From positions 1-40,357 of the forward strand of contig VMFW01000008.1 of assembly GCA_007376265.1 (NCBI GenBank): a stretch of 40,357 nt of DNA. The letters run 5' to 3'. Made by a program: the position numbers and the translations under genes. A model generated the notes under the pieces. The model was not told where the DNA came from. It made no database searches and saw only the letters and a list, made by a program, of their open reading frames with translations. Positions 1 to 40,357 of this stretch are shown here, piece after piece. The stretch's first letter is position 1. Each line of letters opens with the position of its first letter. The stretch is from Parcubacteria group bacterium Gr01-1014_20 (GTDB lineage: Bacteria > Patescibacteriota > Minisyncoccia > UBA6257 > 2-01-FULL-56-20).

Positions 1-740
1 TTGGCGCCACCCGAGAGGGTGACGTTGGTGGGGATGATGACGTCAGAACTCCATTTGTAAATTCCGGGTACAAGAACTTGTCCACCAAGATTTCCAGCAT
101 TCAGTTCGGTAAAATCTACCGGTGCTCTTCCCGCGATATCAGTGTACTCGGCTTCCATGGTCAGTATCGCGTTGTCCACTAGAGTTTTGTTAGCTAGGGG
201 TGGATTACCCGCAAAACATGATTGGTCGCCGCTACCCACATACGCCGCGTCCACACCGTAGATTGTTCCGGTTATTTCATCAGGACCAGAACAAAATACA
301 CCGTCCATCGCCGCCGCCGTGATCGGACTAGAACCGATGTTGCCAGTAATTACCGATGCATGGCTTCCAGTGTTGGTGATCCCGGTTTTTGAGAGAATTA
401 CGAACGCGGTGCCAGGAAAAACGTGTCCGGCCACAGCTTCACCAACTAAGACTGTTCCGTCCTGCTCAGTAATAGCGCACTTCGGCTTCTGGCGAATGAA
501 ATACTCAATGTCGTCAACCCGGTCTTCATCTAAGAAGGACTGAGAAAGACTGACTTGAAGAGGCTTATTTAAGTGCTCTTGAGGAAAAACTGTGCCAAAA
601 GTGATACGCGTAGTCGGAACCGACAAAGCGTTTTCAATCCTGGCGGTAACATTTACAACGTGAGCTTCGAAAGCGGCAAACATGGAAGCGCCTACCAATG
701 CGATCGCCACCGCTCCGAAACCGATAAGTAATTTTTTCAT
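1..740 (-). CDS. Surface/secreted protein: N-terminal TM/signal segment plus TasA-like leader, then ice-binding-like DUF3494 domain (3' end off the window)
   Basis: Not in the ORF track because it has no stop in the window. Translates from ATG at 740: MKKLLIGFGAVAIALVGASMFAAFEAHVVNVTARIENALSVPTTRITFGTVFPQE...GITNTGSHASVITGNIGSSPITAAAMDG...NAILTMEAEYTDIAGRAPVDFTELNAGNLGGQVLVPGIYKWSSDVIIPTNVTLSGGA; the second half matches the DUF3494 pattern. Confidence 0.85.
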   Translation of the reverse strand, partial: MKKLLIGFGAVAIALVGASMFAAFEAHVVNVTARIENALSVPTTRITFGTVFPQEHLNKPLQVSLSQSFLDEDRVDDIEYFIRQKPKCAITEQDGTVLVGEAVAGHVFPGTAFVILSKTGITNTGSHASVITGNIGSSPITAAAMDGVFCSGPDEITGTIYGVDAAYVGSGDQSCFAGNPPLANKTLVDNAILTMEAEYTDIAGRAPVDFTELNAGNLGGQVLVPGIYKWSSDVIIPTNVTLSGGA

Positions 741-880
741 TATGTTTTAGTGTTTATTTATTATTTTTTTACTCGACCTTCTGTAAGTTATTCTTATTTT
801 TTAAAAACAAAGCTGTTTTATAATTGCCGTCTCAGAATAATTACGATTACAAAATTTTTCTACGATCGACCCACTAAACA

Positions 881-934
881 AAAAGGGCTATCCTTCGGAT
901 TCAGTAAAAAAATCCAAAGGATAACCCTTTTTTA
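881..934. terminator. Strong hairpin, likely (bidirectional) terminator
   Basis: AAAGGGCTATCCTTCGGATT ... AATCCAAAGGATAACCCTTTTTT, with A/T runs on both sides. Confidence 0.75.
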
Positions 935-1022
935 AACCAAAAACTGTCTCGCTGAAGTAGTGTTGCCAAAACATAATGGTTTATGCCCCGGTTTCCCCAG
1001 CGAGACAAAAAACTAGTTTGCC
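881..1022 (-). ncRNA. Candidate small RNA (minus strand)
   Basis: Minus-strand -35 TTGACG (1049-1054) and -10 TATAAC (1028-1033), 15-nt spacer; hairpin GTCTCGCTG/CAGCGAGAC (1007..947); terminator at 934..881; no ORF. Confidence 0.4.
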
Positions 1023-1108
1023 AGTATGTTATACTTGAGCGAGTAGGCCGTCAAGAGCCTCTGTTGAAAAAATGTCGTCAAACTGTGGATAACTCCAAAG
1101 GGATAAAT

Positions 1109-1178
1109 AAAAACCCCTGTACTAATTAAGAAATTTCCGTTCTAATCCTAAGTTTCTTAAATTAGTCCAGGGGAAAAA
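1109..1178. repeat. Short palindromic element, MITE-like, with AAAAA direct repeats
   Basis: CCCCTGTACTAATTAAGAAA ... TTTCTTAAATTAGTCCAGGGG (1114-1173), flanked by AAAAA on both sides; termini shared with 7061-7117. Confidence 0.5.
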
Positions 1179-1179
1179 C

Positions 1180-1247
1180 CCGGGCACAGACGCCAAATCA
1201 GGGGAAACTGCCTGAAAATCAAGCAACGATTTGGCGTCCGTGTCCGG
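1180..1247. repeat. 20-bp-stem inverted repeat / structured intergenic element
   Basis: CCGGGCACAGACGCCAAATC ... GATTTGGCGTCCGTGTCCGG. Confidence 0.65.
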
Positions 1248-1359
1248 ATTCTTGATTTTTAAAATCGCTTACCTTATAACATAAGTATCTAGACCTTGTC
1301 AAAGGAATTTTGAAGCCCGAAAGGTTTTTAAAAGATAACTTCGACTCACTAATTTTTTA

Positions 1360-2403
1360 ATGAACTACAAAAATTTTCAAATTTATTTTTTCTTAGGCAT
1401 CCTGGCCGTTGTCTTCTTCGTCGTGATTTTAATGTTTCTCCCCTATCTAAGCTCGCTTGTCATCGCCGCCACTTTAGCCATCATCTTTGAACCTGTTCAC
1501 AACCGAGTTTTTAAAATTGTTCGCCGACAAAAAATTTTGGCCGCCCTTATCACCATCCTCGCTATGCTTGTGATAGTCCTCGTACCTATTACTTTTTTTG
1601 GCATCAAGGTTTTCAATCAGGCCCAAAGTTTGTACCTTCAAGTGAGCGCCAAAAACGCCAATCTGGATTCCCTCGATCAGATATCGGTCAGCTTCGAGAA
1701 AAAAATCAACAGCTTATTCCCCAAATTAGGCTTCTCTTTCGATATTAATGAAAGCATTGAAAAGTTCTTCAAGTGGTTTTTCCAGAATATCGGGCCTATT
1801 TTCTCAAGTATTGCCCAAATCTTCACTAATTTCCTCCTAAGTCTTATCGCCCTCTACTACATCTTTAAGGACGGCCAGAGACTAAAAGCCACTCTTTTCA
1901 GGCTAAGCCCCTTAAATGACGATCACAACAACGAAATCTTTGGCAAACTTAAAAACGCCATCGGCTCCGTCATTCGAGGTTCCATCACTGTGGCCGTTAT
2001 CCAAGGAGTCTTAGCCGGCGTGGGCTTTGCTATCTTTGGCATTCCAAACGCCGCCCTTTGGGGTTTTGTGACCGTCGTAGCCGCTCTAATCCCCATCGTG
2101 GGCACCGCCACCATCCTCGCTCCAGCTATCGGCTACCTCTTTCTTTTCGGAAATCCCATGGCCGGAGTCGGACTTTTAGTCTGGGGTATGACCGCCGTGG
2201 GCTTGATTGACAACTTCCTGGGCCCAAAACTAATTGAGCGCAGTGTCAAAATCCACCCGTTTCTAATCCTTTTAAGCGTCTTGGGTGGCATGAGCTTCTT
2301 CGGCCCGATTGGTTTTTTGGCCGGACCGCTTGCGCTGGCCCTTCTTTTCGCGCTTTTCAATCTTTACCCGGTTATTGTTTTATCTAAACCCGAGGAAGTC
2401 TAA
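1360..2403 (+). CDS. AI-2E family transporter (PerM/YdiK-like permease)
   Basis: Multi-TM, ...AALWGFVTVVAALIPIVGTA..., ...GLIDNFLGPKLIERSVKIHPFLILLSVLGGMSFFGPIGFLAGPLALALL. Confidence 0.85.
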   Translation: MNYKNFQIYFFLGILAVVFFVVILMFLPYLSSLVIAATLAIIFEPVHNRVFKIVRRQKILAALITILAMLVIVLVPITFFGIKVFNQAQSLYLQVSAKNANLDSLDQISVSFEKKINSLFPKLGFSFDINESIEKFFKWFFQNIGPIFSSIAQIFTNFLLSLIALYYIFKDGQRLKATLFRLSPLNDDHNNEIFGKLKNAIGSVIRGSITVAVIQGVLAGVGFAIFGIPNAALWGFVTVVAALIPIVGTATILAPAIGYLFLFGNPMAGVGLLVWGMTAVGLIDNFLGPKLIERSVKIHPFLILLSVLGGMSFFGPIGFLAGPLALALLFALFNLYPVIVLSKPEEV

Positions 2404-2408
2404 AACGG

Positions 2409-5132
2409 ATGATCGGAGAAAGCGCTGGAATAAAAAGTCCTCTTTGGCATTCCCTTGGAATCAAAGAACTTGAACTAGAACTTGAAACCAGTTTTGGCAC
2501 CGGTCTAACTGAAAAAGAAGTTTCGAATCGATTAGAACACTTTGGAGCGAACATTATACCGGAGGGAAAGTCGGAAACCATCTTTAGTCTTTTCATAAGA
2601 CAGTTTAAGAGCCCCCTCATTTACATCCTTCTTTTTGCTAGTGGCATCATTTTCGCGCTCAAGGAAACGACCGATGGCATCATCATCCTCGTCGTCCTCC
2701 TCTTCAACGCCGTAATTGGTTCGATCCAGGAGGGCCGGGCTACGAGAACCCTTTCGGCGCTAAAAAAGTTTGTCAAAACAAATACGACTGTCCTGCGAGA
2801 TGGAAAAGAAATTATCATTCCGGACACGGAAATAGTTCCTGGTGACGTGATGTTTCTAATCGAAGGAGAGAAAGTGGCAGCGGACGCCCGAATCATCGAG
2901 GCGAACAGTCTGGCTATTGATGAATCCGCCCTAACCGGAGAATCCTTGCCGGTAACAAAGTCTACGAACTTCTTAGGACCACAGAAAATACCACTGATTA
3001 ATAAAAAAAATATCGCTTTCCGAGGCACCAACATCATAAGCGGCCACGGCAAAGCCGTGGTTTTCGGCACCGGCATCAATTCGGAAATCGGTAAAATTAG
3101 TCAAAAAATCGCCGGCATCGACACGGAAATCCCCCTTCGGGCCAACATCCGCTACCTATCGAGGTTGATCGTTGCGACCGTTGTCTCACTTAGCGCCTTT
3201 CTCTTCTTTTTCGGCATTTTTGTGAATCAGGTTCCGGCGAGAGAGATGTTCAAAACCGTCGTTTCGCTCGCCGTTTCCATCATCCCCGAAGGACTACCCA
3301 TCATCATCACTCTTGTCCTTGCAACCGGTGTCTGGCGAATGGCCAAACGAAACGCCTTGGTAAAAAAACTTCAAGCGGTGGAAGCCCTCGGCCAAGCCAG
3401 AATCATCGCGGTAGACAAAACCGGCACCATCACCAAGAACGAAATGATTGTTCGAAAAGTTTACGCCGGTGGTAAAGTTTTTGAGATTGGAGGTTTCGGC
3501 TATGATCCGGCGAGCGACATAAAATTTGACGGAAAATCAGCGGTGGGAGCCAACCACGAAGAGCTGATTTTAGCTGGCAAAATCGCCACGCTTTGCTCCG
3601 ACGCGAGAGTCATCTACATCGAAAAGGACAAAACCTGGAAAATTTCCGGCGACCCAACCGAAGCCGCCATGCTCGTCTTTGGAGAGAAAATGGGGTTTAA
3701 AAAAGACGGCTTAGCCGAAGAAATGCCCCCTTTAGGCGAAGTTCCTTTTAACCACAAGATCAAATTCCACGCCGTAAGCCACAAGAACGACAAAAAACAA
3801 TTCATCACCATAGCCGGCGCGCCAGAAGTCATTCTGAACCGATCAAAAAATATTTTAGAGATGGGAAAAATTTCTCCCCTCACCGCCGAAAAAAAATCCT
3901 CGCTCCTTAAAACTCTCCACGGACTTTCGAGCGAAGGACTACGCATTATCGGTTTTGGCTTCAAAGAGGAGACCTTAAGAGAAAATTTCATCTTGAACGA
4001 GAAGGACACCGAAAACACCATCTTCTGCGGCTTCTATTGCATTGAAGACTCGATTCGGCCCGAAGTTAGAGAATCAGTCGATCTAGCAAGAAGCGCTGGC
4101 GTAAAAATTGTTATGATTACCGGCGACTATAAAGTCACGGCGATGGCCATCGGGCGCCAGGCCGATATCTTTCGGGACGGCGATGAAGTTATCACGGGTG
4201 AAGAGTTCGAAAAACTAAGCGAGAACGAAATCGATCAAAAGGTAGAAAAAACCACCATTTTTGCCCAAGTGAGCCCGGACGACAAAATGAAAATCATCGA
4301 AAGCTACCGCCGCCGCGGAGAAATCATAGCTATGACCGGCGATGGCATCAATGACGCCCCTTCGCTCGTCGCCGCCGACCTTGGTGTGGCCATGGGTAAA
4401 ATTGGCACCGAAGTCGCGAAGGAAGCCGCCGACATTGTTCTTTTAGACGACAACTTCGGCACCGTGATTTCCGCGATTGAAGAAGGCCGAAGCATCTACA
4501 AAACCACCAAAAAAGTTATCCTGTATCTTTTTTCAACGAGCCTTGGGGAGCTCCTCACCATCACCGTAGCCTTGTTTATCAAACTTCCCCTACCCATCCT
4601 GGCCGCCCAAATCCTTTGGCTAAACCTAGTCACCGATGGCTTTTTGGACGTCGCCCTCGCCATGGAGCCAAAAGAAAAAGACTTATTGAAAAAAAGTTTC
4701 GAACACCCGAGCAAATACATCATCGACAAACTCTCCGTCAAGAGAATGGTGGTGATGGCCATCCCGATGATGTTGGGCACCCTCTACCTTTTCACTCAAA
4801 CCTATCAAACCGATATTGTGAAAGCCTGGACTATTTCACTTACCACGCTCGCGGTTTTCCAGTGGCTAAACGCCTGGAACTGTAAATCCGAAGATCACTC
4901 CATCTTTAAAACCAACCCGCTCGAAAATAAGTTTTTAATCGCCGCCACTTTTATGGTTGTCCTCCTCCAACTTTTCGCGCTCTATAATCCTTTCATGCAA
5001 AAAATTCTCCACACCACTCCCCTTTCGCCCGCCGACTGGGTTCCGATAATCCTCATCTCCTTCTCGGTCATAGTGGTTGAGGAAGTGAGAAAATTTTACG
5101 CCCGCCGAAAACTAGTTCTTCAGTTGACTTGA
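2409..5132 (+). CDS. Cation-transporting P-type ATPase, Ca2+-type (P2)
   Basis: VDKTGTITKNEM phosphorylation motif, TGES, PEGLP in TM4, NLVTDG in TM6, GDGINDAPSLVAADLGVAMG. Confidence 0.92.
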   Translation: MIGESAGIKSPLWHSLGIKELELELETSFGTGLTEKEVSNRLEHFGANIIPEGKSETIFSLFIRQFKSPLIYILLFASGIIFALKETTDGIIILVVLLFNAVIGSIQEGRATRTLSALKKFVKTNTTVLRDGKEIIIPDTEIVPGDVMFLIEGEKVAADARIIEANSLAIDESALTGESLPVTKSTNFLGPQKIPLINKKNIAFRGTNIISGHGKAVVFGTGINSEIGKISQKIAGIDTEIPLRANIRYLSRLIVATVVSLSAFLFFFGIFVNQVPAREMFKTVVSLAVSIIPEGLPIIITLVLATGVWRMAKRNALVKKLQAVEALGQARIIAVDKTGTITKNEMIVRKVYAGGKVFEIGGFGYDPASDIKFDGKSAVGANHEELILAGKIATLCSDARVIYIEKDKTWKISGDPTEAAMLVFGEKMGFKKDGLAEEMPPLGEVPFNHKIKFHAVSHKNDKKQFITIAGAPEVILNRSKNILEMGKISPLTAEKKSSLLKTLHGLSSEGLRIIGFGFKEETLRENFILNEKDTENTIFCGFYCIEDSIRPEVRESVDLARSAGVKIVMITGDYKVTAMAIGRQADIFRDGDEVITGEEFEKLSENEIDQKVEKTTIFAQVSPDDKMKIIESYRRRGEIIAMTGDGINDAPSLVAADLGVAMGKIGTEVAKEAADIVLLDDNFGTVISAIEEGRSIYKTTKKVILYLFSTSLGELLTITVALFIKLPLPILAAQILWLNLVTDGFLDVALAMEPKEKDLLKKSFEHPSKYIIDKLSVKRMVVMAIPMMLGTLYLFTQTYQTDIVKAWTISLTTLAVFQWLNAWNCKSEDHSIFKTNPLENKFLIAATFMVVLLQLFALYNPFMQKILHTTPLSPADWVPIILISFSVIVVEEVRKFYARRKLVLQLT

Positions 5133-5152
5133 AACCACACATATTGTAAAAT
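5124..5152 (+). promoter_or_regulatory. Sigma70-type promoter
   Basis: TTGACT (5124-5129), 17-nt spacer, TAAAAT (5147-5152). Confidence 0.6.
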
Positions 5153-5206
5153 CCGAAACAGCTAATTACCCCTAGGCCCTGCCCAGTAAACCATAGGACG
5201 GTAATA

Positions 5207-5416
5207 ATGAGACTGTGTCGAAAGTGTCACGCTCTAAGCGGGTGTCAGAGTGAGCATTTTTTAGAATATCGGGTTCCTTGCGCTAAATGCCACAAAACCT
5301 CCACTTGCCTCGGTTGTTACAACTATACGCCAGAGTTCTACCACCTCATCCACCGTAAACCCCGTCGGAGACGGTATAGACCTAGAAGCTCTCAAAGAGT
5401 AGGAGGGAAGAAGTAG
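5207..5416 (+). CDS. Small Cys-rich (zinc-ribbon-like) protein, copy 1
   Basis: LCRKCHALSGCQS...CAKCHKTSTCLGCY; consensus promoter upstream; paralogous to the next ORF. Confidence 0.65.
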   Translation: MRLCRKCHALSGCQSEHFLEYRVPCAKCHKTSTCLGCYNYTPEFYHLIHRKPRRRRYRPRSSQRVGGKK

Positions 5417-5599
5417 ATGCAACTCTGCACGAGCTGTCACCGGAAAAGCGGTTGTAAGTCCACGAGTCACCCCGAACGGTCTCAAGCCATTTGCAAGAAA
5501 TGTGGCAAAAAGAGAAGCTGTTTCAACTGTTACTCGCATGGAAAAAAATTCCCTGCCACCATCGAAAAAGAGGCCGCCTCTCGCTCCCGATCCGACTAA
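5417..5599 (+). CDS. Small Cys-rich (zinc-ribbon-like) protein, copy 2
   Basis: LCTSCHRKSGCKS...CKKCGKKRSCFNCY; SD AGGAGGG lies inside the preceding ORF; TAG/ATG junction. Confidence 0.7.
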   Translation: MQLCTSCHRKSGCKSTSHPERSQAICKKCGKKRSCFNCYSHGKKFPATIEKEAASRSRSD

Positions 5600-5602
5600 C
5601 CC

Positions 5603-5643
5603 AAATCCCCTCCGATAGAACATCGGAGGGGATTTCTTTTTTC
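5603..5643 (+). terminator. Rho-independent terminator
   Basis: AAATCCCCTCCGAT-AGAAC-ATCGGAGGGGATTTCTTTTTT. Confidence 0.85.
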
Positions 5644-5647
5644 CATA

Positions 5648-6220
5648 CTAACCCTTCTCTACTCTCTCCACATAAAGCCCCGTTTCCGTATTCACCCTAA
5701 CCGTATCCCCCTCGTCCACAAAAAGTGGCACTGCCACTTTAGCGCCGCCCTCAAGCGTCACCACCTTATTCCCCCCCTGAGCGGTGTTGCCCTTGGTACT
5801 TGGTGGAGCCTCGGTTACTTTAAGCTCTATCTTGACCGGCAGCTTCACGCCAATCACCTTTTCGTTAAAAACCATCGTCACGACCGATGTGTTCTGTTTC
5901 AAAAACTGCGCCCCCTCACCAACCACCTCGCCGGATAAAGAAAAGCGATTTTTGGGATTTCCATTTTCATGAAACCAATACTCTCCCTTACTGTTATAAA
6001 TAAAAACAGCCTCCTTACGCTCCACTTCCGCTTCCTCAAAATTATCACTGGGCTGAAAATTCCGGTCTAAAATTTTGCCAGTAATCAGATTTTTAATTTT
6101 AGTCTGAACCACGGCTTTTCGTTGTTGCATCCGAAGAAAATGAGACTCCATAACCTCGTAGGGATGCCCCTCAAACACAAAAACTGTTCCCTTTTTTAAA
6201 TCGGTATAAGAAAGTGACAT
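5648..6220 (-). CDS. efp: Elongation factor P
   Basis: MSLSYTDLKKGTVFVFEGHPYEVMESHFLRMQQRKAVVQTKIKNLITG...; start chosen at MSLSY (6220) rather than the longer ORF. Confidence 0.92.
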   Translation of the reverse strand: MSLSYTDLKKGTVFVFEGHPYEVMESHFLRMQQRKAVVQTKIKNLITGKILDRNFQPSDNFEEAEVERKEAVFIYNSKGEYWFHENGNPKNRFSLSGEVVGEGAQFLKQNTSVVTMVFNEKVIGVKLPVKIELKVTEAPPSTKGNTAQGGNKVVTLEGGAKVAVPLFVDEGDTVRVNTETGLYVERVEKG

Positions 6221-6268
6221 AACGAGCCCTGATTCTAGCAAAAAGAACGCCCCGAATCAAACAAAAGC

Positions 6269-6292
6269 GGCGGCAACGTTTTCGTTGCCGCC
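6269..6292 (-). terminator. Terminator of the 6301 gene
   Basis: GGCGGCAACG-TTTT-CGTTGCCGCC followed on the minus strand by GCTTTTGTTT. Confidence 0.65.
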
Positions 6293-6300
6293 GGTGGTTG

Positions 6301-6528
6301 TTATTTACTTTTCCGCTCCCTCTTCTTTTTTTCTTTCTCGAGGCGCTTTTTGAGAGTTCCGTTTCTAACCATCCTGGCCAATTCTGCCCCCGTGGGAATA
6401 AAAACCCCGGGGTTCATCTGGCGAATTATTTCGATTGGCTTCTTTCCTTGAATCGTACCTTTTGTTTCAAGCTCTTCTATGTCTTTGAGCTCCTGCGGTC
6501 GATCGTCCGACTCTTCTTTCTCTCCCAC
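6301..6528 (-). CDS. Small charged hypothetical protein (GTG start proposed)
   Basis: GAGGAGG SD just upstream of GTG; the longer ATG ORF would run through a terminator hairpin (6586-6625). Confidence 0.5.
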   Translation of the reverse strand: MGEKEESDDRPQELKDIEELETKGTIQGKKPIEIIRQMNPGVFIPTGAELARMVRNGTLKKRLEKEKKKRERKSK

Positions 6529-6585
6529 AACATCCTCCTCGCGTTTAACATCTTTCAAGATCTTATCAAACCAACTGAAAAAAAT

Positions 6586-6618
6586 AAATAGCCCCGCCAT
6601 AGCGGGACTATTTATCAA
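6586..6618 (-). terminator. Terminator of the KH-domain gene
   Basis: Minus: AAATAGTCCCGC-TATG-GCGGGGCTATTTATTTTTTT. Confidence 0.75.
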
Positions 6619-6637
6619 CCATTTAGGTAGATTCGAT

Positions 6638-6928
6638 TTACATCGCCGGCTCCCTTCTTGGGGGTCGGGTACTGCCCTCTGGTTCCTCAATTTTTAAGTT
6701 AACACGAGCGTTGTTTTTAATGCCCACGATGCGAAGCAAAGAACGAATCGCCTTTGCCGTCGCGCCTTGTCGGCCAACAACCTGACCCATGTCAAGCGCA
6801 TTCACCCGTAAGGTGAGGAGCACTCCCATCTCGTCAACCTTGCGGTCAACCTTCACATCGTCCGGATGATCCACTAAGGATTTCACGAGATATTCGAGAA
6901 ATACTTGATCGTTATAGTCAGCTGCCAT
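6638..6928 (-). CDS. khpA: KH-domain RNA-binding protein (KhpA/YlqC-like)
   Basis: FLEYLVKSLVDHPDDVKVDRKVDEMGVLLTLRVNALDMGQVVGRQGATAKAIRSLLRIVG. Confidence 0.85.
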   Translation of the reverse strand: MAADYNDQVFLEYLVKSLVDHPDDVKVDRKVDEMGVLLTLRVNALDMGQVVGRQGATAKAIRSLLRIVGIKNNARVNLKIEEPEGSTRPPRREPAM

Positions 6929-6940
6929 TTCTTGTTTTAT

Positions 6941-7013
6941 CAGATTCTCATCTCCCCCGGCACTAACCGGGGTTCGACCTTTTCATTAGCCAGTAAGCGT
7001 GTCGGCTTATCTG
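6941..7013 (-). promoter_or_regulatory. Structured 5' leader of the khpA-like gene
   Basis: CAGAT/ATCTG closing stem (6941-6945 with 7009-7013), CCCCGG/CCGGGG hairpin, additional GCC/GGC pairing. Confidence 0.4.
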
Positions 7014-7032
7014 TCTTTTAGTTTACCTTTGA

Positions 7033-7060
7033 ATTATACACGAAAACAACTTTTTGTCAA
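7033..7060 (-). promoter_or_regulatory. Sigma70-type promoter
   Basis: Minus: TTGACA, 16-nt spacer, TATAAT. Confidence 0.75.
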
Positions 7061-7122
7061 CCCCTGAACTAATTGTGGAATATCTTCCACTTTTTGCGTT
7101 CCACAATTAGTACGGGGGTCAA
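7056..7122. repeat. Short palindromic element, MITE-like, with GTCAA direct repeats
   Basis: CCCCTGAACTAATTGTGGAA ... TTCCACAATTAGTACGGGG (7061-7117), flanked by GTCAA. Confidence 0.55.
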
Positions 7123-7124
7123 TC

Positions 7125-7496
7125 CTATGCAGCAGCCTCTACTGGCTTCTCCTCGGTCTTAGCCGCCTCCTCGACGGGAGTTTCAGCGACCGGGGTTTCG
7201 CTGGCCACGGTAGGAACATCTGCTTTAACGGCCACCTTCATCTTTACCGCTATTTTCTTACCTTCGATTACCCCAGCTGTCACAAGCAAGTTGTGGGAAG
7301 TTGCGGTTGGCCTAGCTCCCACCCCCAACCAATACTTAACTCTTTCACTATTCAGTGTGGTTTTCTTGGTCGCTGGGTTATAAGAACCTAAATCCTCCAC
7401 CGGGGGCGCGATCATTTTAGACTTTTTCTCGGCCACAACTAACCGATAAAACGGCTGGTGTTTTTTCCCGATTCTTTGTAATTTGATGGCTAACAT
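7125..7496 (-). CDS. rpsP: 30S ribosomal protein S16, with Ala/Glu/Pro-rich C-terminal tail
   Basis: MLAIKLQRIGKKHQPFYRLVVAEKKSK...VEDLGSYNPATKK... Confidence 0.93.
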   Translation of the reverse strand: MLAIKLQRIGKKHQPFYRLVVAEKKSKMIAPPVEDLGSYNPATKKTTLNSERVKYWLGVGARPTATSHNLLVTAGVIEGKKIAVKMKVAVKADVPTVASETPVAETPVEEAAKTEEKPVEAAA

Positions 7497-7593
7497 AAAA
7501 ACGTAGCTTCGATTATAACCCAAAATCTTTAAAAAACGCAAGTCACCCCTAAAAACAAGCTCCCTTAGCTATCCTTACGAAAAAACTTAAAAC

Positions 7594-7617
7594 CCGTTCC
7601 AAAATTGGAACGGGGTC
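7594..7617 (-). terminator. Terminator of the response-regulator pair
   Basis: Minus: CCCGTTCCAATTTTGGAACGGGTTTTAAGTTTTTT. Confidence 0.65.
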
Positions 7618-7623
7618 ATCTTT

Positions 7624-8184
7624 CTATTGAGGAGAGTGATCAGAATCGGTCGGTAAGTGCTCCGGTGAAGCCTGACTTGGGCCGGGCACCAGCGCAGGAT
7701 CAGGAGTCGAGATCGGTTCGGCCTGAACGGGTGCTGGTGAAACTGGCTCTGGTTGAACCGTTGTCGCCCCAGGAACCTTCGGCGCGCTAGACCTGGCTAA
7801 AATCTCATTAATTTTTTTAACCAAATCATCCAAGTTGCCGGTCTTTTCCAAAAAATCTTCCATACCTAACTCCTGACTAATCTTCTGATGGTCACCCTGA
7901 ATCGCCGGCCACGGCTCCTTTAGATTAGTAAGAAAAGCTATCTTTAACATTTTAGTTTCAGAGTCTTGATGAATGTTTAAAGCTATGTCGGTTCCAGTCG
8001 GGCCTGGTGGCATAAAAATATCCATCAAAATCAAATCTGGCATCAACTCCTTCGCCTTCGCGATAGCCTCTGCTTCGTTTTTTGCCACTTGAACATCAAA
8101 ACCAGCTGCTCCAATCTTGGCCGAAAAAATCTCGCGAAAATTCTCCTCGTCGTCAACAATTAAAATTAAGGGTTTAGATCTCAT
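7624..8184 (-). CDS. Stand-alone response regulator receiver with Pro/Gln-rich tail
   Basis: LILIVDDEENFREIFS...PDLILMDIFMP...; no output domain. Confidence 0.85.
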   Translation of the reverse strand: MRSKPLILIVDDEENFREIFSAKIGAAGFDVQVAKNEAEAIAKAKELMPDLILMDIFMPPGPTGTDIALNIHQDSETKMLKIAFLTNLKEPWPAIQGDHQKISQELGMEDFLEKTGNLDDLVKKINEILARSSAPKVPGATTVQPEPVSPAPVQAEPISTPDPALVPGPSQASPEHLPTDSDHSPQ

Positions 8185-8187
8185 GTT

Positions 8188-8586
8188 TTAATTGTACAAA
8201 GCAAAAAAAGACTTAACCTTATCGGAAATCATTCCCAAGTCGTCAGTTTTTCTTAAATAGGCATCCGCCCCAATCTCTTCCGAAAAATGAATGTCGGCGG
8301 CTCTCATCTCTGACCGTGGATCTCCGTAGTTAGTGAGAAAGATGACTCGAATCTCCTTGGTATCTGGGTCGTTCTTAAGTTTCATGACAGTTGCGGCTCC
8401 ATTTAATCCAGGCATCTCCATGTCCATGAGAATCAAATCGGGTTTCATTTTCCTGGCAAAGGCATAGCCCTCCTCTCCGTTCTTAGCCGTTTCAACCTTA
8501 AACCCATCCTGGGTTAACCTGGTCGAAAAAATCTCCCTGAAATTTTCTTCATCGTCTACGATTAAAATAAGCGGTGGATTATTCAT
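8188..8586 (-). CDS. Stand-alone response regulator receiver (CheY-like)
   Basis: LILIVDDEENFREIFS...PDLILMDMEMPG...VIFLTNY... Confidence 0.88.
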   Translation of the reverse strand: MNNPPLILIVDDEENFREIFSTRLTQDGFKVETAKNGEEGYAFARKMKPDLILMDMEMPGLNGAATVMKLKNDPDTKEIRVIFLTNYGDPRSEMRAADIHFSEEIGADAYLRKTDDLGMISDKVKSFFALYN

Positions 8587-8646
8587 GTCTCTTATGATAA
8601 CATACCCCTTATAAAAACTGAATCCACACTTTGAAAAACCACCGAC

Positions 8647-9384
8647 ATGGAAAACGTCAATAAAATCATCATGGAAATAAGGGCTGGGGCAGGCGGCGAC
8701 GAAGCCGCTATTTTCGCCGGCGACCTAACTAGGATGTACCAACGCTATGCGAGTAAGCGGGGTTGGAACTTCCACGTTGTCGACACTAGCCAAACCTCCC
8801 TCGATGGGTATAAATCCCTGGTGGCCGAACTCTCGGGCCTGGGAGTTTACGACGAGCTGAAGCAAGAATCTGGCGTGCACCGAGTCCAAAGGGTCCCAAA
8901 AACCGAAAAGTCCGGCCGGGTCCACACTTCGACCGCCTCCGTGGCTATCCTACCCATGGTGGAAGCTAGAGAAGTTGACGTTAAAGATAGCGACCTCGAA
9001 GTTACCTTCACTCGGGCTGGCGGCCCAGGTGGCCAAAATGTTAACAAAGTGGAAACTGCCGTTCGCATCTTGCACAAACCCACCGGGATCGTTGTCGGTT
9101 CCCGCGAAGAACGTTCCCAACTCTCCAACCGCGAAAAAGCCATGGCCGTTCTAAGAGCCAAGCTTTATGAAATGGAACAACAAAGAGTCACTGGCAACAT
9201 CTCCGAAACCCGCCGTGATCAAATTGGCACCGCCGACCGCTCCGAAAAAATCCGCACCTATAACTTCCCCGACGATCGCATCACTGACCATCGCATCGGC
9301 AAAAAATTCTCCATGATTGAAAGTATATTGGAGGGCAACATGGAACCAATTATAAAGGCGTTTAAAAAAACGCCTTTATCCTGA
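8647..9384 (+). CDS. prfA: Peptide chain release factor 1, N-terminal domain absent
   Basis: [17 protein letters not shown]..., [10 protein letters not shown] (PxT-type), GGPGGQNVN; 245 aa; in-frame TGA 15 nt upstream. Confidence 0.88.
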
Positions 9385-9398
9385 GCCTGTCGAAAGGA
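9379..9398. repeat. CCTGAGC..GTCGAA dispersed repeat fragment at the prfA 3' end
   Basis: TCCTGAGCCTGTCGAAAGGA; related to the insert at 14771-14807. Confidence 0.45.
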
Positions 9399-9418
9399 TT
9401 AAAGCCTTCAAAAAAACA

Positions 9419-9456
9419 AATGACCAAACCTCTTAAGGCTTGGTCATGATTTTAAA
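9419..9456 (+). terminator. Terminator after prfA
   Basis: ATGACCAA...TTGGTCATGATTTT. Confidence 0.5.
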
Positions 9457-9460
9457 GAAA

Positions 9461-9682
9461 TCACATCGACTTGAGCATGCTTCGTTTTGATCGCCTCCCT
9501 CTCAGCTTTTTTATGCCGTCCCGCGTAACACTCAAAACGCTGTTGTTGCTGTTAATCGGCCCTTGAATCAAGAACTGTCCGTTTGAAACGTAAGCGCACA
9601 CAGAAACCTCAGTAGATCCTTTCAGGCTAATACAAATACTGTCGCCGTCGTTTAAGCGAATCTTCTCAATCGAGGCCGCCAT
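9461..9682 (-). CDS. Hypothetical small protein
   Basis: Strong SD (AAGGAGAG) before ATG; follows ndk closely. Confidence 0.55.
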   Translation of the reverse strand: MAASIEKIRLNDGDSICISLKGSTEVSVCAYVSNGQFLIQGPINSNNSVLSVTRDGIKKLRGRRSKRSMLKSM

Positions 9683-9710
9683 AAACTCTCCTTTTTTTAA
9701 AGAACAAAGC

Positions 9711-10208
9711 CTAGTCTTCTTTGAGCGTAAACTTCGTATACGCCGGCTGGTGACTAACTAATTCTTCCGGTTTAAACCAAACATTTATCTCGGACTTTGC
9801 TTCTTCGGGCGAACCAGAAGCGTGAATCAGATTAAAAACCCCAATTCCCTTTTCGTCCGCGTGCTTAAAAGAAACGTGAGAATAATCGCCTCGAATGGTT
9901 CCGGGCGCGGCGGCTTTGGGCTCCGTCACCCCCACCATCTTCCGAGCAATCTCAACAATCTCAATTCCCTCTAGAACCATCGCCATAATCGGGCCCGAAG
10001 TGAGCATCTCGATCATCAAATTCCGCACCTTCTCTCCTCGCCTCTTAGCTAAATCATCCGTGTAATGCAAACTTGCAGTGTCTTTCGCTGAAACCAAAAG
10101 TTTAAGGCCAATAATCTTCGCTCCCACTCTTTCAAAGCGAGTAATGATCTCGCCCGTAATCCCCCTCTCTAGGGTGTCTGGTTTTAACAAAATTAGTGTC
10201 TTTTCCAT
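9711..10208 (-). CDS. ndk: Nucleoside diphosphate kinase
   Basis: MEKTLILLKPDTLERG...GVFNLIHASGSPEEA. Confidence 0.93.
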   Translation of the reverse strand: MEKTLILLKPDTLERGITGEIITRFERVGAKIIGLKLLVSAKDTASLHYTDDLAKRRGEKVRNLMIEMLTSGPIMAMVLEGIEIVEIARKMVGVTEPKAAAPGTIRGDYSHVSFKHADEKGIGVFNLIHASGSPEEAKSEINVWFKPEELVSHQPAYTKFTLKED

Positions 10209-10275
10209 TTGGCTTAAATTCTAAACGAAAAATAAAAAACTAGCAAACTAGAACTCGTAAGCGTAAAATTAAATC

Positions 10276-10782
10276 ATGAGTGGTAGAAAAAATATCAAGG
10301 CCCTTAAGTTTGCCACCGTCGTGACGGCAACCCTCACAGTTTATTTCGCCGTTGTCGGAATTCCGACTTATCCTCATGGCATTGAAGCAACTTGGGATAT
10401 TCCTAATTTTGCGCTTACCCACATTATATTTGTCATCGTAGATCTTGTCGCGGTTTTAGGATTTTTTGCCTACTTTCAAAAACCCGGTCTCAAAGCCCTA
10501 GCTCAAGAACCAAAAGATACCGACAAGTTTATCGATTATGTTCGTAAAAAAAGAGAGGAGGGTTCCTGGGCTAGGGCCTTTGTGGGCTTTAGCTTTCTAA
10601 GTCTAGGTTTTTTGGCAATGGGGTTTGACTGGCAAAATCCAATATACCTTATCTGTTTTTTTATGGGCGCCTGGGGACTCTTCTTCGCGCTTTGGATAAT
10701 GCACGACAGCTACTACGAATTTCTAAAGAAAATCAAAAACTTTCTACCTTATCTCCGAAATTTCATAAGAAAAAACGTATAA
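10276..10782 (+). CDS. Hypothetical membrane protein
   Basis: Multiple hydrophobic segments; TAAAAT 6 nt before the ATG. Confidence 0.65.
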   Translation: MSGRKNIKALKFATVVTATLTVYFAVVGIPTYPHGIEATWDIPNFALTHIIFVIVDLVAVLGFFAYFQKPGLKALAQEPKDTDKFIDYVRKKREEGSWARAFVGFSFLSLGFLAMGFDWQNPIYLICFFMGAWGLFFALWIMHDSYYEFLKKIKNFLPYLRNFIRKNV

Positions 10783-10794
10783 GCAAGGATATTG

Positions 10795-12174
10795 CTACTT
10801 CCTCTTTATCTCTAGTCCTAATTCTTTAAGTTGATCGGGGTCAACTTCACTCGGTGAGTCCATCATCAAGTCCCTTCCATCGCCAGTTTTTGGAAAGGCA
10901 ATTACCTCTCGAATATTCGGTTCATTCTGCAAAATCATAATTAGCCTATCCAATCCCCACGCAATCCCTCCGTGCGGCGGGGCGCCGGATTCAAGCGCAG
11001 CAAACATGTGATTAAACTGACTCGTGTCTTTATAACCCAAAACATCAAAAACCGCTCTAAGCGCCTCGGGTTTGTGATTACGAATACTCCCTCCTCCAAT
11101 CTCCCAGCCATTTAGCACGACATCGTATTGGCTCGCAATAATATCTTTTACATTTCGCTTCTCTAGTAAATCCGATTCGAACTCCGGCTTCGGCGCCGAA
11201 AAAGGATTGTGCGTAAAAGTCCAACCACCCTCTTCGGTAAGCTCGAAAAATGGAAAATCCACCACCCAGCAAAAAGCGAGCAAGTTCGGGTCATCTTTAT
11301 CCTTCCTTAAATCCGGCCGGTCGGTCTCATATTTTTCCATTGCGTCCTTATAAGCAATTCTAGGAAAAGGTGTCTCTTGGATTTTTTTCTCTGGATAAAG
11401 CTTAGTCACGATCAGGGTAAGAAGTTTTTCGTTCAATGCCATCACTTCTTCTCGATCCACAAAACTCATTTCTAAATCTAGTTGTGTAAACTCTGGCTGT
11501 CTGTCCCCTCTTGTATCTTCGTCACGGAAACATCGCGCAACTTGAAAATACTTTTCGAGGCCCGCCACCATCAAAAGCTGTTTATACTGCTGGGGCGATT
11601 GTGGCAAGGCATAAAAACTGCCTTTTTGAAGCCGAGACGGCACTAGGTAATCCCGCGCGCCCTCTGGTGTGGATTTAGTAAGAATCGGCGTTTCAACTTC
11701 TACGAAATCTCTTTCTGTCAAAAAATCACGGATGTATTTAACCACCTTGTGTCGATTGATTAAATTCCTAGCTAACCTCTCCCGTCTCAAATCCAAATAC
11801 CGATACTTCATTCTGGTATCCTCGCCGATCTCGCGTCCATCTGTATCCAGCGGCATCGACAACTCTCTCGACGTATTCAAAATCTCCAGGCCCGTCGCCT
11901 GGAGCTCATAAGCGCCAGTCGGAATTTTATCGTTCACTAGCTTTTCCGGCCGCTTTGCCACCTTGCCCGTCAGCTTAATAACGTATTCTAACCTCAAATC
12001 CCCAGCTCCTTTGATGTCTGACCCAAGCACCACCTGCACGACCCCCGAACGGTCTCGGAGATCAATAAAAACGAGCTTCCCATGATCCCGCCTCGAATGC
12101 ACCCAACCAAAGAGCTGAACCTCTTTCCCAGTGTGCTGGGAAACTTCTCCAATCATCACCCTAGTGTCTTCCAT
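10795..12174 (-). CDS. aspS: Aspartyl-tRNA synthetase, bacterial type without GAD insertion
   Basis: MKYRYLDLRRERL, QSPQQYKQLLMVAGLEKYFQVARCFRDEDTRGDRQPEFTQLDLEMSF, GGIAWGLDRLIMIL. Confidence 0.94.
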   Translation of the reverse strand: MEDTRVMIGEVSQHTGKEVQLFGWVHSRRDHGKLVFIDLRDRSGVVQVVLGSDIKGAGDLRLEYVIKLTGKVAKRPEKLVNDKIPTGAYELQATGLEILNTSRELSMPLDTDGREIGEDTRMKYRYLDLRRERLARNLINRHKVVKYIRDFLTERDFVEVETPILTKSTPEGARDYLVPSRLQKGSFYALPQSPQQYKQLLMVAGLEKYFQVARCFRDEDTRGDRQPEFTQLDLEMSFVDREEVMALNEKLLTLIVTKLYPEKKIQETPFPRIAYKDAMEKYETDRPDLRKDKDDPNLLAFCWVVDFPFFELTEEGGWTFTHNPFSAPKPEFESDLLEKRNVKDIIASQYDVVLNGWEIGGGSIRNHKPEALRAVFDVLGYKDTSQFNHMFAALESGAPPHGGIAWGLDRLIMILQNEPNIREVIAFPKTGDGRDLMMDSPSEVDPDQLKELGLEIKRK

Positions 12175-12237
12175 AAAGAAATCCTTAAACTATACTTATA
12201 CTAGTCAAAGTATAAGGTAGCCAGCCGTTTTTCTCAA

Positions 12238-13527
12238 ATGCGGAGGTCATTACTCATAAAAATACGCGCCAATCTAAAAAAGCGACGTCGCTCCTTCACC
12301 CTTATAGAGCTCCTCATCGTAATTGCGCTTGTAGCCATCATCGCCGCAATCGTACTTTATGTTTTAAACCCAGCGGAACTTCAAAGGCAAGCCCGTGACA
12401 GCAATCGCTTCAGCGACTCTCAAACCATCGACCTAGGCACCAGCCTTCTCGCAGTCGATGTCTCAAATCTGTTTTTAGGGAACGCCTCAACCACCTATAT
12501 CTCCGTTCCCGACCCGACCGCTCCCGTATCGGGTGGCAATAACTGCTCGGGCTTAACCGGCCTCCCCACCCAACCGCCTGGTTGGACCTATCGTTGCGCT
12601 CATCCATCCAAGTACCGCAACGTTGACGGAAGCGGTTGGCTCCCAATAAATTTCACTTTGGCGAGTGCCGGCTCCTCATTCGGTGTACTCCCCATAGATC
12701 CAGCTAACACCGTGTCCGGAAATCGATTCTATACATATGTCACAAACGGCAAAGACTACGTCTTCACCATCCTCCAAGAATCAGAAAAATATGTTGCTAA
12801 AGAAAAAGCATCTCAAAAAGATAAGGGCACAGATCCAACTCGAATCGAGATTGGTCGCAAACTCTTACTCTGGGCCGAGGCCACTGGTCTCACCGCCTAT
12901 TGGCCATTTGACGAGGGAAAAGGAGTTAGTGGCAAAAACTATTCCATTGATCAGGGTTTAATCGCCGAATTTGAAAATGGTGTGAGTTGGACGAACGGCA
13001 AAGTCGGTGGTGGTGTTAGATTTGACGGAATCAACGACATGGTAACAGTTGGAGCGAGTCAGGGCTATAACGAACCCAACTTTGGCGCTCGAAGTTTTAG
13101 CTATGGCGGCTGGGCTAATATAGAAGCAATAGGAAACACTGATCACGGGATAATTTATAAAGGCGGTGGTGGATCTCGAGGCTATCGTCTTAATTTCTGG
13201 GAAGGCGGCAACGAACTTTACGCCTCTGTTACCGATAATAGTTTTATGAGTGTATCCGCCAGTTTCATAAAAAACTTCCTCGATGGCACTTGGCATCACT
13301 TTTTCGCGGTAATAGACAAACAGGCCAACCTGCTAAAACTCTTCGTAGATGGCGAGCCTCTTGCCCAAACCAACATTCCTGGAGGCTTTAGCAGCCTCAC
13401 CAACACCGGCCAGCCTCTCCGCCTTGGTCAAAATGCCCTCTTTAAGGGAATACAGGATGAAACCAGAATCTACGACCGCGCGCTAAACGAAACTGAAATT
13501 AAACAGATTTACACAGCCCAAAAATAG
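12238..13527 (+). CDS. Type IV pseudopilin-like protein fused to LamG/concanavalin-like domain
   Basis: RSFTLIELLIVIALVAIIAAIVLYVLNPAE (prepilin motif); C-term AYWPFDEGKG...VRFDGINDMVTV...WHHFFAVIDKQANLLKLFVDG...DETRIYDRALNETEI. Confidence 0.88.
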   Translation: MRRSLLIKIRANLKKRRRSFTLIELLIVIALVAIIAAIVLYVLNPAELQRQARDSNRFSDSQTIDLGTSLLAVDVSNLFLGNASTTYISVPDPTAPVSGGNNCSGLTGLPTQPPGWTYRCAHPSKYRNVDGSGWLPINFTLASAGSSFGVLPIDPANTVSGNRFYTYVTNGKDYVFTILQESEKYVAKEKASQKDKGTDPTRIEIGRKLLLWAEATGLTAYWPFDEGKGVSGKNYSIDQGLIAEFENGVSWTNGKVGGGVRFDGINDMVTVGASQGYNEPNFGARSFSYGGWANIEAIGNTDHGIIYKGGGGSRGYRLNFWEGGNELYASVTDNSFMSVSASFIKNFLDGTWHHFFAVIDKQANLLKLFVDGEPLAQTNIPGGFSSLTNTGQPLRLGQNALFKGIQDETRIYDRALNETEIKQIYTAQK

Positions 13528-13546
13528 TTCGTGATATAATCAAGAA

Positions 13547-14041
13547 ATGCTTACATTCGATCAAATGCTTGTGAACCTCATCGTCGCGCTCGTGCTCGGC
13601 GGCTTAATTGGGGTAGAGCGCGAATTCGCGGGTAAAGAAGCCGGCATTAGAACCTCGATGCTCGTCTGCGCCGGAGCCGCCATTTTCACCATGATTGCTC
13701 TCGCTCTGCCCACCCTAATCGCGAAAGACCTACTCGACTACAACCAAGCCATCACCGTTCAAAACTCTGGTTTTATAAACATCATTGCGAACATCGTTGT
13801 CGGTATCGGTTTCTTAGGCGCCGGCATCATCATTAAAAATAAAAACCATGTCCACGGCCTCACGACCGCCGCCGACATCTGGATGACTTCCGCGATCGGT
13901 GTTCTGGTTGGTGTAGGACTCATAAAATTTGCGGTCCTCTCCGCCATTATCGTTTCTGGCCTCCTCTATCTCCTGCGACAAATCAAAATATCCGAACGCA
14001 TCGACAAAAACTTCCCCGGCAAAGACGACGACCAGAATTAG
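13547..14041 (+). CDS. MgtC/SapB family membrane protein
   Basis: ALVLGGLIGVEREFAGKEAGIRTSMLVCAGAAIFTM...GIGFLGAGIIIKNKNHVHGLTTAADIWMTSAIGVLVG. Confidence 0.92.
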   Translation: MLTFDQMLVNLIVALVLGGLIGVEREFAGKEAGIRTSMLVCAGAAIFTMIALALPTLIAKDLLDYNQAITVQNSGFINIIANIVVGIGFLGAGIIIKNKNHVHGLTTAADIWMTSAIGVLVGVGLIKFAVLSAIIVSGLLYLLRQIKISERIDKNFPGKDDDQN

Positions 14042-14055
14042 GTCTTAGAAAAAAA

Positions 14056-14082
14056 CAACCCCGCCTGAAAAAGCGGGGTTCA
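14056..14082. terminator. Bidirectional terminator
   Basis: AACCCCGC-CTGAAAAA-GCGGGGTT. Confidence 0.7.
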
Positions 14083-14085
14083 AAT

Positions 14086-14391
14086 TCACCATCGGAAAAG
14101 CGGTCCTGGGGGTGAGCACATTCTCGAAAGAAAAAGCATCGCCGCCACAAACCAAGCAATCACAACCAGAGACTTCGCGGTCCCTAAAACAATCATCATG
14201 ACAGCCGGACCGACTCCGACTACAAGTTCAATAGTCATCGTCAGCAAAACCAACACAGTAGAAGTCCAAAAATTGAGGAGCAAAACTCCAACAATCATCG
14301 AGAGTACGGCCACCAAAATCACACATACGTAGAACTTTAAAACGTTGACCTTGGTAACTCCCTCGGTCGCTTGAGGCTGACTACCAACCAT
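14086..14391 (-). CDS. Hypothetical membrane protein
   Basis: Start at MVGSQPQ with GGAGG SD; several hydrophobic segments. Confidence 0.55.
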   Translation of the reverse strand: MVGSQPQATEGVTKVNVLKFYVCVILVAVLSMIVGVLLLNFWTSTVLVLLTMTIELVVGVGPAVMMIVLGTAKSLVVIAWFVAAMLFLSRMCSPPGPLFRW

Positions 14392-14476
14392 TGGCCCTCC
14401 TTTTGAATTATCCGACGTGATTATACTACTAAATGTATGATTTGACAATAGCCGACAATTTGCTAGAATTATCTAG

Positions 14477-14888
14477 GAAAAATCGGCAGTTCAGGTAATA
14501 ACTCTCTCTGAATAATATCGGAGAGAGAGGAAAGTCCGGACACCATCTTGCGCAAGCAAGATAAAAAGGTAGCGGCTAACAGCCGTCGCGCGTAAGCGTA
14601 GAGGTGCGAGCAGTGACGCTCTCGTTCGAAAGGACGAAAGAGACCCAATCCCAAGCTAGTTCGGTCTAACTCTGTTATAGGGACGAAAAGACAGAGGTGA
14701 AACGGCTAAATCCTTACTGGGTGCAAGGTCGTACTCCAATGCATAGCATTGGTTTGTGCCGCATAGCCCATTCGACAAGCTCAGGGCAAGTCCTGAGTGA
14801 AATCGAAGGACTTGAGCCTACGAGTAATCAAAGGCCCAGATAAATTATTATCCTAGACAGAATCCGGCTTATGAACAGCCGGTTTTTC
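14477..14888 (+). ncRNA. rnpB: RNase P RNA, class A-like
   Basis: P1 GAAAAATCGGCAGTTCA pairs with TGAACAGCCGGTTTTTC; GAGGAAAGTCCGGAC; ...GACAGAATCCGGCTTAT. Confidence 0.93.
14771..14807. repeat. Palindromic repeat inserted within rnpB
   Basis: TTCGACAAGCTCAGGGCAAGTCCTGAGTGAAATCGAA. Confidence 0.6.
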
Positions 14889-14892
14889 TTTT

Positions 14893-15336
14893 CTAGATAG
14901 AGTCTAATTCACTATTTACTAGTCGATCCGCCCGCTTGTTTTGTTCTCGCGGAATATGCTTGAAAATAACTTTCCCAAAATCCAACCTTGAATTCCAAAC
15001 CTCAATAAAAAGCGGCTGTAAATCTGGCTCCTTAATCTTATAGATTCCATTCAACTGCCGAACGATAAGTTCCGAATCCATCCTCACTTCAAGCTCCGCC
15101 TCCCCCGCCCTCTTCCCACCCAAGAGTGCTTTGGCTTTTTTGAGTGCAAAAACAAGCGCCAAATACTCCGCTTTATTGTTTGTCATTTCCCCCAAATATT
15201 CCGAATACTCCTTATCCCCCACTACTACGCCCAAAGCCGCCGGCCCGGGATTTCCCCTGGCACCTCCATCGGTGTAAATAACCAATTTGCCCCCATCTCC
15301 ACCTTCCCCAAAAAGCTTTTGCGATTTTTTTACCAT
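14893..15336 (-). CDS. Ribonuclease HI family protein
   Basis: LVIYTDGGARGNPGPAALGVVV...MTNNKAEYLAL...MDSELIVRQLNG. Confidence 0.9.
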   Translation of the reverse strand: MVKKSQKLFGEGGDGGKLVIYTDGGARGNPGPAALGVVVGDKEYSEYLGEMTNNKAEYLALVFALKKAKALLGGKRAGEAELEVRMDSELIVRQLNGIYKIKEPDLQPLFIEVWNSRLDFGKVIFKHIPREQNKRADRLVNSELDSI

Positions 15337-15394
15337 CTTTAAATTATATCTTAAGTTGGGTTTTCGAGTTTTTTCGGTACAAATCTTTTCTAAA

Positions 15395-15572
15395 GCTAAA
15401 ATTTACTTTTGTAACCATAAGTGGAGGCGAGCTAAAAATTACCGAGCGAATAGAAAAAATGTCCGGGTGCCCCCGAGTTCGCGAGTAGACGAAAGAGGTA
15501 GGGCGGCATTTTTTCGTTCATGAGCAAGTTTAATTTTGCGAACTGGAGCGGGTTACAAAAGTAAATTTTAGC
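15395..15572. repeat. Long inverted-repeat element (22-bp perfect outer stem), 178 bp
   Basis: GCTAAAATTTACTTTTGTAACC ... GGTTACAAAAGTAAATTTTAGC; further nested pairing GAAAAAATG/CATTTTTTC. Confidence 0.8.
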
Positions 15573-15583
15573 GTCGTAAAACC

Positions 15584-16525
15584 TCATTTGCCTAAAATCT
15601 GAATCAACTCATTAACGATCCGCAAAGCTTCCCCCCGGCTCTTTATGCCCGCAATCCCCGCCGCATACTTGTGTCCTCCGCCGCCATATTTTTTCCTTAC
15701 CAAATCCCCCAAGTCTAGGTTGCAAGAGCTTCGCCGCCAGGGATTTCCCCCTACGGAAATCCGGAACATTCCTTCGGTTTTGAGCATCGTAATTACATAA
15801 TTTAATTTTGGATAAAGATAATGGGGGCCGAACCGAACTCGATATACGTTCGAGCTTAAATCAACAAAAGCCACTCGGTCGTAAATCTGGAGATGTTTCT
15901 TTTGAAAAACGAGTCCAGCTTTAATTTTCTTTCTGACCAACACGGTTGCACTTCTCACTCTCTTATCGTTTGCAAGCGAACGAAGCGACTTACGACTTAA
16001 ACTTTCAATCAGCCACTCGAGCGGCTTCCCTCCTGAAGAATTTTCATCAATATACGCGTCAATCTGAAGTGCTGGCTCCTTAATTTCAATAGCCTGCTTC
16101 GGAGATTTATATCTCGCGCCATCAACCACCTCCAACCACTTAGCTAATTCTCTAACATGCTCGGATGGCTTATACCCAAAATTTTTCCTAAGGTAATCCA
16201 TCACTAACCGACAACACGAAAGATACTCCGGTTTCAAAATATGGAATTTTGTTTGTTTAAAAACTTTTTGCCACTTGGTCTTTTTAAAAGTTGTCCGATG
16301 GTGGTCAAACCAAAAAGTCGCCCTCGGGTGGTAGTAGAAATCAAAAATCGCCACCTTATTCTTTGATTTACTAATAACTTTCTCCCAATTTAGAGCCAGT
16401 TTATCGCCATGATCGACGGCATAGAATTGACCAACGCCATCTCCCCTTTTTCGCAAAAAATCCCAAAAAATCGCCGCCGAAGCCCTTCCATCGAAGTCGT
16501 TATGAAAATAAACGTCGTATTTCAT
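15584..16525 (-). CDS. DHH-family phosphoesterase
   Basis: YFHNDFDGRASAAI, FDFYYHP, WFDHHRT, GGGGHKYAAGI. Confidence 0.85.
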   Translation of the reverse strand: MKYDVYFHNDFDGRASAAIFWDFLRKRGDGVGQFYAVDHGDKLALNWEKVISKSKNKVAIFDFYYHPRATFWFDHHRTTFKKTKWQKVFKQTKFHILKPEYLSCCRLVMDYLRKNFGYKPSEHVRELAKWLEVVDGARYKSPKQAIEIKEPALQIDAYIDENSSGGKPLEWLIESLSRKSLRSLANDKRVRSATVLVRKKIKAGLVFQKKHLQIYDRVAFVDLSSNVYRVRFGPHYLYPKLNYVITMLKTEGMFRISVGGNPWRRSSCNLDLGDLVRKKYGGGGHKYAAGIAGIKSRGEALRIVNELIQILGK

Positions 16526-17670
16526 CGGCTCAAGTTCATGTTTTTCCTCCGAGGGAGGATCCGCCTCCGGCGAAATGATTCGCGCCTCAAAGCCTCAACT
16601 CCAGGAAGCTTTTTCCCCGCTAAAAAATCGAGCATCGCGCCTCCGCCGGTAGAAATAAAAGTGAACTTCTTATCGAGCCCATGCTTTTTTAAAAACATCA
16701 CGGTTTCCCCACCACCAGCCACGGAAAAACATTTTCCATTCCCTGCGACAGCCCTGGCGAGCGCAAGTGTTCCTCGATCGAAGGGTTTCTTTTCGAATAA
16801 TCCCACGGGCCCATTCCAAATCACCGTTCTTGCCTCTTTGATTTTTGAAACATAAAACTCGACAGTTTTTGCCCCAATATCTAAAATTTTACCACCCGAA
16901 ACCGCGTAATCCAAAGGCAAAAGCAAGTTTTTAAACTTTAAAATGTCCCTAAAATTCTTGGCCCCCGAGCGGTCAGCCAAAGAACCTTGAATGTCATAAC
17001 CAGAAGCCAGCAAAAGCGTATTAGCCGCCGCCCCTCCGGTTAAGATATAGTCGGCCCTATTTTTGAAAAACTTCATAAGAGCCACCTTATCATCAGCTTT
17101 CCCACCCCCCACGATCAACACCAACGGCCTTTTGGGTTTCTTCATGAGTTTTGAAAGGTGAAGTATCTCTCCTTCAAAACCAAACCCTGCAAAACTCGGC
17201 AGAAAACGAGTAATCGCATCAACTGAAACATCATCTCTGTGAGAATTAGCAAAAGCGTCATTCACGTAAAAATCTCCCAAACCCGCTAGTTCCTTAGCCA
17301 GTTTTGGGCTATTGTCGTATTCACCTTTTAGAAACCTAATGTTTTCTAAAACAAAAACCGAAGCTTTTGGCGCTTCGGCTATTCGACTTTTTGCACTTTT
17401 AAGGTTGAAGTTGTTAATAAAGGAAACTTTTAGACCCGTAAGTTTTGCCAGCTTGATTGCGTCTTTTTTTAGACTAAGTTTGGGTTCAATTCCCTTTGGC
17501 CTACCCTTATGACTCAAAATTAAAACCTTAGCACCCTTACTTGAGAGAAATTTGACAGTTGGAAGAGAAGCCCTAAGTCGCCAATCATCCTCCGTATTAA
17601 AATCTAGCGCCACAATCGCAACTCCCTTTAAATCACTGGATTTTGCTTTTCTTAAAAACTTCATCCTCAA
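16522..17670 (-). CDS. pgk: Phosphoglycerate kinase
   Basis: LSHKGRPKG, YVNDAFANSHRDDVSVD, GGGKADDKVALMKFF, STGGGAMLDFLAGKKLPGVEAL. Confidence 0.92.
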   Translation of the reverse strand: MRMKFLRKAKSSDLKGVAIVALDFNTEDDWRLRASLPTVKFLSSKGAKVLILSHKGRPKGIEPKLSLKKDAIKLAKLTGLKVSFINNFNLKSAKSRIAEAPKASVFVLENIRFLKGEYDNSPKLAKELAGLGDFYVNDAFANSHRDDVSVDAITRFLPSFAGFGFEGEILHLSKLMKKPKRPLVLIVGGGKADDKVALMKFFKNRADYILTGGAAANTLLLASGYDIQGSLADRSGAKNFRDILKFKNLLLPLDYAVSGGKILDIGAKTVEFYVSKIKEARTVIWNGPVGLFEKKPFDRGTLALARAVAGNGKCFSVAGGGETVMFLKKHGLDKKFTFISTGGGAMLDFLAGKKLPGVEALRRESFRRRRILPRRKNMNLSR

Positions 17671-17697
17671 ATCGGTTCCCTAATTATAGCACAAAAA

Positions 17698-17722
17698 ACT
17701 GACAGCCTTAGCCGTCAGTTAT
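17698..17722 (-). terminator. Terminator of the 17730 gene
   Basis: Minus: ACTGACGGCTAAGGCTGTCAGTTTTTT. Confidence 0.75.
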
Positions 17723-17729
17723 AAATTAA

Positions 17730-18122
17730 CTATTCACAAGAAACATCTTGCGGATTAACGGTGGGATTTATAAATCTCACCTGAACCCTTTTTGGTCGTT
17801 TTCTCCGATTTAGCCCCCGCTCCAACCCGTCGAGAGCCGCGTCCAACCGCATCGCTTCCTTTGCCATCTTGTCTAAGTTCATCCTTACCCTCGAGATCGA
17901 AACTCTTGTGCCATAACGATCAATAATCATCCCGACCATCGCCGCAATCGCCACCGTCGGCTCACTCTCGCCTGTCGCCTTCCCCCAGTCAAACAAGGCC
18001 AATTGGATTGCCCTCGCCTCCCCTTTCGACACGACCCCCTCCCTTTTTAAAGTAGCGGTTACCCGTCCCCATGGGCAAGCTCTCATTGTAACCAAGAACA
18101 AAAAAATTTGACAGTCTATCAA
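17730..18122 (-). CDS. Hypothetical protein (start uncertain; ATG at 18086 also possible)
   Basis: ORF with own terminator; no family recognised. Confidence 0.5.
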   Translation of the reverse strand: MIDCQIFLFLVTMRACPWGRVTATLKREGVVSKGEARAIQLALFDWGKATGESEPTVAIAAMVGMIIDRYGTRVSISRVRMNLDKMAKEAMRLDAALDGLERGLNRRKRPKRVQVRFINPTVNPQDVSCE

Positions 18123-18137
18123 GAAAAAACTTACACT
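18108..18137 (+). promoter_or_regulatory. Sigma70-type promoter
   Basis: TTGACA, 18-nt spacer, TACACT. Confidence 0.55.
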
Positions 18138-18165
18138 ACCCCCAGAAACCTAAAAAGGAGAAAAA

Positions 18166-18468
18166 ATGGGAGACAACGGCCACACCACAAAGGAACCTGC
18201 TCACAAGGTAATCTTGAGCAGGTTAACTGAATTCACCCACACTGGACACACCATACGTACGATCATTGGCACAACCGAAAGGGAAGCCATGATCATCGAG
18301 TTCAGAACTCTATGCGGGATCATGGGGGAAATGGATATTCCGCAGAAAGAGAAAGATAACGTCAGAAAGAATCTGGAACAACTGCAAGGAGACATCGAGT
18401 CGTTCAAAGAAGTAGTTGACGCAAACCTGGAAAGCGTTACATCTGCCATAAGAAGCCTGAACGATTAG
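18166..18468 (+). CDS. Hypothetical protein
   Basis: SD AAGGAG, promoter and terminator flank a single ORF. Confidence 0.65.
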   Translation: MGDNGHTTKEPAHKVILSRLTEFTHTGHTIRTIIGTTEREAMIIEFRTLCGIMGEMDIPQKEKDNVRKNLEQLQGDIESFKEVVDANLESVTSAIRSLND

Positions 18469-18487
18469 CCCAAATCTCTCACCATTC

Positions 18488-18512
18488 AAACCCCGATCCA
18501 CTCGGGGTTTTT
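18488..18512 (+). terminator. Terminator
   Basis: AACCCCGATCCACTCGGGGTTTTTC. Confidence 0.75.
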
Positions 18513-18579
18513 CTTTCCCCCAACCCACCCCAAATAAATCGGCGACTAAAAACGGCAGGGAAAATTCTGTCAAAATTAC

Positions 18580-18689
18580 TTGAGGAAGCTCTCGGAGGCG
18601 CGATGAGCTTGGTGTCGCCTAAGGCGACTCATCGCGCCGAGAGGCAGTGGGCAGCTTGCCGCCGGAGCAAGCGCGACGCCGGTTCTCAA
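18580..18689. repeat. Structured palindromic element, copy of a family shared with 40107-40238
   Basis: GCTCTCGGAGGCGC..AGCTTGGT..GCGCCGAGAGGCAGTGGGCA-GCTTG-CCGCCGGAG-CAAGC..CCGGTT. Confidence 0.8.
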
Positions 18690-18708
18690 AAATCATAAAA
18701 TTACCGAG

Positions 18709-21084
18709 CTACTCCCTAAGCCGCCGGTAAATATCCGCCTCAATCACTTGCCGATCCTCCCCATACTTCGCCCTCGTGTAATCTTTCAAGCTCTGTGCCA
18801 CCTCCGGGTTACCACTCTCAACCGGTAAAGTTTTTATGTTAAAGGGCTTCGAAGTCTCACCATTGATCAAAATCTTCACGTAAGCGTTAAAGTTATCGAT
18901 GCTAATTAAATCATTCAAATCAAATACAGGATCGAATTGCTTGACCAAAAAATCGGCGTCCTGCACACCTACCCTGAAAACCACCTGACTTCCAACGTTT
19001 CCAAAAACCGCGTCTCGAATTTTTTCCGTGAGCTGGGCAATGAATTGATGAGCCATCGTCAAACTCAATTTATACTTTCGAGCTTCAGACAAAATAGTGG
19101 AAATAGAATCGGTGGTGAAATTCTGAAACTCGTCTATGTACAAATTAAAATCGCGCCGCTTAGAAGCGTCAGCTATGTCCACTCGGGAAAGGGCCGCCAT
19201 CAAAATCTTGCCCGTAATCACCATCCCCAAAAGTCCGGCATTAATGTCCCCGATCCTTCCTTTCGACAAATTGACCAGTAAAATCTTCCCCTCGTCCATT
19301 ACTTGCCTGAAGTTAAAAGCCGACTTAGCCTGTCCAATAATCGGCCGCATGTAATCATTCGAAATGAAGTTGTTAAACTTTGAAGTGATGTAGGGGGTCA
19401 TGTTCGCAAGCGATGCCTCACCCCCAGCCTTAACAGCTTCCTTCTCCCAAAAATCAATCACCACCGGATTGTGAATTCGCGCCAATTTCTTCTTCCGATA
19501 CTCCGCATCGGTGAAAACTCTCGGCACCTCTATGAGGGTCGCTGGCTCATTTGGCATGTCTTCCATCAGAAGCAAAAGCGCGTTTCGCATGTACTGCTCA
19601 AACATCGGCCCCATCGTCTCCGCCGTAAAAAGCTTGTTAAATATCCCCTGCATCTCGTTCACGATAAAAGTTTTTTCTTCGGGGCGATCAAAATTGTAAT
19701 CGAGCATATTGAGACCGAGCGGACGGTCCAAGTCTGACGGATCAAAATAGATCACATCTTCAATTCTATGGCGGGGAATGTGCTTTAAGGCATCTTCAAC
19801 CAGATCGCCATGAGGATCGATCATGGCCACCCCATTACCCTTCTTAATATCATCAATCACCATATTGGTCATAAGGGTCGATTTACCGGTTCCCGTCTGC
19901 CCAACGATATACACATGCCTCCGCCTGTCTTCTTCAGTCACATAAACTGGCCCCGATTGACCCCGAAAATTACTTAAGCCCAAAGGCACTCCGGAGGTTG
20001 GAAGATTTGATGGCGGCGGAGCTTCTTTAGACTTGAGCCACTTAATTCTAGGAGTCTCGGTCGTTGCCGCGGGCAAATGGTAAAAACTAGCCAATTCTTC
20101 GCTGTTTAAAACCATCGCCTGGGAACTATCGAAATTCCTGAAGCTAAAGTCATAGACAACTTTTTTGATATTTCTTGGCTTAACCACCTTAAATTCATTT
20201 CTCTTGGGCGCGCCAAATTGATTAAATCCAGCCAAAAGGCCGTCTAAAATATCATTGGCCTGAAATGGCGTTCCAGCCGAAGCCAAAACCCGAGCGTTCA
20301 CCAAAAAAAGCGGTTTCGCCACTTTTCCTTCAAGCGTCTTGATAGTTTCCTCATCTAGAATTTTATTCAGTTTAGCTTCATTTTTGTCTTTTTCTGCTTT
20401 CTCTGGGTTGAAAGCTCCAGCAATATCAGAAAATTTAATCGGAAATCCCTTACCTAAAACATCCTCGGTCGGTGTCCCCTTTTTGAGTTGCTGAATCGAT
20501 TTCAAAATCTGTTTCTTATAGTCGCTCGCTGCTGGCTGAATAATTATTTGAAACGCGGCTCCCTCCCCCACTTCGTTAATTTTTGAAAAACCTCCAGCTA
20601 TCGGCGAAAAAGAATCGTTGCCAATCTCCGGGTAAGTTCGAATGGGTAAAACATAAGTCTCTTTCTGCATCAAGTAAGCACCGGCGGTTGCTCCCTGCGC
20701 GTTAAAAATGTTGTAATCCCCATGGGCCGGTGCCACGCTTGCGCCATTCCAGATACCCTGAATCTGTTTCGCCGCCACCTCGCTAAACACTCTTGGGATC
20801 GCAATGTAAAAATGTATCTCCTCTCCAATGTGGGGCACCGCCACTTCGAAGCAAAAAGGTTTCTTAAGCGCCGCAAGATTGCCGAGGAGTTGTTCAAATT
20901 TATTTATCTCCAACTTAAAATCTTTATCGGCAACCTGTTTATCCTGGCGCTCCCGAGGAATTTTAACTAGGAAAACGGACAACTTCAGGGATTCAAAAAA
21001 ACTTACTCTTTTCCAGTGTCGAATCAAAAAGTAAAAACCCACTGCAATTAAAGCTCCGGCAACGAAAACTAGTATCAAGCTCAT
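18709..21084 (-). CDS. VirD4/TraD-like type IV secretion/conjugation ATPase
   Basis: VYIVGQTGTGKSTLMTNMVIDDIKKGNGVAMIDPHGDLVEDAL (Walker A), FNLYIDEFQNFTTDSISTILSEARKYKLSLTMAHQFIAQL (Walker B). Confidence 0.85.
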   Translation of the reverse strand: MSLILVFVAGALIAVGFYFLIRHWKRVSFFESLKLSVFLVKIPRERQDKQVADKDFKLEINKFEQLLGNLAALKKPFCFEVAVPHIGEEIHFYIAIPRVFSEVAAKQIQGIWNGASVAPAHGDYNIFNAQGATAGAYLMQKETYVLPIRTYPEIGNDSFSPIAGGFSKINEVGEGAAFQIIIQPAASDYKKQILKSIQQLKKGTPTEDVLGKGFPIKFSDIAGAFNPEKAEKDKNEAKLNKILDEETIKTLEGKVAKPLFLVNARVLASAGTPFQANDILDGLLAGFNQFGAPKRNEFKVVKPRNIKKVVYDFSFRNFDSSQAMVLNSEELASFYHLPAATTETPRIKWLKSKEAPPPSNLPTSGVPLGLSNFRGQSGPVYVTEEDRRRHVYIVGQTGTGKSTLMTNMVIDDIKKGNGVAMIDPHGDLVEDALKHIPRHRIEDVIYFDPSDLDRPLGLNMLDYNFDRPEEKTFIVNEMQGIFNKLFTAETMGPMFEQYMRNALLLLMEDMPNEPATLIEVPRVFTDAEYRKKKLARIHNPVVIDFWEKEAVKAGGEASLANMTPYITSKFNNFISNDYMRPIIGQAKSAFNFRQVMDEGKILLVNLSKGRIGDINAGLLGMVITGKILMAALSRVDIADASKRRDFNLYIDEFQNFTTDSISTILSEARKYKLSLTMAHQFIAQLTEKIRDAVFGNVGSQVVFRVGVQDADFLVKQFDPVFDLNDLISIDNFNAYVKILINGETSKPFNIKTLPVESGNPEVAQSLKDYTRAKYGEDRQVIEADIYRRLRE

Positions 21085-21477
21085 TTACTTTAGAATTCCT
21101 CTTTTCTGAAGCTCTGGATAAAGTTTATCGGTTAAGGCGTCGTGAAACGCATCCAGTACAAAAGCCGAAGACTTGCTCGCCTCGTTCGCTGCCTCAATAA
21201 CCCCTTTGGTAAAAGCCGCCTCAACCAGAGCCTCTATCTCCAGCTTCACTTCTGGCGAGGCCGACTGGGCATAGTCTGGTAAAACCCCTGGGAGAGCGCT
21301 ACTCTGCGAACCACCCGAAATCGGCGTAATTGACACGATTGCTTTCTTCAGAAGTTGTTGTTCGGTAAAACCCTTGGCCTCCGGAGCCTCTCGGTGTTTT
21401 TCCACCTCCCTCCTCAGTATTTCAACATCTTGTGGCCTAACCTCAGGCTTAAATTCTGGTGAAAATTGATCTGGCAT
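21085..21477 (-). CDS. Hypothetical protein coupled to the ATPase
   Basis: TAA immediately followed by the ATG of the downstream ATPase. Confidence 0.6.
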   Translation of the reverse strand: MPDQFSPEFKPEVRPQDVEILRREVEKHREAPEAKGFTEQQLLKKAIVSITPISGGSQSSALPGVLPDYAQSASPEVKLEIEALVEAAFTKGVIEAANEASKSSAFVLDAFHDALTDKLYPELQKRGILK

Positions 21478-21511
21478 TTTTCCACAGCCCTTAGGTTATA
21501 AGAGCTAAACA

Positions 21512-21534
21512 TTATTCGTTTTATTCTATATAAT
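21512..21534 (+). promoter_or_regulatory. pyrG promoter -10 (TATAAT) and upstream region
   Basis: TATAAT at 21529-21534; possible -35 TAAACA 17 nt upstream. Confidence 0.5.
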
Positions 21535-21553
21535 TACCCTGGATCACTTACCA

Positions 21554-21583
21554 CCTCAGCAAGCCAATCTTGCTAAGGTTTTT
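21554..21583 (+). terminator. Terminator hairpin in the pyrG leader (possible attenuator)
   Basis: CCTCAGCAAG-CCAAT-CTTGCTAAGG-TTTTTGCTTTT; no plus-strand gene upstream for it to terminate. Confidence 0.65.
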
Positions 21584-21655
21584 GCTTTTAGATTATAACA
21601 CGTTCACCATCATGCCTCATAATTTTTCGCATCTAATTCACAACTCCTCGAAATC

Positions 21656-23281
21656 ATGACCCGCTATATCTTCGTCACTGGGGGTGTAATGTCCGGCATT
21701 GGCAAGGGTATCGCCACCGCCTCCATTGCCTCCCTCCTCGAAGAGCGTGGTTATAACACGACCGCCGTCAAAATTGATCCTTATATTAACGTTGATGCTG
21801 GGACTATGAACCCAGTTGAGCACGGCGAAGTTTTTGTGACCGAAGACGGCCTAGAGTGCGATCAAGATATCGGCAACTACGAAAGGTTTCTTCATAAAAA
21901 TATCCTCAAGGCCAACTACATGACAACTGGCCTCGTCTACAAGACGGTGATCGAGAACGAACGAGCGCTAAAATACGACGGCAAGTGCGTCGAAGTCGTT
22001 CCCCACATCCCGGAAGAAGTCATTCGCCGCATCAAGCTGGCCGGAAAAAAATCAAAAGCGGATTTTGTGCTGATTGAAATCGGAGGCACCATCGGTGAGT
22101 ATCAAAATATCCTTTATCTCGAGGCCGGGCGTATGCTCAAAATTCAAAACCCCGGCGCCGTAATTTTTGTAATCGTAAGCTACCTTCCAGTTCCTTCTAG
22201 CTTAGGCGAAATGAAAACCAAACCCACCCAGTACGCGGTAAGAACCCTAAACTCCGCTGGCCTTCAACCCGATATTATCATCGCGAGATCAAGCTCCCCC
22301 ATAGACGAACCTCGCAAGAAGAAACTTTCCGTTTTTTGCAACGTAGCAGCCGAAGACATCATCTCTGCGCCAGACGTAAAAAGCATTTACGAAGTGCCGA
22401 TTAATTTCGAGAGGGATCAGCTGACCCAAAGAATTCTTAAAAAATTTGGGATAGCGGCTAGAAAAAATGGTCATACTCCCTGGGTCAAACTATTGAAAAA
22501 AATCTCCCTCGCGAAAAAAGAGGTTAAGATAGGCATCGTCGGAAAATATTTCGATACCGGCAAATTTGTTCTCAAGGACTCCTACATTTCGGTCATTGAA
22601 GCCATCAAACACGCAGCCTGGTCTCTGAATTTAAAACCAGAAATCCAGTGGATAAACGCTCTCGACTACGAAACGAAACCAAGGCTTGTTAAGGAATTGA
22701 AAGAATATGCTGGCTTAATTGTCCCAGGGGGTTTTGGCAGCCGGGCGGTAGAAGGCAAAATCAAAGCCATCAATTTTGCCAGAGAAAATAAAATTCCCTT
22801 CTTGGGATTGTGTTACGGAATGCAACTCGCCACCGTTGAATTTGCTAGAAACGCCGCTAAGCTTGCTAAAGCTCATACAACCGAAATCAACCCCAAGACT
22901 CCCCATCCGGTCATCCACATCCTCCCCGAACAGGAAAAAAACCTTGAGAAAGGCGATCTGGGCGGATCAATGCGACTCGGGGCCTATCGCTGTCGCTTGG
23001 CTAAGGATACGATAGCCCAGAAGGCTTATGGGAAAAATCTAATCAGTGAACGCCATCGTCATCGCTACGAAGTTAACAACTCCTATCGAGCCAAGCTCGA
23101 AAAAGCCGGCTTAACTTTTTCTGGCCTAAACCCTGATCGCAACCTAGTTGAAATCATTGAGTTAAGAAATCATCCTTTTTTCGTTGGCACCCAGTTCCAT
23201 CCAGAGCTAAAATCTCGCCCCTTCGAACCGCACCCTCTTTTTGTAGAATTTGTGAAAGCCGCATCCAAAAGTAAGAAATAA
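21656..23281 (+). CDS. pyrG: CTP synthase
   Basis: TRYIFVTGGVMSGIGKGIATASIASLLEERG...DPYINVDAGTMNPVEHGEVFVTEDG; GATase FLGLCYGMQLA. Confidence 0.96.
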   Translation: MTRYIFVTGGVMSGIGKGIATASIASLLEERGYNTTAVKIDPYINVDAGTMNPVEHGEVFVTEDGLECDQDIGNYERFLHKNILKANYMTTGLVYKTVIENERALKYDGKCVEVVPHIPEEVIRRIKLAGKKSKADFVLIEIGGTIGEYQNILYLEAGRMLKIQNPGAVIFVIVSYLPVPSSLGEMKTKPTQYAVRTLNSAGLQPDIIIARSSSPIDEPRKKKLSVFCNVAAEDIISAPDVKSIYEVPINFERDQLTQRILKKFGIAARKNGHTPWVKLLKKISLAKKEVKIGIVGKYFDTGKFVLKDSYISVIEAIKHAAWSLNLKPEIQWINALDYETKPRLVKELKEYAGLIVPGGFGSRAVEGKIKAINFARENKIPFLGLCYGMQLATVEFARNAAKLAKAHTTEINPKTPHPVIHILPEQEKNLEKGDLGGSMRLGAYRCRLAKDTIAQKAYGKNLISERHRHRYEVNNSYRAKLEKAGLTFSGLNPDRNLVEIIELRNHPFFVGTQFHPELKSRPFEPHPLFVEFVKAASKSKK

Positions 23282-23519
23282 AAAACGGACCGACACCCAC
23301 GGGTAATCGGTCCGCCAGGGAAAAGGCGGTGAGCCGAGTTGGAAAGGAGGCAAGCGCCACGGCTAGCTTATTTAAACCAAACAATGACCGGTACTATTCC
23401 CGCCCAAGCTAGCGAAGAGAGACCGGTCACCCTACATATGTCGAGTTTAAATAGCCTCACCCTTCCCCACCCCCAACCGGACTAAGCTATCCGTTGGGAC
23501 TAAAAATCAGCAATAGCTA
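23281..23519 (-). ncRNA. Candidate structured ncRNA of unknown class
   Basis: Minus promoter TTGCCT-16-TATATT (23526-23553); nested stems GGTGAG/CTCACC, TATTTAAAC/GTTTAAATA, TGACCGGT/ACCGGTCA; 3' terminator CGGACCGA..TCGGTCCGTTTTTT. Confidence 0.6.
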
Positions 23520-23580
23520 CAAGTAAATATACCGCCTAGAATCACAAAGGCAAGTTCATGAACCTATCCATTCCCAGAAC

Positions 23581-23616
23581 CAAAAATCCCCCGACGCTAC
23601 ATCGGGGGATTTTTTT
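23581..23616 (-). terminator. rplU terminator
   Basis: AAATCCCCCGA-CGCTACA-TCGGGGGATTTTTT. Confidence 0.8.
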
Positions 23617-23923
23617 AGATCTTTGTAATCTCCAATTCAGTAAAAGGCTGTCGGTGTCCTTTCTTTTTTCTATATCTAGTTTTTGAATGATAACGAAAAA
23701 TGATTTTCTTCTCGCCTCGTCCCTGGCCCAAAACTTTCGCCTCAACTTTTCCGCCCACAAGGTGAGGAGTTCCAATTTCTACCTTATCGCCATCAACTTT
23801 GAGTAGCGCGTCGAAAACAAGACTCCCTCCGTCTTCGGTTTTGAGTTTTTCCACTTTTAACTTGTCTCCGGCAGAAACCCGGTATTGTTTCCCACCAGTT
23901 TCGATAATTGCGAATTTTGACAT
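23615..23923 (-). CDS. rplU: 50S ribosomal protein L21
   Basis: MSKFAIIETGGKQYRVSAGDKLKVEKL...YRKKKGHRQPFTELEI. Confidence 0.94.
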   Translation of the reverse strand: MSKFAIIETGGKQYRVSAGDKLKVEKLKTEDGGSLVFDALLKVDGDKVEIGTPHLVGGKVEAKVLGQGRGEKKIIFRYHSKTRYRKKKGHRQPFTELEITKI

Positions 23924-24043
23924 AGTGATAGAAAGTCCAAAATGCAAATCCCAAATAACAAACAACCTCCAATAACTGTTTTCCTCAAATAATCCTTTGG
24001 ATTTGGGGCTTATTTGTAATTTGATGCTTGAAAGTTGCGTTAG

Positions 24044-24394
24044 CTAATTGACGCTCATAATAGCCGCAAAATAAATAAAAATCAAGAGCCCCAAAAGCAG
24101 GGTCACACCGGAGGTTAATCGTCCCAAAAACCTGTCTTTTTGTTCCAACTCAACGGCAATCAAAAAGTTAATGAGAATAACCACGATCCCGAAAATACCG
24201 ACTTTCGCTAAATCACCGGCATAACCCACCTGATCAATCCCAACTTCCTGACTATAGTGAATTATGAGTGGATCAGAAATGGTCTTCAGGTCAAAATACG
24301 ACCAAACCCACCCCCCTAAAACCATGGTCAAACTTAAAACCAAAACTAAATTCGGAATTTTGTGCTTAAAAAACTCGCTGAAATGAATGTTCAT
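24044..24394 (-). CDS. Hypothetical membrane protein
   Basis: Several TM segments, ...SDPLIIHYSQEVGIDQVGYAGDLAKVG... Confidence 0.65.
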   Translation of the reverse strand: MNIHFSEFFKHKIPNLVLVLSLTMVLGGWVWSYFDLKTISDPLIIHYSQEVGIDQVGYAGDLAKVGIFGIVVILINFLIAVELEQKDRFLGRLTSGVTLLLGLLIFIYFAAIMSVN

Positions 24395-24438
24395 ATGCCA
24401 TGATTAGTAAAGCGATACCTTATAAATACTACACGATT

Positions 24439-25431
24439 TCACGGCCGCCTCAAAATCGCCGCCGCGCTGTTTGGATCAATCACATTGATTTCCACTCCCG
24501 TACTAAGCTCAAACCCGGCCGGAACTGTTATCTTTGGCAAAAGCTCAATGTGCCAGTGGTAATGATCGTATCTTCCTTTCCGCCTAAATGGCGCCGTATG
24601 GATAAAAAAATTGAAATCGGGATCACCTAGATGTTTTGTGATTTTTCTAATGGCTTTTTGAAGTACACTCACTATTCCCCTTAAATCCTCCGCTCGACTC
24701 TCCTCAAAATACGGAAGGTGTTTCTTGGGAGCCACCCTAATCTCAAACGGTTGCCTTGAAAAAAAGGGGGCAAAAGCCAAAGCCCGAGAATTCTCCGCGA
24801 CCACCCTCTCTCCCTCTCTTAACTCATACTTCGTCATTTCGCAGTGAGCGCACTTCTTGTTCTTTCTAAAGTAACTTTCAGTACCGGAAATAGAGTGCTG
24901 GACGTCCGGTGGGATAATCGGCAATGAGATTATTTGATAGTGGGGATGATAAATCGAGGCTCCAGCCGAAGCGCCCCAGTTGAAAAAAGTTGAGGTATAA
25001 AGAACACACTTATCCTTTGCCATCATCTTATACCGCGCCTGCATCACTTGAAGGACTTCCAATGCTTCACCCTCACTCAAATCAGCAAAATTCTTTTGAT
25101 GGTCACGCGTCACTACCACGTCGTGCCATCCCACACCCTCTCTTAAATTATAGGGACCCCGCTTAAAGACCTTGGCGCAAGTTTCACGACGGGTTAAGGC
25201 TGGATATTTGTTAGGGGTCACAATCACCCGCCAGTCTTGAAGATTGGGAAAAGCTAAAACCGGAGACCAGCTCTTGTCCTTTTTGAAAGCAGAAGCCTCA
25301 AACGGGCACCCCGCCTTAGGCGAAGGTTTTCGGATCCTTCTTTTCGAAACAAAATCGTGTGGTCGTCGCAACCTCTCGGGCGCCATAATGATCCAGTCAC
25401 CCGAAACTAAATCTTGTCTTAGTTCGCTCAT
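24439..25431 (-). CDS. galT: Galactose-1-phosphate uridylyltransferase family
   Basis: RQDLVSGDWIIMAPERLRRP, HDVVVTRDHQKNF, GASIYHPHYQ, HYHWHIELLPK. Confidence 0.87.
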   Translation of the reverse strand: MSELRQDLVSGDWIIMAPERLRRPHDFVSKRRIRKPSPKAGCPFEASAFKKDKSWSPVLAFPNLQDWRVIVTPNKYPALTRRETCAKVFKRGPYNLREGVGWHDVVVTRDHQKNFADLSEGEALEVLQVMQARYKMMAKDKCVLYTSTFFNWGASAGASIYHPHYQIISLPIIPPDVQHSISGTESYFRKNKKCAHCEMTKYELREGERVVAENSRALAFAPFFSRQPFEIRVAPKKHLPYFEESRAEDLRGIVSVLQKAIRKITKHLGDPDFNFFIHTAPFRRKGRYDHYHWHIELLPKITVPAGFELSTGVEINVIDPNSAAAILRRP

Positions 25432-25440
25432 GATTCGAAG

Positions 25441-27351
25441 CTATTGTTTCTTAAACCTATTTTCATGGTACCAATTGAAAACATCCTTCGCAATCGGAAT
25501 CGCATTCAGGCTACCCTGACGAGAATTTTCAACCAAAACCAAAATGGCGATTTGTGGTTCTAGAGCTGGCTTGTCTGGTGTAACTAGAGCGGACGCGGGA
25601 GCGTAACCCACAAAAAAAGCATTCACTTCAACATTGTTCTTGACTTGAGCGCTTCCCGTTTTTCCCGCCACTTGAAAAGGTAGATCGCTCATCGTGTAGA
25701 TTGACCCAAGTTTTGAATTTACGGCCGCGATCATCCCCTTTTGAACTTCCTTAATTGAATTTAAGGCAAACGAAACATTCTTAACAACCTCCGGAAATTT
25801 ACTTTCGGCTACCAAAAACGGCTTTAAAACTTTTCCGCCATTTGCAATCGCCCCAATATAACTTAGAAGCTGAATCGGTGTTACCAACAAATCTCCTTGA
25901 CCAATACTAACATTGTAAGTGTCGCCTAAAAGCCACGGCTTTCCAGTTTTTTTCTCTTTATCCTCAATGCTTGGTAAAAATCCCTTAACTTCTCCCGGCA
26001 AATCAATCCCGGTCAAACTACCTAAATTGAACTTTTGCCACCAATCACGGAGTCTCGCGACTCCCAGACCCTTCATCCCTCCAGGAACCGGAGAGCCACC
26101 CCCAACGGTATAGAAATAAACGTTGCTCGACTGAGCAATGGCCGAGGCCAAGTTCACATCACCCTGATAACGCCAATCTAAAAACCTTGTCGGCTGATCT
26201 GGGCTATAGGGATTGGGAACATCCAAGAATCCCGGCGAAAAAATGTATTTCTGGGGAGTGATCACACCCTCTTCTAACGCGGCTACAGCTACAAGTGGTT
26301 TAATAGTGGAACCCGGCGCGTAAAACCCACTAATCGCCCTATTAAACATTGGTTTAAGAGGCGAGCTCAAAACCTCTTTTATCGCCTTCGTATGCCCAGA
26401 ACCGGTAAAAATATTCCCATCAAAACCAGGAAAATTGACCATCGCTAACACTTCTCCGGACTTTGGATTAATGGCAATTCCCACGCCAATTTTCCGACCT
26501 AGTTCGTTAAGTCCGCTCTCCATTCGTTTGTGAAAATAACGCTGAAGATCAGCGTCTATCGTGAGTTTTAGGGTCCTACCAATCTTTGGCTCATCACTTC
26601 CTTTTTCCTCTAGAACTTTCCCTTTTGCATCCTTTACTCGAATGAAAGATCCGGGCGTCCCTCTTAGCTCGCGTTCATAAACCAGCTCCACCCCAGCCTT
26701 CCCGATAAAATCCTGTCCAGTCAATTCTGGATAATTATCCAAGTCTCGTCCATCAACTACGCCAGTGTATCCAAGAATCATGGAGAAAATCTGACGATCC
26801 GGGTAGAACCTCTGAAAACCGCTTGTAATCTGGATAGCCTTAGAATTCAGCGCTTTTAACCTCACTAATTGGTCTTGGGTCAAGTCTGGACTTAAAACAA
26901 TTGAATCACCCAAAACTGCGTCATTTCCACTCTTAATCTGGCTCAAGATATCGAGAGTGTCGAGTTCAAGGATCTCAGAAATAGCCTGGAGGGTGGAGGC
27001 CTGAATATCCTCATTTCGCGTGAACTCACCGACCTTGAGGAGTGCTAGAAAAACCGGCTTATTTTCGGCTAAAACCTGCCCATTCCGATCAACAATGATC
27101 CCTCTCGGTGCTGAAATTTTTTCAAGGTTTGCAGAATTTGCTTCAGATCTAAGCGCGTAAAAACTCCCTTTAAAAAAATTCAGGTACGTAAAACGTCCAG
27201 CAATGATAACGCCTAAAATAAAAACTGACAGCCACAGGTAAAAAAGCGACCGCGGTGATAACGGTGTCTCAGCCACCTCAAAATCACTTGACCAATCGTC
27301 ACTTATGGCCTCTTCGAAAGATAGATCTTGTTGAGATTTTAATCGAAACAT
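25441..27351 (-). CDS. mrdA: Penicillin-binding protein 2 (peptidoglycan transpeptidase)
   Basis: APGSTIKPL (SxxK), SSN, KTGSAQ motifs; FPGFDGN; adjacent to mreBCD. Confidence 0.92.
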   Translation of the reverse strand: MFRLKSQQDLSFEEAISDDWSSDFEVAETPLSPRSLFYLWLSVFILGVIIAGRFTYLNFFKGSFYALRSEANSANLEKISAPRGIIVDRNGQVLAENKPVFLALLKVGEFTRNEDIQASTLQAISEILELDTLDILSQIKSGNDAVLGDSIVLSPDLTQDQLVRLKALNSKAIQITSGFQRFYPDRQIFSMILGYTGVVDGRDLDNYPELTGQDFIGKAGVELVYERELRGTPGSFIRVKDAKGKVLEEKGSDEPKIGRTLKLTIDADLQRYFHKRMESGLNELGRKIGVGIAINPKSGEVLAMVNFPGFDGNIFTGSGHTKAIKEVLSSPLKPMFNRAISGFYAPGSTIKPLVAVAALEEGVITPQKYIFSPGFLDVPNPYSPDQPTRFLDWRYQGDVNLASAIAQSSNVYFYTVGGGSPVPGGMKGLGVARLRDWWQKFNLGSLTGIDLPGEVKGFLPSIEDKEKKTGKPWLLGDTYNVSIGQGDLLVTPIQLLSYIGAIANGGKVLKPFLVAESKFPEVVKNVSFALNSIKEVQKGMIAAVNSKLGSIYTMSDLPFQVAGKTGSAQVKNNVEVNAFFVGYAPASALVTPDKPALEPQIAILVLVENSRQGSLNAIPIAKDVFNWYHENRFKKQ

Positions 27352-27355
27352 AGGT

Positions 27356-27814
27356 TTATTTGGTTTTCAACTTCTCAAATAAGTTAAAAATTAGAAAACC
27401 AAAAACGAGGCACACCGAAACATCAAGCGCGATCAACCTAGAGCTGTCCAAAAAATTTCTAAAAATTACCGAGGCATACAAAATAAAAATACCTAAAGCA
27501 ATCATGATCAATGAATTAAACCATGCCTTCCCGGGGAAAAAACGATTTAAAAAATAAACCAAGATTGGCCACAAAACCAAGATCAAAATCTCATAGCTCA
27601 GAATCGGCTGCCAGTTAATGATGAGGGCCGAAAGAAGTACGACAAAGATTAATTCGAAAAAACCCAGAAAAAAAGCGGAAACAATAAGCGCCACTAGCAC
27701 AAAATCCGGTCTAAAGTTAAAAACGTCATCAAAGTTAAGCTGAAGAACGGTGGATATCAAAACAAGGATTAAGCTCAAGAAAAACAAGCGACCCCCTTCG
27801 TGCACCCTAGTCAT
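27356..27814 (-). CDS. mreD: MreD-like membrane protein
   Basis: Polytopic membrane protein between mreC and PBP2. Confidence 0.65.
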   Translation of the reverse strand: MTRVHEGGRLFFLSLILVLISTVLQLNFDDVFNFRPDFVLVALIVSAFFLGFFELIFVVLLSALIINWQPILSYEILILVLWPILVYFLNRFFPGKAWFNSLIMIALGIFILYASVIFRNFLDSSRLIALDVSVCLVFGFLIFNLFEKLKTK

Positions 27815-28505
27815 TGTTAGTCAAAACTGCTACCGCCTTTATATTTGAAAAATCGTAAGGAAAGGAAAGTTTCGCTTCCTGAAAAACTTGGTCAGATGAA
27901 AGTCCAACTTCCGAAACTTCGCCGACTGGAAGCGAGTTCGGGAATTCAGGTTGAACACTGTAAACAACGTCTCCCACGCTAATTTTTGCATCCTTCGGGA
28001 TCAGTCTGATCACAGGCTCACCCCCGCCCTGAAGCAAGGCTAAGTATCCCTTCTTGCCAATTCTGACCGAAGACTGCCATTCCTTGTCAAAAACAGTTCG
28101 AACCAGGGAACTATCCCTAAAAACCTTATCAACCTTTCCCAAGAGTAATCCCCGCGGGTAGAGTCCAGACCCCCCCAAAAAAACCACTGGTTGCCCGAAC
28201 TCTAAAGCTCCATTTTCCCCAACATCAATCAAAATCTCATTTTTAAAATTAAAAGGGTACTTCGAAAAAACCGAAGCTACAACACTATCCGAGTTTCTAA
28301 ACGTTTGCTCGTCTAGGGCCTCTAGCCGGTAAACTTCTGCCCTCAGAATCTCGTTTTCCAAGATTGCCTCGCCGAGTCGTGGCCCGTCATAAACAAAACC
28401 ACCATCCAAAAAACCCCTAAACCAGGAACCCACCCCCGGTCCCAGAAAAATTAGGGAGATTAATATAATTATTGGGATTACAAGAAACCATCTCTCTTTT
28501 CTCAT
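27807..28505 (-). CDS. mreC: Rod shape-determining protein MreC
   Basis: N-term TM, ...RAEVYRLEALDEQ...PVVFLGGSGLYPRGLLLGKVDKVFRDSSLVRTVFD. Confidence 0.85.
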   Translation of the reverse strand: MRKERWFLVIPIIILISLIFLGPGVGSWFRGFLDGGFVYDGPRLGEAILENEILRAEVYRLEALDEQTFRNSDSVVASVFSKYPFNFKNEILIDVGENGALEFGQPVVFLGGSGLYPRGLLLGKVDKVFRDSSLVRTVFDKEWQSSVRIGKKGYLALLQGGGEPVIRLIPKDAKISVGDVVYSVQPEFPNSLPVGEVSEVGLSSDQVFQEAKLSFPYDFSNIKAVAVLTNND

Positions 28506-28552
28506 TTTCTAGCATTACAGACCCCCAAAGAACTTCTCACTCTTTTCTCGGT

Positions 28553-29596
28553 TTAAAGATTGATTGTCATCGGTTTCAGGGGGTTGTTCAAGAGTTCCCT
28601 ATGATCGTCAAATCTATCGACAATCTTTCCAAGACCCCTAACCACGCAAGTCAAAGGATCATCCACCACCGAAGTTTCCACCGAAGTTTCACGCTCGATA
28701 AGCTGGGGTAAACCTCTAAGCAAAGCCCCGCCACCGCAAAGATAAATCCCCTGTTTCAGCATGTCCCCGGTCAACTCTGGTGGAGTCATCTCAATCGCTT
28801 CTTTCACAGAATCAACTATGCTCTTAATAGATTTAGCTAAAGCCGCCCGAATGTGGGTATCCTTCACTAAAATCTCCCGAGGCAAACCCGACGAAAAATC
28901 TCGACCCCTCACGTTTACCTCAAGCTTCTCGCCATGGGGCATAGCCGAGCCAACTAAAACCTTAGCCAATTCCGCCGTTGGCTCACCGATATCAAGTTTA
29001 AACTCCTCCTTAATAAAGCCAATGATGTCTTCATTAAATCGATCACCGGCCACCTTAAGCGTTTTAGAAACCACCGTCCCGCCCATCGAAATCACAGCTA
29101 TGTCCGTCGTCCCACCCCCAATGTCGACAATCAAACTCGCCGTGGGCAGGTGAATAGGCAAGTTAGCTCCTAAGGCCGCTGACACTGGAGATTGAATCAA
29201 ATAAACCTTTCCGCAACCTCCGTTTATAGCGGCATCTTCAACCGACTTTCTCTCCACTTCAGTTAAATTGTCAGGAATAGCCAGAATCCCTTTTCGAAAA
29301 CTAAAAGCGGAATTTTTACTCACTCTTTTCAAAAAACTCCGAATAATCTCTTGAGTCATTTCAAAATCTGAAATCACCCCGCTTACCAAAGGGCGAACAA
29401 CCCGAATGTGGGTGGGGGTGCGTCCGAGCATCCTCTTTGCGTCATCCCCAACCGCCAAAATCTGATTGGTCTTGTTATTCATGGCCACCACCGTCGGCTC
29501 ATTCACCACCACTCCTCTCCCCTTTAGGTAAACAAGCGAATTAGCGGTACCCAAGTCAATTCCCACATCCTTAAAAAAATTATCTAGAAGGGCCAT
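28553..29596 (-). CDS. mreB: Rod shape-determining protein MreB
   Basis: DVGIDLGTANSLVYLKGRGVVVNEPTVVAMN, VDIGGGTTDIAVISMGG, GIYLCGGGALLRGL. Confidence 0.96.
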   Translation of the reverse strand: MALLDNFFKDVGIDLGTANSLVYLKGRGVVVNEPTVVAMNNKTNQILAVGDDAKRMLGRTPTHIRVVRPLVSGVISDFEMTQEIIRSFLKRVSKNSAFSFRKGILAIPDNLTEVERKSVEDAAINGGCGKVYLIQSPVSAALGANLPIHLPTASLIVDIGGGTTDIAVISMGGTVVSKTLKVAGDRFNEDIIGFIKEEFKLDIGEPTAELAKVLVGSAMPHGEKLEVNVRGRDFSSGLPREILVKDTHIRAALAKSIKSIVDSVKEAIEMTPPELTGDMLKQGIYLCGGGALLRGLPQLIERETSVETSVVDDPLTCVVRGLGKIVDRFDDHRELLNNPLKPMTINL

Positions 29597-30813
29597 TAGT
29601 TTAGTAAATTCAAAAATTCTTTTAGAGTGATGAGCGCTGCCTTTTCCTCATCCCTACGCTTAACCTCCACCTTCGCGCCTGTTTTTTTACTTACCACCAA
29701 TCGCCAGGGAATCCCAATCAGGTCAGCCTCGGCAAACTTCTCTCCTGGCGTCAATTTCCTGTCATCATAGAGTACTTCAACCTGGGCTCCCTGTAAATCT
29801 TTATAGACCGTATCGCCCTTACCCTCCTCAAGCTCAACTAAATGAACTCGGAAAGGGGCGATCGCTTGCGGCCAAAGCAGACCCCTCTCGTCGTTGAAAA
29901 GTTCCGCCACCGTCCCAAGAACTCGGGATATTCCAATCCCGTAACAACCAGCGAAAACTGGCTTCTCTTCCCCCTTCTCATCTTTATAGGTCACCTGAAA
30001 TGGATCGGAAAATTTAGTGTTAAGTTTAAAAATATTACCCACTTCGATTCCATTTGAAGCCTCAATCTTTCCCTTTTTACAGCTCGGACAAGTCGCCTGG
30101 TTGGCCAACCCAAAGACCTCTTTGTTCTGGGCAAAATCGCATTTATCGCAAAAGTAAATCTCATCTTCACCCACCGAAGTCAAAACCTGAAACTCGTGGG
30201 AGTATTTTGAAAAAGTGCCTCCGGAAGCCTCCACGAGTCTTGCGTTAAGCCCTAAACGCTCAAAAACTCGGGCGTAAACCCCCTTCATTTTCTCATAAAA
30301 CCTATCTAAATCAGCCTCGTTGGCGTGAAAACTGTAAAAATCTTTCATTAAAAACTCCCGACCTCTCAAAATTCCGGATTTAGTCCTCGCCTCATCTCGC
30401 ATCTTGTCCTGAATTTGGTAAAAACTAATCGGCAAATCCTTGTAGGAATTTATGAGTTTTTTCGCGAGCGGAAAAATAATCTCCTCGTGTGTTGGACCAA
30501 GCGCCATCTCTCGCCCATCTCGCGCCTTCACTTTATAGAGGGCATCAAACGATTCCCATCTTTTGGTTGTCACCCAATTCTCTTTCGGGTGAAGCACCGG
30601 CATCAAAACCTCCCGTCCTCCGGCAAGTTCCATCTCTTCTCGAATAATGGCCTCTATCTTTCTTATCACCCTTAAACCCAAAGGCAGAAAAGAATACACC
30701 CCCGCCATCTCCTTATTTATAAATCCAGCTCGAATCAAAAGTTTAGCATTCAAAGCCTCCTCATCAGCCGGAAAGTTTTTTGAAACCTTAGAAAAAAGTT
30801 CGGACTGCCTCAT
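29596..30813 (-). CDS. proS: Prolyl-tRNA synthetase, bacterial type without INS editing domain
   Basis: GVYSFLPLGLRVIRKIE, ALGPTHEEI, MRDEARTKSGILRGREFLMKDFYSFH; CDKC..CPSC in place of INS. Confidence 0.93.
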   Translation of the reverse strand: MRQSELFSKVSKNFPADEEALNAKLLIRAGFINKEMAGVYSFLPLGLRVIRKIEAIIREEMELAGGREVLMPVLHPKENWVTTKRWESFDALYKVKARDGREMALGPTHEEIIFPLAKKLINSYKDLPISFYQIQDKMRDEARTKSGILRGREFLMKDFYSFHANEADLDRFYEKMKGVYARVFERLGLNARLVEASGGTFSKYSHEFQVLTSVGEDEIYFCDKCDFAQNKEVFGLANQATCPSCKKGKIEASNGIEVGNIFKLNTKFSDPFQVTYKDEKGEEKPVFAGCYGIGISRVLGTVAELFNDERGLLWPQAIAPFRVHLVELEEGKGDTVYKDLQGAQVEVLYDDRKLTPGEKFAEADLIGIPWRLVVSKKTGAKVEVKRRDEEKAALITLKEFLNLLN

Positions 30814-30920
30814 TAATTTGTTCTAAGAATAGCACGGAAAAAAAGCGCCAGCAATTAGACAGCTCTGTGCGTTTATGTTATTTTCCAATAAGTTCCTAAA
30901 AACTTAAACCAAGGAGGGGT

Positions 30921-31337
30921 ATGGGTTATCCGATCAAGTACTGGACCCGTGAAGAGCTAGATTCGGGCGAAGCCGAAACAACCAGTGAACCACTCACCGT
31001 AGAGATCATTGAAGATCCTGATGATCTTAGGATCGACAGCATCTGTCATGATGTAAACGGCGCCGCCTGGGGTGTTATCGAAATCATCAAACCCAACGGC
31101 GAAAGCGAACTAGACTTCGGAGACAGCAAACTTACTTCCATCCTACCGTTTCTCGAAAATCTGGCCAACGAAGAAGACTGGGTTATTTTTATCTTGGAGG
31201 GCGTCGACCCAGTCAGCGTGGAAAGAGAAACCTCAAAACCAATAAGCCCTAAACTCGTTCGAGCAAGGAGGCGCAAAAATGCAGTGGAAAAGCCTGGGTC
31301 CCCTGGTAGTCTTGATGCTACTCTCAAAAATCAGTGA
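30921..31337 (+). CDS. Hypothetical protein
   Basis: AAGGAGG SD; ORF overlaps the next by 59 nt. Confidence 0.6.
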   Translation: MGYPIKYWTREELDSGEAETTSEPLTVEIIEDPDDLRIDSICHDVNGAAWGVIEIIKPNGESELDFGDSKLTSILPFLENLANEEDWVIFILEGVDPVSVERETSKPISPKLVRARRRKNAVEKPGSPGSLDATLKNQ

Positions 31338-31953
31338 GCCGGCCTGCCAAACGCAAGCAAGCGAAGATAGTGTCAGCTTCAAAACTATCGTCGTCGGCGA
31401 CGGTGGTCGCGTCGGCGATCCCTTCCGAGTCATCGATCACTCAAAAAAGATTTCCTTTGTCTGGACAGGAAGGGGTAAAACGGTTACAACGGTAATCGCG
31501 GACAGGATGTGGGATGAGTACGTTGAAAAAGACCCCGAAGCCACCGATGCTGGCTGTCTCGACATCTGCGTCTTCAAAAACGAAAGATGGAAAGTCACAA
31601 CCGTATTTTTTCCGACCATGTACCGACAAGATGGCCGAATCCGAATCCATGAGAGTTTCCCTATTCCGGAAAACCTAGTCTGGTACGAAAACGGCGAATT
31701 CCACTTCGCCGAATGCTCCATGGTTCTGGTAAATTACAAAATGGGTATCGGCATGCTGGAAACCGAAAATAAGATCGCCGGCCTGAATGCCTTCTTGAGC
31801 ATCTGGTACTGGCCGTACCTAACCTTTGAAAGAACCTCGTGGGAGCCTGTAAACTACCAACTCAAAGGCCGCGACACTAGCCCCACCAATCAAGTCGAAC
31901 GCCCAAAATTGATCTTTGGGAAAAGAATGCCCTACACCGGGATATTGCCCTAA
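31279..31953 (+). CDS. Hypothetical exported protein
   Basis: AAGGAGG SD; hydrophobic N-terminus LGPLVVLMLLSK. Confidence 0.65.
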   Translation: MQWKSLGPLVVLMLLSKISEPACQTQASEDSVSFKTIVVGDGGRVGDPFRVIDHSKKISFVWTGRGKTVTTVIADRMWDEYVEKDPEATDAGCLDICVFKNERWKVTTVFFPTMYRQDGRIRIHESFPIPENLVWYENGEFHFAECSMVLVNYKMGIGMLETENKIAGLNAFLSIWYWPYLTFERTSWEPVNYQLKGRDTSPTNQVERPKLIFGKRMPYTGILP

Positions 31954-31962
31954 GTAATTCCA

Positions 31963-31990
31963 AACCCTCGCCACCAGCGAGGGTTTTTTA
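31963..31990 (+). terminator. Terminator, same sequence as 32849-32874
   Basis: AACCCTCGCCACCAGCGAGGGTTTTTT. Confidence 0.8.
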
Positions 31991-32109
31991 CTTGTCCCGA
32001 GGCACCATCAAAAAATTAAAAATGTCGTCGAACGGATTGACAAAAAAAGGAAAACTGTTAGTCTCTACCCAAGAAACTTGATAATCAAATCCTAACAAAG
32101 GAGGGAAAG

Positions 32110-32832
32110 TTGAACGGAAAAACCAGTACGCTTATCCTCGCGATCGCCATCGGTTTTCTAACCGGCGTGGCGCTAGCCACCAAACTCGGCGACGCTCTAG
32201 CTTGGGTCTTCGGACCTCTCGTGGGCGGTTTGGTTGGCTATCTGGCTTACGAGTTCAAAGCTGTCTTAGCAGCTATCCCCAAAGCCTGGGAAACGGCTAC
32301 TGGATGGCAACCTGATTGGAAAGCAATAAAAGAAAGGGCATTAACTACCTGTGCGTGGCTCGCTTGCTCCATGAACTTAGTAGTCTTGGGAGTTTTCTTC
32401 AAAAAATCGGTGCTCATTGATCCGGTACTTTTAATGCTGTTTGGTGTATTTGGCATTTTTATATTTTTCATTGCAACATCAGCGGTAATGGAAAAGGAGA
32501 AAGAATGGCCAACAGTCATGAAAAAAGTAATACTTCTTGCAAACCCACTAGCAGTATTTCTTTACTGGCCAATCCGAATACTGTTCTTGGTAGTGATAAA
32601 CATCCCAAAAATCGCCAAAGCTATTGGCCTCTTCTTCTGGCACCTCTTCCGCCTGATTCACTCGCAAAGCCGACTCATCGCTGGCGTCTGGGCTTTGACT
32701 GGCGTAGTCTCCTGGCTCACCACCGACGCATTCTTTGTCTGCGGCATCTCCGCAATTTTAGGCGGCATCGTGAGCCGAGAACTGATTGGCAAGCGCATCC
32801 TGAAACTCATCCCCCTCCACAACCCCGCGTAA
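32110..32832 (+). CDS. Hypothetical multi-TM membrane protein (TTG start)
   Basis: AAAGGAGGG SD before TTG; repeated hydrophobic segments. Confidence 0.65.
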   Translation: MNGKTSTLILAIAIGFLTGVALATKLGDALAWVFGPLVGGLVGYLAYEFKAVLAAIPKAWETATGWQPDWKAIKERALTTCAWLACSMNLVVLGVFFKKSVLIDPVLLMLFGVFGIFIFFIATSAVMEKEKEWPTVMKKVILLANPLAVFLYWPIRILFLVVINIPKIAKAIGLFFWHLFRLIHSQSRLIAGVWALTGVVSWLTTDAFFVCGISAILGGIVSRELIGKRILKLIPLHNPA

Positions 32833-32848
32833 TCCCAAACTCAACATC

Positions 32849-32874
32849 AACCCTCGCCACCAGCGAGGGTTTTT
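32849..32874 (+). terminator. Terminator, duplicate of 31963-31990
   Basis: AACCCTCGCCACCAGCGAGGGTTTTT. Confidence 0.8.
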
Positions 32875-32880
32875 ATTTTT

Positions 32881-33004
32881 CTAGACCCGCCTCCGAAGCG
32901 GAGGGTTTTTCGAACCCTTGCGGAGCGCGACGGCGCGAGCAGAGGAATTTTTTAGTCAAAAAAATATCCGAGGTGAGAAAATTCTTGCGCTTCGGAAAAA
33001 CTAG
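32881..33004. repeat. Long structured palindromic element overlapping the mraY stop
   Basis: CTAG..CCGAAGCG (32893-32900) with CGCTTCGG..CTAG (32988-33004); inner GAATTTT/AAAATTC. Confidence 0.6.
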
Positions 33005-34071
33005 TTAAAGAACCTCGCCAAAAAGAAAATCACAAGCCCAAATGAAGCAAACACTGCCGATATAATCCAAAACCTCATGGTCACTTGCGATTCTGGCCAT
33101 CCTAAGGCTTCAAAGTGATGGTGCACCGGCGTCGATAGAAATATCTTCTTTTTAAAAGCCTTTTTAGAAATCATTTGTAAAATAACCGAAAGCGACTCCG
33201 CTACTAAAATGATGGCGAAAAATGGCAAAAGTAAAACCGTATTCGTTAGCATCGCCACTACCCCCATCGTAATCCCTAAAGACATCGAACCAGTGTCCCC
33301 CATGAAAAACTTCGCCGGGTAAATATTGAACCACAAAAACGCCAAAAGACTCCCGATAATCGCCCCACCAAAGGCCGCTAAATGATACCGCCCCAAAACA
33401 AAGGCGACCGCCGTAAGCGCCACGAAAGCGAAGAGGGAAACCCCACCCAAAAGACCATCCAGTCCATCAGTTTCATTCGCCGAAAAAGCGCTTGCGATAA
33501 TAATGAACATGAAGAGCGGGAAGTACCAAAAACCTATCTCAAAGTTTCCCAAAAAAGGAATGTTGATCACATGCCAGTCCAGCTTAAAATAAAACCACCA
33601 CGCTCCGACCGCCGCGATCAGGGTGTGGGCAACTAACTTATAACGAACCTTCAAACCTCCGCCGCTTGAACCTATTCTTAAAACCCCCAACCAGTCATCG
33701 AAAAGACCTAAGAGCGCGGCAATGAGTAGTGCCGCAATCGGCAAGTAAGTTTCGGCCCGGTCAATAAAATTTAGATACTCCCAATTCCCATCAAAAATAA
33801 ACGCCATTAGACTGAAAAACAGAGCTAGTAAAGCAACGGTTGTCCAAATAATCAGCCCGCCCGCCGTCGGTGTCCCCTCCTTGGCTTTATGAAGTTTGTT
33901 ATAAACCGGAGCCTCATCTGCCGTCCGAATCTGCTTTCTCATCTGGTATTTCTTGATAATCCGGAACCAGAACGGGGTAAGTACGAGAGCCACCAAAAAA
34001 GCGATCACGGTGATAAGTATCACCCTAATCGCCTGACCGAAAATGAAATTTAATCCGAGTAAGCCGATCAT
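33001..34071 (-). CDS. mraY: Phospho-N-acetylmuramoyl-pentapeptide transferase
   Basis: GTPTAGGLIIW, FDDWLG, NETDGLDGLLGG, FNIYPAKFFMGDTGSMSLG, TPVHHHFEALGWPESQVTMRFW. Confidence 0.95.
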   Translation of the reverse strand: MIGLLGLNFIFGQAIRVILITVIAFLVALVLTPFWFRIIKKYQMRKQIRTADEAPVYNKLHKAKEGTPTAGGLIIWTTVALLALFFSLMAFIFDGNWEYLNFIDRAETYLPIAALLIAALLGLFDDWLGVLRIGSSGGGLKVRYKLVAHTLIAAVGAWWFYFKLDWHVINIPFLGNFEIGFWYFPLFMFIIIASAFSANETDGLDGLLGGVSLFAFVALTAVAFVLGRYHLAAFGGAIIGSLLAFLWFNIYPAKFFMGDTGSMSLGITMGVVAMLTNTVLLLPFFAIILVAESLSVILQMISKKAFKKKIFLSTPVHHHFEALGWPESQVTMRFWIISAVFASFGLVIFFLARFFN

Positions 34072-34080
34072 CGAAAACTA

Positions 34081-35226
34081 TTATTTATAATTTCTTTTAA
34101 ACCAACTGAATAAGCCTTCTGTCTGCCCAAATCGATCTTGGGTGCCTAAAATTATAATAAGCAACGGACGCTTGTTGTACGAAAAAATTGAAACCAGATT
34201 TTCTAGAGCATCTTCAGTATATCCGGTTTTCCCTCCTAAAAAATCTACTTGCCCGGCAAATTCATTGTTACTCAAAACCGTCTGCTTTCGTCCTAAGTTA
34301 ATCTCGGTCACATCCGCCGACTTTCTTCTGGTTATTTTAAGAACATCTGGGTAAGTATCGTAAATTCGCTTAACGATCCGTTGCAAATCAAAAGCCGTAG
34401 ATTGATTGGAAACCGATATTCCTACTGGATCTTTAAAGAATGTTTCACTTAGGCTCCAGCCTTTAGCCATGCTGTTCATTGAAACCATAAAATCGCTGTA
34501 ACCATAGAAGGTGGCGAGCACCTCCGCCGCTTCATTGCTCGAAGAAATCAGCATTTTCTCTAACAAGTCGTAAGCGGTATACTTTTCCCCCGCGAGAATT
34601 ACCCCGCCATCAACCTGCGCGTTCAAGGTGTTTTTTTGAAACACGGCCGCGGCTGTCATCAGTTTTGTAATCGAAGCCGTTGGCCAACGCTTGTCTGGAT
34701 TCAGGCTAAAGTAGACTTCCCCGGTCAGAAGATCAGAAACCAAAACCGCCTCCGCCAAACCTAAATTAGGTTTCTCTTCGCCATATTTTCGAAAAGGATT
34801 AGCGGTGACGGAGCCCACCACCTCCGCCCCGCCTGAAAAAAAACCCCCATCAGGTGAACCAGCTTGGGCTTGAGAAGTTAAACTTGGCGTGGAAGTCTCC
34901 TTTCCCACCTTAAGTAGTTCGTTTTTATCAACTTTCGGAGTGGTTATGATTTCGTTTATTTCGCTCGAAATTCCGTCCTCTTCGCTTGAGAGATTTTCGC
35001 TCGTTCCGTTTAAAACTTTCTGATCGCCTGACTCTATCGTTCCCACCGTAACCAACCCCTCTGAATTCTGGCCCGAGAAAACCGTTTGGTGAGACTCAGC
35101 GGAAACCGTAAAAGCCTCACCCAGAGAAGCCAGATTGCCATAAGTTTTCTGATTAAAGAAAAACGTCAAAACCACCATCACTCCCAAAAATAAAAATTTT
35201 TCAAAATTAGCTCTCATTCTTTTCAT
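34081..35226 (-). CDS. D-alanyl-D-alanine carboxypeptidase (serine-type)
   Basis: PTASITKLMTAAAV, SSNEAAEVLA, GGKTGYTEDA. Confidence 0.88.
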   Translation of the reverse strand: MKRMRANFEKFLFLGVMVVLTFFFNQKTYGNLASLGEAFTVSAESHQTVFSGQNSEGLVTVGTIESGDQKVLNGTSENLSSEEDGISSEINEIITTPKVDKNELLKVGKETSTPSLTSQAQAGSPDGGFFSGGAEVVGSVTANPFRKYGEEKPNLGLAEAVLVSDLLTGEVYFSLNPDKRWPTASITKLMTAAAVFQKNTLNAQVDGGVILAGEKYTAYDLLEKMLISSSNEAAEVLATFYGYSDFMVSMNSMAKGWSLSETFFKDPVGISVSNQSTAFDLQRIVKRIYDTYPDVLKITRRKSADVTEINLGRKQTVLSNNEFAGQVDFLGGKTGYTEDALENLVSIFSYNKRPLLIIILGTQDRFGQTEGLFSWFKRNYK

Positions 35227-35821
35227 CCTTTGTAACTGGCGGCGGTGGTCCAGAAACAGTCACCTCCTGCTCTTGAGGAGTCTCAAACTTTTTAACCAAC
35301 GAGTTAAACCTCTCATATCCTGACAGGTCTTTTGACCCGCCGATTCCAAGGTGTTTAAATAAGTCAAAACTGGCTCGATATAAATAGGCGTTGGCCCTCT
35401 TCGGATCCTGCGCGCGCGCTATAAGCCCCCGAAGCATCAAACTCCGCAAGGTAAACATAGAATTTACCCCCCTCAAATACTCCAATCGACTCCTAGAAAT
35501 TGGACCGAGATAACTTATTATTGAGAGCGCCTCGAGACCAGCCGGCGTAAGATCTGCGCTTAACTCCTCTTTAACAAAGTCTTCAAGAATCTTAGCGAAC
35601 TCCGGCTTGGTCACCATCTGGACCTTCTCGCCATCAAAAACTAATCTTAACCCTCGGCCACCAACTTTTAACTCCTCCGAGAGTTGATTGACTAATGTCT
35701 CACCCTCACCTCCAACCAAACCCAAGATTTTCTCAACCTTATCAACCTCAATCGGCTCACCGTGAATAAAAAGCAGGGCTTCGAGTTCCGCGACTTTAGA
35801 GTTATGTGTATCTGTGTCCAT
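35207..35821 (-). CDS. scpB: Segregation and condensation protein B
   Basis: ELEALLFIHGEPIEVDKVEKIL...LTPAGLEALSIISYLGPISRSRLEYLRGVNS. Confidence 0.88.
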   Translation of the reverse strand: MDTDTHNSKVAELEALLFIHGEPIEVDKVEKILGLVGGEGETLVNQLSEELKVGGRGLRLVFDGEKVQMVTKPEFAKILEDFVKEELSADLTPAGLEALSIISYLGPISRSRLEYLRGVNSMFTLRSLMLRGLIARAQDPKRANAYLYRASFDLFKHLGIGGSKDLSGYERFNSLVKKFETPQEQEVTVSGPPPPVTKDEKNES

Positions 35822-35855
35822 ATTCGTATATTCGTAACAAATTCGTAATTAGTAA

Positions 35856-36614
35856 CTATTTCTTCCTAACCATTATATCAGAAAAATTACCCTCCTGCTC
35901 CAAATGAACGAGCTGTTCTCGAGCCAAATGTAAAATCGCGAGAAAAATAACAATGATCTCTGACCTGGTCTTTGAAACTGATAAACTTTTTAAGCTGGAA
36001 CTGGCTGTTTCACTTAACCTAGCTATAATCTCTTTTACTTTTTCCTCCAAACTAACCACCTTCTCCCTGATTGTTTGGGTATCAACCTCAACATCTTTGA
36101 AAGCAGAGACTAGTATGTTAAAGGCCTCGGCTAAACTTCCCAAACTTACGTTTCCCCCAGGGTAAAAAGCCGCTCCCTCCCCTGATCCCTCCAGACTAGA
36201 AAATTGATGAGTCATAAAATACGGTCGGCTATATTGGGGTTTACCACTCTTCCAGGCCAAAGCCAACGCCCTTACGGCTGGCTTTAGCTCTGAATAAAGT
36301 CGCAGACGGTATTCCAAATCCTTTAGCTCACTCTCCTCGTCTTCATTGGTTTCCTCGCCTGGCAAAAGGGATTTTGACTTTAAAAATATTAAACGACTCG
36401 CTACGGCTATGAAATCAGCCAAGAGCCTAAGTGCCATTGGCGAAGGCCTCTCTGCCGAATCAGAACCAGCCACCTTCTTCATATAGCTCAAGAAATCCTC
36501 GGTAACCGCCGAGAGACTTATCTCGGTAATCTCTAACTTTCTGTCCTCGATTAACTCAAGCAACTTCTCGATCGGACCAGAAAACTGCTCAGTTTTAAGC
36601 TCATAGTTACTCAT
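35856..36614 (-). CDS. scpA: Segregation and condensation protein A
   Basis: MSNYELKTEQFSGPIEKLLELIEDRKLEITEISLSAVTEDFLSYMKK. Confidence 0.87.
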   Translation of the reverse strand: MSNYELKTEQFSGPIEKLLELIEDRKLEITEISLSAVTEDFLSYMKKVAGSDSAERPSPMALRLLADFIAVASRLIFLKSKSLLPGEETNEDEESELKDLEYRLRLYSELKPAVRALALAWKSGKPQYSRPYFMTHQFSSLEGSGEGAAFYPGGNVSLGSLAEAFNILVSAFKDVEVDTQTIREKVVSLEEKVKEIIARLSETASSSLKSLSVSKTRSEIIVIFLAILHLAREQLVHLEQEGNFSDIMVRKK

Positions 36615-37912
36615 TGTGTTTCTAAATTCAAAGCCTCCCTCGTATAAATATTTTTCGGGTCCCAAAGCATCCAACCCGACCCTCCCGCCTCATCACTCCC
36701 TCTCATTTGAGCCCTAATTTTTTCCGCATCGTAGTCAGCACCCAAATCAAAATCCTGAAGCCACGGTCGGAGTTTCGCCCGCGCCTCTCTAATTTTAATA
36801 GCCGGTAAAGTCCCGGAATTATTAACCGTGGAAGAACTGTCGCCTGGAATTCCAAACTCAAAGTTTTTGATCTTCGTGATCGCCCCGAGAATAGAATTGT
36901 GAACAATCTCGTAAGGATGGGTAGCTGGGCTCGCAAATCCAAAAACTCCATTTGCATAGTGAGATGGATAAACCATAGGCGCCACAAAATCAAAGTACAG
37001 CAAGGCGTCTTCAAGCTTCTGACCAATTCCTAAGTCATCAATTGCAACCGTTACCAACCCAAAAAGATCCGCCGATATCTTGGCTTCTCCTAGATTTTCT
37101 CTCAAGTATTTAAAAAAATCCCTCATCGCCAAATGCTTCTCACGTAGACCATCCCAATAAGGATATTCAATCTCTTGAAGATTCCCATCCGATGGAAACC
37201 GAATGTAATCAAAATTAACCTCATCGAAACCCCGCCCCAGGGCATCTTTGGCCAAAGCCACGTTGTAGTCCCAAACTTCCTTCGAGGCCGGGTCCATCCA
37301 GGCTAAACTTTTTCGATCCCGCCATAACTCCCCAGTAGTTTTATTTTTAAGCGCCCACTCCGGATGGGCCTTGGCCAAAATGCTATCCTGAAAAACCGAT
37401 ACTCTTGCAATCGCATAAATGCCATGATCATGCAATTTTTTTATAAGCAGATTCGGCTTCAAAATTCGGAGCTCTTTAAGCGCCCCTGCCGATTCGAATT
37501 GGGAATCGTTTATATCGTATGAAATAAAACCAGAGTAGTCTTTGATATCGATAACAATGGCGTTCACCTCGGTTTTATCAATCAACTCAACCAAAGCGTT
37601 AATTCTTTTTTCCGATCCAGCCGTCCAACCCGTCACGTATATACCCTTAATCACCGCCGGCGGATTAGAAAGTTGGGTTTGATAACCCAGGTCACCAAAA
37701 CTGTTTTTCCCAGCTGGCGGCAAGTCGGGTTTCTCCTCGGCCGCCTCTGGGGTAACGAGTGTGTCGAGTGGAACGTTGGCCAAAACCGCTCCAGTCGTAC
37801 TCGATTCATTTTCTTGGGTTGAAATCTGAATCACCCTCGCCTCCCTTAAAAACAAAAAAAATCCGGCCAAAGCCAAAATAAAGACTAGAGTAATTAAGCC
37901 CCAAAATTTCAT
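36611..37912 (-). CDS. Putative glycoside hydrolase (DUF4015-type)
   Basis: KGIYVTGWTAGSEKRINALVELIDKTEVNAIVIDIKDYSGFISYD...FDEVNFDYIRFPSDG...MVYPSHYANG. Confidence 0.87.
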   Translation of the reverse strand: MKFWGLITLVFILALAGFFLFLREARVIQISTQENESSTTGAVLANVPLDTLVTPEAAEEKPDLPPAGKNSFGDLGYQTQLSNPPAVIKGIYVTGWTAGSEKRINALVELIDKTEVNAIVIDIKDYSGFISYDINDSQFESAGALKELRILKPNLLIKKLHDHGIYAIARVSVFQDSILAKAHPEWALKNKTTGELWRDRKSLAWMDPASKEVWDYNVALAKDALGRGFDEVNFDYIRFPSDGNLQEIEYPYWDGLREKHLAMRDFFKYLRENLGEAKISADLFGLVTVAIDDLGIGQKLEDALLYFDFVAPMVYPSHYANGVFGFASPATHPYEIVHNSILGAITKIKNFEFGIPGDSSSTVNNSGTLPAIKIREARAKLRPWLQDFDLGADYDAEKIRAQMRGSDEAGGSGWMLWDPKNIYTREALNLETQ

Positions 37913-37974
37913 GAAAAGTGTCTGTTAAACAGTGTTAGCTTATCACGAAAAAACCACGCAATCAAAAGAAAAAG

Positions 37975-38000
37975 CCCCCGCAAATACAGGGGCTATTATT
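37975..38000 (-). terminator. Terminator of the 38014 gene
   Basis: Minus: AGCCCCTGTATTTGCGGGGGCTTTTTCTTTT. Confidence 0.7.
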
Positions 38001-38013
38001 AGTTCAAAGCGAC

Positions 38014-38370
38014 TCAAGGGACCCTTTCCCACTTCTCGCTTTCGTTCTGGACATATTTTCCGGGCTGGATTCCAGCTTGTGGGTTTGAAAGTAGAATAGC
38101 TAGAACAATCTCCAACTCTTCATGTAGCTTCCTGCAGATTTCTCTCTGCTCGTTCGTTGCTCTAACCTCATCATCGATTTTAACAAGTTGTAGGCCAATA
38201 ATCTCCGCGATTTGTTCATAAATCATCATGCTGTTACCGTATGGCCTCTTGGGATCAATCCCCGGAGCACCAAACTCTATGTTCAGCCACTGAACGTAGC
38301 ATTCTTCCAAAAGCTTGATGTGATTCGCGGTTATCTCAAACACTGCCTCGCTCGAACCAGAGCTTCCCAT
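38014..38370 (-). CDS. Hypothetical protein
   Basis: GGGAGG SD; consensus promoter; own terminator. Confidence 0.7.
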   Translation of the reverse strand: MGSSGSSEAVFEITANHIKLLEECYVQWLNIEFGAPGIDPKRPYGNSMMIYEQIAEIIGLQLVKIDDEVRATNEQREICRKLHEELEIVLAILLSNPQAGIQPGKYVQNESEKWERVP

Positions 38371-38422
38371 TTACGTCCTCCCAGTTTATGTTCAAAAATC
38401 TCTCATTTGATTGTCACGAAAT

Positions 38423-38460
38423 CTACATTGGATTATACTTTAAAATGTAGTAAAAGTCAA
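38423..38460 (-). promoter_or_regulatory. Consensus promoter with palindrome over the -10
   Basis: Minus: TTGACT-17-TATAAT; CTACATT (38423-38429) / AATGTAG (38444-38450). Confidence 0.7.
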
Positions 38461-38500
38461 TCGCTTTAAGAACTTGTCATAGTCCCTTATAATCCTACGT

Positions 38501-39613
38501 ATGGCTCTTGCTCTATATAGAAAATATCGCCCAAGATTGCTCTCGGATCTTTTGGGCCAAGAAACGACCGTCCAGATCTTAAAAAACGCCGCTCGAGCCG
38601 ACAAAATTGGCCACGCCTATCTTTTCTACGGCGCTCGTGGCACTGGCAAGACATCCACCGCCAGGCTAATCGCCAAACTTCTTAACTGTTCAAAAAGGAA
38701 AACTGATAAAAAATTCGCCGGGGAAGGCGAGCCATGCAACACCTGCGAGCATTGCCTCGAAATCGAATCGGGTAATTCTTTTGACGTTGTCGAAATCGAC
38801 GCCGCCTCGAATCGTGGCATCGACGAAATCCGAAACTTGAAAGACTCAATCGTAACTGCCCCCGCCAAGGGTGACTATAAAGTTTACATCATCGACGAAG
38901 TCCACATGTTAACCGGGCCAGCTTTTAACGCTCTCTTAAAAACCCTCGAGGAACCCCCGGCTCACGCCTGTTTCGTCCTCGCCACCACCGAATACGAAAA
39001 ACTTCCCGCCACGATTACCTCGCGTACCCAAAGGTTTGTCTTTAAAAAAGCCTCTAAAATAAAAATCTTAGAGAAACTGAAGGCCATCGCCACGGCCGAA
39101 AAAATCGACATTGATGACGACGCGCTCGAAGTCATAGCGGCTGGCGGGGAAGGCAGCTTCCGCGACGCTGAATCCTTACTCGATCAGTTAAGCGCCTCAA
39201 CAAAAAAAATTGACCTGGAAATTGCGGAAAATCTCACCGGTCGAGTGGGCTTAAAAAAAGTTAGCCGGCTTGCCGAATTGATTATTCAAAACAATGTCCA
39301 GGAAGCCCTGGTTTTTATCCAAAAAGTAAATGAAGAGGGGGTCAACCTCACTCAATTCACCAAGGACTTAATTCACTATTTTCGAAAAATTTTGAGCCTC
39401 AAAACCAACCCGGCGCTTGAAACCTTCTTCTCCTCCGAACTCACAGTTGAAGAAATTAGTGTCTTAAAAAAATTAGCCGCTGGAACTGATGTTGATCGGC
39501 AGATTAAATTTCTAAAATCCCTCATCACAGCCTACACCGAAATCCGCTACAGTCCCTTCCCAATTGTCCCCCTCGAGGTAGCCATTATAGAGAACCTGAA
39601 AACTACTGGGTAA
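38501..39613 (+). CDS. dnaX: DNA polymerase III gamma/tau subunit
   Basis: ALYRKYRPRLLSDLLGQETTVQILKNA, GARGTGKTSTARLIAKLLNC, YIIDEVHMLTGPAFNALLKTLEEPP. Confidence 0.95.
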   Translation: MALALYRKYRPRLLSDLLGQETTVQILKNAARADKIGHAYLFYGARGTGKTSTARLIAKLLNCSKRKTDKKFAGEGEPCNTCEHCLEIESGNSFDVVEIDAASNRGIDEIRNLKDSIVTAPAKGDYKVYIIDEVHMLTGPAFNALLKTLEEPPAHACFVLATTEYEKLPATITSRTQRFVFKKASKIKILEKLKAIATAEKIDIDDDALEVIAAGGEGSFRDAESLLDQLSASTKKIDLEIAENLTGRVGLKKVSRLAELIIQNNVQEALVFIQKVNEEGVNLTQFTKDLIHYFRKILSLKTNPALETFFSSELTVEEISVLKKLAAGTDVDRQIKFLKSLITAYTEIRYSPFPIVPLEVAIIENLKTTG

Positions 39614-40055
39614 CCGAAACAGTTTTACCAAGCTCTGCGAAAGGCGCCGAGACCGTGATCTCGCCTGTTGAAGCATTCCTCAAAATATTGTAACCCGTGT
39701 TGTAGTCGCTCGCGCTTGTCCAGTGCGCTCCGGTAGCCGCTGGATCAAACGGCAAATTGTTCAGATAAGTCGACACTAAACAAGGGGCGATATTGTAGTA
39801 AGTGCTCGAACCCACCGCCATTCGCTTCGTCGAAGTCGGAACCTCCCCGCTCGCGCAAGTAAAAGTGCCAAGGGTGCTGTCCGCGATGTTTTGTCTCACA
39901 GCCGTAACAATCGCGTTTATGTGGTAGTTCCTTTGAGAATTCCTGGCTCTAGCAAGCTCACCCACTGGATTCAAACCAATCACCGCCACCGCCAAAAGTA
40001 TCGCCAAAAGAGCGATTACGATAACGATTTCCATCAAAGTCATCCCTTTTTTCAT
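39603..40055 (-). CDS. Type IV pilin-like protein (prepilin N-terminal motif)
   Basis: MKKGMTLMEIVIVIALLAILLAVAVIGLNPVGELARARNSQR. Confidence 0.85.
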   Translation of the reverse strand: MKKGMTLMEIVIVIALLAILLAVAVIGLNPVGELARARNSQRNYHINAIVTAVRQNIADSTLGTFTCASGEVPTSTKRMAVGSSTYYNIAPCLVSTYLNNLPFDPAATGAHWTSASDYNTGYNILRNASTGEITVSAPFAELGKTVSVTQ

Positions 40056-40106
40056 CAACTTTATTTTACCACACATCCCCCCTACCCCTCCTTACTCCAA
40101 TTTAGT

Positions 40107-40238
40107 TTGTTATTTATCGAAAGCTCTCGGAGGCGCTAAAAGCTTGGTCCCTGAGTTTTGGCGAAGGGTTCTAGCGCCGAGAGACAGCGGACATTTTTCC
40201 GCAGGAGAAAAATGAACCGCGGTTTCGATAAATAACAA
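40107..40238. repeat. Structured palindromic element, copy of a family shared with 18580-18689
   Basis: 16-bp perfect outer stem TTGTTATTTATCGAAA/TTTCGATAAATAACAA; inner GCTCTCGGAGGCGC..AGCTTGGT..GCGCCGAGAGACAGCGGACA-TTTTT-CCGCAGGAG-AAAAA. Confidence 0.85.
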
Positions 40239-40245
40239 GCTCGCA

Positions 40246-40357
40246 TCACTTGATCTCTTCCCACGAAATCTGGGTGTAGTTGTCGCTGGTGAGCGGAAAA
40301 CTAGGCGGCGGTCCATATAGTAAGTTGGCATCATAGATATAATTTCTTGCCTGATAA
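40246..40357 (-). CDS. C-terminal end of an unidentified protein (5' part off the window)
   Basis: Minus reading frame ...YQARNYIYDANLLYGPPPSFPLTSDNYTQISWEEIK*. Confidence 0.6.
   Translation of the reverse strand, partial: YQARNYIYDANLLYGPPPSFPLTSDNYTQISWEEIK

Follow-up and report, generated by a model that had tools for sequence, protein, structure and literature searches.

An undescribed folded element, dispersed and probably mobile, in ultra-small bacteria and a few other phyla

Many ultra-small bacteria, together with members of a few other phyla, carry an undescribed folded element. Here we analysed a window of 40,357 nucleotides (positions 1–40,357 of contig VMFW01000008.1 from Parcubacteria group bacterium Gr01-1014_20; ‘the window’ is this whole stretch) and found two segments that belong to the family, the typical length of which is 150–160 bases where the outer stem is intact. 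Both probably represent a non-autonomous mobile element, about 150 bases long, of which one strand (the + strand) folds. The family appears to be mobile, occurs in frame within protein genes in either orientation and favours sites after stop codons, features that go beyond an earlier, sequence-only reading of the window.

Copy 1 occupies positions 18580–18689 of the + strand (core, 18585–18684; covariance-model match of 92 bits, E = 2.2e-20). Its outer stem, P1, is short (TTGAG, 18580–18584, with CTCAA, 18685–18689). Within it, again on the + strand, lie the invariant helix P2 (left arm CTCTCG, 18589–18594, paired with CGAGAG, 18638–18643), a conserved GAG bulge (18595–18597) that is invariant in the 24 seed copies, the variable stem P3 (left arm GCGCGATGA, 18598–18606, paired with 18629–18637), a GCTTGGT bulge (18607–18613) conserved in the seed alignment, and the P4 hairpin GTCGCC-TAA-GGCGAC (18614–18628), in which stem and loop are both variable. 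A GCA linker, the P5/P6 arm and a GGTT end follow (18644–18684), with P6 (18654–18658 with 18668–18672) closing the conserved loop C-CGCCGGA-G (18659–18667). Copy 2 (40107–40238, + strand; core, 40120–40224; 85.1 bits, E = 1.2e-18) has a full outer stem P1, formed by TTGTTATTTATCGAAA (40107–40122) and TTTCGATAAATAACAA (40223–40238). Its GCTTGGT bulge is at 40142–40148, P4 at 40149–40152 and 40165–40168, P5 at 40187–40190 and 40217–40220 (arm, 40187–40220) and P6 at 40193–40198 and 40208–40213 with the loop CGCAGGA (40200–40206), all on the + strand. Both sequences that the sequence-only reading had quoted are present in the window as given, the conserved loops and bulges (GAG, GCTTGGT, CGCNGGA and GAGRCAG) are real, and its statement that the stems differ yet stay complementary is true of both copies and was confirmed by covariation among 82 copies. 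The segments that it delimited are real, but too short where the outer stem is intact, as in the 40.1-kb copy, which spans about 130 bases.

Both window copies adjoin stop codons. Beside copy 1, a terminal tag CGAGC (18705–18709; annotated as 18705–18711 without a strand) runs into CTA at 18709–18711, the TAG stop codon of a minus-strand gene (18709–21084). Copy 2 abuts a TGA stop codon on the minus strand (40246–40248), the translated open frame of which continues past the end of the window. The repeat that had been reported on both sides of copy 1 is indeed there (AAAATTAC at 18572–18579 on the + strand, with a direct repeat at 18697–18704), but it is specific to copy 1 and no feature of the family; this flanking direct repeat (GTAATTTT/AAAATTAC) is possibly due to chance or to a duplication. 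A target-site duplication was rejected as an explanation of GTAATTTT, which is present at a single copy only. Just upstream of copy 1, a + strand gene (18166–18468) is followed by a hairpin that resembles an ordinary terminator and has a T run (CCCCGATCCACTCGGGGTTTTTCTTT, 18494–18520). At the site orthologous to copy 1 in genome G001, a different structured element stands in its place.

A seed alignment of 24 copies (A4) gave a covariance model (R1) of 102 positions and 24 pairs that comprises stems P2, P3, P4 and P6; P5 was excluded because MAFFT misaligned P5 and P6. Further copies in the same genome (G000; 913 kb in 20 contigs, 99% complete) were found by DNA search, and the model identified 14 copies at E < 0.01 and 17 at E < 1 in these 0.91 Mb. 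The model search of its own and related genomes, which the sequence-only reading had proposed, yielded many homologues: of the 150 genomes searched in the order, 79 gave matches. Copy number in related genomes is patchy, from 0 to at least 26. A two-motif pattern matched 22 of 151 relatives, a few of them as lone chance matches without the remaining element, and a reversed-pattern control matched none of the 151. In a sample of the phylum, the model found matches in 16 of 287 genomes, the window’s own genome included; beyond the order, the family is sparser in Patescibacteria. When 84,980 species genomes were scanned with the motif pattern, 84 stretches came up; 80 of these were searched with the model, which confirmed 82 matches. 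The confirmed patescibacterial hosts are Liptonbacteria, Harrisonbacteria, Wolfebacteria, Colwellbacteria, Azambacteria, Peregrinibacteria and others. Carriers confirmed by the model also include Omnitrophota (MHFU01, PLLJ01, JAKLIQ01 and JACQQN01) and Deltaproteobacteria RIFCSPHIGHO2_02_FULL_40_11, which has two copies; the model gave no confirmation for motif hits in Nocardioides, Anaerolinea, Rubripirellula, Gemmatimonadales and UBA6601. No Rickettsia record was matched by the motif pattern in the species-genome scan. By eye, copies lie next to the apparent end of a 23S rRNA gene in three genomes (L107, G000:C4:14457; L038/L199 in G023; and L039 in G019). Rfam returned nothing at the gathering threshold (two matches at E < 1 were far below it), which agrees with the earlier view that this is not a known RNA class, and no repeat of this kind from CPR bacteria was found in searches of the openly accessible journal literature.

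The + strand folds in a constant order: the outer stem P1, P2 with the GAG bulge, P3, the GCTTGGT bulge, P4, a linker and the P5/P6 arm, which is capped by the CGCNGGA loop. P1, P3 and P4 are variable and P2 (CTCTCG/CGAGAG) is constant. P1 has a mean of about 28 nucleotides per arm, differs in almost every copy and often includes a tandem G·A step; a score above 12 was reached by 80% of 147 copies and by no control (0%), with the stem ends set by anchored extension (RNAfold-based ends were over-extended). Among 82 copies from public genomes, 95.1% of the core pair cells form standard pairs (63.2 ± 0.7% when shuffled and 34–48% when slid), with a covariation score of 0.789 (0.182 ± 0.009 when shuffled and 0.09–0.14 when slid). 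Fitting the alignment to the model favours the structure somewhat, but both controls are still far lower. In P3, all 7 of the counted pairs show two-sided changes in the same analysis. Covariation this strong supports selection on structure in RNA or single-stranded DNA, as had been proposed. The accompanying phrase ‘not simple copying’ is right about the structural constraint; copying does occur, however, and the constraint acts afterwards. The outcomes that the sequence-only reading had named against itself—an absence of homologues, an Rfam match or a lack of covariation—all failed to occur.

Departures from Watson–Crick pairing indicate which strand folds. Core cells comprise 142 G·T against 37 A·C and 126 purine–purine against 19 pyrimidine–pyrimidine, and the outer stem has 131 G·T against 41 A·C. 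As G·T and purine–purine (G·A) mismatches are concentrated on the + strand, it is the + strand that folds. Between copies that are less than 5% diverged, 19 changes are one-sided (13 of them to G·T) and 2 are two-sided, and the share of two-sided stem changes rises with growing divergence until it is dominant. This pattern is one of stepwise compensation under selection, not of palindrome correction in one step. The loops and bulges are conserved across phyla.

Genome G006 has three copies with near-identical cores and unrelated outer stems. At one of its sites (site B), the copy directly follows the termination codon of an EF-P-like gene, and a separate terminator-like inverted repeat lies beyond the element. 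The orthologous site in G033 is empty: the whole insert is absent, both P1 arms included. This is one clear case, at about 82% flank identity; ValS and TGT homologues that have no insert give additional support for empty sites. In G035, another stem–loop insert occupies the same spot as in G006. Tandem and nested near-identical copies occur in G074. The TGT and ValS loops suggest that the outer-stem arms may be host-derived flank; against this, both arms are within the inserted DNA at site B of G006.

Copies lie in frame within ComF-like, ValS, MnmA, NifS-like aminotransferase, TGT and LpxB genes, as well as in genes for a membrane protein (glycosyltransferase-like by eye) and a phosphomannomutase-like protein. 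Pfam names ValS, MnmA, the class-V aminotransferase, TGT and LpxB, several with the domain matched on both sides of the insert. It gave no match at the threshold used for ComF and the membrane protein, so these two names rest on our reading of the sequences. Overall, 29 of 137 copies are enclosed by open frames 120 codons or longer; a number of these frames are short and may be spurious. Because in-gene copies were found through open frames, copies that break genes would be missed. The inserts recur in variable loops of host proteins such as TGT, MnmA, ValS and LpxB, away from conserved cores. A single TGT loop has received sense and antisense inserts in different genera, and TGT homologues without an insert run continuously through that loop. 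In orthologous TGT inserts of one genus, P1 co-varies and conservation exceeds that of the flanking coding DNA. At one and the same ValS loop, G011 and G015 carry the studied family, and G017 and G019 a different one.

This second family (GGCTAYGNGGCCGAGCGGGCATGGT, a variable hairpin and GCGAG) occupies similar sites, including the same ValS loop. It was seen near locus position 1400 of L305 (G001:C5) and in ValS of G017 (L352) and G019 (L351), with a weak match at G000:C2:4855–4954 (L116). In Patescibacteria and Omnitrophota, the studied element sits within the variable hairpin of the second family, between the flanks CTCGCTCG and CACCATGCCCGCTCGG (L147, L207, L141, L170, L150, L158, L163, L165 and L187).

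Outside the open frames, 38 copies adjoin an opposite-strand stop codon on their right and 4 on their left (p = 6e-8). TAG makes up 21 of the 38 right-side stops, against a background of 22.8% (p = 1.5e-5), and GTAG is found at 8 of the 38, against 5%; TAG or GTAG is missing from many copies. Many copies have a CGAG(C)-like tag or a flanking TAG at their ends, and CGTC did not stand out by eye as a frequent end. The + strand is the C-rich strand in 57 of 72 copies. With gene-strand effects removed, the replication-linked GC skew agrees with orientation in 28 of 39 copies, and where skew and gene direction conflict, skew wins by 8:1. Orientation matches skew in 9 of 9 and 6 of 6 copies on contigs of G074, and switches with skew in G107, with exceptions. 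On G074:C3, GC skew is negative though most genes are on the + strand, and element orientation tracks the skew. The orientation bias is partial (72–79%), and the stop-codon and skew statistics come from partly overlapping sets of copies and ignore phylogeny.

We propose that a folded single strand would be copied and inserted at or behind the replication fork, and that an enzyme supplied in trans would recognise the conserved loops GAG, GCTTGGT and CGCNGGA. Copies would then persist at the least harmful sites, namely those behind a stop codon and those at which a tolerant surface loop takes up the insert in frame. Such a mode would resemble that of the Rickettsia protein-coding palindromes (RPEs) and REP elements. 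Our first guess at the enzyme, a tentative one, is a single-strand-specific HUH-type nuclease. The Y1 domain (PF01797) is missing from some copy-rich genomes, and reverse transcriptase (PF00078, RVT_1) was not found in G003, G095, G169 and G171, each of which has 11–17 copies. A requirement for reverse transcriptase, with the RNA mobilised by a retroelement, was rejected because RVT_1 is missing from these copy-rich genomes. Reverse transcriptase genes do lie about 0.6 kb or less from a copy in two cases (G050:C42:11051–11974 and G133:C11:47284–48558), possibly by chance. The strand signals disagree: folding preferences favour the + strand, whereas the TAG located 5′ of the reverse complement and the placement on the G-rich strand, together with lagging-strand logic, would suit an active reverse complement, as in an IS608-like scheme. 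It counts against the mobile reading that transposition itself was not observed and that the clear empty site is a single one, and the conservation of old TGT copies beyond that of their flanks is not obviously explained by pure parasitism.

Several of these observations would also suit a structured regulatory or non-coding RNA (terminator-like, a 3′-UTR stabiliser or a riboswitch) selected at gene ends: the strong covariation, G·T intermediates confined largely to one strand, the many copies placed directly after stop codons in one orientation, and orthologous TGT copies that are better conserved than their flanks. We nevertheless find such an RNA distinctly unlikely. Copies in coding regions lie in both orientations, even within one TGT loop, so either strand occurs in a transcript, and the folded strand is mostly antisense to neighbouring genes. 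The distribution is patchy (0 to 26 copies among related genomes) with no consistent gene association, and site B of G006 has a putative terminator of its own, an inverted repeat, past the element. It is also unlikely that the element is a true REP/RAYT or IS200/IS605 member, that is, a miniature element that the host’s own Y1 tyrosine transposase would mobilise. Its hairpin DNA, GTAG/TAG adjacency, replication-strand bias and lack of a clear target-site duplication are what such a member might show, and Y1 transposases are present in its own and related genomes. By hand count, however, Y1 occurs in 12 of 34 element-bearing and 6 of 20 element-free genomes and is lacking in G074 and G107, two genomes of about 99% completeness that carry many copies; 12 sampled Y1 genes have no element within 1.5 kb, and the expected strand assignment is inconsistent. 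The link to IS200/IS605 or REP/RAYT suggested from the sequence alone is thus one of resemblance only, as the occurrence of Y1 transposase does not follow that of the element.

Correction by template switching is known to act on palindromes, and the stems could in principle be kept matched by mutation alone, through such correction at the fork and without structural selection. Long perfect outer stems that are wholly different among copies with near-identical cores speak for this process; the excess of one-sided over two-sided changes at low divergence, the favouring of G·T over A·C and the conservation of loops and bulges across phyla make it an improbable account of the family, although palindrome correction may still be the origin of the outer stem. 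That the folded inserts inside essential genes are self-splicing or bypassed by the ribosome, and so removed at the RNA level, we consider very improbable: the frame is open through the element, in various frames and both orientations (only open-frame copies were findable), and insertions recur in variable loops, not in conserved cores.

The mobile reading also has a more far-reaching form, which is possible but on balance doubtful: a distinct mobile class in which one folded strand, served by a trans-acting enzyme, would gain a new perfect outer stem of 20–30 bp at each insertion, target stop codons, take its placement from the direction of replication and shape housekeeping proteins, both in Patescibacteria and in other phyla. 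The question of how RPEs and other protein-coding palindromes move dates from 2000. In one patescibacterial order, over half of the genomes sampled carry an element with an RPE-like lifestyle; its near-identical copies, its signals of orientation and target, and its many natural insertions in the well-studied TGT, MnmA, ValS and LpxB provide a large comparative dataset for the enzyme and mechanism. In ultra-small genomes, the element repeatedly gives essential proteins new loops. The covariance model built here has no counterpart in Rfam.

The structured ends of IS200/IS605 elements such as IS608 are recognised as single-stranded DNA, and these elements insert beside a short motif with a replication bias. 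The family shares the single-stranded type of structure, short-motif adjacency and replication bias, but has about 150 bases without a transposase or any gene of its own, and its folded strand is apparently the other one. Like bacterial MITEs (ERIC, BOX and Correia; reviewed in PMC10969869), it is short, dispersed, foldable and non-coding; MITE inverted repeats are common to the copies, whereas here P1 is usually unique to a copy and the internal loops are conserved. REPs are hairpins with a TAG-containing motif at one end and are mostly extragenic (PMC3733652). GTAG REPs and REPINs resemble the element as non-autonomous hairpin DNA repeats that are sometimes intragenic, and a TAG motif at one end is likewise seen in part of its copies; but the element is several times longer and more complex, the TAG beside it frequently serves the adjacent gene as stop codon, and no association or linkage with RAYT/Y1 genes was found here. 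RPEs are palindromic in-frame insertions of about 150 bp (Ogata et al. 2000, 2002, as summarised in PMC10969869) that are reported to end in CGTC (PMC3733652). Both families are about 150 bp in length, palindromic, dispersed and patchy. Both are also found in frame in unrelated housekeeping genes (here ComF, ValS, MnmA, NifS-like, TGT and LpxB) and between genes. The family described here differs in hosts and sequence, in its more elaborate fold, which is built round a three-way junction and in which internal bulges and a loop are conserved, in its mostly copy-specific outer stem, in its adjacency to TAG and other stop codons and in its occurrence in several phyla. Its kinship to RPEs, as these have been described, and to REPs would be a likeness of lifestyle and form.
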